A stretch of 47,332 bases of DNA from Planctomycetota bacterium (GTDB taxonomy: Bacteria; Planctomycetota; UBA1135; GCA-002686595): NCBI GenBank assembly GCA_002720975.1, contig PBIX01000104.1:1-47332 (forward strand), written 5' to 3'. Under the pieces are notes generated by a model, which was not told where the DNA came from, did not search any database, and saw only the letters and a program-made list of their open reading frames with translations. Within the stretch, counting starts at the first letter, position 1. Every line of letters begins with the position of its first letter. The translations under genes and the position numbers were made by a program. This document shows positions 1 through 47,332 of the stretch, piece by piece.

Positions 1-206
1 GCCTTGCCGTCCCCATCGATGTCCTGCAAGACGGGCGAAGGATACATCTGGCCGGTAAAAGGACTGTCGGCGGTGAGCAGCGCTTCGGGTGGATCGAAGA
101 GGTTGGTTTCGTCGTCACCAGGTGCACCGTGACTCCGCTCCGATGCGGCCTGGGGTGCGATACAGCAGGAAGTGACGAGTATGAGGACGGAGAGTTTCGG
201 GTTCAT
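1..206 (-). CDS. Secreted FG-GAP/VCBS-repeat protein, 5' end only
   Basis: Reading the minus strand from the ATG at 206-204 gives 68 codons that run off the window edge. The start MNPKLSVLILVTSCC is a short hydrophobic export signal, and the two cysteines make a weak lipobox possible. It is followed by a polar linker and then SPVLQDIDGDGKA, the typical opening of an FG-GAP/VCBS calcium-binding repeat with its DxDGDG core. Such proteins are secreted beta-propellers, common in Planctomycetota. It is divergent from the metalloprotease at 395, with about 190 bases between them that must hold both promoters; I could not identify clear -35/-10 pairs there. The function of the missing part is unknown. 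Confidence 0.6.
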   Translation of the reverse strand, partial: MNPKLSVLILVTSCCIAPQAASERSHGAPGDDETNLFDPPEALLTADSPFTGQMYPSPVLQDIDGDGK

Positions 207-394
207 GGCGTTCAGGATAGTGACTGAGAGCCCATCCGGGTCCCATGCGTCTTTCACAATTCGTACGGGACCCGCGCCAGGTCCCTCGCGGGGCGGTCTC
301 ATTTTCTACGTATCGAACGCCACCGCCTTCTGGGACAATCAGCAGGCCACCCGAATCGGGTCACACCTCCGGTCTACGCTCACCCCCCATCAAC

Positions 395-2095
395 ATGCAT
401 CCCTCCCTCATTGCGCTCGGTCTTCTGTTGACCGCCAGCGCACACACACAGACAACTCTTCCGTTTCCCGCGCACCTGATGCCCGACCAATCGGGGGACG
501 AAGTGCTGGAGCTGACGCAGGATAGAGGCCTGCTCGCCGAGCTGGCCGAGCTCCATGCGATCACACTGGAGGGCGTGCACCTGCCCGTGGGATCCACGGT
601 GACCCTGAAGCTGAAGCGACTAGGGTTCGATCCGCGCACGGTGGGCGTTCACGTGGATGGCCCGCGCGCGAGCTATGACCCGGGCGACCTGAGCCTCTGG
701 GAAGGCGAAGTGCTGGGTGCGGAAGGGAGCCACGCCTACCTGGCTTTCTCCTCCTATGGATCGTATGGCTGGATCCACGATGGAGTGGACTACACACACG
801 TCTCGTCCTTCGCTGCAGCAGACAACGACTGGTCCAAGGCGCTCATGCGCATGTACTCAAGTCGCGCCCTGGCCGCTGCGCCCGGGACCGGTGGCCCCGA
901 GTGCCAGCTTGACAGCCTGCGGGGCGGCCCGCTGGGCTCCAGGATTCTGGACCCGACTACTGTCGGCCCCCCCACCTTTGGTGCAGCGACCAAGCTCGAG
1001 TGCAAGATGGCCGTTGAAACCGACCACCAGCTATTCAAGCTCTGGAATGACCTGACTGCGGAGCAGGCCTACGTCATGGCCCTCATCGGCGCGGTGTCCA
1101 ACCGCTTCGAGCAGCAGGTGGAGGTGCGCCTCACCTTCCCCTACGTGCAGTTCTACACCAACATCCATGACCCCTGGACCAGCCAGGACACGGGCGGGGG
1201 AGCCGGGGACCTGCTGGGCGAGTTCCAGGCCGCCTGGGCAGGGCAGATCCCCGCTGGAGCCCATGTGGCGCACTTTCTGAGCGGCGCGGGACTGGGGGGC
1301 GGAGTGGCCTGGGTCGGCGTGCTGTGCAACACGACCTACGGGTTCGCGGTCAGCGGCAACATCAACGGCGGGACCTCGTTCCCCGTGACCCAAGGTTCGA
1401 ACACATGGGATTTCTACGTCATGGCCCACGAGACGGGCCACAACTTCGGAACCCTGCACACCCACGATGGCTACTGCCCTCCCCTGGACGAGTGTGCCAC
1501 CAACTGCAACGGGAACATCCAGTGCACCAACCAGGGCACCAACATGAGCTACTGCCACGGATGCAATGGAGGCATGAACAACATCACGACCTACTTCCAC
1601 CCCACCGTGGTTGGCGTGATGCGCTCCTCCGCGGACGCGTCCTGCCTCCCGGACCTGGGCACGGGTACCCCCATCGTGCTCTTCGCCGATGACTTCGAGA
1701 GCGGGGGTCTGAACGCGGGCGGGTGGACGACGTCCAACAAGAAGGCTCAGGTCGTGACCGGTGCGAAGCACGACGGTCAGTACGGCGTCCGCATCCGGCG
1801 CAGCCGCTGGATCGAGAAAACCATCGACACCACGGGCTACAAGAACATCAACATCTCTTTGTGGCGCAAGACCAAGAACTACAACCCGGGGGAGCACCTG
1901 CGGATGCGCTGGCACAATGGTTCGCAGTGGCACACACTGGAAGACGCCACCAATCCCGGCTGGGCAACGCTCTCCTTCGACCTCAACCACACGGCCAACG
2001 ACAACCCGCTCCTGCGGATGCGCTTCCGGTCTGTGGCCAACCAGGGCAACGAACGCGGGGACCTGGACGAGATCACCGTCACCGGAGAGTTCTGA
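395..2095 (+). CDS. Secreted reprolysin-like (M12B) zinc metalloprotease
   Basis: 566 residues. I chose the ATG at 395 because it opens a clean signal peptide (MHPSLIALGLLLTASAHTQ); the frame is open further upstream (ATG at 245) but that extension does not look like an N-terminus. A propeptide-like region of about 180 residues precedes the catalytic domain. The zinc site HETGHNFGTLH places H345, E346, H349 and H355 in the metzincin pattern HExxHxxGxxH, and NMSYC around M384 is the Met-turn. Many cysteines surround it, as in M12B enzymes. From about residue 425 a beta-rich C-terminal domain (FADDFESGG... to DLDEITVTG) resembles jelly-roll or MAM-like adhesion domains of planctomycete exoproteins. 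Likely role is extracellular protein degradation; the substrate is unknown. Confidence 0.85.
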   Translation: MHPSLIALGLLLTASAHTQTTLPFPAHLMPDQSGDEVLELTQDRGLLAELAELHAITLEGVHLPVGSTVTLKLKRLGFDPRTVGVHVDGPRASYDPGDLSLWEGEVLGAEGSHAYLAFSSYGSYGWIHDGVDYTHVSSFAAADNDWSKALMRMYSSRALAAAPGTGGPECQLDSLRGGPLGSRILDPTTVGPPTFGAATKLECKMAVETDHQLFKLWNDLTAEQAYVMALIGAVSNRFEQQVEVRLTFPYVQFYTNIHDPWTSQDTGGGAGDLLGEFQAAWAGQIPAGAHVAHFLSGAGLGGGVAWVGVLCNTTYGFAVSGNINGGTSFPVTQGSNTWDFYVMAHETGHNFGTLHTHDGYCPPLDECATNCNGNIQCTNQGTNMSYCHGCNGGMNNITTYFHPTVVGVMRSSADASCLPDLGTGTPIVLFADDFESGGLNAGGWTTSNKKAQVVTGAKHDGQYGVRIRRSRWIEKTIDTTGYKNINISLWRKTKNYNPGEHLRMRWHNGSQWHTLEDATNPGWATLSFDLNHTANDNPLLRMRFRSVANQGNERGDLDEITVTGEF

Positions 2096-2154
2096 AACGA
2101 GGAGCGAACCCTGGTGGACTGGGCCAGCCCGGTGCGGATAGGGTGCCTGCTCCT

Positions 2155-3009
2155 ATGCGAGCTTCCCCCACACGAACGTCGCTTCAGCCCGACATGGCTC
2201 CTCCCGAAGGATCGGTGGAGCGCTGGTGCTGGGACTTCATCGGGAGCACCCGCCTGCAAGCCAAGCTCACCCCTCCGGCCACGCCCGACCTGACGGCGGA
2301 CGGCTCTTGGGAACCAGAGCCGACCGAGAGGCGCCTGTGCATGCCTGGCCGACCACCAGAGCTGGATGTGGTCCCTCGCAGCCCGCGCACCCCCAGCGGC
2401 CTGCACCGCCCGGAGACACGCGTGCGCCTGGTGCACACGTTTCTCCACCACGAACTGCAAGCGGCGGAGCTCTTCGCCTGGGCCGTGCTCGCCTTCCCCT
2501 CTACGCCACGTGAATTCAGGGCTGGCGCGGTGCGCCTCTGCCTGGAAGAGCTGGGACACCTGCACCTGTACGCGGACTACCTCGCGAACCATGGAATCGC
2601 GGTAGGCGACTTCCCCGTACGTGATTGGTTCTGGGAGCGGGTCACCACTTGTCCAGACGCCCTGGCCTTTGTCGCCCTGCAGGGGCTGGGACTCGAAGGT
2701 TCTAATCTGGATCACTGTGCCCGTTTCTCCCAGGCGTTCGCGGAGGCCGGTGACGAACGGGGAGCCGCGATCATCAAGCAGATAGGGCACGATGAGGTGA
2801 GCCACGTAGCCTTCGCCCGTGAATGGTTCGAGCGGTTCTCCGGCAGGCCCCTCGACTACGAGCAATGGCGCCGTGTCCTGCCTGAACCTCTCACGCCGGC
2901 GCTCATGCAGGGGCGTCCCATGAACGACTCCGCACGTCGCGCGGCGGGGATGGATGATGACTTCTTGCAGGCTCTCGCCAACGCAGGGCCCACCACAAGG
3001 CGCCCATGA
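2155..3009 (+). CDS. DUF455-family ferritin-like di-iron protein
   Basis: 284 residues from ATG 2155; an in-frame ATG at 2194 (271 residues) is equally possible and neither has a convincing Shine-Dalgarno site. With the shorter numbering the four-helix ferritin-like core shows E87 (FLHHELQAAEL), E118/E119 and H122 (LEELGHLH), E168, and D200/E201 with H204 (GHDEVSHV), which is the carboxylate/histidine set of a di-iron centre. The segment GDFPVRDWFWERV is characteristic of DUF455 proteins, which are distantly related to MiaE-type hydroxylases. The biochemical function is not established. The stop overlaps the ATP-grasp start by ATGA, so the two proteins are probably made together. Confidence 0.8.
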   Translation: MRASPTRTSLQPDMAPPEGSVERWCWDFIGSTRLQAKLTPPATPDLTADGSWEPEPTERRLCMPGRPPELDVVPRSPRTPSGLHRPETRVRLVHTFLHHELQAAELFAWAVLAFPSTPREFRAGAVRLCLEELGHLHLYADYLANHGIAVGDFPVRDWFWERVTTCPDALAFVALQGLGLEGSNLDHCARFSQAFAEAGDERGAAIIKQIGHDEVSHVAFAREWFERFSGRPLDYEQWRRVLPEPLTPALMQGRPMNDSARRAAGMDDDFLQALANAGPTTRRP

Positions 3010-3956
3010 ATCCCGGTGCACGCTGCTGGGTCCTGAACCTGGACGCCGAGCACGAACTGGAGACGGTGGGCGCCTATACGCCTTCGGCCCACATGCGCTC
3101 GGTCGTGGCGGCCCAACAACGCAAGTTGCTAGGCACCCTGCTCGGACCGGATGACATCCTGCTGACCGAGGCCAACCTGGACGGCTACACGGAATCGGGA
3201 GCACTGCGCGGACTGTCTGGCCTGGCCTGGTGCCCGACCCCCCGCGCTCTCTCGATGCTGGATGCAGTGGGCGCCATTCCAGAATCCGCGCCATCCGTGG
3301 ACATTCTCCGACGGGTGAACGCGCGGCCCTTTGCCAGCGAAGTGCGTGCGCCACTGGTGGAAGCCAGTTTCGAGAAGCACTTGGCCACGGACCTGGATAT
3401 GGCTCTGGAGAGGCTCGCACAACCCGCCCCGCTGGGCTGGTTGGTGCGGCGCACGTTCGGAGCTGCAGGGCGAGGACGACGCCGGCTGGCGATAGGCCAG
3501 CCCTCGGCCTCCGATCGGACCTGGCTCGTAGCAAGCCTGCGCCTGGGACCCCTTACCATTGAGCCCTGGGTCGAGATCGAAAGGGAGTACACACGCTCGG
3601 GGTGGGTGGAATCCGATGGTGCGGTGTTGATCGCCCCACCCTGCTTTCAAAAGACCAATAGAGAGGGAGCCTGGGAACATACCGATACCGCCGACCCGGA
3701 CCTTGTACCCAGCGCAGACGATCAGCTCCTCCAGCAGGCTGTGGAACAGGCAGGCCGCGCGCTGGCGCGTGCCGGGTACTTTGGCGCTTTCGGGATCGAT
3801 GCGTTCCGCCACAGAGTGCCGGGTGAGAGCCACCGCCCCCTGGTGCTCAACCCCATGAGCGAAATCAACGCGCGTTTCACCATGGACTGGTTCCAGGGGA
3901 TGAGCGGACGCACGCCCCACCGCGCGACCGAGGGGCCGGGTGTGGCGACAACATGA
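3006..3956 (+). CDS. ATP-grasp-like protein coupled to the DUF455 gene
   Basis: 316 residues; the start ATG shares ATGA with the DUF455 stop, implying translational coupling. The C-terminal third has ATP-grasp features: GAFGIDAFRHR followed by LVLNPMSEINARFTMDW, where the E-x-N pair is the usual metal/ATP-binding end of the fold. The central part (about residues 120-215) looks like the B-subdomain. The N-terminal part has no motif I recognise. ATP-grasp enzymes join a carboxylate to an amine or thiol through an acyl phosphate; the substrate here is unknown. The pairing with a di-iron protein suggests a two-step modification pathway, which is inference. Confidence 0.7.
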   Translation: MNPGARCWVLNLDAEHELETVGAYTPSAHMRSVVAAQQRKLLGTLLGPDDILLTEANLDGYTESGALRGLSGLAWCPTPRALSMLDAVGAIPESAPSVDILRRVNARPFASEVRAPLVEASFEKHLATDLDMALERLAQPAPLGWLVRRTFGAAGRGRRRLAIGQPSASDRTWLVASLRLGPLTIEPWVEIEREYTRSGWVESDGAVLIAPPCFQKTNREGAWEHTDTADPDLVPSADDQLLQQAVEQAGRALARAGYFGAFGIDAFRHRVPGESHRPLVLNPMSEINARFTMDWFQGMSGRTPHRATEGPGVATT

Positions 3957-4026
3957 GCGGATCCTCCGGGGTCCTCCCCAATGCCAGGGACTACACTCTG
4001 CTGCGGCCGCTCCGGCTCCCTGTCCC

Positions 4027-5412
4027 ATGACCCGCTCCCCTCTGCTCCTGATCTTCGCCCTGGGCCTACAGGCCTGTGGCCAGCAAGAGACGTCGTCCGC
4101 CCAGCCGGACATCATCCTGCTGACGGTGGACACCCTGCGCACCGACAACGTCAGCGCCTACAACCCGAATAGCCGGGCGCGCACGACTCACATCGACTCC
4201 CTTGCGGCCGAGGGCATCCGCTTCGAGCGGGCCTACTCGCCCATTTCGGTCACCGGACCCGCCTTCTGTTCGATGCATACGGGCCGCCGGCCCGGGCTGC
4301 ACAGGGTGGTGCTCAACATCTTCCGGGGCGGCACCCCCCTACCGAGCGACGTCTCCACCCTGGCACAGGCACTCAAGGCCCAGGGCTACAGCACCGGCGC
4401 CTTCGTGTCCGGCTTCACCCTGCGGCCAGAGCTCGGGCTGGATCGTGGTTTTGATACGTACGAGTGGCCCGAAGAACTACAACGTCCAAGTGAGGAAACG
4501 GCCGCCTCCGCAGTGCGTTGGCTACAAGGCCAGGAGGGGCCCGTCTTCCTGTGGTTCCACTCCTTCGACCCCCACGGGCCTCTGCGAAAGTGGCCCAACC
4601 CCAAGCCCCGACGCAACTGGGAGAGGAGCCCCGACAAGCTGGAGCGCATCGCCAGCTATCAGCGCATCGCAGGTATCAGCGACCCAACCTTCTACGCCGA
4701 GCGCTACGCAAGCGCGGTGGAATACGCCGACAAGCAGGTGGGCCAGCTGCTGGATGCCCTACGTCAAACGCAGCGCATGGACTCGGCGGTTATCGTCTTC
4801 AACGCCGATCATGGGGAGAGTTTCGACGAACGCGGCCTGTGGTTTGATCACGGCACGACGGCCTTCGAGGAGCAGCTGCACATCCCTCTCATCATCCGGC
4901 TGCCCGGAGCACAACGCGCCGGCGAAGTGCAGCCCGCCCTCGTCAGCCTGCAGGACGTGGCCCCAACCCTACTGCAGCTGATCGGTGCGCCGGCCCTCGA
5001 GGGTGCCGATGGCCGTACGGACATTCTCTCGGGTGGCGGGCATTCTGTATTGACCGGGGAAAGCAGCCACTGCAAGGAGGAGCAGGGCGAGGCCTGTGCC
5101 CCCACCGGTCATGCCGGCAAGATGTTTGTGGCCCGTGACGAAACCCGCGCCGTGGTGCGACGCAGCACGATTGCTGGCGTGATCTACGAGTACTACGACC
5201 GGATCGGCGACCCAGCCGAACGCAGCCCGCTCTCCAACCCCCCCCCCCCAGCCGATCTCAAGGCCCTGGTGGACGCCATGGCCGATGAACGCGCCCGCAT
5301 GGACCTGACCGACCCTGGGTCCGGCGATGAAGATCTCTCCCCCGAAGAGGCCGCCGAACTCGAAGCCCTCAAGGCGCTGGGCTACGCGGACGGGGCCAGC
5401 GAAGAGGACTGA
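4027..5412 (+). CDS. Lipoprotein hydrolase of the sulfatase/alkaline phosphatase superfamily
   Basis: 461 residues from ATG 4027, chosen because it begins a lipoprotein signal with lipobox LQAC (C17). The sulfatase fold is clear: ILLTVDTLRTD gives the first metal aspartate, HSFDPHGP a middle motif, and NADHGESFDERGLWFDHG the metal-binding DHG and distal histidine. In the nucleophile segment SVTGPAFCSMHTG, T76 lies where true sulfatases have the Cys/Ser converted to formylglycine, so this is more likely a Thr-nucleophile phosphohydrolase or phosphotransferase than a sulfatase. A run of 12 C (5238-5249) encodes a Pro tract near the C-terminus. The tail is strongly acidic and ends with an ALKALGYADG segment common in this group. 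Confidence 0.8.
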   Translation: MTRSPLLLIFALGLQACGQQETSSAQPDIILLTVDTLRTDNVSAYNPNSRARTTHIDSLAAEGIRFERAYSPISVTGPAFCSMHTGRRPGLHRVVLNIFRGGTPLPSDVSTLAQALKAQGYSTGAFVSGFTLRPELGLDRGFDTYEWPEELQRPSEETAASAVRWLQGQEGPVFLWFHSFDPHGPLRKWPNPKPRRNWERSPDKLERIASYQRIAGISDPTFYAERYASAVEYADKQVGQLLDALRQTQRMDSAVIVFNADHGESFDERGLWFDHGTTAFEEQLHIPLIIRLPGAQRAGEVQPALVSLQDVAPTLLQLIGAPALEGADGRTDILSGGGHSVLTGESSHCKEEQGEACAPTGHAGKMFVARDETRAVVRRSTIAGVIYEYYDRIGDPAERSPLSNPPPPADLKALVDAMADERARMDLTDPGSGDEDLSPEEAAELEALKALGYADGASEED

Positions 5413-5431
5413 CGGCGCGGGACGCCCCTGT

Positions 5432-5451
5432 CGGGCAGAGCAGCCTGCCCG
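5432..5451 (+). terminator. GC-rich hairpin after the lipoprotein hydrolase gene
   Basis: CGGGCAG and CTGCCCG form a perfect 7-bp stem around a 6-base loop, 20 bases after the stop codon at 5412. No T-run follows, so this may be a 3' stabilising structure or a weak terminator rather than a classical intrinsic one. Confidence 0.3.
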
Positions 5452-5501
5452 GCAACCGTGATCGGATAGACTCCACCGCCTGCCACAAGGAGGCTCCCAC
5501 C

Positions 5502-6800
5502 ATGCTTGCCCTCGCCCTCGTCACCCTTCTGTCTGCCCCGCCACACCAAGACCCCATCCCCAGGATGCTCAAGACCATTGAGCCGGCGCGGCTCATGAGC
5601 ACCGTTGAGACCCTTGTGGGGTTCGGAACCCGCCACTCGGCCTCGGATACGGAGTCCGAGAAGACTGGAATCGGCGCCGCACGGCGGTGGATACGGAGCG
5701 AGTTCAATGCAATCTCCAAAGCCACCGGGGGGCGGCTTGAGATCCACGAGCAGCACTTCACCGTCAACGCGCGGGGCCTCGGGGAAGTGGACATGGTCAA
5801 CGTATACGGCTTCTTGCCTGGGACCGGAGTCGACCCGCAGGGACGCACTTACGTGGTCTCCGGTCACTACGACTCGCGCGCCGGAAGCGGCTCCGATTCC
5901 ACCAGCCCTGCACCCGGCGCCGATGACGACGCCAGCGGCACGGCGGTGGTGCTCGAACTGGCACGGGTCATGAGCGCGGGCGAGTACGCGGCCAACCTGG
6001 TCTTCATCTGCGTGGCGGGCGAGGAGCAGGGCCTGTACGGAGCCAAGCACTTTGCCGAGTGGGCCCAGGAGACGGGTCTGCAGGTGGACGGCATGATCAC
6101 CAATGACATCGTGGGCAACATCCACGGGGGCAACGGCATCGTGGACGACCGCACGGTACGCTGCTTCTCCGCCGCGGAGGGGTTGCACTCCACCTCACGC
6201 GAGCTGGCACGCTCCATCGGCGCCAGCGCGCGGCGCTACGTCCCCAAGGCCAACCTGCGGCTGATCTTTCGCCTGGATCGCTTCGGCCGCGGCGGCGACC
6301 ACAAGCCGTTCCACGAGAGCGGCGTCCCGGCCGTGCGCCTCTCGGAGGCCAACGAGAACTACGAGCGCCAGCACCAGGACGTGCGGGAGAAGGACGGGGT
6401 GCACTACGGCGACGTGCCCGAGTGGGTGTCGGCCGACTACATGGCGCGCGTGGCGCGAGTCAACGCGGCCGCCCTGGCCGAGTGGGCCCTGGCCCCCCCC
6501 GCCCCCGACAGACTGTTCATGCGCGCGGCGGTCTCCTACGACACGCAGCTCTCCTGGGCACCGGTGGAGGATGCCTCCGTCGCCGGCTACGAGGTCGTCT
6601 GGCGTGACACCACGGCTCCGGACTGGGAGGAGGTGCGAGCCCAAGGCCCCGAGCCCAGCGTATTGCGCGTGCGCGGGCGCGAACAGACCATCGTGCGCGC
6701 CACCATCGAGGGCATCACCGCCGACGGCTGCTTCTTCGGCGTGCGCAGCGTGAGCAAGAGCGGTCACCGCAGCCGGGTCTGCTACCCGGACACCCCCTGA
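5502..6800 (+). CDS. Secreted M28-family zinc aminopeptidase with C-terminal Fn3-like domain
   Basis: 432 residues. The start is set by one of the best Shine-Dalgarno sites in the window, AAGGAGG at 5487-5493, eight bases before ATG 5502. A short signal peptide precedes a peptidase domain with the co-catalytic zinc pattern of M28: H122 and D124 (SGHYDSR), D141 (GADDDASG), E174/E175 (AGEEQGLYG, base and ligand), D202 (TNDIVGN) and H267 (GGDHKPF). From about residue 335 a segment reading LFMRAAVSYDTQLSWAP to FGVRSVSKSGHRS looks like a fibronectin type III module. It probably trims N-terminal residues from peptides outside the cytoplasm. It is 18 bases upstream of the selenoprotein gene and likely co-transcribed. 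Confidence 0.85.
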   Translation: MLALALVTLLSAPPHQDPIPRMLKTIEPARLMSTVETLVGFGTRHSASDTESEKTGIGAARRWIRSEFNAISKATGGRLEIHEQHFTVNARGLGEVDMVNVYGFLPGTGVDPQGRTYVVSGHYDSRAGSGSDSTSPAPGADDDASGTAVVLELARVMSAGEYAANLVFICVAGEEQGLYGAKHFAEWAQETGLQVDGMITNDIVGNIHGGNGIVDDRTVRCFSAAEGLHSTSRELARSIGASARRYVPKANLRLIFRLDRFGRGGDHKPFHESGVPAVRLSEANENYERQHQDVREKDGVHYGDVPEWVSADYMARVARVNAAALAEWALAPPAPDRLFMRAAVSYDTQLSWAPVEDASVAGYEVVWRDTTAPDWEEVRAQGPEPSVLRVRGREQTIVRATIEGITADGCFFGVRSVSKSGHRSRVCYPDTP

Positions 6801-6818
6801 GCATTATCGCCGCACATC

Positions 6819-7358
6819 ATGGCCTGGATCGACACCATCCCACCCGAGGACGCCTCCGAAGAGCTGCGCGAGCTCTACCGCCGCGTCACCGACCCCGGCA
6901 CGGGACAGCTGGATCACATCATGCAGATCCACTCCCTGCACCCCGCAGGCCTGCGCGCGCACTTCGAGTTGTACCGCGCCGTGATGAAGGCCACGCCCGG
7001 CCTGTCCGCAGCCGAGCGCGAGATGATCGCCCTGGTGGTCAGCCGCGCCAACGACTGCCACTACTGAGTGCAGCACCACCGCCGCGGTCTGCGGCGCCTC
7101 CTGGATGACGAAGCTCTACTCACCGGGCTGGAGGCCGATCCCCTCCCTGAGGACTTCCCGCCCCGCCTTGGAGCCATGGTGAATTACGCCCTCAAGCTGA
7201 CCCGCGATCCCGCATCGATGGAGCGCAAAGACGTGCAGGCCCTGGAGGATGCGGGCTTCGATCACGGAGCGGTCCTCGCCATCGCCGAGGTGACCGCCTA
7301 CTACGCCTATGTCAACCGCATCGCCGACGGCCTGGGCGTGGAGCTCGAATCCGACTAG
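6819..7358 (+). CDS. AhpD-like peroxidase-family selenoprotein (in-frame TGA read as Sec83)
   Basis: Read through the TGA at 7065-7067, the frame gives 179 residues, the usual length of AhpD-like 'peroxidase-related' proteins. The first part ends SRANDCHY and the second continues VQHHRRGLRRL. In the family this site is C-x-x-C followed four residues later by His; here it is C80-H-Y-U83 with H87, so the TGA sits exactly at the second redox Cys. A SECIS-like hairpin follows at 7080-7096. Homology continues through the C-terminal helices (PPRLGAMVNYALKLT, ALEDAGFDHGAVLAIAEV, YYAYVNRIADGLGVEL), so this is one gene and not two. Likely role is thiol/selenol-dependent reduction of hydroperoxides. 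Its stop shares CTAG with the convergent permease gene. If TGA is not recoded, the product would be a truncated 82-residue protein. Confidence 0.87.
7080..7096 (+). other. Bacterial SECIS element for Sec insertion
   Basis: A 6-bp stem CGCCGC/GCGGCG closes a 5-base loop GGTCT. It begins 12 bases after the TGA at 7065-7067. The Escherichia coli fdhF SECIS has its hairpin about 11 bases after TGA, with a loop containing GGUCU flanked by GC pairs; loop sequence, size and spacing agree closely here. The bulged U of the E. coli element is not obvious. The element lies inside the coding region, as expected for bacterial selenoproteins bound by SelB. Confidence 0.8.
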
Positions 7359-8524
7359 CCCCGGCGCAGGGCTTCCACGGCGGTCATGCGTGCGGCGCGG
7401 AAGGCGGGGATCGCGCCACCGAGCAGGCCCAGCATGATCGAGAAGACGATCGCCGTGCCCAGCACCTGAGGCGTGATGCGGAAGGCGAAGGCCACCTCGG
7501 TGAACGTGATCATGTTGGTGGTGCCGGTCTCGATACCGTTCAGGGGCAGGGTCAGAAGAATGCCCACCAGCCCGCCCAGCACACCGAGCACCAGGGACTC
7601 GAACAGGAACGACAGCAGGATGGAGATGGGACGGAAGCCCAGGCAGGCCAGGATGCCGATCTCATGGGTGCGCGCCGCCAGGGCCGCCTGCATGGTGGTG
7701 GTCGTCGTGAACACGGCGGCAATGCCCATGATCACCGCCAGGAACGCGCCCAAGCCAAGCAAGGTCGCGCTGATCACGCCGGTCTGGGATATGAGGTAGT
7801 CGGCCTCGGTCATGACCTTGGCCGGCACCTGGGGGTGGTTCTCCTGAGCCTCGATCAGAGCAGGCACATCCACGTCAGGCCGCAGCACCCCGATCACGCG
7901 GTTGTAGACCGAGCGCTGCAGGGCGTCGCCCATGCGCTCCAGGTCGCCCCAGATCTCGGAAGAGAAGGTGCCCTCGTCGGTGAAGGTGCCCACCACCGTG
8001 AAGGGCACGGTGTTGAGGCGGATGACCTCGCCCACCTGACAGCCGCGGATGCGTCGGGTGAGGTTCTCGCCCACGATGATCTCGTCCGCTCCCGGCTGGA
8101 ACGTGCGGCCCTCCAGGATCTGGAGGTCATCGGCGCGGATGGTCATGGTCATGGGCTGCACCCCGCGCACGGGCACGTTGGTCTCACCCCCGCCGATCTT
8201 GAACAGGCGCACGGCCATGTAGTTCTCGGCTGAGGACATGGGTCGGCCGTCATCCGTCAGGGCGATCTCGGGGATGCTCTTGAGCAGAATGTCCGCGCTG
8301 GAGCGGGTGAAACCGCTCTGGTTCTCGGTGGTGGCTCCCGGTCGCAGAAAAACGGCCACGTCCGTGCGGCCGCCCTTCTCAAAGATCGTGACGAACCCCT
8401 GCTGCAGGGCCTGCACGCCGGAGATCACGGCCACGGTGGCGCCGATGGAGACCACGGTCAGCAGGGTCGTGCTGCGTCGAACCAGCAGGCTGCGCAGGTT
8501 GTAGCTGAAGGGAACGAGCTGCAT
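7355..8524 (-). CDS. FtsX/MacB-type ABC transporter permease (second of two)
   Basis: 389 residues. It has the FtsX-family layout: an N-terminal membrane helix after LRSLLVRRSTTLLTVVSIG, a periplasmic domain of about 220 residues, then three C-terminal helices with ALAARTHEIGILACLGF, the conserved coupling segment (KxxEIGILxAxG type), ending in RAARMTAVEALRRG. It is the last gene of the operon adaptor-ATPase-permease-permease and overlaps the preceding permease by ATGA at 8522-8526. The two permeases differ in sequence and probably form a heterodimer. Its stop shares CTAG with the selenoprotein stop. Confidence 0.88.
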   Translation of the reverse strand: MQLVPFSYNLRSLLVRRSTTLLTVVSIGATVAVISGVQALQQGFVTIFEKGGRTDVAVFLRPGATTENQSGFTRSSADILLKSIPEIALTDDGRPMSSAENYMAVRLFKIGGGETNVPVRGVQPMTMTIRADDLQILEGRTFQPGADEIIVGENLTRRIRGCQVGEVIRLNTVPFTVVGTFTDEGTFSSEIWGDLERMGDALQRSVYNRVIGVLRPDVDVPALIEAQENHPQVPAKVMTEADYLISQTGVISATLLGLGAFLAVIMGIAAVFTTTTTMQAALAARTHEIGILACLGFRPISILLSFLFESLVLGVLGGLVGILLTLPLNGIETGTTNMITFTEVAFAFRITPQVLGTAIVFSIMLGLLGGAIPAFRAARMTAVEALRRG

Positions 8525-9690
8525 CAGGCTCCCCTTCGGAAGGCGTCAACCGCCAGAAGTTTGCGCGTGGCCGCGGCAGGCAGAGCGCCGGACAGAAGAC
8601 CGATGCCGAGGGACAGGGTGCAGGCGTTGGTGAGGATCTCCGAGGTCATCTCAAAGCCCGGGAACATGGTACCCAGGAGTTTCGCGATTTCAGGGGAGCT
8701 GAGTTGGGCCAACCCGATACCGAGCCCGCCGCCCACCACGCACAACAGAACGCCCTGGCCCAGCATGACCCCGAAGACGGCCCAGTCGGAAAAGCCCAGG
8801 GCCTTGAGGACGCCCATGTCGTGGCGCTGCTCACGCCCCGCCAACAACATGGTGTTGATCACCGCCAGCAGAATGGCCGCCAGCACGCCCCCACCGATGG
8901 TGGTCACAAAGAAGGGGATGTTGCCCACCATGGAGACGAACTGCGCGTTGAACTCCGCCTCCGTGGTGGTCTGGACGCGCTGTGGGCCGTTCTCGAACAG
9001 GCCGTCCACTTCAGCGGCGATATTGACCGGGTTCACGCCCTCCGCCAGATGGATGTAGATCACTCCCGAACCCGGAGGCCCACTGGCTGCGCCACCCTTC
9101 AGGCTCTCTTCCAGATACTCAAAGGGAAAGAAGATGGTGGTCTCGTCCCAGACGATGGACTCCAACTCGTAGATCCCGGCCACCTGGAACTCCCAGGGCG
9201 AGCCGTCCAGGCGCTGAAAAATAGTGCCGATGATGGGCACCGTGTCGCCCACCTTGAAGCCATAGCGGTCGGCGGTCTGGCGGCCGATGATGCAGGCCGT
9301 GCGCTCGGTGAGGAAGCGCTCGCGCGAGCCCTCGACGATTTTGAACTCGGGGTACATGCCCAGGAACTTCTCGGGGTCCACGCCGAACTGGCCGAAGAAG
9401 CTGGAGGGGTCCTGATAGTAGCCGCCGAACCACTGCAGCCGCGCCACGCTGTCCACGCCCTCCACGGCCTTTAACTTGCCCACGTAGGACGCGGGCAGGT
9501 TGACGAAGAGGCTCACCGCGGACTGCACGATCAGGCGGTCGCTGGTGGAGTTGCGCACCCCCGCGTCCAGGCTGACAACCAGGGCGCGCAGAACGCACAG
9601 CAAGAACACGGCAATGGCGAGCGAGCCCACGGTCAGGGCTGTACGCAGCTTGTGCCGCACCAGATTGCGGAAGATCAGGCGGATCGGCAC
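8524..9690 (-). CDS. FtsX/MacB-type ABC transporter permease (first of two)
   Basis: 388 residues with the same architecture as its downstream partner: a membrane helix following [20 protein letters not shown], a periplasmic domain, then three helices beginning around [16 protein letters not shown]. The cytoplasmic coupling loop is [18 protein letters not shown] and the C-terminus reads [14 protein letters not shown]. It starts 2 bases after the ATPase stop. Such permeases act mechanically on periplasmic or envelope substrates (lipids, lipoproteins, antibiotics); the substrate is not evident. Confidence 0.88.
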
Positions 9691-9692
9691 GG

Positions 9693-10400
9693 TCAGGCGC
9701 CCTCTCCATCACTCTTCCAGCGGCCCTTGTCCAGGTGCACGCTGCGTTGGGCGCTGGCAGCGGCCAGCGGGTCGTGGGTCACGATGATCACGGTCTTGCC
9801 CAGCTCCTCGTTCAAGCGCGCCAGCAAGGCCATCACGCTGTCCGCGGAGGCGCGGTCCAGATCCCCGGTCGGCTCGTCGGCCAGGATCAGGGTCGGGTCG
9901 CTGACGATCGCGCGCGCAATGGCGACGCGCTGCTCTTGGCCGCCCGAGAGCTGACCGGGCCTGTGGCTGGCGCGGTCCGCCAGGCCCACCAGCTCCAGCG
10001 CGTGCGCAGCGTGCGCACGGCGCTCGGAGCGCGACAGGGGTGCGAGCAGCAGGGGCAGCTCCACGTTCTCCTGGGCGGAGAGCACGGGAATCAGATTGAA
10101 GCCCTGAAACACGATGCCCACATTGCCCGCCCGCCAGCGGGCCAGTTCGGGAGGCGTGAGATCCATCAGTTCCTCGCCGGCAACGCGGACCGAGCCCGAC
10201 TCGGGCTTATCCAGGCCCCCGATCAGGTTGAGCAGCGTCGTCTTGCCCGACCCCGAAGGCCCCATGATCGCCACCCGCTCACCTTCGTCGATGTTGAAGT
10301 CCAGGGCGTCCAGGACAACCAAGCGCTCGCCACCCCGCGAGTAGGCCCGGGTCACATCCTTCAGATCCACTACCGTCCGTGTTGCCGTCGTGCTGCTCAT
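9693..10400 (-). CDS. ABC transporter ATPase, LolD/MacB family
   Basis: 235 residues. Walker A is GPSGSGKTT (from about residue 47), the signature is [15 protein letters not shown], with E where QQR is usual, Walker B with the catalytic Glu is [12 protein letters not shown], and the switch histidine is IVTHD. The length and the motifs [20 protein letters not shown] fit the LolD/MacB branch. It energises the two FtsX-type permeases downstream and pairs with the adaptor 13 bases upstream. Confidence 0.92.
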
Positions 10401-10413
10401 ATTCTGGTTTCCC

Positions 10414-11823
10414 TTAGCGGGCGACGCGTACGCGTTGTCCGTCTTCCATTTCGAGGGGAGGGATCACAACGATCTCCTCCTCGCCGGTCAGACCCGATTC
10501 GATGATGACCCGGTTGCCGCGCGTGGCTCCCACGGCCACGTCCTGCAGGCGCACTCGGCCGCGTTCCACAACGAATACCGCGCTCGTCTCCCCCTGCTTG
10601 ACCAGGGCCGTGGACGGGACGAGAAGTACGAGCTTGACGGGCCCCTCCTGAGCAGCCGCTGCTTCACTCAGAAACACAACGCGGCACCCCATCTGGGGTC
10701 GCAGGCGTTCATCCAGGCTGTCGAAAGCCACGCGCACCTCCACGGTGGCCTTCTGCCGATCCGCGGCGGGCCAGATCCGGTCGATGCGGCCCGTGTAGGG
10801 CTCGTCGGGGAAGGCGTCGAGATAGATGCGCGCCGGTGCTCCGAGACGCACGGCGGCCAGGCTGGTCTCCGGCACCTCGGCCTGGGCCTCCAGGCTGCCG
10901 AAGTCCACCATGGTGGCCACCGAGCCACGAGCATTGGAGCCTCCTTGCGAGTTGGGCGAGACGACCTCCCCCACTTCGGCTTCCTTCGAGACCACGACGC
11001 CATCGAAGGGTGCCCGCACAAAGGTCTTCTCCAGGGAGGCCAGGGCCTGGGTCAGCTCGGATTCGCTGCTTTGGGCGCGTGCCTCGAATTCCGCCTGGGT
11101 GCGGCGGGCCACCTCGATGTCAGCCTGGGCCACCTCCAGGGTGGAGCGGGCGCCAGCGAGGAGAGCGTTGGCGCTGGTGGCCCGCGCTTCGGCTGCCCGT
11201 CGGTCGCGCACGGCCTCGTCGCGGCGCTCCACCTGCACAATCCCCTGGCGCAGGAGTTCTTCGTATCGGATCTCTGCCTCGCGAGCGAAGTCCAACTGGG
11301 CCTGGGCCTCCTCCAGCTGGGCTGCGGCGGATTCCACGCTTCCCCGCAGCCGTCCTTCATCGGCCGCAGCACGCGCTGTCGTAGCGGCGGCTCTCTCGGC
11401 TCCACGCCGGGCAACCTCTAGATCCGCCCGCGAGCGCCCCACGGCTGCATCCTGTTCCTCGTGATCAATGCGCGCCACGACATCTCCCGCCCGAACCCGC
11501 GTGCCCTCCACAACGTTGACCTCCACCAGCCGACCGGGTCGGTCCGCTGAGAGCGCCGCGCGTGTGCGCGCCACGATGTAGCCGTTGGCAGCGGCCCCTT
11601 CCGAGCCTGCGTCCTGGGAGGGACTGCGTCGCACGACACTTGTGACCTCCACCTCCACCAGGCGCAGTCGGTCCACCAGGTTCATCACGGGACGCTGGAA
11701 GAGCCAGCCCGCAATGATCAGTACGACCAGCCAGACGATACGACCCTGCCACGGACCCGACCGCTTGCGGGCTGACGGAGTGCGATCGATGCGCAGGGAG
11801 TGCAGGTCGGGGGTCTCGGACAT
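10414..11823 (-). CDS. Periplasmic adaptor (HlyD/MacA-type membrane fusion protein)
   Basis: 469 residues. A single N-terminal membrane anchor ([16 protein letters not shown]) is followed by a lipoyl half-motif ([20 protein letters not shown]), a long alpha-helical hairpin rich in Ala/Glu/Arg heptads (about residues 125-265), the second lipoyl half ([17 protein letters not shown]), a beta-barrel domain and a membrane-proximal domain ending [14 protein letters not shown]. It is the first gene of the efflux operon and links the permease complex to the outer membrane or to substrate. A plausible role is MacAB-like tripartite export; no TolC homologue is in the window. Confidence 0.88.
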
Positions 11824-11901
11824 GGGGCCAGAGGATAGCCGAGGGAGAGATGCATGCCAGCCGGGATTGCGTCAGACTGTCGTCATCGTGACAGCCCCAG
11901 A

Positions 11902-13173
11902 TCAATGGGGCGGGACGCCCTCCTGGAAGTCCTCCTTGGGAATCCAGCGCACCAAGCGGCCCACGGTGAGGCCCTGGACCACGATGGAAAACACCACCAC
12001 CACGTAGGTCATGGTGACGATCAGGTCCCTGGATGGCAGGTCCGCGGGCAAGGAGAGCGCCAGGGCCACGGAGATTCCTCCGCGCAGGCCGCCCCAGGTG
12101 AGGATCTTGACGGCGTGTGGGGTGAAGGGACGCCAGCGGCGCAGGAGGGAGACAGCCCCGCCCACCGCCAGGAAGCGCGCCAGCAGAACCAAAGGTATGG
12201 CCGCCAGCCCGGCCATGATGGAGCTCCCGCCCAAGGGGAGGATCAGAATCTCCATGCCGATGAAGACAAAGAGCACCACGTTCAGGATCTCGTCCACGAG
12301 CTCCCAGAACACATCCAACCGTTCGATGGTCAAGGAGGACATGGCAAGCCGCTTGCCCTGGTTGCCAATCATCAGTCCCGCCACCACGACCGCCAGAGGA
12401 CCCGAGCTGTGCAAGGCAGCAGCCAAGGAGTAGAGGCCGGCGCACAGAGCCAGGGTCAACAGGACCTCCACCTGATACTGATCCACCTGACGCATCAGCT
12501 GGACGCAGATCCAGCCTGCCGCGAGGCCAAGCACCAGGCTCCCCCCCACCTCGCGCAAGAACAGCGAAGCCACTCCAGCCCCATCCAGTACACCGTGATC
12601 GCCGTGCCCTCCCACGGCCATGCCGGCAATGACAATAAACACAACGACCCCGATGCCATCGTTGAACAGGGACTCACCGGCGATCTTGGTCTCCAGGCTC
12701 TTGGGGGCGCTCGTCCCCTTGAGAATGGCGAGCACGGCGATGGGATCCGTTGGGGAGATCAAGGCTCCGAACACCAGGCACTCGATCCAACTTGCCTCAA
12801 GGCCAAGTACGGGGAGGGTCAGGTTGATAAGCCCCCCGACCAAGAACGTGGACACCAGCACGCCAACGGTGGCCAGGCCACCGATGATCCACTTGTGTTG
12901 ATAGAGACGATCGATCTTTACGTGCAGGGCACCTGCGAATAGGAGAAAGGCCAGCAGCACGTCGAGCAGAGCATGGGCGAAGTCCATGCGCTCGAGAAGG
13001 TCGCGGGTGACCTCGCGCAGGGCGGGGGGGGCCACCAGCACCCCCAAGCTCGAAACCACCAGGGCAAGGACCATCACCCCTATGGTCGTTGGCAGGCCCA
13101 GGAAGCGGCAGTTCACCCAAGCCGTGAGAGCGGCAAAGACCAGCACCACGGAAAGAAGATCAAACAACTCCAT
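11902..13173 (-). CDS. Na+/H+ antiporter, CPA1 (NhaP/NHE) family
   Basis: 423 residues with about 12 hydrophobic segments. Family motifs are plain: LLDVLLAFLLFAGALHV early, ISPTDPIAVLAILK, AGESLFNDGIGVVVF (the Asn-Asp ion-binding pair), FIGMEIL, and WGGLRGGISVALALSLP in the late membrane region. It exchanges cytoplasmic Na+ (or K+) for protons across the inner membrane, which suits a marine or saline habitat. There is almost no hydrophilic C-terminal tail. It lies 78 bases upstream of the efflux operon on the same strand and may or may not share its transcript. Confidence 0.9.
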   Translation of the reverse strand: MELFDLLSVVLVFAALTAWVNCRFLGLPTTIGVMVLALVVSSLGVLVAPPALREVTRDLLERMDFAHALLDVLLAFLLFAGALHVKIDRLYQHKWIIGGLATVGVLVSTFLVGGLINLTLPVLGLEASWIECLVFGALISPTDPIAVLAILKGTSAPKSLETKIAGESLFNDGIGVVVFIVIAGMAVGGHGDHGVLDGAGVASLFLREVGGSLVLGLAAGWICVQLMRQVDQYQVEVLLTLALCAGLYSLAAALHSSGPLAVVVAGLMIGNQGKRLAMSSLTIERLDVFWELVDEILNVVLFVFIGMEILILPLGGSSIMAGLAAIPLVLLARFLAVGGAVSLLRRWRPFTPHAVKILTWGGLRGGISVALALSLPADLPSRDLIVTMTYVVVVFSIVVQGLTVGRLVRWIPKEDFQEGVPPH

Positions 13174-13278
13174 GGGCGCGGAAGATAACGGACCGACGGG
13201 GTCGGGTGTCAGGCCTGATTCCCGCCCTTACCCATCTACCCTGAAGACGGGCACCCCCGCACGTGTTGAACCTCAGAC

Positions 13279-14766
13279 CTACTGGCGCAGGATCCAAGCG
13301 AGGAACTGCCCCTCCAGGTCTTCCTTCGTGAGCTCGGCACTCGATAGGGGCACGCCGTAGAGGCCCTTGAGCGCCTCCTCCAGGTCCTCCTTGGTGCCTG
13401 CCAGATGAACGAGCAGCTGGGAGAAGACCTGTTCTGCGTCCTTGGCGCGTTCGCTGTGCAGCCAGTAGACAAAGGCCGTGCGGTAGGCGCGCAGGAGTTC
13501 TTTGTAGTCGCCTCGGAATGTCGACCCGGGCACAGGCATGTCCGCTGCGGCCAAGCCCAGGAATGGCGCTCGGACGATCTCATTGTGGCTGTCGGCGTCA
13601 TTGCGCAATCGGAAGGTGCGCAGGCGATCGCGACTGTCCTTGTAGCCGTTCTTCTGGGCGGCGCCCAAGGGTCCGATGAAACGGTCTGCGCCGTAGTTGG
13701 ATTCCTGCCTCCACCAACTGTCGGCTGAGATCGCAGGCAGCCAGCCGCCCTCGGACAGGCCACCGGGAACAAAGCGCTCGTAGGCCTCGGTGCGACGTGA
13801 GCGCAGGTCCCCATCCGCCCGCGTGCGACACTCACCAAACACATCTATCACCAGATTCACCGCCAGGGCACCGGCGAAAGACTCGGGCACCCGATCGCCG
13901 TAGTAGCTGTCCACCAGGGAGTTGGTTGCCAGCTGGGTCAACTGCTGCTCCATTCCTGTAGCGACGCGGGAGTTCATGGCTATTCCCGCAGACCAGTTGC
14001 TGGCTCCGGTCCCGAACTCCAGGGCCATGACCTTGTAGCGGTCCATGTAGAACTGGGTCCAGACAGCCACGTCATCCTGCCAGAAGCTCGATTTCAGGTC
14101 GGGGTATACCCAACCCGCCAGGGACACCCACTCGATGAAGGGCAGCCGGCGCGGAGTCATGATGATCGGCTCAGGCTTGTCCTCGCGGTCCAACCCCATG
14201 AACGCGCCCGTACCCATGGCCTCAGCCAGGCGAGCTGAGATTTCCCGTACTGAAGCCCGGGAGTTCAGACCCACGTAGAGGTCCGACGATTCATCGCTTT
14301 CCCAGCCCTCCATGCCTTTGACGAGCTTGGCAATCTGACTCCCCCGCACGCGCTTCATCCACTTTGAAAGTTCTTTGATGTCGCTACGGATGGAGTCAAT
14401 CAACTCGGCATCCGCACTGGGCTCGACCCAATCCAGCCAGCGGTCCTGCAGAACGAGAACGCTGTCGCAGACCTTCTTGAAATTGTCTGCGTCGGGTAGC
14501 GAGCGGGCACTCTCCCTATCGAGCAGCAGCTCAAACAACCCCAGTCGAATACGGATGTAACCCTGATCGAGGAACTCCTCAGTGGAGAAGGTGTCAGGAG
14601 AGGCGTCGGCGCGTCCACTGCGCACGAGAACCTCCTTGACGAGCCGGTCATGAGGGATCGAGCTGAATGACCGCTGCCCAAGAGCAGAAGGCGTCCCCAC
14701 CCAGAGGAGGGCAATAAGCAGAACGACCGCTTTCAGCGGTCGGCGAGCATCTATCGTGTCGTGCAT
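13279..14766 (-). CDS. Orphan secreted protein, about 495 residues
   Basis: I chose ATG 14766 because it gives a textbook signal peptide (positive n-region, VVLLIALLWVG core, cleavage near ALGQ). An ATG at 14817 would add 17 polar residues in front of it. The mature part is mostly helical by composition and rich in Trp/Tyr, with no catalytic motif I recognise. The middle contains GWVYPDLKSSFWQDDVAVWTQFYMD and the C-terminal quarter EDLEEALKGLYGVPLS. It is transcribed after the STT3-type gene with a gap of 100 bases, so it may belong to the same envelope-modification locus. No function is assigned. Confidence 0.7.
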   Translation of the reverse strand: MHDTIDARRPLKAVVLLIALLWVGTPSALGQRSFSSIPHDRLVKEVLVRSGRADASPDTFSTEEFLDQGYIRIRLGLFELLLDRESARSLPDADNFKKVCDSVLVLQDRWLDWVEPSADAELIDSIRSDIKELSKWMKRVRGSQIAKLVKGMEGWESDESSDLYVGLNSRASVREISARLAEAMGTGAFMGLDREDKPEPIIMTPRRLPFIEWVSLAGWVYPDLKSSFWQDDVAVWTQFYMDRYKVMALEFGTGASNWSAGIAMNSRVATGMEQQLTQLATNSLVDSYYGDRVPESFAGALAVNLVIDVFGECRTRADGDLRSRRTEAYERFVPGGLSEGGWLPAISADSWWRQESNYGADRFIGPLGAAQKNGYKDSRDRLRTFRLRNDADSHNEIVRAPFLGLAAADMPVPGSTFRGDYKELLRAYRTAFVYWLHSERAKDAEQVFSQLLVHLAGTKEDLEEALKGLYGVPLSSAELTKEDLEGQFLAWILRQ

Positions 14767-14866
14767 CGTGTCGGTGAGCAGATCGGCAATGGTGCTGACG
14801 CTCGGGGAGAGGGGCACAGGATGCCAGAATGATCCGGCACTGCCCTCCCTGGGGTGGAGGTTTCAC

Positions 14867-17080
14867 CTAATCGTCACGGATCGAGGTGCACGCCCCCCCA
14901 CCCAGGACAGCCTGGAGGGCGACCTCGGCGCTGCCCTTGCGTTGGCCTATCACCCACCGAAGAGGGGCGGCGGCCTCCCCGGACTCCTCATCCTCGGTGC
15001 TCCAGGGCACCCGCAAGCGCGCCAGCCCGTCCGCAGCCACCACGGCCTCCCCCATCCAGACGAACTGGGCCTGCTGCCCGTTGAAGTTGCGCCGCACGCG
15101 CGCACGCAGGACCTGACCCGCGGATCCGCTCACCTCCAACACCGCCCCGGGTACCGTCTCCCATATCCACCCGGCGGATTGGCCATCGGACATCTCTTCG
15201 CCAAAGGCCACCAGACGTAGAAAACCCGGGTGAGGCCGACCCGGAACCTCATCCCCGTAGGCGCACGGGAGGAGCCGCCCCAGGAGGCTGTCCTCAGAGA
15301 ACTCCGATCGGGAGTCGTCAGCCAAGACGCGCATCATCGTGTCCAGGTTGCGCATCCAATCGGACCCGATGAGAACATGGCGCACACGCCGCTCATGGCA
15401 CAGGGCCTCGGCATCTTCATCGGAAGCAGCAGCCAGGAAGCGCCAAGGATCCACAAAGCTGTCACGGCCCAGGTACGAGCCGAAGTTCGTGGCCACGGTT
15501 GGCCGCCCGGCACCCCACTCGATCATGTGACCCAGATCCCACTGAGCGAGGACGGCTTCCTCATCGGTGCCGTGGGTTCCCAACCAGGCACAAAGCCCAC
15601 GCAGTCCGCGCTCGCGTTCCACGGTGAGGGTCTGCGGAAAACGTGAGGCCGCAGTGGATCGCGACAAGGTGCTGGAAACCGTGGCGGTGTGAGTCACCAG
15701 CGGGAGAGCCAACGCGAGAGCCAGCAACGCATGAGGGAGGCGACGCGCTGGCAATGAACGCGTGAGGTGCCCCAACCAGACTCCGAGCAGAACGGCCATG
15801 GGTGCCGCGAGACCCTCGGCGAATCGCCGTTGAAAGAGGGCCATCAGCAGGTAAAGGAGAACAGCTGGTAGATAGGGCAGCAGGGCTCCGCCCGCGCGGC
15901 GCGCCCCGTGCCACCAGGCCAGGGGCAGGAGAACCACACCCCATCCCAACCAACGCGTCAGGGGCTCCAAGCCGCCGATGAGACCCCACCCCAGAGGTTG
16001 AGATTCGTGGATGCGACCCATGAAGCGGTTGGTGCCCGTGGCCCACCGCGCCCCCTCCGCCACGCTCTCGCCCAGCGGTCCCCAAGCCAAGACGAGGCCA
16101 GCCAGCCCAAGGAATGCGATCAATGCCCGAGGGTAGAGACGCAGTCCGGCTCCGTGCTCTTGGCTGTCCGGCTTCATGAGCCAGAGGGGCAGGCAGGCCA
16201 GAGCACCAACGCCGAGGAAGCCCACATGGAACCAGGACAGGTTGATGATCTCGAGCGCTCCCCAGGGGCTCGCGGCAGCATCGGGCCATATCACCAAAGC
16301 TGCGGCCAAATGGAAGACCGCGCCAAAGGCACCCAGACCTGGGAGCTCGCTCGGCTTGGCCCGGAACATGCGCCACAGGAGGGCCAGCTCCAACGTGCCT
16401 ATGAGCAGGAGGGACGCCACCCATGAGGCGAGAGCCAATCCCGCCAAGACCCCGGCTATGACTCCGAACATGACCGAACGACGAACACGCAGCAGGCCTG
16501 AAGGCTCAAGCCCACGCGCGGCGAGCATGAGCCAGCTCAACTGAAGAAAGGAGACGAAGGCGTGATGGTCCCCGTTGCCCAATCGGGAGTAGCGCACGGA
16601 CGCAAAACAGAAGGCATGGTAGAGACCAGCCAACAGGGCGGCGCGTGTTCCTCCCAGGTACCCAGCGGCCAAGGCCACCAACAAGCTGGTCAGAGCTCCC
16701 AGAACCCATGGCACGCTGGCGACGTGACGTTCGACGTACCGCGCCCGGGCACTCGCATCCGTCGGCGCCCATGGAGCGAGCACGGTGTGCAGGACGCGCG
16801 TGTACATGGCCGGCCAGGGAATGGGTGCCCCACCCTGCCCCTCGAACTCCGGGAAGGCCAACAGGGGATCGCGAACCTGGACCCGCCCCTCATCCGTCAA
16901 GGCGCGCTCCAGGCGGCGCATGTGGTAGTGGCTGTCGGGATCGGCGCTGAACCAGTCCGTGGTCAGGGTCGGGCTCGCAGACACCCGATAGCCGTTGGCC
17001 CCGCGCACCCACAGAGAAACGCAGTACACCAGGACCAGGGTCCCGATCAGAGCCGTGCGGGAGCTCCGCGCCGGGCTCAT
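14867..17080 (-). CDS. STT3/PglB-type oligosaccharyltransferase-like membrane protein
   Basis: 737 residues from ATG 17080, which overlaps the upstream gene's stop by ATGA. About 12 membrane segments fill residues 10-460, and a soluble domain follows. STT3-family landmarks occur in the right order: FSADPDSHYHMRRL (D47-x-D49, metal site of the first loop), RLGNGDHHAF (D171-H172-H173), RIHESQP (E359, at the place of the SxxE loop), LFQRRFAEG, and QWDLGHMIEWGAGRPTV (513-529, variant of the WWDYG acceptor-binding motif). These enzymes move a lipid-linked glycan to Asn in exported proteins. The genes for the glycan donor are not nearby, so the transferred group and acceptor are unknown. Confidence 0.8.
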   Translation of the reverse strand: MSPARSSRTALIGTLVLVYCVSLWVRGANGYRVSASPTLTTDWFSADPDSHYHMRRLERALTDEGRVQVRDPLLAFPEFEGQGGAPIPWPAMYTRVLHTVLAPWAPTDASARARYVERHVASVPWVLGALTSLLVALAAGYLGGTRAALLAGLYHAFCFASVRYSRLGNGDHHAFVSFLQLSWLMLAARGLEPSGLLRVRRSVMFGVIAGVLAGLALASWVASLLLIGTLELALLWRMFRAKPSELPGLGAFGAVFHLAAALVIWPDAAASPWGALEIINLSWFHVGFLGVGALACLPLWLMKPDSQEHGAGLRLYPRALIAFLGLAGLVLAWGPLGESVAEGARWATGTNRFMGRIHESQPLGWGLIGGLEPLTRWLGWGVVLLPLAWWHGARRAGGALLPYLPAVLLYLLMALFQRRFAEGLAAPMAVLLGVWLGHLTRSLPARRLPHALLALALALPLVTHTATVSSTLSRSTAASRFPQTLTVERERGLRGLCAWLGTHGTDEEAVLAQWDLGHMIEWGAGRPTVATNFGSYLGRDSFVDPWRFLAAASDEDAEALCHERRVRHVLIGSDWMRNLDTMMRVLADDSRSEFSEDSLLGRLLPCAYGDEVPGRPHPGFLRLVAFGEEMSDGQSAGWIWETVPGAVLEVSGSAGQVLRARVRRNFNGQQAQFVWMGEAVVAADGLARLRVPWSTEDEESGEAAAPLRWVIGQRKGSAEVALQAVLGGGACTSIRDD

Positions 17081-19005
17081 TGACGCTGGCGCAGGAAGTG
17101 CACGCACTCTCGGGCGACGCGCCCCAGGACCTCGCGCTGGTCTTCGCAACGCTGGACCCCATCGGGCAGCAGGTTCCAGCCGCGATCGTATACCTCGATG
17201 TCCTTGGCGGCGGAGTCCAGGGGAATCTGGATGATGCCCGAGTCTGTCCAGACTCCCACGTCTCCCCAAGCGCCCATGACTCGCGCGCGTTCAACGGCGG
17301 GGTCGAAGAGGCTCTGACCCAGAGAGTAGCCCCCACTCAGTGCCGGGTCGGCACCCAGGCACTCGAGCAGGGAGTTGGAGAGATCCACGTGACTGGTGGG
17401 ACGATCCTCCTGGCCGGCTTCGATCCCTGGCCCCCGCATGTAGAAGGGAACCTCCATCTGCTCCGGGCTGAAGTTGCTGGTGTGGCCCCAGAATCCGTTC
17501 TCGCAGAACTCCTCGCCGTGGTCCCCGGTCACGACCACCAGGGTCTCCTCGGACAGGCCCGCCTGCTCGAGCGCGTCCAGGATCTGGGTCGCCGTACGAT
17601 CCGCGTGCACGACGGAGTTCATGTAGGTGTTCTTGATCTTCTCGCGCAGGTCCACAAGCTCAGGCCCATCGGTGGTGATACCCAGCTCCACGTAGTTCAG
17701 CTTGTCGACGGTAGGTTGATGGGGGCCGCCCGGGTTGTAGTAGGGCTGGTGCGGCGCATCGAGCAATATGAAGCAGAAGAAGGGCTCCTCGTTGGACCGC
17801 TCCCCCACCCAGTCTGTGAAAGCCTGAGCCACGAAGCGGTCCTTCTTATAGGAGATGCGCGAGAGCTCCTCGCCCTCCTCATCCCTGAAGCGATCCACAA
17901 CGTCCTCGTCCGCCATGCCCGACCAAGCCGTGGGACGGAACTCCGGGAAGTTCATGGAGGCCGCCGAGAACACGCGTCGCTCGTAGCCCTCCTCTCCAAG
18001 TGTGTCCATGAGCACTGGGCTAGCGTGCTCTGCCAGCGCCTTGAACCAATAGGAGCCGTGCAGGCCGTAGAGCATGCTGAACAGACCAAAGCGGGTTCCG
18101 TTGCCACCGGAGATGTGGTTCGTGAACACCCGTGCGTCCTGTGAGAAAGCATGCAGGCCCGGTGTCAGCTCCGGGTTGAACATGTCCCGCCGCCAAGAGT
18201 CGAGCACAACGATAAGAATGTTCGGGCGCGGGCCATCAGCCGGCAGGACAGGGCGCGCGTGGGGATAGTCCAGTTCCGCGGACTCGGGCATCACCTGCAA
18301 GAGAGGCGGCCCACCGGATTCGCCCTCCAAGAAACGTGAGAGGTTCGCACGGGGATAGAGAGGCAGGGGTCGGGCCGCCATCTTCAACTCCCAGTCGCCG
18401 GTCATATCCGCGGCCGCGTACACGCTCTTCTCCAAACCCACCACGGGCAACAAGAAGAGGAGCAGGACAACCCGCGGTTGCAGCAGCAAGCGGGTGCCAA
18501 GGCCCAAGGTCCTGCGCCGGATCAGGTCCGACAGGAACCAGCTCCAGCTCCAGTACAGCAGGCTCGCACCCACCAGGAAGATGAGGGCCACCGAGCCCCA
18601 AACCGGCAGGCCCAGGTGCACCGCGTCCGCCGAACCCGGGGTGAGGGCCACGTTGAGCACCGCTCCATCGAAGTGACGGCCCAGGATGCGCCAGATGATC
18701 GTGTCCGTGTAGAGCAGGGCGAGAAAGAAGATGCCGACGGCTGATTGAAGGAAACCGATCAAGCGCGGGCGCTCGACGCTGCGATGCAGGAGCCCAAAGA
18801 TCAGCCCCACGGGCAGGGAGAGGATGGCCACCGAGGAGAGCAGGGCCAGCCCCACGTAGACACGGGTCCAGGGGGAGGAGTCCACGGGCAACCGATACAG
18901 CCATCCCGACCCGACGATGGCGCCAGCCAGGACACACAGAACCCAGAGCTGGAAGCTGGCCTGGGCAATCAACCTGCGGGTGGGATAGGGACCAGGAGTG
19001 GACAC
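17077..19005 (-). CDS. YejM/PbgA-type membrane protein with sulfatase-fold periplasmic domain
   Basis: 642 residues. Five predicted membrane segments (about 12-36, 48-74, 84-105, 135-158, 178-197) precede a periplasmic alkaline-phosphatase-superfamily domain. The loop GRHFDGAVLNVALTPG matches the YejM/DUF3413 signature, as does MNFPEFRPTAW later. Catalytic-type motifs are ILIVVLDSWRRDMF, GGNGTRFGLFSMLYG with T304 at the nucleophile position, DAPHQPY, and VVVTGDHGEEFCENGFWGH. YejM in enterobacteria senses LPS and controls LpxC stability; other relatives modify envelope lipids. Here it is the first gene of an operon with the STT3-type transferase, which suggests a joint role in envelope glycoconjugates (inference). 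Confidence 0.82.
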   Translation of the reverse strand: MSTPGPYPTRRLIAQASFQLWVLCVLAGAIVGSGWLYRLPVDSSPWTRVYVGLALLSSVAILSLPVGLIFGLLHRSVERPRLIGFLQSAVGIFFLALLYTDTIIWRILGRHFDGAVLNVALTPGSADAVHLGLPVWGSVALIFLVGASLLYWSWSWFLSDLIRRRTLGLGTRLLLQPRVVLLLFLLPVVGLEKSVYAAADMTGDWELKMAARPLPLYPRANLSRFLEGESGGPPLLQVMPESAELDYPHARPVLPADGPRPNILIVVLDSWRRDMFNPELTPGLHAFSQDARVFTNHISGGNGTRFGLFSMLYGLHGSYWFKALAEHASPVLMDTLGEEGYERRVFSAASMNFPEFRPTAWSGMADEDVVDRFRDEEGEELSRISYKKDRFVAQAFTDWVGERSNEEPFFCFILLDAPHQPYYNPGGPHQPTVDKLNYVELGITTDGPELVDLREKIKNTYMNSVVHADRTATQILDALEQAGLSEETLVVVTGDHGEEFCENGFWGHTSNFSPEQMEVPFYMRGPGIEAGQEDRPTSHVDLSNSLLECLGADPALSGGYSLGQSLFDPAVERARVMGAWGDVGVWTDSGIIQIPLDSAAKDIEVYDRGWNLLPDGVQRCEDQREVLGRVARECVHFLRQRQ

Positions 19006-19175
19006 GGCGGGAATAGGAATTGCTAGGGCGCGGGCGGGCGGTGGAGCGGCGAGGATCCTCGGATGGGTGTCGCACTCCTATCCGAGTCAATGGGGGAGAA
19101 TAGCGGCCCATTTCACAAAAAGCTCCCCCAGCCGCTAACTCGGGCCCCCCACCACGGTCCAGGGCCACGCCGGGC

Positions 19176-19204
19176 TTGCCTGTACGCCGCGGGGGCCGTA
19201 TCTT
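19176..19204 (+). promoter_or_regulatory. Candidate sigma-70 promoter for tRNA-Ser
   Basis: TTGCCT (19176-19181) and TATCTT (19199-19204) are separated by 17 bases and would start transcription near 19211, about 38 bases before the tRNA. Each hexamer matches consensus at four of six positions. The same transcript would run into the PEGA lipoprotein and murD. Confidence 0.45.
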
Positions 19205-19248
19205 CCGCGACCGATCCGCTCGCCGCCCGCGCGCGTGAGATCTTGGCC

Positions 19249-19338
19249 GGAGAGGTGGCAGAGCGGCTGAATGCGCCACATTGCTAATGTGGTGTCCCTT
19301 CACGGGGACCCCGGGTTCGAATCCCGGCCTCTCCGCCA
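19249..19338 (+). tRNA. tRNA-Ser (anticodon GCT)
   Basis: A complete class II tRNA. The acceptor GGAGAGG (19249-19255) pairs with CCTCTCC (19328-19334), then discriminator G and an encoded CCA (19336-19338). The anticodon stem CCACA/TGTGG holds loop TTGCTAA, anticodon GCT, which decodes AGC/AGU. A long variable arm (GTCCC...GGGAC type) and the T-loop GGTTCGAATCC are present. The next gene starts only four bases after the CCA. Confidence 0.97.
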
Positions 19339-19342
19339 TTCC

Positions 19343-19849
19343 ATGCACCCAACAACAACTCCCCACCACGCTCACCCCAGGCCGCTGGGATCCTGGCGAC
19401 AGGTGCTTCCGAGTCTGCTGTGTGGAGCGTTTCTGCTCTGCGGCTGCCGCACCCGGCGCATCCTTGCCGTGGAGTCGGTCCCCCCCGGAGCATTGGTGCG
19501 CTTCGACGAGGAGATCATTGGGCACACGCCGCTGGAACATGAGTTCGTGCACTACGGCAAGCGCCGCCTGACCCTCTACCTGCCCGGTTACCACACCTGG
19601 TCGGAGCGCCTCGATCTCGACCCTCCCCTGCGGGCGCGTTTTCCCTTGGACGTGATCTGGGAGTTGATCATTCCCCTGGGTCGAACCGACCGCCGCCTCT
19701 ACCACGTGGAACTGCAGAGGGACCGGGGAGAGGACGACGGCGACGATGTTCGAGTGGACATCTTCCTTGAGCGGGCCTGGGCGCGTCGAGAGGCTGCTGG
19801 CAAAGCCGACGAGAAACCAAACTCCAAACCCATCGACGGATGTCCGTAA
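19343..19849 (+). CDS. PEGA-domain lipoprotein
   Basis: 168 residues from ATG 19343; an in-frame ATG at 19271 lies inside the tRNA and is not credible. A longish polar N-region is followed by VLPSLLCGAFLLCGC with lipobox LCGC (C35). Then VESVPPGALVRFDEEIIGHTPLEHEF is a standard PEGA module, and YLPGYHTWSERLDLDP a second stretch of the same kind. PEGA lipoproteins are surface or periplasmic proteins of unknown partner, frequent in Planctomycetota and Myxococcota. There is no Shine-Dalgarno site, because the tRNA ends four bases before. Its end overlaps the murD start by 10 bases. Confidence 0.8.
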   Translation: MHPTTTPHHAHPRPLGSWRQVLPSLLCGAFLLCGCRTRRILAVESVPPGALVRFDEEIIGHTPLEHEFVHYGKRRLTLYLPGYHTWSERLDLDPPLRARFPLDVIWELIIPLGRTDRRLYHVELQRDRGEDDGDDVRVDIFLERAWARREAAGKADEKPNSKPIDGCP

Positions 19850-21219
19850 AGCAGCGCTTCCAGAACTCCAAGGTGACAGTCATGGGGTTTGGCCTCTTCG
19901 GGGGCGGGGCATCGACGGCGCGCTGGTTGATAGAAGCCGGTGCGCGAGTGACGATCACAGACCTGCGCACGGCCGATAAGTTGGCGCCTTCCCTCGAAGC
20001 GTGGAACGCCGATCCACCTGGCGGCGCCCCTCCCGTCTGGGTCCTGGGAGAACACCGCGAGGAGGACTTCACCGGAGCCGATTGGGTTGTGGCCAATCCG
20101 GCCGTTCCCCCGGATCACGAGCTGCTCGTCGCCGCACGGGGTGCCGGGGCGAAAGTGACCTCCGAGATGGAGCTGTTCCTGGAATCCTGCGCGGCACGGC
20201 TGGTGCTCATCACCGGAACCCAGGGCAAGAGCTCCACCGCTCACATCCTGGCGGGACTCTTGGAACGCTCGGGCCATTCGGTGGTACTGGGAGGCAACAT
20301 CGGTCATTCCCTCCTTGCTGAAGCGGCTGATCTGTCCGAGGACACCATCGCCGTGGTGGAGATCTCCTCCTACCAGCTGGAGGCCCTGTCCGAAGACGCC
20401 GGACGCGGGCGAGCGGAAGTGGTTGCCATCACCAACGTTCTGGCCGACCACCTCGAACGCCATGGGTCAGTGGCCGCCTACGAGCGGGCCAAGGCCCGCA
20501 TCCTGGAGCAGCTGGGCCCCAAGGGGGTGGCCTTTCTGCCGGTGGGCCTGGTCGAACGCCCCCGCTATCGGGTCCCGGCCGACGGCTTCGTCCTCACCCA
20601 CTCCCGCACGAGCGGAGACTGCCGGGTGGTCGAAGGCCGGTTCCGGGCCGACGACCTGGACCTGGGGGCCGTCAGTAATCTGGCTCTGCCCGGTTCGTTC
20701 CAGGTGGACAACGCCATCCTGGCCTTGGGCATGGCCAGCGAACTGATGTGCGAGGCCGATGATCTGGCCAGAAGCCTGGGCCAGATCAAGGGACTCGACC
20801 ACCGCATGCAGTCACTGGGATGGATAGACGGCATTCACGTCATCGACAACGGAGTCTCGACCACCCCCGACTCCACCCTGGCCGCCCTGGCGAGCGTGTC
20901 GGAACCTTGCACCCTGATGCTCGGTGGCCAAGCCAAGGAGGGCTTGAGCTGGAACGAGCTGGTCCGCCAGATCAAGGCGCGTGGAACGCGGGTCGTGGCC
21001 TATGGCGCCTCGGCTCAACAGATTCACTGGACTCTTCTTCAAGAGGGTGCCGAAGCCTGGGTGGAGACCGACCTTGAACAGGCCACCCGCCGGGCACAGA
21101 ACGAAACCGCCGAAGGGGGCACGCTGCTGTTCTCCCCCGCCTGCGCCTCCTTCGACGAGTTCCTGAACTTCAAGGAACGCTCCCGGGCTTTTCACTCCCA
21201 CCTGCGGGGGTACAAGTGA
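19840..21219 (+). CDS. murD: UDP-N-acetylmuramoyl-L-alanine--D-glutamate ligase
   Basis: 459 residues. It adds D-Glu to UDP-MurNAc-L-Ala in cytoplasmic peptidoglycan synthesis. The N-terminal Rossmann part starts VTVMGFGLFGGG, the ATP loop is GTQGKSST (126-133; GTNGKTT in most Mur ligases), followed by the Mur-family segments EISSYQLE and NVLADHLERHGSVAAYERAK, and the C-terminal ligase domain has LMLGGQAKEGLSW and GTLLFSPACASFDEFLNFKERS. All MurD landmarks are present, with minor substitutions. It is isolated from other mur/fts genes in this window. It overlaps the PEGA lipoprotein upstream and the Clp-N protein downstream (GTGA). Confidence 0.93.
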   Translation: MSVKQRFQNSKVTVMGFGLFGGGASTARWLIEAGARVTITDLRTADKLAPSLEAWNADPPGGAPPVWVLGEHREEDFTGADWVVANPAVPPDHELLVAARGAGAKVTSEMELFLESCAARLVLITGTQGKSSTAHILAGLLERSGHSVVLGGNIGHSLLAEAADLSEDTIAVVEISSYQLEALSEDAGRGRAEVVAITNVLADHLERHGSVAAYERAKARILEQLGPKGVAFLPVGLVERPRYRVPADGFVLTHSRTSGDCRVVEGRFRADDLDLGAVSNLALPGSFQVDNAILALGMASELMCEADDLARSLGQIKGLDHRMQSLGWIDGIHVIDNGVSTTPDSTLAALASVSEPCTLMLGGQAKEGLSWNELVRQIKARGTRVVAYGASAQQIHWTLLQEGAEAWVETDLEQATRRAQNETAEGGTLLFSPACASFDEFLNFKERSRAFHSHLRGYK

Positions 21220-22133
21220 AGCCCCTCCTCCAATGCGACGACACCGACCTGGAGCAGGTGCTGACCGGGCTGGCCCCCTACCTGCGCGGAACCCTGGAGA
21301 ATGGTGTACGGCGGGCACTCTGGCTACACGCCGATCAGGTCCACCTGGAGCATGTCCTCGGCACCGCAGTCGGCGACGAAGACAGCGCCGCGGGGCAGGT
21401 GGTCGAGCACGCGTTTGCCGATCCCGAGACCCTGGACAGGGAGCTGTTGGCAATCTCGCCTGGAATGATGGTGGTGGGCGCCAAGGCCGTGCTGCCCTTC
21501 TCCTCGGAAGCACTCGCGGTCATGGGACGAGCCCGCTCCAGAGCCCTGGAACAGGCCCTGGAGCAACTGGGGTCGGCGGACCTGGCACGGGCCTGCGCCG
21601 AAGCCCTCCACGAGACTGTGCGGGAAGCCCTGGGCGAGCCCACCTGGTCCCAGGACCCGAGCGCCGAAAGCGCTGAAGACCTGTCGCGATTGGATCCGGA
21701 AGGACACCTCTTCCAGGGATTCTCGGTGACCGCCAAGCGCTCCCTCGTGCGCGCCTGCCGCAGCGCCCACAACAGACAGGAGCGTTCCATCACATCTATG
21801 GGCCTGCTCCTTGCCACCCTGGAGGAGGACCCGGCACTACGCACGTCCAGCGGCTGGAGTCCGGGGAAGATCCGGTCCGCCGCAGGCGGACAGACGCTCC
21901 CGGTTCCGGACCCACCGGATGGGCCCCTCACACCCTCTCCCGCTCTGGCTGCCCTGTTGGTGCGCCTGCCAAGCGGTGCCGATAGCCTCGACTTCCTGGC
22001 CGCCTCCCTGGCGGGCGCGGAGGCGGAACTTGCAGCCTGCTTCAGCCGTCACCGGATCACTCCAGATCTGGTGGAACGGGCGCGCGGTGCCTTTCGGGAC
22101 CCACCGGAGGCCCCACCCGAGTCTGTGTATTGA
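21216..22133 (+). CDS. Protein built of two degenerate Clp N-terminal domains, no ATPase
   Basis: 305 residues; the GTG start shares GTGA with the murD stop. I see four Clp-N-like half-repeats by comparison with the ClpC encoded nearby: residues about 27-80 (LENGVRRALWLHAD...HLEHVLGTAV), 92-140 (LPFSSEALAVMGRARSRA against Clp[19 protein letters not shown]), 168-207 (FSVTAKRSLVRACRSAHN...SMGLLLATLEEDP against [17 protein letters not shown]...[10 protein letters not shown]), and 240-293 (LTPSPALAALL...DFLAASLAGA...ITPDLVERARGA). There is no Walker motif. By analogy with mycobacterial ClpC2 and plant ClpT it could bind substrates or adaptors of ClpC, or act as a decoy for them. The assignment rests on pattern similarity by eye. 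Confidence 0.65.
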   Translation: MKPLLQCDDTDLEQVLTGLAPYLRGTLENGVRRALWLHADQVHLEHVLGTAVGDEDSAAGQVVEHAFADPETLDRELLAISPGMMVVGAKAVLPFSSEALAVMGRARSRALEQALEQLGSADLARACAEALHETVREALGEPTWSQDPSAESAEDLSRLDPEGHLFQGFSVTAKRSLVRACRSAHNRQERSITSMGLLLATLEEDPALRTSSGWSPGKIRSAAGGQTLPVPDPPDGPLTPSPALAALLVRLPSGADSLDFLAASLAGAEAELAACFSRHRITPDLVERARGAFRDPPEAPPESVY

Positions 22134-22158
22134 CGGACACGCCAGGGAGTCCTATAGA
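22130..22158 (+). promoter_or_regulatory. Sigma-70-type promoter for mcsA
   Basis: TTGACG (22130-22135, five of six to consensus) and TATAGA (22153-22158, four of six) are spaced by exactly 17 bases. The -35 overlaps the stop codon of the Clp-N gene. Transcription would start near 22165, about 35 bases before the mcsA ATG. This is the best housekeeping promoter I see in the window. Confidence 0.6.
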
Positions 22159-22199
22159 AGTAGATGTAGACCCGTCGTCACCGGCGGCACCCACTGCCC

Positions 22200-22772
22200 A
22201 TGCTCTGCCCAAGCTGCAACAAGAACCTCGCGACGGTCCACGTCTATGAGATAGAGGACTTCGTCGGGCCCGGCGACAGCCGCAACAAGCTGGCGATTCA
22301 CCACCTCTGTGAGGTCTGCGCTCAGGGTTCCGACCTTGCGACAGGCATGCCCGGTGGCCTGATGCAGACCATGGCAGGGAGCCAGCTGTGGAACCTGATC
22401 AAGGGCAGCCCGATCAAGGTGCAGGTCACGCACCAGGGCACAGCACCAAGTCTGACCTGTCCCGAATGCGGCATGACCCTGGTGGAGCTGCAGCGCAAGG
22501 GGCGAGTGGGCTGTGAACGCGACTACGAGGTGTTCGCCCAGTATCTCACCGAGGTGCTGGCTCGCATGCACGGAGCGGGCAAACACGTCGGTCGCCTGCC
22601 CGGAGTGGACGAGGCCGAGGCTTCGAACCAGGAACACCTGAGCGACCTGCGCCGGGCTCTGGAGCTGGCTATCCGTAAGGAGGACTACGAGCGCGCCGCT
22701 GATCTGCGGGACGAGTTGGCCCAGAGCGAGGACAGTCTCGAGCCCTTGGGGGGGTCCGAGGATCCGGCGTAG
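22200..22772 (+). CDS. mcsA: McsA-like zinc-finger/UVR-motif protein
   Basis: 190 residues. CxxC pairs occur at C3/C6, C37/C40 and C87/C90. The fourth pair of classic McsA (GCSKCY) is reduced to GCERDY, leaving only C105, so one zinc site may be altered. Residues about 144-178 (SDLRRALELAIRKEDYERAADLRDEL) form the UvrB/UvrC interaction motif. In Firmicutes McsA activates the arginine kinase McsB and works with CtsR and ClpC. Neither mcsB nor ctsR is found here; clpC follows directly after a 256-base gap. Confidence 0.85.
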   Translation: MLCPSCNKNLATVHVYEIEDFVGPGDSRNKLAIHHLCEVCAQGSDLATGMPGGLMQTMAGSQLWNLIKGSPIKVQVTHQGTAPSLTCPECGMTLVELQRKGRVGCERDYEVFAQYLTEVLARMHGAGKHVGRLPGVDEAEASNQEHLSDLRRALELAIRKEDYERAADLRDELAQSEDSLEPLGGSEDPA

Positions 22773-22789
22773 GACCCCGTTCGGGGTCC
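22772..22789 (+). terminator. Hairpin at the end of mcsA
   Basis: GGACCCCG and CGGGGTCC form a perfect inverted repeat (about seven usable pairs with loop GTTC) starting on the last base of the stop codon. There is no T-run, so it may be a partial terminator or an mRNA 3' stabiliser between mcsA and clpC. Confidence 0.4.
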
Positions 22790-23028
22790 CGGGGAGTTGT
22801 CGAAAGCGCCCACGGGAGCAGGAACCCCTAGCCTCGGGGACCCAAAGAAGGCACTCTGGATGCCTTGGACGGACCCTTGAGAGGCCCTCCTGGGACCCCA
22901 CCGGGGGGGTAAAAAGCCCCGCAAGGCCCAGAATGCCGAAACGGGAATAAACCTCCGGCCCCACAAGTCCGAAAGATAGCTATCCAGACCCCGGCAGCCC
23001 ACCCTTCGACCCCACTCCGAATCCAACC
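22790..23028 (+). promoter_or_regulatory. clpC upstream region
   Basis: 239 non-coding bases of unusually C/G-run-rich sequence. CTTGAGA (22876-22882), 13 bases, then CCCCACC (22896-22902) resembles a heat-shock sigma-32 promoter (CTTGAAA / CCCCAT), which would suit clpC, but C/G-runs make chance matches likely. GCCTCGGGGAC at 22831-22841 recurs exactly upstream of iscR (30910-30920). No CtsR or CIRCE operator is visible. Confidence 0.35.
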
Positions 23029-25560
23029 ATGTTTGATCGCTTCACGGACCGCGCCAAGAAGGTCATGAACCTCGCCCGCCAAGAGGCCCAGAGGTTCAAT
23101 CACGAGTACCTCGGCACCGAACACGTCTTGCTGGGCCTTGTCCAAGAAGGAAGTGGAGTCGCAGCCAACGTCCTCAAGAACATGGGGATCGAGCTGGACA
23201 AGATCCGCATGGAGGTCGAGAAGATCGTCAAGACCGGCCCCTCCATGGTGACCATGGGTCAACTGCCCTTCACCCCGCGCGCCAAGAAGGTGCTCGAGCT
23301 GTCGATGGAAGAAGCCAGCAATCTGGGGCACAACTACATCGGCACCGAACACCTGCTGTTGGGCCTGATCAAGGAGAACCAGGGCATCGCCGCCCAGGTG
23401 CTCTTGAACCTGAGCGTGAAGCTCGAGGATGTGCGTGAAGAGGTGCTCGACTTCCTCGGAGCCGACGGCTCCGAAGAGGATGATGAGGATGGCGCCATCG
23501 GTACGGAAGAAGGCGCAGGTCCCGCGAGCAAGAGCAAGACTCCGGCCCTGGACTCCTTTGGACGCGACCTGACCGAGCTGGCAAGCGAGGGCAAGCTGGA
23601 TGCGGTCATCGGACGCGCGGATGAGATCGAGCGCGTGATTCAGATCCTCTCGCGCCGCACAAAGAACAACCCCGTGCTGCTCGGTGAGCCGGGCGTGGGC
23701 AAGACGGCCATCGTCGAGGGGTTGGCACAGAACATCATCGAAGGCACCGTGCCTGAGATTCTGCGCGGCAAGCGTATCGTGGTTCTGGACCTGGCCCTGA
23801 TGGTGGCCGGCACCAAGTACCGCGGTCAATTCGAGGAACGCATCAAGGCCGTGATGACGGAAGTGCGCCGCGTCCAGGATGTGGTGTTGTTCATTGACGA
23901 GCTCCACACCCTGGTGGGTGCGGGTGGCGCAGAAGGTGCCATCGATGCCTCCAACGTCCTCAAGCCCGCCCTGTCACGGGGCGAGATCCAGTGCATTGGC
24001 GCCACGACGCTCGACGAGTACCGCAAGCACATCGAGAAGGACGGCGCCCTTGAGCGACGCTTCCAGTCGGTCAACGTGGAACCCCCCACCCCTGAGCAGG
24101 CCGTCGCCATCTTGATGGGACTCCGCGATCGCTACGAGAGCCACCACCGCATCGCCTACACGGACGAGGCTCTGCGCATGGCCGTGGAGCTATCCACGCG
24201 CTACATCAACAACCGCTTCCTGCCCGACAAGGCCATTGACGTCATGGACGAAGCGGGTGCGCGCGTCCGCATCAAGTCCATGGTGCCCCCCCCGGACATG
24301 CGCGAGCTCTCTGATGAGATTTCGGGTCTGGAGCAGGAGAAGGACAACGCTGTTGCCGACCAGGACTTCGAGCTTGCCGCACAGAAACGCGACAAGGCCT
24401 ACCAGCTGAAGAAGAAGAAAGAGGAGATCCAGACTGAGTGGCGTGAAGAGCAACAGCAGAAGGAACAGGTCGGTGAAGTCACCGCTGAGGTCATCCAGGA
24501 GACGGTCTCCAAGATGACCGGCGTGCCGCTCACCCGCCTTGAAAAAGGTGAGCGTGAGCGCCTGCTGCAGATGGAGAACGAGCTGGGCGCCGTGGTCATC
24601 CACCAGGAGCCCGCCATCGCCGCCATCGCACGCTCCGTGCGCCGCTCGCGCTCCGGCCTCAAGGATCCCAGCCGTCCCATGGGTTCGTTCCTGTTCCTGG
24701 GCCCCTCGGGCGTGGGCAAGACCTACCTCTGCAAGCAGCTGGCCCAGTTCATGTTCGGCGACCCGGACGCCGTCATCACCATGGACATGAGCGAGTACAT
24801 GGAGAAGCACAACGCCTCGCGTCTGGTGGGAGCGCCCCCCGGCTACGTGGGTTACGAAGAGGGTGGCCAGCTGACCGAGAAGGTGCGCCGTCGCCCCTAC
24901 TCCGTAGTGCTGCTCGACGAAATCGAGAAGGCCCACCCCGACGTGTTCAACATGCTCTTGCAGATCATGGAGGAGGGTCGTCTGACGGACTCCTTCGGGC
25001 GGCACGTGGACTTCCGCAACGTGATCCTGATCATGACCTCCAACCTCGGTTCACAGCAGATGAAGGCTGGCTCCCAATTGGGCTTCGGCCGGGTCCAGAA
25101 GACCGAGGTGAACGAGGATGACCGCCGCAAGAAGCTGACGGCGGACGTCATGGTCGAGGTGGAACGACACTTCCGCCCCGAATTCCTGAACCGTCTCGAC
25201 GAGGCCATCGTGTTCAACCCGCTGACCCACGACGACCTGTCCCGCATCGTCCTCTTGCAACTCAGCGAAGTGCGTGAGCGCCTCAGCGAGCACTCCATCG
25301 AGCTGCAGTTGACACAGCCCGCGATCGATTTCCTGATCACCGAGGGCTTCCACGAGGACTATGGTGCGCGCCCCCTGCGGCGCGCCATCGAGCGCCACAT
25401 CGAAGATCCGCTGGCCGAAAAACTGCTGCGCGGTGAGTTCGAGGACTCAAGCGGCATCTGGGCTGACAAGGCCACCAGCGAGAACTCCAAAGACGGCGAG
25501 GGCCTGGTTTTCACCCCCACCGAGCCCAGCACGCCTGAGCCCGTAGCGAGTGCCGACTGA
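23029..25560 (+). CDS. clpC: ATP-dependent Clp protease ATPase subunit ClpC
   Basis: 843 residues, class I Hsp100. The double Clp-N domain spans 1-145, and D1 has Walker A GEPGVGKT (219-226) and Walker B LFIDE (about 287-291). A middle domain with a UVR-like helix follows ([20 protein letters not shown]...), then D2 with Walker A GPSGVGKT (558-565) and [13 protein letters not shown]. The tripeptide LGF in SQLGFGRVQ is at the place of the ClpP-docking loop, so it should feed ClpP; clpP is not in the window. The C-terminus is acidic and Pro/Ser-rich. It unfolds damaged or tagged proteins in the cytoplasm, probably with McsA and perhaps the Clp-N-only protein as helpers. A strong terminator follows. 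Confidence 0.97.
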
Positions 25561-25586
25561 GCCTCCCATCCCGGCCTGACTGAATA

Positions 25587-25627
25587 GGGCCCCGCTCCAG
25601 AACACTCTGGAGCGGGGCCCTCTCTTT
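25587..25627 (+). terminator. Intrinsic terminator after clpC
   Basis: A 14-bp perfect stem (25587-25600 with 25607-25620) encloses loop AACACT and is followed by TCTCTTT. It begins 27 bases after the clpC stop. It is the only textbook Rho-independent terminator I found in the window and separates clpC from the HEAT-repeat gene. Confidence 0.9.
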
Positions 25628-25726
25628 GCTGGCCTGACCATGGCAACAATGCAGAGGTGAACCGTCACCTGTGGGGCTAGACTGGGTTAACCCCGGGAAC
25701 TCCTCCACCCACTCCATCCTCTGGCC

Positions 25727-26581
25727 ATGCCTAACCTCCTCCTTCGATTGCTCTGCTGTCCCCTCTTCGTGGCTCTGCTGCTCGCGGCCCCCGCCCGGTC
25801 ACAGGACGAACCGGAACAAGCCCCCAAGGGACCGAGCCCTGAACAGATCGAGGCCGCCGTCAAGCAACTCGAGGTGGACCTTGGGTCCAAGGATGTCGCC
25901 GTACGTCTGCGGGCTGCCAAGGAAGCGCGCAAGACGTCCTGTGGGGAGGTTGCCAAGGCACTGGCGAAGCACGGATTGCGGGACAAGGAAATCAACGTGA
26001 AGCAGGCCGTGATCGACAGCCTCGGCCACATATTGGTTCCCGCTGGGCTGGAGGCACTCCTGGATCACGGCAATCGCGCCAAGCGAGAACTGGAGGATGA
26101 CTCCACAACCCACACTCTCCTGATCAAGTCCATCGGACGCCACGATGCGGAAGATGCGATCCCCTATCTCACCAAGGATCTGTTCTCGGCAAGAGATCGG
26201 CGCGTCGTCCAGGCCCGTATCCTGTCCCTGGCCCGGGTACGGTCGATGGATTCGGTGGAGGCCCTGATATCCATGAGTCGCAAGGCCGGCGGTCGACGCG
26301 GGAACAGCCGCCATGGAAACGATCTTCGCCTCGCCCTATGCGTACTCACAGGCGTGGACAATGGTGCGCAGAGTTCCAAGTGGAACGACTGGTGGAACGA
26401 CAACAAGAAAACCCTGGAGATATCCAAGGATCCTGCCCCCCTCCCCCGCTCCCTGGCCAAGCAGTGGGATCGCTACTGGGCAGACCCCAAGGAGAAGGTC
26501 GAAGAGGGTGAAGGCGAGGGAGACGAGTCCAAGGATCGCAAGCGCAAGGGAAAGTCGGAGAAGGAGAAAGGGGACAACTAG
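25727..26581 (+). CDS. Secreted HEAT-repeat-like protein with charged tail
   Basis: 284 residues. A signal peptide (LLCCPLFVALLLAAPARS) is followed by helical repeats of HEAT type: DVAVRLRAAKEARKT, EINVKQAVIDSLGHI, DAEDAIPYLTKDLF and RVVQARILSLARVRSMDSVEAL. A Trp-rich segment (SKWNDWWNDNKK) comes next, and the last 40 residues are almost entirely Lys/Glu/Asp/Gly. Such proteins are protein-binding scaffolds and are widespread in Planctomycetota. The partner is unknown. GGGTTAACCC at 25684-25693 is a palindrome just upstream that could be an operator. Confidence 0.65.
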   Translation: MPNLLLRLLCCPLFVALLLAAPARSQDEPEQAPKGPSPEQIEAAVKQLEVDLGSKDVAVRLRAAKEARKTSCGEVAKALAKHGLRDKEINVKQAVIDSLGHILVPAGLEALLDHGNRAKRELEDDSTTHTLLIKSIGRHDAEDAIPYLTKDLFSARDRRVVQARILSLARVRSMDSVEALISMSRKAGGRRGNSRHGNDLRLALCVLTGVDNGAQSSKWNDWWNDNKKTLEISKDPAPLPRSLAKQWDRYWADPKEKVEEGEGEGDESKDRKRKGKSEKEKGDN

Positions 26582-26599
26582 GGCCTCGCCCTCAGCTCC

Positions 26600-26950
26600 G
26601 TGGGACGTATCGAACCCGAGCGCTCCGATTTCGACCCCGAAGGCTTCGATGAAGGCGCGCGGGAAGCCGCATTCGCCGAAGGCATCAAGGCCTTTGACAG
26701 CGGTCAGTATCACGCCGCCCATGAGTGCTTCGAACGCTGCTGGCTCGCCAACGAAGGCGGCGACGCAGACTTCTACAAGGGACTGATACAAGCCTCCATC
26801 TGCATGTATCACCTGAGCCGCGGCAATCTGGACGGAGCACGATCCCTGAACGTTGGTGCACGGCGATTATTGGGGCCTTTCCTGCCCGAGCACCGAGGTC
26901 TGGATCTGGTCCGGTTCCTGGAGAAACTGTCGGGGCACGTACGTGGGTGA
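26600..26950 (+). CDS. DUF309-family protein
   Basis: 116 residues from a GTG start 18 bases after the HEAT-repeat gene. The DUF309 core is visible as QYHAAHECFERCW (the H-x-AHE-x-x-E-x-x-W pattern) followed by DFYKGLIQASICMYHLSRGN. These small helical proteins have no established function. It probably shares a transcript with the gene before it. Confidence 0.75.
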   Translation: MGRIEPERSDFDPEGFDEGAREAAFAEGIKAFDSGQYHAAHECFERCWLANEGGDADFYKGLIQASICMYHLSRGNLDGARSLNVGARRLLGPFLPEHRGLDLVRFLEKLSGHVRG

Positions 26951-26969
26951 GAGCCTGCGGGCGGCTCAC
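26947..26969 (+). terminator. Hairpin between convergent genes
   Basis: GTGAG-AG-CC and GGCTCAC pair with a two-base bulge around a 7-base loop, overlapping the DUF309 stop and lying in the 33-base gap to the convergent gene. It lacks a T-run in either direction, so it is weak support for termination. Confidence 0.25.
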
Positions 26970-26983
26970 GGAACCCAAGCCCC

Positions 26984-28018
26984 TCAATCACCGGGCTCCC
27001 TTGCCTCAATCAAGAGGTCGTGTCGGCGCTTGCACGCATACGATCGGATCACCTCCAGCTCCTGTTCCTGACCATCGTCGTACTCGGTGATTTGAATAGT
27101 CTCGGTCTCCGTCGCGGTCAGCTGCAGGAGCAGTCTGCCGGGGCAATTGTCCGTCAAGTCCCATACAAGTAGTCCGCCGCCTTCCATGACTCTCTTGCTC
27201 TCGCACGAATTGAGTTCGCTGCGCTGGGACCCGGTGTCAGGGAGCATCAACTGCTCGCGGTGGCGGTCAGTGGCGTCCTCCAGAATCTCCAACTCCACTT
27301 CGAGGGCGATGGCGGCCAGACTGTGGCCGTCCACCTCCTCGATCTCCTTCAGGGTAGCTTTGACCTCGCCTTGAATATCAGCATGGCCCTGCTGCCGTGA
27401 CCGGAGCCAGACTTTGTCGCCGTCGTTCGAATCGAATTCGACGGGCAGGTCCAGCCCCAGATCGAGAGCCGCTTCCAGGACCTGAGCGTCGATGTCCCAC
27501 TCGTCTCCCACCTCCACGGGCCCGTCGGGAAGATAGGCGGTCCATGGAAACTCAGTCTGAAGGCCATCCAGGAGTTCGTCATCCGCGTTCTCCTCCTTCG
27601 GGAATCCGGCCACGAAACCATCCTCACCTCGGGTGAAGCGCACAGTCAGGTCGTTGAGTTCACTGTCGCCCGTACAGTCCTCTCGGTTGACGGTCTCCCC
27701 ATCGAGGGTCCACGTAGCAGCCTTGAACTCCAGGGCGGTGTACCTCCGATCGAAGACCTGGCGCTCAGCATCCTCCATTTTCTGGGTGCCCTCCAAGAAG
27801 ATCCCCCTACCCGAGACGGCAAATCGGATTGAGCCTTGCCATGCACCGGAGACTTCCTTGTCGCCCATCCGGTTGGTCTGCGCCTTCAACTCCTTGGAGA
27901 ACTGTGTCTTCCACGCCGTGAGCCGCACCTGACGTGTTCGGTGCTCTAAGACCAGATCATGCTCTTCACCCATGGGGGCAAACAGGAACGTAAGTAGCAA
28001 TAGAGTGGGCCGGCTCAT
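26984..28018 (-). CDS. Orphan secreted protein, about 344 residues
   Basis: I chose ATG 28018, which gives a short signal peptide (MSRPTLLLLTFLFAPMG); the frame remains open upstream but would run through the dprA promoter and N-terminus. The mature protein is acidic and beta-rich by appearance, with segments such as AYLPDGPVEVGDEWDIDAQ and ATLKEIEEVDGHSLAAIAL. That pattern resembles secreted proteins in which a reduction in a score-like outcome is measured, but I cannot place it in a family. Four cysteines are scattered through it. It is divergent from dprA with a 109-base intergenic region. Confidence 0.6.
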   Translation of the reverse strand: MSRPTLLLLTFLFAPMGEEHDLVLEHRTRQVRLTAWKTQFSKELKAQTNRMGDKEVSGAWQGSIRFAVSGRGIFLEGTQKMEDAERQVFDRRYTALEFKAATWTLDGETVNREDCTGDSELNDLTVRFTRGEDGFVAGFPKEENADDELLDGLQTEFPWTAYLPDGPVEVGDEWDIDAQVLEAALDLGLDLPVEFDSNDGDKVWLRSRQQGHADIQGEVKATLKEIEEVDGHSLAAIALEVELEILEDATDRHREQLMLPDTGSQRSELNSCESKRVMEGGGLLVWDLTDNCPGRLLLQLTATETETIQITEYDDGQEQELEVIRSYACKRRHDLLIEAREPGD

Positions 28019-28037
28019 GTGATCACCGCAGATAGCG

Positions 28038-28066
28038 TTGCACACGGCTCGTGTGTTGGCTATAGC
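28038..28066 (+). promoter_or_regulatory. Candidate promoter for dprA
   Basis: TTGCAC (28038-28043), 17 bases, then TATAGC (28061-28066) forms a modest sigma-70 match. It lies in the AT-richer part of the divergent gap, about 60 bases before the dprA ATG. Confidence 0.4.
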
Positions 28067-28127
28067 GAAAATCTGTCCCCCTGCTTTCCCCGAAACCTCC
28101 ACCCCGCACGCGCGTCTTGAGGGTGCC

Positions 28128-29036
28128 ATGTCCGCACCGATCGAACGCCGAAGCCTCCTCCCTTTGCACCTCGCCCGGGGTGGTCCCTCCTGGCCCCGAA
28201 TCCTGGACCAGATCCCCTCACCGCCAGAGGAGCTGTGGGTCCTGGGGAAAGCCGAGCTCCTGGGTCTGCAGCCCGCTATCGCCATCGTCGGGACACGCTC
28301 CCCCACCGAGTACGGTCGCGCCCAGGCCGAACGCTTCGGTGCGGGGCTGGCGCGAGCGGGCATGTGCGTGATCAGCGGCCTGGCGCGCGGGATCGACTCA
28401 GCCGCCCACCGGGGCGCCCTGGGTGTGGGTGGTCAGAGCCTCGCGGTGCTGGGGTCGGCGGTGGACATGCCCTGGCCCCGGGGACCGCTCACAGACCGTA
28501 TGGCCCGGGAGGGACTGCTGATCTCCGAGTATCCCCCGGGCACGGGAGCACGGCGCCACCACTTCCCCATGCGCAATCGCCTGATCTCGGGCCTTGCGGA
28601 TGCCGTCCTGGTGGTGGAGGCCGCCCACGCCTCTGGCTCGCTTATCACGGCACGCTGGGCGGCAGATCAGGGCCGGGACGTCTACGTGATTCCCGGCCGC
28701 GTCGATCACCCCATGGCACGGGGCTGCCTGCGCCTGATACGCGAGGGGGGCACGCCCGTGGGTTCACCCGAGCAGTTGTTGGAAGACCTCTACGGATTCC
28801 AGCTGGCCCCCAAGACCGGGAAGGTCACCCCCACGCCCCCTGGAGGAGGGGCCGGAGACCTGTTGCAGGCTCTGGAAGGGGAGACCCTCTGCGTGGATGA
28901 GCTCGCCCAGAGACTCGACCGCCGGGTCGACGGCACGCTTGGCCTGCTCGTGCAGCTGGAACTGGAGGGCTGGGTGCGTCGGGGGCCCGGAGGTCTGTAC
29001 GGACTGCACCGACCGCTCCCGCAGGGGGAGAGCTAG
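28128..29036 (+). CDS. dprA: DNA-processing protein A
   Basis: 302 residues from ATG 28128. The Rossmann-like DprA core has IAIVGTRSPTEYGR, CVISGLARGIDSAAHRGAL, ISEYPPGT, HHFPMRNRLISGLADAVLVVEA and GSLITARWAADQGRDVYVIPG, all diagnostic. The C-terminal 60 residues (LLQALEGETLCVDELAQRLD...) form the winged-helix DprA domain. There is no N-terminal SAM domain of note. DprA loads RecA on incoming single-stranded DNA during transformation. Its stop shares CTAG with the convergent small membrane protein gene. Confidence 0.95.
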   Translation: MSAPIERRSLLPLHLARGGPSWPRILDQIPSPPEELWVLGKAELLGLQPAIAIVGTRSPTEYGRAQAERFGAGLARAGMCVISGLARGIDSAAHRGALGVGGQSLAVLGSAVDMPWPRGPLTDRMAREGLLISEYPPGTGARRHHFPMRNRLISGLADAVLVVEAAHASGSLITARWAADQGRDVYVIPGRVDHPMARGCLRLIREGGTPVGSPEQLLEDLYGFQLAPKTGKVTPTPPGGGAGDLLQALEGETLCVDELAQRLDRRVDGTLGLLVQLELEGWVRRGPGGLYGLHRPLPQGES

Positions 29037-29233
29037 TGCACCGATGCCAGGGTGTGCTCGCAAACGAGCATGACCCCCAGGACCAGGAGGCTCCCCAGGA
29101 AGAAGCGCAGGAGCCGGCGGGGCAGGATGGCCTTGGCCCGGGCATCGTCGGTCTCGCTGAACAGGGTACCGATGATGACAATGACAGACCCCGCGAAGAA
29201 GAACAGGAGCGCGTGAACACCAAGGTCTTTCAT
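29033..29233 (-). CDS. Small two-helix membrane protein
   Basis: 66 residues with two hydrophobic segments (VHALLFFFAGSVIVIIGTLF and LLRFFLGSLLVLGVMLV) joined by an acidic/basic loop. Its ATG overlaps the stop of the upstream membrane gene by ATGA, so the two are probably a functional pair. No family is recognised. The coding call is supported by the coupling and by the overlapping CTAG junction with dprA. Confidence 0.65.
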   Translation of the reverse strand: MKDLGVHALLFFFAGSVIVIIGTLFSETDDARAKAILPRRLLRFFLGSLLVLGVMLVCEHTLASVH

Positions 29234-30036
29234 GTTGTGTGACCTCCTCCCTCCCCGGTTTCTGGGCCGTGCTCGGCATAGTGGAACGCATCAAGCATGA
29301 CCAGCACGTTCAACATGCCGGCCACGCAACCCAGGACGACCCCCGCATCGGCATAGGCTATCTCGAAGCTCATGCGTGGATGGCCGAAGGCGAACTCTGT
29401 CACCAGCGCGGGCAGCCCGAGCATGAACTGTCCGGCCCAGTAGTAGAAATGCCGTTGGCGGTCCAGGTTGGATCCATCCCCCATGCAACATCCCACGGTG
29501 AACAGGCTGACCAGGAGCAAGGCGATGAGAATCCCTCGCCCGCGTCGGCCCTGCAGGTACTGGCCCAGACCGGGCAGGATCAATGAAGCGCCCGCTGCAA
29601 TGCTCGGGCTGGGACCGGGCCCAAGACAGGGTTGCGTACGCCGCGCCCCGAGATGCGCCGAGCTGAGTACGAGCAGGTTGAGTACACCGCTGGTCGCCGT
29701 CAGGGTCGTGCCCAGATCCATGAGTGGCGGAAAGGGCCTCGGGTAGCCGATGCCATACCCGTAGTGACTCACCTGCACCAACAGGGCACCCAGGTTCCCG
29801 ACCTCCGGCGTCAGCAGGCCCGCGTAAGAGCCGCGCATCTCCGGGGGCAGGTACTCCAGGAACATGCCACCTGAGAAGTAGAGGCCCAATGCGTACAGGA
29901 CCTCGACGACCACGAAAGCCATCAGGCCGGTTCGCAGCCTGCCCAGGTAGACGTGTCCGGCTCCTGGCAGGAACCAGCCCAGGAGCAGTGCGACGGCAGG
30001 GCTACCCGGGGGTCGATTGGGGTTTGAGGCGGACAT
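29230..30036 (-). CDS. DUF6677-like multi-pass membrane protein
   Basis: 268 residues from ATG 30036. The N-terminal motif PAVALLLGWFLPGAGHVYLGR and its partner in the second half, AGASLILPGLGQYLQGRRGRG, resemble TM2-domain-like repeats; this arrangement matches what I remember of planctomycete DUF6677 proteins. About six to seven membrane segments are predicted. Function unknown. The downstream 66-residue membrane protein is translationally coupled to it. Confidence 0.65.
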   Translation of the reverse strand: MSASNPNRPPGSPAVALLLGWFLPGAGHVYLGRLRTGLMAFVVVEVLYALGLYFSGGMFLEYLPPEMRGSYAGLLTPEVGNLGALLVQVSHYGYGIGYPRPFPPLMDLGTTLTATSGVLNLLVLSSAHLGARRTQPCLGPGPSPSIAAGASLILPGLGQYLQGRRGRGILIALLLVSLFTVGCCMGDGSNLDRQRHFYYWAGQFMLGLPALVTEFAFGHPRMSFEIAYADAGVVLGCVAGMLNVLVMLDAFHYAEHGPETGEGGGHTT

Positions 30037-30173
30037 GGGTGGGGGGAGACTAGCAAGGTAGGGGAGGTCGCGGGAGGGCACAGGGACCCAGGACACTCCT
30101 GAACCGAGCCGGCACCTCGTTCCGAGGGCCCATGGGGTGCCGGAAGCGGCCCCGATCCAGGTACGATGCCCCC

Positions 30174-30590
30174 ATGGCCCCCCACCAACACAGAATCACC
30201 GTGCGCTACGGCGAGACGGACCAGATGGGCTTCGCCCACCACGCGAACTACATGCTCTACCTGGAAGAGGCACGCACGGCCCTGATGGCCGCATCCGGCA
30301 TGCCCTACGGGGAGCTGGAGGCGCGCGGGATCGGACTGCCCGTGCGCAAGGCGGACCTGCGCTATCGTGCCCCCGCCCGCTTCGAGGACGTGCTGGCCGT
30401 GGGTGTGTGGATCGAGCGGATCGGTCCAGCGTCCATCACCTTCGCCTACCGAATCGATCGACCGGCTGACGGGGTGCACATTGCCAGCGCGACAATGGAG
30501 TTGGCATCCATCGATCTGGAGAGCGGGGCGCTCCGTCCTCTGCCTGATGACCTACGCGCCAGCCTGGAGCGGACACGGGGGACGGATTGA
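30174..30590 (+). CDS. Acyl-CoA thioesterase, YbgC/4HBT family
   Basis: 138 residues from ATG 30174. The hot-dog fold signature is HRITVRYGETDQMGFAHHANY, with the catalytic Asp in the TDQMG segment, followed by LYLEEARTALM. It continues with VRKADLRYRAPARFEDVL, typical of YbgC-like enzymes. It hydrolyses short acyl-CoAs or related thioesters in the cytoplasm; in proteobacteria relatives sit with tol-pal, but not here. Confidence 0.88.
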   Translation: MAPHQHRITVRYGETDQMGFAHHANYMLYLEEARTALMAASGMPYGELEARGIGLPVRKADLRYRAPARFEDVLAVGVWIERIGPASITFAYRIDRPADGVHIASATMELASIDLESGALRPLPDDLRASLERTRGTD

Positions 30591-30597
30591 GCCCGCC

Positions 30598-30822
30598 TCA
30601 GGACTTGGAATCCGAATCCGTGGTGTGGGCCAGCTCTTCGTCCTCACCCTGAGCGGACATCTGCAGGATCGGCGAGAGGCTGTACAGCAGACGATCCGCG
30701 CAGGTGGAGCAGGGGGCTTCCTGATCCAAGAGATCGTAGGACGGCTGATCGGGCAGGGTCTGCCCACAGGCAAAACAAACGATGGGAGCGGCAAGGCCCC
30801 GGGGCTCTTCACGGAGGGTCAT
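30598..30822 (-). CDS. Small zinc-ribbon protein
   Basis: 74 residues with two CxxC pairs (CFACGQTLP and CSTCADRLL) spaced about 18 apart, a good four-Cys zinc ribbon. The tail is acidic and Ser/Thr-rich. Its stop lies 7 bases from the convergent thioesterase stop. No family is assigned; it could be a small regulator or a ribosome/RNA-associated protein. It is divergent from iscR. Confidence 0.6.
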   Translation of the reverse strand: MTLREEPRGLAAPIVCFACGQTLPDQPSYDLLDQEAPCSTCADRLLYSLSPILQMSAQGEDEELAHTTDSDSKS

Positions 30823-30894
30823 GACACCCTTTCCATCGACCCGTGGGCCCCCAGGCCTTGAGTCGGCCCGATTTGAGGCTCTGAGGGGCCCCCC

Positions 30895-31097
30895 TGGACG
30901 GCCCTCTGGGCCTCGGGGACATAATCTACCGCCAGCGTTAGGTTTGTCCCCCGCTGGGATGGCCCCAAGGCCGATAAGGGTCTATCATCTGATGTAGAGA
31001 AGCCCGCGCCCACGACTGTTGTGGCCTGCGGGCGTGCTTTGGAATCAAATCCACACCAAATTGGTGCGTTATCCACGGCACGCCTCTCTCACACGCC
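30895..31097 (+). promoter_or_regulatory. iscR promoter and leader with inverted repeats
   Basis: CATAAT (30920-30925) with TGGACG (30895-30900) 19 bases upstream is a candidate promoter. Downstream are three dyads: TCTA-t-CATC-t-GATG-TAGA (30981-30998), a GC-rich hairpin (31002-31033, stem GCCCGC/GCGGGC plus CCAC/GTGG), and CACCAA-a-TTGGTG (31054-31066), a perfect 6-1-6 repeat 31 bases before the iscR start codon. None fits the E. coli IscR type 1 or type 2 consensus, but auto-regulation by IscR through one of them is plausible. Confidence 0.45.
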
Positions 31098-31577
31098 ATG
31101 CTCAAGCTCACCAAACGTACCGAATACGGGCTGATCGCCCTGATGCATCTCGCGGATCGGGGGGGTGAGGTCTTGAGCGTGCGATCCATCGGTGAGTACT
31201 ACTCCATGCCCCAGAGGTTGCTGGCTCAGACGCTTCAGGATCTGTCCCACTCGGGCTTGGTGCAATCCCAGCGGGGAGCAGGTGGAGGCTACAGCCTCGC
31301 CCAGGCCCCGAACGCCATAACGATCGGCGCAGTGGTTCAGGCCCTCGAAGGCGAGCCCGGGCTGACCAGCTGCCATGAGCTACCGGCCATCGGGCAGGGC
31401 AGCGTTTGCGGGATCGAGTCCCTCTGCCCCATCCGCTCACCGCTCGACCGTATCCGTGACGGAATCTGGGCGCTCTTGCAAGGCACGACCCTGCAGTCAC
31501 TCGCGGATTCCACCCTCACACCTCGTGAACTGTTCACTGTCCCCTCTGCCTCTCCCACAGAGGCGACCAAGTCATGA
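31098..31577 (+). CDS. iscR: Rrf2-family iron-sulfur regulator IscR
   Basis: 159 residues. The winged-helix reads [16 protein letters not shown] and [16 protein letters not shown]. Cysteines C92, C104 and C110 ([19 protein letters not shown]) provide the cluster ligands; the first spacing (11 residues) is wider than in E. coli IscR. It senses iron-sulfur status and should control the operon it heads. It overlaps iscS by ATGA at 31574-31577. Confidence 0.9.
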
Positions 31578-32788
31578 GCGCCCCCATCTACCTCGACTAC
31601 CAGGCCACGACCCCGGTGGACCCGCGCGTGCTGGAGGAGATGCTCCCCTACTTCGGTGAGATCTATGGCAACGCGGCGAGTCGTAGCCACGCATTCGGGT
31701 GGCAGGCCGAGGAAGCCGTGGGTCAGGGACGGGAGCGCATTGCCCACCTGATCGGTGCCAGTGCCAAAGAGATCGTCTTCACCTCGGGTTCCACCGAAGG
31801 CATCAACCTGGCGATGAAGGGCGTCGCCCAGATGTACGGCTCCAAGGGCAAGCACATCATCACCAGCCAAGCCGAGCACAAGGCGGTCCTGGATACGGCC
31901 AAGCGCCTCGAGAAGGACGGTTTCGAGGTCACCTACCTGGCCCCCGATTCCACGGGCCGACACAGTGCCGAACAGGTGGCCGAAGCCCTGCGCGAGGACA
32001 CGATCCTTGTGACCATCATGTGGGCCAATAACGAGATCGGCAGCATCAACCCCATCCGGGAGATCGGAGCCGTCTGCAAGGAGCGTGGAGTGCTGTTCTT
32101 TACGGACGGCACCCAGGCCGTGGGCAAGCTGCCCGTGGACGTCGAGGCGGACAACGTGGACCTCCTGTGTCTCTCTGGCCACAAGCTCTACGGGCCCAAG
32201 GGTGTCGGAGCCCTGTATGTGCGGCGCCGCAACCCTCGCGTACGGCTGGTGGCCCAGATGGACGGGGGCGGACACGAACGCGGGATGCGCTCGGGAACGC
32301 TCAACGTGCCGGCCATCGTCGGCCTGGGCAAGGCCTGCGAGCTGTGTGAGATCGATATGGACACCGACCGTGAACATGCCCTGTCCTTACGCACGCGCTT
32401 CGAGGAGAAGATCTTCGGAGCCTTGGACCACGTTCACCTGAACGGACATCCCGAGCACCGCCTGCCCGCCTGCTCCAACCTCTCCTTCGCCTACGTCGAG
32501 GGGGAGTCCATGATCATGGGCATCAGCAACCTGGCCGTCTCATCAGGCTCAGCCTGCACCTCGGCCAGCCTGGAGCCCAGCCACGTCCTGCAGTCCATGG
32601 GCGTGGGCGACGAGCTCTCCCATAGCTCCATTCGCTTCGGCTTCGGCCGTTTCACCTCGGAGGAAGACGTGGACGTGGCCACCGAGCAGGTGATCGCAGC
32701 CGTCAAGCGCCTACGCGAACTCTCCCCCCTGTACGAGATGGTCCAGGAGGGCGTGGACCTCTCCAAGATTCAATGGGACGCCCACTAG
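31574..32788 (+). CDS. iscS: Cysteine desulfurase IscS
   Basis: 404 residues, the standard IscS length. PLP lysine K204 is in [11 protein letters not shown] and the catalytic Cys C328 in [13 protein letters not shown], both at family positions. [15 protein letters not shown] and [10 protein letters not shown] are further PLP-site motifs. It takes sulfur from cysteine and delivers persulfide to IscU. Translationally coupled to iscR. Confidence 0.96.
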
Positions 32789-32836
32789 ATACGGCGACCC
32801 AACGACCGGTAACCCAACCCACCACGAGATCTTCAA

Positions 32837-33232
32837 ATGGCGTACAGCGACAAGGTCCTTGAGCACTACAACAACCCACGCAATGTGGGCTCGTTGGATA
32901 AGTCCGCGGACGACGTGGGCACCGGTGTTGTCGGCGCACCCGAGTGCGGGGACGTGATGAAACTACAGATCCAGGTCGAGGGCGACACGATTGTGGACGC
33001 CAAGTTCAAGACCTTCGGTTGCGGCTCGGCCATCGCCAGCTCCTCGCTGGCCACCGAGTGGCTCAAGGGCAGATCACTCGATGACGCCATGGCCATCAAC
33101 AACACCGAAATCGTCCAAGAACTCTCCCTGCCCCCCGTGAAAATCCACTGCAGCGTCCTGGCCGAAGATGCCATCAAGGCCGCCATCAACGACTTCAAGA
33201 GCAAGCAGGGCACCGACCCGAGCCAAGCCTAG
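32837..33232 (+). CDS. iscU: Iron-sulfur scaffold IscU
   Basis: 131 residues. Ligands C37, D39, C62, H104 and C105 are all present, and LPPVK (98-102) is the recognition site for HscA. Clusters are built here from IscS sulfur and handed on by HscB/HscA. 48 bases after iscS, 4 before iscA. Confidence 0.96.
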   Translation: MAYSDKVLEHYNNPRNVGSLDKSADDVGTGVVGAPECGDVMKLQIQVEGDTIVDAKFKTFGCGSAIASSSLATEWLKGRSLDDAMAINNTEIVQELSLPPVKIHCSVLAEDAIKAAINDFKSKQGTDPSQA

Positions 33233-33236
33233 ATCC

Positions 33237-33566
33237 ATGTCTATCTCTCTTTCAGAAAGGGCCGTCAAGGAAGTCAAGCGCATCGTCGCGGAGCAGAACC
33301 TTCCCGAGGGCACGGGTCTACGGGTCGGCGTCAAAGGTGGGGGCTGCTCGGGCTTCAGCTACACGCTGGGGTTCGATGACAACCAGAACCCCACCGACCA
33401 GTTGAGCGAAGTCGACGGCGTTCAGATCATGTGCGACCCCAAGAGCTTCTTGTATTTGAACGGTACGGTCGTGGATTTTGAGGACAACCTCATGGGCCGC
33501 GGGTTCAAGTTCACCAATCCAAACGCCTCCAAGAGCTGCGGCTGCGGAGAGTCCTTCAGCGTCTAG
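33237..33566 (+). CDS. iscA: A-type iron-sulfur carrier IscA
   Basis: 109 residues from ATG 33237. The three conserved cysteines are C37 (GGGCSGFSY) and C101/C103 (KSCGCGESF). It carries Fe-S clusters or iron to targets. Its place between iscU and hscB follows the proteobacterial ISC order. No ferredoxin gene follows hscA here. Confidence 0.94.
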   Translation: MSISLSERAVKEVKRIVAEQNLPEGTGLRVGVKGGGCSGFSYTLGFDDNQNPTDQLSEVDGVQIMCDPKSFLYLNGTVVDFEDNLMGRGFKFTNPNASKSCGCGESFSV

Positions 33567-33583
33567 GAGCCACGTCCCCTACC

Positions 33584-34213
33584 ATGAGCGCCTGTCCTGA
33601 TTGCGGCGCCGCACTGCAGACCCCCTTGGTCTGTGAAGGCTGCGGTGCCCTTCAAACCACCCAGGACAACCCATCCCCCTTCGAGGTGCTTGGGCTTGTT
33701 CGCGGATGGACCGTCGATCGCGCTGAACTGGGACGCAATCTGCTGCGCCTGACCCGCCTGACGCACCCCGACTTCCATGAAGCCCATGGAGAAGAAGCGC
33801 GGGATCTTGCGGAACGCAACACCGCCCTCGTGAACAGCGCCTACTCCACACTCAATGACGACGTCCTGCGCGCGGAGTGGCTGCTGGCCGACATGGGCGC
33901 GCCCTCTCCCGACGAGGAGCGGCAGATGCCCCAGCAGTTCTTGATGGAGGTTCTCGAGTGGAACGAAGTCCTTGAAGAGGTGCGCGTCGGGGGAACGGAA
34001 CAGGACGACCACCGTCGCCTGGAGGGCTTGCGCACGGACCTGCAAGCCCAGCGTGCGATGAGCCTGAGTCAGTTGGGCCAACGACTGCAGGCCGCCGAAC
34101 CGGGAGACCCGCAGACCTTGCGTCAAGAACTCAATACCGTGCGCTACCTGGACCGAACGCTGAACGAGCTGGACGAACTGGCCCTCGAAAAATCCTCGAC
34201 AAGAGGCGACTGA
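33584..34213 (+). CDS. hscB: J-domain co-chaperone HscB with N-terminal zinc motif
   Basis: 209 residues, longer than E. coli HscB (about 170). The added N-terminus carries C4/C7 and C17/C20 (CPDCG and CEGCG), a four-Cys zinc site like that of eukaryotic HSC20. The J-domain has HPD at 61-63 ([14 protein letters not shown]), followed by [23 protein letters not shown] and the C-terminal three-helix domain that binds IscU. It stimulates HscA and delivers IscU. Confidence 0.92.
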
Positions 34214-34227
34214 CCCCCACACACCCC

Positions 34228-36096
34228 ATGGGCTACATCGAACTGGACGTTCTCGACGGTGCGCCGCGACGCATCGTGATTGGCATCGACCTCGGCACGA
34301 CCAACTCCCTGGCGGCGCTCTGGGAGGACGATCGTCCGGTCATCCTGCGCCAGGAGGGAACGACGGGGATTGTGCCCTCGGTCATCAACTTCCCCGGCGA
34401 GGGGACGCCCCTCGTGGGCAAGCAGGCGCGGGCGCAGGCCGTGGTGGATCCCCAGCACACTCTCTTCAGCGTCAAGCGTCTCCTCGGCCGTGGACTCGCA
34501 GAGCTTAGGAGCGAACTTCAAGGCCTGCCCTACGCGATCTCCGAGAACGAGAACGGGGTCCTTGAGATTGAGATGCGAGGCCAGACCTACACGCCGCCCG
34601 AGTTGAGCGCGCTCATCCTGCGCGCCACCTGCGATGAAGCTTGCGCCGCTTTTGGGAACGCCGAGGTCGCGAGTGCCGTCATCACGGTTCCCGCCTACTT
34701 CGACGACGCACAACGTCAGGCCACGCGAGACGCAGCCCGCCTGGCCGGGATTGAGGTGTTGCGCATCGTCAACGAGCCCACGGCGGCCAGCCTGGCCTAT
34801 GGCCTCGACCAGAAGGGCGAAGGCACCGTGGCGATCTACGATCTGGGAGGGGGCACGTTTGACGTCTCCATCCTCTCCATAGAGGAGGGCGTCTTCCGGG
34901 TCCTGGCCACGAACGGGGACACCCAGCTCGGCGGGGACGACTTCGATCGGGAGATCGTGGAGCTCATTCGCGAAGGCCTGGCCGGAGAACTCAGCGCGGA
35001 AGATCTGGCCGACCCTGCGTTCTTGCAAGCCGCTCGTCTGGCCGCCGAGAAGTGCAAGATCGCTCTGTCCTCGGACCCGCGACATGAAGTCCACCTGAGC
35101 TTGCCCGACTTGGGCCTCAACTGGCGGCACCGGGTCACGCGTGAGGAGTTTGAGGAGCGCATCTCACCCCTGGTGGACCGCACCCTGGACTGCTGTCGCC
35201 GTGCCATGGCCGATGCTGGGATCAAGCCCTCCGAGCTCGATGAGGTGGTCCTGGTGGGTGGCTCCACCCGAGTTCCCCTGGTGCGCGCCCGCACAGAGGA
35301 GTTCTTCGGCCGGCCCCCGCACACCGAACTCAATCCCGATGAGGTCGTCGCCCTCGGGGCGGCCGCCCAGGCCCAGGTTCTCATGGGCGGCACCCGCGAC
35401 ATCCTCCTGATGGACGTCACGCCCCTGTCCCTGGGGCTGGAGACCGTCGGCGGTGCAGTCTCCAAGCTGATCGAGCGCAACTCCACCGTGCCGTGCAGTG
35501 TGACCGAGGGTTTCACCACCTACGTCGATGGCCAGTCCGGTATCGACTTCAACATCGTCCAGGGGGAGAGGGAGATGGCAGCGGACTGTCGCTCTCTGGG
35601 CCGCTTCAAGTTGACAGGCCTCCCCCCCATGCCCGCGGGAATGGCCCGCGTGGCCGTGTGTTTTCACATCGACGCCAACGGGCTCCTGACGGTAACGGCG
35701 AAGGAGGACACCTCGGGAGTGCGAGCGGAGATCGAGGTCCTTCCAAGCCATGGTCTGAGCGAAGAAGACATGGAGACCATGCTGCAGGCGGGCTTCGACA
35801 ACGCCGGCGAGGACTTTGATCGCCGCCGGGTCGCCGACCTCAAGGCTGAGATCGGAACGATGCTGTTGGCCGTCAAGAAGAACCAGACCGCCGCCGACGA
35901 GAAGCTCGACCCGGAGAGCCACAAGGATCTGACGGACGCCGCCGCGCGCGCGAACAAGGCCTGCGAGAGTGACGACCTGGATGAGATCCGTAGTGCTCGA
36001 GACGAGTTTGAGCAGGCGTCCCTACCTCTGGCCGCCGTACTGATGGACCACGTGGTCAAGGGCGCCATCCAGGGCAAGTCCCTGGACGAGGTCTAG
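34228..36096 (+). CDS. hscA: Hsp70-type chaperone HscA
   Basis: 622 residues. The nucleotide domain opens [16 protein letters not shown], with [14 protein letters not shown] and [13 protein letters not shown], and the substrate-binding domain starts [13 protein letters not shown]. Length and context (14 bases after hscB, in the isc operon) mark it as HscA rather than DnaK. It uses ATP to release clusters from IscU. Its stop shares CTAG with the convergent asd. Confidence 0.95.
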
Positions 36097-37160
36097 GGAA
36101 GCGCTGGACCACCGGCCGGCAAGAAGCCCCTGGCACAGGCCAACTCCGCCGCCAGGAGCGCCCCACCCGCCGCCCCGCGCAGGGTGTTGTGGCTGAGGCA
36201 GACGAACTTCCATCCGAGGACCGGACACTCCTGGAGGCGGCCCACAACGCAGGCCATGCCCTTGTCCAGGTCACGGTGCAGCAAGGGCTGGGGAGCGCAC
36301 TCATCGGGGAGATAGTGGACCGGACTCTCCGGTGCGCTCCACAGCCCCAGCGCCTGAGGCTCGGCGGAGAACTCCGCCCACGCACCAAGAATCTCCTCGC
36401 GCGTCGCTGAACGCTCAAGCTCCAGCGACACGCACTCGGTGTGCCCATCCTTGACGAAGACGCGATTGCATTGGGCGCTGACGGCCAGGTCCGCGTGCAC
36501 GATGCAATCACCATCCAGGCGCCCCAGGATCTTGGCCGTCTCGCGCGACATCTTCTCCTCCTCGCCATCAATGTGCGGAAGCAGATTGCCCGGCTCTTCC
36601 ATTCCATGCACGGGGCCGACTCCTGCGCCCGATAGGGCCTGCAGGGTGACGGCATGGACGCTTCTGATTCCGAACGCCCGATGCAGGGGGGCCAGGGCCA
36701 GAGCCAGACCCACCGTCGAACAGTTGGGACCGGCGATGATCCCGCCCTTCCAGGGTTGGTGTTTCAGCAGCTCCAGGTGATCGGCGTTGACCTCGGGAAC
36801 CAGCAGTGGAACCCGTGGATCCATGCGGTGGCAGGCCGTGTTGGATACCACCAGCGCACCCGCCTCGGCCCATGCACGCTCCACGTCTTCGGCAACAGCC
36901 GCATCGAGGGCCGAGAAGACGAGAGGGATCCCGGGTCGCGGATCGACGTCGCCCACTGGGGTCTGGGCCAAAGATGCACCCAGGGGCACGTCCAGTGCCC
37001 AGGAAACGGCCTCACCGTAGGGCCGACCAGCACTGTCCTTCGATGCCCCCAGGGCCGCGATGTGGAAGCTGGGGTGGTCCCCGAGCAGCGAGACAAAGCG
37101 CTGTCCAACGCTGCCCGTGGCTCCTAGGACGGCAACGGGGATGGAATCAGGTGAGGGCAT
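36093..37160 (-). CDS. asd: Aspartate-semialdehyde dehydrogenase, archaeal/fungal type
   Basis: 355 residues from ATG 37160. It reduces aspartyl phosphate with NADPH in the Lys/Met/Thr pathway (and so supplies peptidoglycan precursors). Motifs include [22 protein letters not shown], the active Cys C147 in [24 protein letters not shown] and the long insert [18 protein letters not shown]. This long-insert form is the archaeal and eukaryotic branch, distinct from classical E. coli Asd. It lies 38 bases after gpmI on the same strand. Confidence 0.93.
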
Positions 37161-37198
37161 TGGTTTGGAGTCGAGAGCCAAGGCTCCCGGGGCACGTT

Positions 37199-38728
37199 TC
37201 AACCGAGCAGCGACTTGCCATCCATGCCCGCGGACAGGTCCATCCCCATCAGGCCGAGCAGGGTCGGTGCCACATCGGCAAGTACTCCGCGTTCGCGGAT
37301 CTGCGACCCTACGAGGGCGTCGCCGCAGAAGACGACGGGAACCGGGTTCAGGGTGTGCGCGGTGTGCGGCTGGCCCGTGGTGGGATCCCACAGCTGTTCC
37401 GAGTTCCCGTGGTCGGCCGTGATAACGGTAGTGCCCCCGCGCTTGCGCACCTCCTCCACGATGGTCTTCAGACAGGCATCGACCTTTCCCACCGCGGCCG
37501 AGGCAGCATCGAAATCCCCTGTGTGACCGACCATGTCGGCATTGGCGAAGTTGATGATGTAGACGTCGGTCTCGTCCTCGGCCAGGGACTTGCAGATGGC
37601 GTCGGTCACGCCCTGGGCGCTCATCTCGGGCTGCAGGTCGTAGGTGGCCACCTTGGGGCTTGGGATGAGGATGCGCTCCTCCCCGGGGTAGGGTGCCTCT
37701 TCCCCGCCGGAGAAGAAGAAGGTCACGTGGGCGTACTTCTCGGTCTCGGCGATGCGCTTCTGGCGCAGGCCCGCCTGGCTGACCAGCTCTGGGAAGAGGC
37801 CCTCGAGAGATACCGGAGGGAAGCCCACCGCGAAGGGGAAGTCTTCACGGTAGCGTGTCATGGTCACGATCTCGGGCTGCACCCTCCGCTTGCGCTCGAA
37901 ACCCTCAAAGGCCTCTGCGTGCAAGGCGTCGCAGATCTCACGCACACGATCGGAGCGGTAGTTGAAGACGATCAGGCCACTTCCGTCCTCGATGCGGCCC
38001 TGGTCGGGAGGACCGATCACGACCGGCTCCACGAACTCGTCGCCCACGTCCGCCGCGTGGGAATCGGAGATGGCCTGTGCGGCATTGTTGGCGCACGCTC
38101 CGATGCCCTGCACGAGGAGGTCGTAGGCGCGCTCCACACGCTCCCAACGCTTGTCGCGGTCCATGCACCAGTAGCGACCCACCACCGAGGCGATACGGCC
38201 CACCCCGGCGGCAGCCAGATCCGCTTCAACCCGCGCCAGGTGCTCAGGGCCCGAGCGCGGCGGCGTGTCGCGCCCATCGGTGATGGCGTGCACGAACACG
38301 GCGTCGGCGGGCATCCCACGCGCCGCTGCAAGGAGCAGGAGGTGACGCAGGTGCAGGTCGCTGGCATGCACGCCCGCATCCGAGACGAGGCCCAGCAGGT
38401 GCAGGGGTTTGCCCTCCCGCACGAGACGGTCGATGAGCTGGACGAAGGCGCCACACTGGGCAAACGAACCATCCTCAATGGCTGCGTTGATGCGAGTGAC
38501 GTCCTGATTCACGACACGGCCAGCGCCCAGGTTGAGGTGGCCGACCTCGCTGTTCCCCATCACGCCCGTGGGCAGCCCCACTTCACGGCCACAGGTGGAG
38601 AGGAGCGCATGCGGGTAGCGCCCCAGCAGATCGTGGAAGTACGGCGCGTTCGCTGCGATGGCGTTCGACTCCGTCTCGGCCCGGTGCCCCCATCCATCAA
38701 GAATCACCAACAGCAGGGGCTGGGTCAT
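37199..38728 (-). CDS. gpmI: Phosphoglycerate mutase, cofactor-independent
   Basis: 509 residues from ATG 38728. It interconverts 3- and 2-phosphoglycerate. D11 (LLVILDGWG) and nucleophile S60 (VMGNSEVGHLNLGAGR) are metal-site residues, and the C-terminal part has IINFANADMVGHTGDFDA and TVITADHGNSEQLWD. Full length, no anomalies. Probable first gene of a gpmI-asd transcript. Confidence 0.95.
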   Translation of the reverse strand: MTQPLLLVILDGWGHRAETESNAIAANAPYFHDLLGRYPHALLSTCGREVGLPTGVMGNSEVGHLNLGAGRVVNQDVTRINAAIEDGSFAQCGAFVQLIDRLVREGKPLHLLGLVSDAGVHASDLHLRHLLLLAAARGMPADAVFVHAITDGRDTPPRSGPEHLARVEADLAAAGVGRIASVVGRYWCMDRDKRWERVERAYDLLVQGIGACANNAAQAISDSHAADVGDEFVEPVVIGPPDQGRIEDGSGLIVFNYRSDRVREICDALHAEAFEGFERKRRVQPEIVTMTRYREDFPFAVGFPPVSLEGLFPELVSQAGLRQKRIAETEKYAHVTFFFSGGEEAPYPGEERILIPSPKVATYDLQPEMSAQGVTDAICKSLAEDETDVYIINFANADMVGHTGDFDAASAAVGKVDACLKTIVEEVRKRGGTTVITADHGNSEQLWDPTTGQPHTAHTLNPVPVVFCGDALVGSQIRERGVLADVAPTLLGLMGMDLSAGMDGKSLLG

Positions 38729-38821
38729 GGGCGCCCTCCGGTCAGGCTTGTCTCGCAACCGTGCCCCTCTTCGCTCATACTGCGAGGATCGCTCGCCGCG
38801 GAGTGACATATCTCAAGAACG

Positions 38822-39667
38822 ATGGTGAACCACATGGAATGCAAGCAACGCCCCATTCAGGCCGCGACTAGATCGGAAGTCTACACCCCGGGCCCTGACC
38901 CGATCGACCCCGCAATCCGGGGGGCTCCCCCGGAGGTCGTGCGTGCGGTTCTATTGACCCTGGCGCTGGTATTCACCTCCTGCCAGAACATCTTCACCCT
39001 GGACGACGACAAGGTCCTGGGTGCCGAGGCCTACGTTTCGTTGCTGTCAGAGGAGACGCTGGTGCCGCCGGGACCTACTACGGCTATGGTCAAGGGGGTC
39101 ACGAACAGGCTTGTGGCAGCTGCGCGCATGGTGGACCCCCAGGTCGCCAACGTCTTCGATTGGGAGGTGAAGGTCATCCAGAACGACGAGGTGGTGAACG
39201 CCTTCTGCCTGCCTGGGGGCAAAATGGCGGTGTATACGGGCATCCTGCCCGTGGCCGGGGACGACACGGGCCTGGCCGTGGTCATGGGTCATGAGATAGC
39301 CCATGCCATTGAACGCCACGGTACGGAGGCCATGACCCGCCAGTACGGTGCGGAGGTTCTGATCCAGATTATCTTCGAGGGCACGGCCCAGGAGTGGGCA
39401 GGGCTTGGAAACAGCCTGCTGCAGTTGAGCTACGGCCGCGACGCCGAGTTGGAAGCGGACCGCAAGGGTCTGCTTTATATGGCGCGGGCCGGGTACGACC
39501 CGCGGGCCGCAGTGACTTTCTGGACGCGCATGGCAGACCTCGGTTCAGGAGCCCCCCCTGAGATCCTCTCCACACATCCCTCCAACGCTCATCGCATCAA
39601 CCAGATCCGGTCCCTGCTCCCTGAGGTGGTCCCGATCTACGAGGCGAATCGGGCGAATACCCCCTAG
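38822..39667 (+). CDS. M48-family zinc metalloprotease (lipoprotein-like)
   Basis: 281 residues. The zinc motif is HEIAH (H157, E158, H161) in VVMGHEIAHAIERHG, with the third ligand in ELEADRKG. The hydrophobic stretch RAVLLTLALVFTSC with C54 looks like a lipoprotein signal, but 40 polar residues precede it from ATG 38822. The true start could therefore be the in-frame GTG at 38939, although the GGAGG before it (38932-38936) is too close to serve it. BepA/LoiP-type enzymes of this family degrade or assemble outer-membrane proteins. Confidence 0.82.
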   Translation: MVNHMECKQRPIQAATRSEVYTPGPDPIDPAIRGAPPEVVRAVLLTLALVFTSCQNIFTLDDDKVLGAEAYVSLLSEETLVPPGPTTAMVKGVTNRLVAAARMVDPQVANVFDWEVKVIQNDEVVNAFCLPGGKMAVYTGILPVAGDDTGLAVVMGHEIAHAIERHGTEAMTRQYGAEVLIQIIFEGTAQEWAGLGNSLLQLSYGRDAELEADRKGLLYMARAGYDPRAAVTFWTRMADLGSGAPPEILSTHPSNAHRINQIRSLLPEVVPIYEANRANTP

Positions 39668-39841
39668 TGCCACACTCGTAGATTGCTGACTGTAAGTAGT
39701 TTACCGAAAACGACTTAGAGTTTTTGTTCAACTCGGCTGGAGGATACTTTTCGGCGAAGGTTCTGGCATCGGAGTCACCCTCTAAGAGGATACTCCCGGA
39801 CGCTGGGTCCCTCCCCCGCCGCCCATCGTCCCCCCTGTCTC
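39668..39841 (+). promoter_or_regulatory. AT-richer intergenic region before the glycogen-synthase-like gene
   Basis: 174 bases; the first half is clearly more AT-rich than anything nearby and probably holds the promoter. GAGGATACT occurs twice (39740-39748 and 39786-39794), 46 bases apart, a possible pair of binding sites. I see no convincing -35/-10 pair. Confidence 0.3.
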
Positions 39842-41329
39842 TTGAAAGTCGCATTCACTACGCCGGAGATCTTCTCCCTGGTTCGCAGGACCAACCTCGC
39901 GGAGATTTCCGAGTTCCTACCAAAGACCCTGCACGCCCTGGGAGCGGACGTGCGTGTCTTCATGCCTCTGCATGGGGATCTTGCGGCTGAGAACATCCTG
40001 GACCTGGCGTTCGCGGGCGATGTGGTCATACCCGAGGACAAGGGAGAGCTGACCCTCAAGGTCTATACGGCCACGCTGCAGGGTACGAACCTGCCCTTGG
40101 TCATGTTCGACCACGCTGAGCTGTTCCGCAATCGGCACCCCTACGGTGACGACAATGGCCCCTATGCGGACAACTGGCGGCGCTACGCGGCCTTCGCCCG
40201 GGGCGTCCTGGCGTCCTTTGAACTGCTGCGCTTCTCGCCCAGCGTGATCCACTGCATGGACTGGACCTCGGGGCTGATTCCCCTGTTCCAGGAGCTTGAG
40301 TACCGTTCACAAGACCCCAAGCACCCGGCGGCCAAGGCTGGCACGTACTTCGCTCTGCACAACCTGGCCATGCAAGGGACATTCGAACGCGAGATCTTGC
40401 CCAAGATAGGGGTTCCCCTTGAGTACTTCCGCTCGGTGGATGGTTTGGAACTCGGGGGGCGCGTCAACTTCCTCAAGGCCGGCATCGAGTTCGCCACGAT
40501 CGTCGGGACTCACTCTCCCAACCAGGCCCTGCGCCTACAGGCCGAGGAACGGGGGGATGGGCTCGACGAGTCTTTCAAGAGACGTAAGAAGGAGCTGGTG
40601 GGTGTCCTGACCGGCATCGACTACCGCGCCTGGGACCCGGGCACGGACATGCTCTTGGCCCAGCCCTACTCACTTGAAGAGGCGGACCCGCTGAAGGGTA
40701 AGCGCAAGTGCAAGGCCGCCCTGCAGGAGGGGCTGCGCCTTGCTGTGGAACCGCGTACGCCCGTTATCTCCATCATCGGTCGCTTCGACTCTGACAGCGG
40801 ATTCGATCTCTTGGCTGAGGCCATCACCCCCATCCTGGAGCGCAGCACCCAGCTGGTCATGATGGGTCCGGGCCAACCCGAGGTGCTTGAACGCCTGCGC
40901 ACGGTAGAGCAGACCTTCTCCAACTGCTGCCGCGTCCTTGAGGGCTACAACGTCAATACCGCCCACACCCTGATGGGCGGGTCGGACATTCTGCTCCTCC
41001 CCGGCCACTTCCATCCGTCCAATTCCCTGTGTGCCATCGCCATGCGCTACGGCACCGTGCCCATTGCATACGGCAGCAGCGGCCTGGAAGACACAATCAC
41101 CGATATCCAGAAGGACCCCAAGAAGGGTTCCGGCCTGTTCTTCGATCACTATGGAGTTGGCAGTCTGCTCACGGCCCTTGATGCGGCCCGCAGCCTGTTC
41201 AAGAAGTCCAAGGACTGGAAGATGTTTGTTCGACGTTGCATGGAAGAGGACTTCTCCTGGCGAGAGAGCGCCAGGAACCATCTTCTCGCCTATCGACGAG
41301 TTACCCGCAGGGCACGTCCCGGCAAATGA
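39842..41329 (+). CDS. Glycogen-synthase-like GT5 protein with lost donor-site residues
   Basis: 495 residues from a TTG start (LKVAFTTPEI, the usual GT5 N-terminus). The fold is recognisable from end to end (IHCMDWTSGLIPL, YFALHNLAMQGTF, VGVLTGIDYRAWDP, RYGTVPIAYGSSGLEDT). Yet the family's donor-binding residues are changed: KTGGL is SLVRRTNLAE (K to R15, both Gly lost), R-x4-K is R314...S319 (Lys lost), and FEPCGL is FHPSNSL (Glu replaced by H391). It may use another donor, be regulatory, or be inactive. No Shine-Dalgarno site is seen. It overlaps the ROK kinase by ATGA. Confidence 0.75.
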   Translation: MKVAFTTPEIFSLVRRTNLAEISEFLPKTLHALGADVRVFMPLHGDLAAENILDLAFAGDVVIPEDKGELTLKVYTATLQGTNLPLVMFDHAELFRNRHPYGDDNGPYADNWRRYAAFARGVLASFELLRFSPSVIHCMDWTSGLIPLFQELEYRSQDPKHPAAKAGTYFALHNLAMQGTFEREILPKIGVPLEYFRSVDGLELGGRVNFLKAGIEFATIVGTHSPNQALRLQAEERGDGLDESFKRRKKELVGVLTGIDYRAWDPGTDMLLAQPYSLEEADPLKGKRKCKAALQEGLRLAVEPRTPVISIIGRFDSDSGFDLLAEAITPILERSTQLVMMGPGQPEVLERLRTVEQTFSNCCRVLEGYNVNTAHTLMGGSDILLLPGHFHPSNSLCAIAMRYGTVPIAYGSSGLEDTITDIQKDPKKGSGLFFDHYGVGSLLTALDAARSLFKKSKDWKMFVRRCMEEDFSWRESARNHLLAYRRVTRRARPGK

Positions 41330-42279
41330 ACGACTCGCCCAGAACCGTAGTCGGGTTGGACCTGGGTGGCACACAAGTCAAGGGGGGCTTCGTCTTGGAA
41401 GGGGAACAGGGCACCCCCGACGTGGAGCAGACCTTGGCCCGGACGGTTGCCATGGACACGGACCTCGACGCGGGGGCGGACGATCTCCTGGACCGTCTCG
41501 CCGGCTTCGCACGAGAGCTCGGCTCGAATGGCCCCCTGGGTCTTGGCGTCCCTGGTGTGTTCGAAGAGCCGGGGGGCCGTCTGCTGCGTAGCGCCAACCT
41601 GAAGACTCTGGAGGGGTTGGACCTTGGAGCGGAGCTTGCCGACCGACTCGACCTCCCGCGCGAGCATGTGTGCGTGGACAATGACGCCAACGTGGCCACC
41701 TATGGAGAGCAATGGCTGGGCGCGGGGTCCGGCATCCAGGACCTGATCATGCTCACCCTGGGCACGGGTATCGGAAGTGGCCTCGTCATCGATGGACAGC
41801 TGTACAAGGGCCCCACCGGCAAGGCCGCAGAGGTGGGACACATGGTGGTGCGCAGCCTCCCGGCCAACGGATCCGAGGACCCCGACCTGCGCTGTGGCTG
41901 CGGCGCCTACGGCTGCCTTGAGCGGCTCGCCTCTGCCTCCGCAGCCATCCGACGGGCGGGTGCTGCCGGCCTGGACACGGACTTGAGCCAGCTGTGCGAG
42001 GTTGCGCGGGCACAACCCGGTCCGGAACGGGAGCTCCTGTTTGAGATCGGATTCGACCTGGGCGCGGGCCTGCTGGCCACGACAGCCGTCCTGGACGTGA
42101 CCTGCTACGTCATTGGAGGGGGGTTCGGTCGCAGCCTGGACCTCTTGGAACCTGGCATCCACGCAGCCCTCGCCGAGCGCGACTACGGCCATGTTCCACC
42201 CCGGCTGCTGCCCGCCACCCTCGGGGCATCCGCTGGATGGATCGGAGCAGCCCGCATGGCCCTCGACAGCCTGGACTGA
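41326..42279 (+). CDS. ROK-family sugar kinase
   Basis: 317 residues from ATG 41326, overlapping the previous stop. ATP phosphate loop LDLGGTQVKGG (11-21), catalytic D120 in VDNDAN, LTLGTGIGSGLVIDG, and the ROK zinc site with H172 (GHMVV) and CGCGAYGCLE (C190, C192, C197). It phosphorylates glucose or a related hexose. Coupling to the GT5-like gene suggests alpha-glucan or glucose metabolism. Confidence 0.88.
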   Translation: MNDSPRTVVGLDLGGTQVKGGFVLEGEQGTPDVEQTLARTVAMDTDLDAGADDLLDRLAGFARELGSNGPLGLGVPGVFEEPGGRLLRSANLKTLEGLDLGAELADRLDLPREHVCVDNDANVATYGEQWLGAGSGIQDLIMLTLGTGIGSGLVIDGQLYKGPTGKAAEVGHMVVRSLPANGSEDPDLRCGCGAYGCLERLASASAAIRRAGAAGLDTDLSQLCEVARAQPGPERELLFEIGFDLGAGLLATTAVLDVTCYVIGGGFGRSLDLLEPGIHAALAERDYGHVPPRLLPATLGASAGWIGAARMALDSLD

Positions 42280-42329
42280 ATCAAGGGGGCATATGGCTCG
42301 CGCTTGATGGCGAGCTAGAATCGCGTGCC

Positions 42330-43763
42330 ATGCAAGAGCAGATCGTCACACAGCTGCGGGCCATCGTTGGGCCCGAGGGGATCCTGACGGACCCCGCAGC
42401 GCTCTTGGCCTACGAGTCCGATGGGCTGACGCTCAAGCGCCACCGGCCAGAGCTGGTCCTGTTGCCACGGGACACAAGCGAGACAGCGCAGTGCATGCGG
42501 GTCCTGCACGAGCACGGCATTCCCCTGGTGCCACGGGGAGCGGGCACAGGCCTGTCGGGCGGTGCCACGCCTGTGCCCAACGGGGTCTTGGTCGGCACCG
42601 CACGCATGCGCGATGTTCTGGAGCTGAACGTGGAGGATCGCTTTGCACGGGTGCAGGCGGGCGTGGTCAACGTGGACCTCACGCGTTGCTGTGATGACGA
42701 CGGACTCTTCTACGCTCCCGATCCCTCCAGCCAGATGGCCTGCACGATTGGCGGCAACGTCGCAGAGAACTCGGGTGGCCCCCACTGCTTCAAGTACGGC
42801 AGCACGACGCGCCACATCCTGGGGCTGGTGATCGTGACAGCCACGGGCGAGGTGCTGCACCTGGACGAGCCCGAAGTCGACCCCGAGGGATTGGATCTGG
42901 TCGGCCTCTTCGTGGGCTCCGAAGGCATGTTCGGCGTCGCCACGGAGATCACCGTGCAGCTCACTCCGGTCCCGCCGGTGACCGAGACCCTCTTGGCCAT
43001 CTTCAATGCCCTGGACCCCTGCTGCGATGCAGTAAGCGATCTCATCGCCGCGCGCCTCGAGCCCTCGGCCATCGAGATCCTCGACAAGCTCACGATCCAG
43101 GCGGTGGAGGCCAGCGTCTTTGCTGCGGGCTACCCGCAGGAAGCCGAGGCGGTCCTCCTGCTCGAGGTCGAGGGCCGTGAGGCCGCCGTGGAGGACACGG
43201 TCGAGCGTATGCTCCCCATCCTCGAAGCCCACGGGCTCCTTGAAGTGCGCCGCGCCAGGGATGCGGGCGAGCGTCGCAAGCTCTGGGCCGGTCGCAAGGG
43301 TGCCTTTGGTGCCATGGGCCGCATCGCCCCGGATCTCTACGTGGCCGACGTGGTGGTGCCACGCACCCGCCTGCGGGAGATCGTGCGCTACGCCACGGAT
43401 GTGTGCACAGAGCGCAATCTCAAGATCTCCAACGTCTTCCACGCGGGGGATGGGAATCTGCATCCCAACATCTCCTACGACCGGCGCGACGAGGACGAGG
43501 TGGCCCGGGTCCTTGAGGCCGGTGATCTGATCATGGAGGCCTGCATCGAGTACGGGGGCTCCCTCTCCGGCGAGCACGGGGTGGGGCTTGAGAAGCAGGC
43601 GATGATGAGCCGCCTCTTCACCCCCGATGACCTCTCGGTCATGGAGCGCGTACGCCGCTGTCTGGATCCGGATATACGCCTCAACCCGGGCAAGATGTTT
43701 CCGGTTCGCTCCTGCAAGGAAGTACGACCGCAGCTCGCAGGGTCGTCAGGGGAGAGCGCCTGA
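42330..43763 (+). CDS. glcD: Glycolate oxidase FAD subunit GlcD
   Basis: 477 residues from ATG 42330. The FAD (PCMH) domain has VPRGAGTGLSGGATP, TIGGNVAENSGGPHC and LFVGSEGMFGVATE; the C-terminal FAD-oxidase domain has VFHAGDGNLHPNISYDRR and GSLSGEHGVGLEK. It oxidises glycolate (or D-lactate) to the keto acid together with GlcE and GlcF. Its stop overlaps glcE as TGATG. Confidence 0.93.
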   Translation: MQEQIVTQLRAIVGPEGILTDPAALLAYESDGLTLKRHRPELVLLPRDTSETAQCMRVLHEHGIPLVPRGAGTGLSGGATPVPNGVLVGTARMRDVLELNVEDRFARVQAGVVNVDLTRCCDDDGLFYAPDPSSQMACTIGGNVAENSGGPHCFKYGSTTRHILGLVIVTATGEVLHLDEPEVDPEGLDLVGLFVGSEGMFGVATEITVQLTPVPPVTETLLAIFNALDPCCDAVSDLIAARLEPSAIEILDKLTIQAVEASVFAAGYPQEAEAVLLLEVEGREAAVEDTVERMLPILEAHGLLEVRRARDAGERRKLWAGRKGAFGAMGRIAPDLYVADVVVPRTRLREIVRYATDVCTERNLKISNVFHAGDGNLHPNISYDRRDEDEVARVLEAGDLIMEACIEYGGSLSGEHGVGLEKQAMMSRLFTPDDLSVMERVRRCLDPDIRLNPGKMFPVRSCKEVRPQLAGSSGESA

Positions 43764-44992
43764 TGTCTGCCCTGCTCGAAGCTCTCGCCAGGGAAGGCAT
43801 TGAAGGGGAGCTCCTGGGCGGCCAGCCCCTGGCCCTGCCCACGAACGAAGAACAGGTGCAAGCCGTTCTGAGGCGAGCCCACACCGATGGCATACGGGTG
43901 CTGCCCATGGGCCTGGGGAGCAAGCTGGAGTGGTGCCGGCCCGAGTACTCCAGCAATGCCGACCTGCTCCTGAGCACCCGGCGCCTGGACACGATCGTCG
44001 ACTACGTGCCCGGGGACGGAACCCTCACGGCCCAGGCCGGCTGCACCATGGCACAGCTCGAAGAGCGGGTCCGCGCCGGCGGCCACCGCCTCACCCCGGC
44101 AGTCCCCCTCCCGAATGTCTCGACCCTGGGCGGAGTCCTCGCTGCGGGTCAGTCCGGTCCCGACCGGCAAAAGCGCGGGCCCGTTCGCCATCACGTGCTG
44201 GGCATGCGCGTGGCTCTGTCCGACGGGACCCTCGCCCGTAGCGGCGGGCGCCTGGTCAAGAACGTGACGGGCTTTGACCTGCATCGCCTGTACACCGGCT
44301 CGCGGGGCACGCTCTGCATTCTCCTGGAGGCCAGCCTGCGCCTGTTCCCGCGCGCCGATGAGCACACGCATCTGGTGCGTGAAGAAGCAGAGCTGGACCG
44401 GGTGCTCGCGCGCTGCCGCAGCCTGCGCTCGCTGGAATGTGAGCCGCTGGCATGGACCCTGGAGAACCACAGCGGGTCGTGGCGCCTGCACGTGGCCCTT
44501 GAGGGACGTGGCCGTGCCCATGAAGAAGATGTCCGGGACGTGGAGAGGGTGCTGGCCCCCCAAGAGGTCTTGCGTGGGCCAGACGCAGATGCGGCATTCG
44601 ATTCCCTGCGTGACCTGGAAGCGAGCATGGGCTGGGGGCAGGCACGCGTCCTGACACGTCCGTCCCGCCTCGGGGCCGTCCTGCGCAAGCTGGATGAGGA
44701 AGGAGGCCTGCAATGGACCGCGCAGATGGGCCTGGGCGAGCTGTGCCTGCGCCTGCCCGACCTTGAGGAATCCCCCGCCGAGCAGCAGGTTGAGCGCCTG
44801 AACGGGTTGCGGGAGATCCTCACCCCGCTTGGCGCGCGCCTGGAGCCCCGCAGGGTCCAAGCCCAGGCACATGCGGAGCTGGCTCCTGCTCTGGAAGCGC
44901 AGCCGGCCCTGGATTGGATGCACCGCTTGCAGGACGAGCTCGACCCGCAGGGACAGTTGCGCTCGCCCTCTTTCCCGGGGAGGCGGACGTGA
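43763..44992 (+). CDS. glcE: Glycolate oxidase subunit GlcE
   Basis: 409 residues. A second PCMH FAD domain with LPMGLGSKLEWC, VSTLGGVLAAGQSGP, LVKNVTGFDLHRLYTGSRGTL is specific to GlcE. The C-terminal half is less conserved. It overlaps glcD and glcF at both ends, so the three subunits are made in step. Confidence 0.9.
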   Translation: MSALLEALAREGIEGELLGGQPLALPTNEEQVQAVLRRAHTDGIRVLPMGLGSKLEWCRPEYSSNADLLLSTRRLDTIVDYVPGDGTLTAQAGCTMAQLEERVRAGGHRLTPAVPLPNVSTLGGVLAAGQSGPDRQKRGPVRHHVLGMRVALSDGTLARSGGRLVKNVTGFDLHRLYTGSRGTLCILLEASLRLFPRADEHTHLVREEAELDRVLARCRSLRSLECEPLAWTLENHSGSWRLHVALEGRGRAHEEDVRDVERVLAPQEVLRGPDADAAFDSLRDLEASMGWGQARVLTRPSRLGAVLRKLDEEGGLQWTAQMGLGELCLRLPDLEESPAEQQVERLNGLREILTPLGARLEPRRVQAQAHAELAPALEAQPALDWMHRLQDELDPQGQLRSPSFPGRRT

Positions 44993-46290
44993 GCACTTTT
45001 TCGAGAGAAGCAGGGGCCGCCCTGATCGAGCACGCCCAGAGCCTGGACTGCATCCACTGCGGGCTGTGCCTGCACACCTGCCCCACCTATCAGCTCACGG
45101 GCAACGAGAGCGCCAGCCCCCGCGGGCGGATCCACCTGATGCGTGCTGAAGCCGAGGGGCGCATCGAACCCGATCACAGCTTCGAAGAGGCGATGAACTC
45201 CTGCCTCCTGTGCTTGCGCTGCGAGAGCGTGTGCCCCGCAGGCGTGCGCTTCGAGTCCATGATGGAGAGCTGCCGGGACGGGCTGGACTCGGTGCGGCCC
45301 AAGGGCTGGCTTGCGCGCCTGGCGAGGCGTATCGGGTTCGGGCGCATCCTGCCCAGCCGCACGGGCATCCGGTTCACCTTGGGGGCGCTGAAGCTGGCCC
45401 AGATCCTGGGCCTGACCCGTCTCGCGCCGCTGCTCTTGGGTGCGCGTGGGCGCGCCCTGGCCTCGCTCCCTTCTGTCCCCCCGCGAGCCGAGCGACAGCC
45501 GCTCGACCTGGCTGCGCCCGCATCGGGATCCGAAACGCAAGAGGCCTGGCTCATGGAGGGCTGCGTCATGCCCGAGCTCTTCGGCCGTGTGAACCGGGCA
45601 AGCGCAGCGGTGCTCGCGGCAGCGGGCGTGCACTGCCGCACCCGCGCTGAGCACACCTGCTGTGGCGCTCTGCATGCTCACAACGGCGACCTGGCAGGTG
45701 CACGCGACCTGGCCCGCTCAACGATCATCGCCTTTGAGTCCTCCGAGAACATTCCTATCGTGGTCAACAGCGCGGGCTGTGGCTCACACATGAAGGAGTA
45801 CCCGCGCCTCTTCACCGAGGATCCCGAGTGGCTTGACCGGGCACAGGCCTTCTCCTCCAGGGTCGTGGACTTCACGGAGTTCCTGGCCACACCGGAGCGG
45901 CTCGATCCATTGAAGTCCCGGCTGGGACGCAGCAAGTCCGGGACGCTGGCCTTCGATGATCCCTGCCATCTTTGCCACGGCCAGGGCGTGCGCTCTGCAC
46001 CGCGAACCCTGCTTGCGGCCATCCCCGGGGTCGAGGTCGTCGAACTGGAGGATCCCGAGGCCTGCTGCGGCTCGGCGGGAATCCACTCCATGCTGCGACC
46101 GGAGGACTCCTCAGCCTTGCTCGCCGACAAGCTACGAGACCTTGAGCGCAGCGGTGCGCAGACGCTGGTCACCGCCAACCCGGGCTGCCACATGCAGTGG
46201 GCCGGGGGCCTGGCTCAGGCGAAGCCAGGCAAGCAGGTGCAGCACATCGCCGAGGTGCTCGCCAAGGCTCTTGAACCGGACGCGTCCTAG
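44989..46290 (+). CDS. glcF: Glycolate oxidase iron-sulfur subunit GlcF
   Basis: 433 residues from GTG 44989, which shares GTGA with the glcE stop and has GGAGG at 44978-44982. Two [4Fe-4S] sites, [12 protein letters not shown] and [12 protein letters not shown], are followed by two cysteine-rich CCG domains ([11 protein letters not shown] and CCGSAG). It passes electrons from GlcD/E to the quinone pool. Its stop shares CTAG with the convergent epimerase-like gene. Confidence 0.93.
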
Positions 46291-47207
46291 GAGGCCAGCT
46301 GCTCGCGCACGCGCAGCAGCAGGTCCTTGGTCAGCTGGATGCCCTCAGCCTCGGTGTGCTTCGGGCCCTCGTACTCTACCCCCACGTACCCGCGGTAGCC
46401 CGCCTCCTTGACCGTGGTCATGAGCCTGAGGTAGTCGCTCTGGGTCTCGTTCCCATCGGCGTCGAAGGTGTGGGACTTGGCGCTGACGGCCTTGGCGAAG
46501 GGCATCAGCTCCGCCACACCCTTGTAGCGGTCGTACCACTTGCCGCCCCCGAGGTTGAAGTTGCCGAAATCCGGGAGGGTGCCCACCCGGGGATGATCCG
46601 CCTTGACCATGACCCCAGCCAGCCACTCACCGTTGGACGAGAGTCCGCCGTGGTTCTCCACGATCACGTTGATGTCATAGGGGTCGGCCACCTCGGCGAG
46701 GGTGCGTAGGGATTCGGCGGCGCGCCCCATGCCGTCCTCCCAGTCCGATGCGCCCGCGGCGTTGACACGGATGGAGTGGCAGCCCAGGTAGGCGGCGGCC
46801 GCAACCCACTTGAAGTGGTTGCGGATGGCCTTGGATCTGGCACCGTCATCCTTGGCGGCCAGTGGGCCCTCACCGTCCACCATGATCAGGAGAGAGCGCA
46901 CACCCTGGTCCTCTGCGCGGGTGCGCATCTCCTGCAGGTACTTGAAGTCCGTGGCGTGCTGCTTGAAGAAGGAGTTGACGTACTCCACGGCGTGGATGCC
47001 AAAGGTCTCCTTCGTGTAGCGCGCAAAATCCAGGTTGTCCAGGTCGCGCGCACCCAGGCTACGGTGCAGGGACCACTGAGCCAGAGAGATGTCAAACCAG
47101 GGCTTCTCCTCGCGAGCGATGACGCTTGCCAGGGCCGGATCGAGGGCTACGGCACCGGTGGCCAGAGCACCCAAACCACTCTGCAGAAATGAACGGCGTG
47201 TATGCAT
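46287..47207 (-). CDS. Tat-exported sugar phosphate isomerase/epimerase-like TIM-barrel protein
   Basis: 306 residues. The N-terminus [18 protein letters not shown] is a twin-arginine signal. The xylose-isomerase-like TIM barrel follows, with [47 protein letters not shown] and [13 protein letters not shown] and H residues in these motifs are likely metal ligands. Exported proteins of this kind are frequent in Planctomycetota and probably act on sugars outside the cytoplasm. It begins 5 bases after another gene's stop. Confidence 0.85.
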
Positions 47208-47212
47208 GAATC

Positions 47213-47332
47213 TCAGCCCAGAAGTGAAGAGGGGATGTCGAAGGCACGACCCATGATGGGTCGATTGACGATACGACGCACCTTGGCCGACGCGGCGGGC
47301 CCGAGATCCGCAGCGGTTTCCAATGCGGCAAC
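47213..47332 (-). CDS. 3' end of a gene upstream of the epimerase-like gene
   Basis: The minus strand from the window edge reads 39 codons to a TGA at 47215-47213, ending [20 protein letters not shown] and three more residues. The reading frame is uninterrupted and the spacing to the next start is 5 bases, as in an operon. Too short to identify. Confidence 0.45.

Follow-up and report, generated by a model that had tools for sequence, protein, structure and literature searches.

What does an in-frame TGA mean in the middle of a peroxidase-family gene? The question is raised by positions 6819 to 7358 (plus strand) of a 47,332-nucleotide stretch of DNA from a Planctomycetota bacterium (contig PBIX01000104.1), referred to here as the window. 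A single 179-residue frame runs there from ATG to TAG with a sole interruption, a TGA at 7065-7067 that falls on residue 83 in the context C80-H-Y-TGA-V-Q-H-H87. Under normal reading the region falls into two open reading frames, 6819-7067 (82 aa) and 7068-7358 (96 aa), and default gene calling would turn the gene into two proteins, as the original prediction of one gene cut at its second redox Cys had warned. On the comparisons set out below, the gene very probably encodes an AhpD-like oxidoreductase that contains selenocysteine (Sec), with Sec, read from the TGA, as the second redox residue of C80-H-Y-U83.

The family assignment is straightforward. The product matches TIGR01926 over its full length (residues 3-175; 127.9 bits against a curated cut-off of 81.8), which bears out the expected alignment to AhpD-like families, and it matches Pfam CMD (46.5 bits) and, above its cut-off, Pfam PA26. 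The model for AhpD proper, TIGR00777, scores 16.5 bits, below its curated cut-off of 191.95; the protein is therefore AhpD-like rather than AhpD itself. The CxxU motif sits at the position of the AhpD CxxC, aligned with Cys130/Cys133. Such proteins were already known from marine metagenomes, as had been stated at the outset: AhpD-like CxxU selenoproteins (COG2128, now TIGR01926) were described in Sargasso Sea data in 2005 (27 sequences; PMC1088965) and, as AhpD-like 1, in the GOS data in 2008 (299 sequences; PMC2398784), and recent reviews include them (PMC9312934, PMC13188914). Because this CxxU family has been catalogued, the gene is a further member of a known family.

Twelve bases past the TGA begins the hairpin CGCCGC-GGTCT-GCGGCG (7080-7096, plus strand), a 17-base element with a 6-bp stem, found where it had been placed. 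Its apical loop GGTCT (7086-7090, plus strand) lies at +19..23 after the TGA, as in E. coli fdhF, and the longer string GGTCTGC occupies +19..25, the identical offset at which it follows the fdhF TGA in 5,368 of 5,426 E. coli genomes. The stem of the E. coli fdhF SECIS has a bulged U. The proposed close resemblance to that element thus stands for the loop and the register but not for the stem, which here is G+C-rich and lacks the bulge, and the protein family differs as well. As evidence from one sequence the hairpin is weak to moderate: a GGTCT loop on a 6-bp stem arises in 1.5% of 20,000 synonymous recodings under the window's codon usage, and the 17-mer alone is more stable than its shuffles (z = -2.7), whereas the 42-nt region shows no extra stability (z = 0.01). 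With the hairpin weak in a single sequence, the case rests on comparison. Elsewhere in the same genome, a search for genes in the same loop register gave seven pattern matches, among which the window gene alone had a convincing coding frame.

When 84,980 species genomes were scanned, 77 homologous loci turned up in Planctomycetota, Acidobacteriota, and Actinomycetota, the hosts being mostly marine Acidimicrobiia. Residue 83 is TGA in 75 of the 76 readable homologues (one locus, L087, is unaligned at this residue); the sole exception, L088, has Cys there and is just 32% identical. Cys80 is conserved across the loci, as are the TGA and the hairpin. Among 82 homologues, the five strongest departures from codon usage fall on codons 88, 89, 90, 91, and 92, all within the hairpin; serine was left out of this ranking because its codons form two sets between which no single synonymous change leads. 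Gly90 is GGT in 79 of 82 (15% expected), and Leu91 is CTG in 81 of 82 (30% expected). Stem pairing amounts to 92.3% of cells, compared with 85.3% for shuffles, and none of 500 shuffles reaches the observed covariation, counts that are not to be read as probabilities because the homologues are related; slid control versions of the stem pair in only 18-50%. Four stem pairs have changed on both sides across the homologues. In one locus (L111 1760-1790, G023:C33), R89H and R92C occur together and keep the stem pair as A-U, although both arginines are otherwise near-invariant, a compensatory double change that selection on the protein can hardly explain. What marks a bacterial selenoprotein gene, a SECIS hairpin directly past the TGA under RNA-level constraint, is thus found here.

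These data bear directly on the possibility that the TGA is a nonsense mutation in the gene of a CxxC AhpD and that the downstream part is decaying. The codon is indeed one base from the Cys codons TGC and TGT, and selB is missing from the assembly (see below), but the TGA is fixed over three phyla with intact downstream sequence, the hairpin is constrained as a SECIS, and the genome encodes Sec machinery. Measured against two same-genus homologues, dN/dS is 0.09-0.17 for codons 1-82 and 0.25-0.29 for codons 84-179; the part after the TGA is under purifying selection and therefore appears to be translated and functional. A stop followed by decay had been named in advance as the sign to look for in relatives, and the opposite was seen. 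We consider the pseudogene reading refuted, since TGA and intact downstream sequence are conserved across phyla, and assign it only the slightest residual probability.

Does the host have the means to decode Sec? Its genome assembly (3.58 Mb in 118 contigs, 90% complete) carries, on contig C56, selA (412 bits; 488 bits with TIGR00474), selD (L010 9584-10612), and a TCA-anticodon tRNA-Sec (73.4 bits, cut-off 47); selD likewise contains an in-frame TGA, placed at its catalytic position, A-C-A-G-U-A-A-K. A proposed search of the genome for the machinery was thus successful for these three genes and failed for selB, for which nothing scored above cut-off in this assembly; a weak SelB match proved to be EF-Tu. 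As side observations, SelD is itself a selenoprotein, its gene lies directly 3' of selA with tRNA-Sec about 3 kb beyond, and the selA frame (G000:C56:25367-26458) has 644 codons, 184 of them upstream of what the SelA domain needs, which may reflect the choice of start codon or a fusion. The missing selB could suggest that the host has lost Sec decoding and that the gene is a recent relic, the more so at 90% completeness, but selB, with its winged-helix domain, is present in both same-genus genomes, where it adjoins a radical-SAM gene, and in the window's genome this radical-SAM neighbor lies against the edge of contig C101, and the contig breaks off just upstream of the expected selB start. 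For these reasons the absence is best read as a probable assembly gap, and loss of decoding is very unlikely. More widely, selB occurs in 39 of the 41 genomes of the order set, and among 26 further genomes, probed by way of their loci, SelB was found in 24. One of the two exceptions, G066, carries the Cys form; the other, the draft G044, has a Sec-type gene and no SelB above cut-off, and another draft, G318, has a Sec-type gene and no SelA.

The same evidence weighs on a reading in which the UGA is passed by other means, by near-cognate insertion of Trp or by a reassigned code. A single gene cannot distinguish such read-through from Sec insertion, but the host encodes tRNA-Sec, SelA, and SelD, the TGA stands exactly at the position of the catalytic Cys, the hairpin fits the bacterial SECIS type, and the remaining long open reading frames of the window fit their respective families when translated with the standard code; we think this alternative very improbable. 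The view that this lineage decodes Sec is supported by selA, selD, tRNA-Sec(TCA), a second TGA-containing AhpD paralogue in the genome, and the conservation of TGA and hairpin, and from these sequences we infer that Sec is actually inserted in the host organism.

In the order set of 41 genomes, all 50 matches at E < 1e-20 bear exactly one TGA and form two paralogous groups, type A, with the window gene (HHRRGLR after Sec), and type B (DLR), about 35-43% identical to the window gene and represented in the window's genome by the second TGA gene (L014, G000:C5:96899-97444). The type B hairpin differs, with the form GAYCTC-CGTGCC-GAGRTC at +19..36; its stem is paired in 92.4% against a maximum of 91.3% in 500 shuffles, and of 44 sequences 42 have the codon CTC and 31 the codon CGT. 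A single SelB must read both hairpins. With one exception, every match at E < 1e-50 in 294 Planctomycetota genomes carries a TGA. A rapidly built tree has 181 rows, 161 of them Sec, and weak support for many inner branches; in it, type A comprises 105 Sec rows and has a single sister of the Cys type, L199 1000-1600 (G332:C16). The latter encodes Cys yet keeps a hairpin-like GCCGC-AGGCTT-GCGGC, possibly a fossil SECIS, in a genome (G332) that has selA; more distant Cys, Leu, and Gly forms have no conserved hairpin. A separate locus, L202 (G136:C155), holds two AhpD-like genes in tandem; where one has Sec, the other has Leu, the residue also seen there in Sestrin2. One could go further and view type A as a Sec-locked clade, spread over Planctomycetota, Acidobacteriota, and Acidimicrobiia, whose members virtually never have Cys instead of Sec and whose near-invariant SECIS would hint at passage from phylum to phylum as one unit. 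We hold this to be improbable; if true, it would point to chemistry beyond the reach of Cys, e.g., reductive dehalogenation or very fast peroxide turnover, and would make L199 a natural intermediate from Sec to Cys or from Cys to Sec.

What, then, might the protein do? The AlphaFold2 model, with Cys in place of Sec, is all-helical (pLDDT 94.6), and its best PDB matches are the peroxidase-related 2prr (TM 0.88-0.90) and 3c1l (0.83-0.86), followed by AhpD proteins, the debrominase Bmp8 (0.77-0.79), and Sestrin2. Glu68 (codon 7020-7022), Cys80 (7056-7058), Tyr82 (7062-7064), Sec83, and His87 (7077-7079), all on the plus strand, are invariant in an alignment of 28 homologues. By sequence alignment, with a constant offset of 50 over the motif, they correspond to Glu118, Cys130, His132, Cys133, and His137 of M. 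tuberculosis AhpD, the proton-relay residues of that enzyme (PMC3141380), and Tyr82 also to Tyr50 of PA0269; Cys80, Tyr82, and His87 correspond to Cys125, Tyr127, and His132 of Sestrin2, the residues of its alkylhydroperoxidase activity (PMC4674687). The AhpD relay pattern Glu-Cys-(His/Tyr)-Cys-His is fully present.

We posit that the fdhF-register stem-loop, 12 nt past the UGA, would recruit SelB-GTP-Sec-tRNA(Sec), which would decode codon 83 as Sec, and that the product would be an all-helical oxidoreductase of the AhpD/CMD fold in which U83 and C80 form a redox pair within the proton relay of Glu68, Cys80, Tyr82, Sec83, and His87. This pair could reduce an organic hydroperoxide, passing into a selenenylsulfide that a cellular thiol donor would reduce again; substrate and reductant, like the order in which Cys and Sec attack, are inferred parts of this scheme. 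From fold and residues we lean toward a peroxidase activity, although the activity of known AhpD-like proteins is weak or substrate-restricted (PMC3141380, PMC4674687). The main functional rival is a Sec-based reductive dehalogenase, comparable to the CMD-fold debrominase Bmp8; together with a CxxU thiol-disulfide reductase, it makes up the class of selenoproteins that are not hydroperoxidases. The Bmp8 structures match the model, deiodinases are among the known Sec enzymes, and the CMD fold supports several thiol chemistries, but the closest structures and families (2prr, 3c1l, TIGR01926) are peroxidase-related and the complete relay, with U for the second Cys, is invariant; a function of this kind is the less likely one, though it deserves to be kept in mind. 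The literature searched on Bmp8 and on Sec use in Planctomycetota held nothing relevant. Nor did the neighborhood, sought as a functional clue, yield a conserved neighbor indicating peroxide defense: synteny is confined to the genus. An M28-family peptidase gene (5502-6800, plus strand), conserved as the upstream neighbor within the genus only, ends 18 bases before the start of the AhpD-like gene and is a possible operon partner; two convergent MacB/FtsX-type permease genes downstream (7355-9690, minus strand) lie outside its transcript, and Rfam models found only an ordinary tRNA in the window.

To judge from the papers searched, three points are new: the family has a planctomycete host whose machinery is in view, the SECIS comes in two types that go with the two paralogues, and type A almost lacks Cys forms. 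A selenoprotein family defined from metagenomes is now tied to a specific uncultured lineage together with its machinery, and AhpD-like proteins commonly use Sec in Planctomycetota, a phylum for which a 2006 survey had only one or two genomes to examine (PMC1794560). The near-exclusive use of Sec in type A makes this clade well suited to studying under what conditions Cys fails as a substitute for Sec.

Among known systems, two other families, NF041238 (AhpD_rel_CFYUT) and NF041047 (distant AhpD selenoproteins), share with the window protein a CxxU in an AhpD-type fold; by profile it is not a member of the former (45.3 bits against a curated 175) and has no match to the latter. The Cys-containing YP_296737.1 of Ralstonia eutropha (2prr) and Mlr4105 (3c1l) resemble it in fold (TM 0.83-0.90) and length, and 2prr has the Glu/Cys/Tyr/Cys/His relay, but both carry Cys in place of Sec83 and are about 28-32% identical. 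M. tuberculosis AhpD (1knc/1gu9) shares Glu118, Cys130, Cys133, and His137 as counterparts of Glu68, Cys80, Sec83, and His87, but has His132 where the window protein has Tyr82 and Cys133 in place of Sec83, and its two-helix motif occupies a different part of the chain (PMC3141380). The Sesn-A domain of human Sestrin2 matches at Cys80, Tyr82, and His87, and the Pfam PA26 match likewise links the two; where the window protein has Sec it has Leu, and it works with a single Cys within a much larger, two-domain protein (PMC4674687). The AhpD-like selenoproteins of the Sargasso Sea and GOS data have in common with the window gene the family model, the CxxU motif, a bacterial SECIS directly after the TGA, and a marine origin. 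Those sequences, likened here by family and motif rather than by alignment, are metagenome reads, whereas the present gene stands in a Planctomycetota genome with its machinery, as one of two paralogous types, and with a near-invariant SECIS in the fdhF register.

Follow-up and report, generated by a model that had tools for sequence, protein, structure and literature searches.

Among described systems, the closest to the oligosaccharyltransferase (OST) reported here is AglB-long of Archaeoglobus fulgidus (AfAglB; PDB 3WAK, 7E9S). In AfAglB, the metal ligands are Asp47 from the first DxD motif together with Asp161 and His163 from an Asp-His-His motif; Glu360 of the TIXE motif is nearby, and these four residues make up the catalytic site (PMC8342417). 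The well-studied bacterial OSTs are of the PglB kind, such as Campylobacter PglB (PDB 3RCE, 5OGL), which is encoded in the pgl glycan cluster. Enterobacterial YejM (PbgA/LapC; PDB 6V8Q, 6XLP) combines a DUF3413 membrane domain with a periplasmic domain of the alkaline-phosphatase superfamily, and it controls LpxC by way of LapB and FtsH. In Salmonella YejM, Asp268, Thr302, Asn403, Arg451 and His468 surround a loosely held magnesium, and the status of the protein as an enzyme is disputed (PMC7576196). The EptA-type enzyme EptC of Campylobacter modifies lipid A as well as the N-linked glycan (PMC10525099) and provides a precedent for pairing an OST with a phosphotransferase activity. A search of an open-access library turned up no paper linking either Planctomycetota or YejM to an oligosaccharyltransferase.

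We analysed a DNA stretch of 47,332 nucleotides (hereafter the window), the host of which is a planctomycete. Its OST is genuine, well conserved and unusual within the OST superfamily, being of archaeal type in a bacterial host, with an altered acceptor motif and a conserved coupling to an enzyme-like relative of YejM (Table 1). The YejM-like gene is upstream of the OST gene, and the ATG of the latter (17080-17078) overlaps the TGA of the former (17079-17077). An open reading frame listed from 17269 is overlong; the longer start is unnecessary and the ATG at 17080 was taken. This ATGA overlap, already described from the sequence, is kept in two relatives of the same genus (L041 and L043). A promoter scan of positions 13000-19400 gave no match above chance.

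Table 1 Features of the OST locus and sequence motifs of the OST product
Feature	Position	Strand	Remarks
Predicted AglB-type oligosaccharyltransferase (OST)	14867..17080	-	737 aa; domains: multi-TM GT-C, globular core (contains WDLGH), AglB_L1 at the C-terminus
First DxD motif, D47-P-D49	16934..16942	-	putative metal ligand and Asn-activating Asp49; profile-aligned to AfAglB GND
Second DxD-type motif, D171-H172-H173	16562..16570	-	profile-aligned to AfAglB DHH
TIXE-equivalent of external loop 5, R356-I-H-E359, then S-Q-P	16004..16015	-	aligned to AfAglB TIAE
WWDYG-equivalent, Q513-W-D-L-G-H518	15527..15544	-	first Trp absent; conservation tally
ATGA overlap, YejM-like stop / OST start	17077..17080	-	read from sequence
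YejM/PbgA-like membrane protein of the alkaline-phosphatase superfamily	17077..19005	-	642 aa; N-terminal TM region (DUF3413), periplasmic catalytic domain
p512, secreted protein without known family	13279..14817	-	at most 512 aa; co-conserved neighbour

Family assignment and distribution of the OST

The OST had been described preliminarily as STT3/PglB-type, with a search by the STT3 profile PF02516 proposed as a check and a better profile match to another GT-C family, for example PMT or ArnT, as grounds for rejection. PF02516 gave 18.9 bits, under its cut-off of 24.5, but the NCBIfam model archaeo_STT3 matched with an E-value of 1.9e-38, although under the trusted score of that subfamily, and the Pfam domain AglB_L1 was above its cut-off. 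A family profile built on 65 relatives, on which the conservation tallies below are also based, matched AfAglB over its full length with an E-value of 3e-39, against 7e-12 for human STT3A and 3.5e-4 for the best of the PglB entries. The predicted structure (pLDDT 91.9, pTM 0.92) had AfAglB as its nearest solved structure (Z 33.3, 676 residues aligned, rmsd 2.9), followed by eukaryotic STT3 (Z about 29), DPY19 (25.5), PglB (24.0), PMT (21.3) and ArnT (18.6). With AglB clearly ahead of PglB, PMT and ArnT, the product is assigned, on the basis of sequence profiles and the model, to the AglB type (archaeal long form). The STT3-type part of the earlier description therefore stands and the PglB part does not. 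PMT and ArnT identities are ruled out by Z scores lower than that of AglB together with the lack of a PMT or ArnT family match in the Pfam and NCBIfam scans.

The OST shares with AfAglB the full-length fold, the Asp/Asp/His metal site, the I-x-E glutamate of external loop 5 (EL5), the QxRF arginine, the W-D-x-G-H core and the C-terminal AglB_L1 domain. It differs in its bacterial host, in an identity of 16-20% and in several recognition positions described below. Campylobacter PglB has a bacterial host, the STT3 fold and the catalytic residues in common with the OST, which lies outside any such glycan cluster.

Nearly all contigs with OST relatives are labelled Planctomycetota. One relative labelled Gemmatimonadetes sits inside the planctomycete tree, and another, with an Acidobacteria label, is a long and partial outlier. 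The scan for relatives used peptide patterns of the planctomycete OST family and so measures that family, not other bacterial OSTs. In an even sample of 292 genomes from the phylum, 31 have a match, of which 24 belong to two families within the order of the window. In its own family, 55 of 81 genomes had an OST match and 64 had the YejM-like protein. Plasmid records searched for wider relatives gave no match. This diversified AglB-type family, found mostly in two families of a single planctomycete order and with several lineage-specific operon partners, would extend the range of protein glycosylation known from bacteria.

Catalytic residues and the acceptor pocket

The STT3 motifs (DxD, DHH, ESQ loop and WDLGH) noticed in the preliminary description occur in order in the 737-aa product, as D47-P-D49, D171-H-H173, E359-S-Q361 and W514-D-L-G-H518, and the profile aligned the catalytic residues to the GND, DHH and TIAE of AfAglB. 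The counterparts of the four AfAglB catalytic residues, Asp49, Asp171, His173 and Glu359, are each invariant (65/65). Arg419, aligned to the arginine of Q-N-R-F in AfAglB, is kept in all relatives that cover the position. Judging from the profile scores and the conservation in relatives, neither these motifs nor the ATGA overlap are due to chance.

In the TIXE-equivalent, position 357 is Ile or Val in 65/65, and the Thr lacks conservation. The differences from known OSTs concern substrate recognition. Within the WWDYG-equivalent, W514, G517 and H518 are found in 64/65 (one gap) and D515 in 44/65, but position 513 is mostly H, Q, S, A, P or N, with Trp not among the residues in the tally, and the classical complete WWDYG is absent. 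At the position of AfAglB Arg154, assigned by reading the profile alignment, Tyr is found in 63/65, and A-N-P-F-Q of AfAglB is replaced by A-T-N-F-G. The region of the DK/MI motif (574-582) is too variable for a confident alignment. Because of the changed WWDYG and the Tyr at the Arg154 position, N-X-S/T specificity is not to be assumed. With the Ser/Thr pocket altered in this way, the acceptor rules may depart from plain N-X-S/T and the sequon may be relaxed or different. These planctomycete OSTs are predicted enzymes with a naturally altered acceptor pocket, of use for study and for glycoengineering, and the one in the window, read directly behind a membrane phosphotransferase-like gene, suggests a little-explored bacterial protein-glycosylation system.

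The YejM-like protein and its coupling to the OST

The upstream protein had been recognized as YejM/PbgA-like, and DUF3413 (PF11893) indeed scored over its cut-off, along with a Pfam Sulfatase match at 9.6e-33. The NCBIfam model NF038282 (LapC/YejM/PbgA) gave 2.9e-34 and 118 bits against a trusted score of 825; therefore we call the protein YejM-like and do not file it as YejM. Its predicted structure is of moderate confidence only (pLDDT 70); the best structural match was YejM (Z 34, about 21-22% identity over the match) and LtaS followed at Z 28. The protein has the DUF3413 membrane domain and the periplasmic domain of enterobacterial YejM.

The nucleophile position in sulfatases is Cys or Ser. 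Here it is Thr in G-N-x-T-R, which rules out a sulfatase function. D269, T304, H419, D495, H496 and H508 are invariant in 12 sequences, by motif reading are kept in 30/30, and this metal-site set is retained whether the OST is present or absent. In contrast, Salmonella YejM has Gly-Arg451 in place of Asp-His (495-496) and, as mapped by position, Asn403 in place of His419; His508 falls at the place of His468. The LtaS/EptA phosphoglycerol and phosphoethanolamine transferases share the Thr nucleophile and the full metal-ligand set, and the YejM-like protein differs from them in its DUF3413-like N-terminal region. Since the metal ligands lost in enterobacterial YejM are kept here, the protein probably functions as a phosphotransferase or phosphohydrolase and not solely as an LPS sensor. 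Of the lipid-headgroup or LPS-sensing enzyme proposed earlier, the enzyme is the likelier part and a pure sensor the less likely one.

The OST and YejM-like genes are adjacent in 22 genomes of eight genera, as counted by comparing gene places, with p512 between them in one. In a tree of 74 OSTs, made by a quick method with SH-aLRT support and without bootstrap, the YejM-linked OSTs form one clade (20/20, SH-aLRT 100) that requires one change of state. The coupling is therefore specific to one OST clade. In most of the eight genera, the two genes share a four-base NTGA overlap (ATGA, GTGA or TTGA); in one genus they lie about 18 to 134 bases apart. An OST of this clade was not seen without a YejM-like gene, whereas the converse does occur: the YejM-like gene adjoins PEGA, MurD and ClpC genes with or without an OST, and in three OST-less genomes p512 directly follows it. 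Thus the gene orders YejM-OST-p512, YejM-p512-OST and YejM-p512 without OST were seen. In the remaining OST clades of planctomycetes the fixed neighbours are different ones, for example DUF5916 with an overlap of its own.

The presence of YejM-like genes at the PEGA-MurD-ClpC site without an OST means that the linkage may be partly positional. An OST gene could once have been placed behind an existing YejM-like gene and have stayed there without shared function, an explanation which is compatible with the other readings and for which the fixed neighbours of the other clades also speak. However, the pairing is kept across the 22 genomes at about 33-48% OST identity and survives a rearranged order around p512. 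We therefore regard a purely positional link as possible but not probable.

Glycan supply and proposed function

As the preliminary description had remarked, the locus lacks a glycan cluster of its own: Pfam scans of other genes in the window detected no pathway for lipid-linked glycans, and the only glycosyltransferase among them was a glycogen-synthase-like one (39950-41329). Elsewhere in the genome there are three PF02397 initiating transferases, two PF00953 matches and four PF01943 flippase-type genes, as well as Wzy_C/WaaL-type genes and LpxC, which together make a lipid-linked glycan supply and an LPS pathway plausible in the host.

The best explanation of the locus as a whole, which we hold with moderate confidence, is an active AglB-long-type protein OST together with a YejM-like envelope phosphotransferase. 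The OST would act as a single subunit at the periplasmic face of the inner membrane and bind a polyprenyl-phosphate-linked glycan produced by proteins that are encoded elsewhere in the genome. Asp49, Asp171 and His173 would hold a divalent metal, Asp49 and Glu359 would activate the acceptor, and the glycan would be moved onto exported proteins, with asparagine as the likeliest acceptor. The co-translated YejM-like protein, with its Thr nucleophile and metal site of the LtaS/EptA type, is predicted to be a phosphotransferase or phosphohydrolase of the inner membrane and would most likely modify envelope glycans or glycolipids. Through co-expression, both proteins may act in the same envelope pathway. 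A more far-reaching version, which we consider doubtful, is that the planctomycete AglB-type branch gave up the classical Ser/Thr sequon pocket for a different acceptor, and that one clade became a unit with an active membrane phosphotransferase which decorates the transferred glycan or the lipid carrier. If true, this would be a glycosylation-plus-phosphorylation envelope system, so far undescribed.

The OST might instead work like an O-antigen ligase and move lipid-linked glycans to an acceptor other than protein, for example the lipid A core or a different envelope glycolipid, with the YejM-like partner modifying or sensing the same lipid. The family-wide change in the sequon pocket, the nature of the partner and the LpxC gene are consistent with such a role, as is a different planctomycete OST clade that adjoins a WaaP/Kdo-kinase-like gene and a methyltransferase gene. 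However, the AglB architecture is kept in full, with the EL5 Glu, the AglB_L1 domain and the globular core that binds the sequon all present, and the separate Wzy_C/WaaL-type genes also stand against a ligase-like OST, making this alternative improbable in our view. To our knowledge, no STT3-family enzyme makes an O-link. Transfer en bloc by the STT3 scaffold to Ser, Thr or another residue in place of Asn would fit the loss of the first Trp of WWDYG, the variability of its Asp and a heavily O-glycosylated planctomycete S-layer protein for which the enzyme was not identified (PMC5088730), but Asp49 and Glu359, the counterparts of which in AglB and PglB are proposed to activate the Asn amide, are invariant, and we judge protein O-glycosylation to be the least probable of the alternatives.

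Among the neighbours of the OST, p512 contains one sequon and the YejM-like protein contains three.

OST loci with other partner genes

In a separate set of planctomycete genes for AglB-type (STT3-family) oligosaccharyltransferases (OSTs), a DUF5916 protein was the fixed upstream partner, unlike the YejM-like partner, in 12 loci (L058, L062, L067, L072, L073, L075, L076, L080, L081, L082, L090, and L094). The DUF5916 and OST genes overlapped by TGATG at both junctions that were read (L058 and L062), and a 3-hydroxyacyl-CoA dehydrogenase was often encoded downstream of these OSTs. Two further sets of loci carried single or tandem OSTs followed by a methyltransferase gene and a WaaP/Kdo-kinase-like gene. 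The first comprised L050, L054, L055, L056, L059, L063, and L071. The second comprised L046, L052, L060, and L069, where the upstream region contained sulfatase-like genes together with one for a PMT_2-like membrane protein.

The OST of L098 grouped within the planctomycete tree, yet its contig is labelled Gemmatimonadetes. This placement may reflect either misbinning or transfer.

YejM-like genes at OST-less loci

Two YejM-like genes were found in tandem at the PEGA-MurD site of L120 (4077-7735), where the OST was absent. Gene places in the family survey suggest the same tandem arrangement in genomes G066-G069. The gene for the secreted protein p512 also adjoined the YejM-like gene in OST-less loci (L114, L115, and L116).

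Other genes in the window

Because the tRNA gene overlaps the start, at 19271, of the ORF called as a PEGA protein, the true start of this protein is probably further downstream.

Additional features of the window
Feature	Position	Remark
Reprolysin-like metalloprotease	245-2095	
Sulfatase-family protein	3940-5412	
p512, secreted protein	13279-14817	<=512 aa, without known family
tRNA-Ser (GCT)	19249-19338
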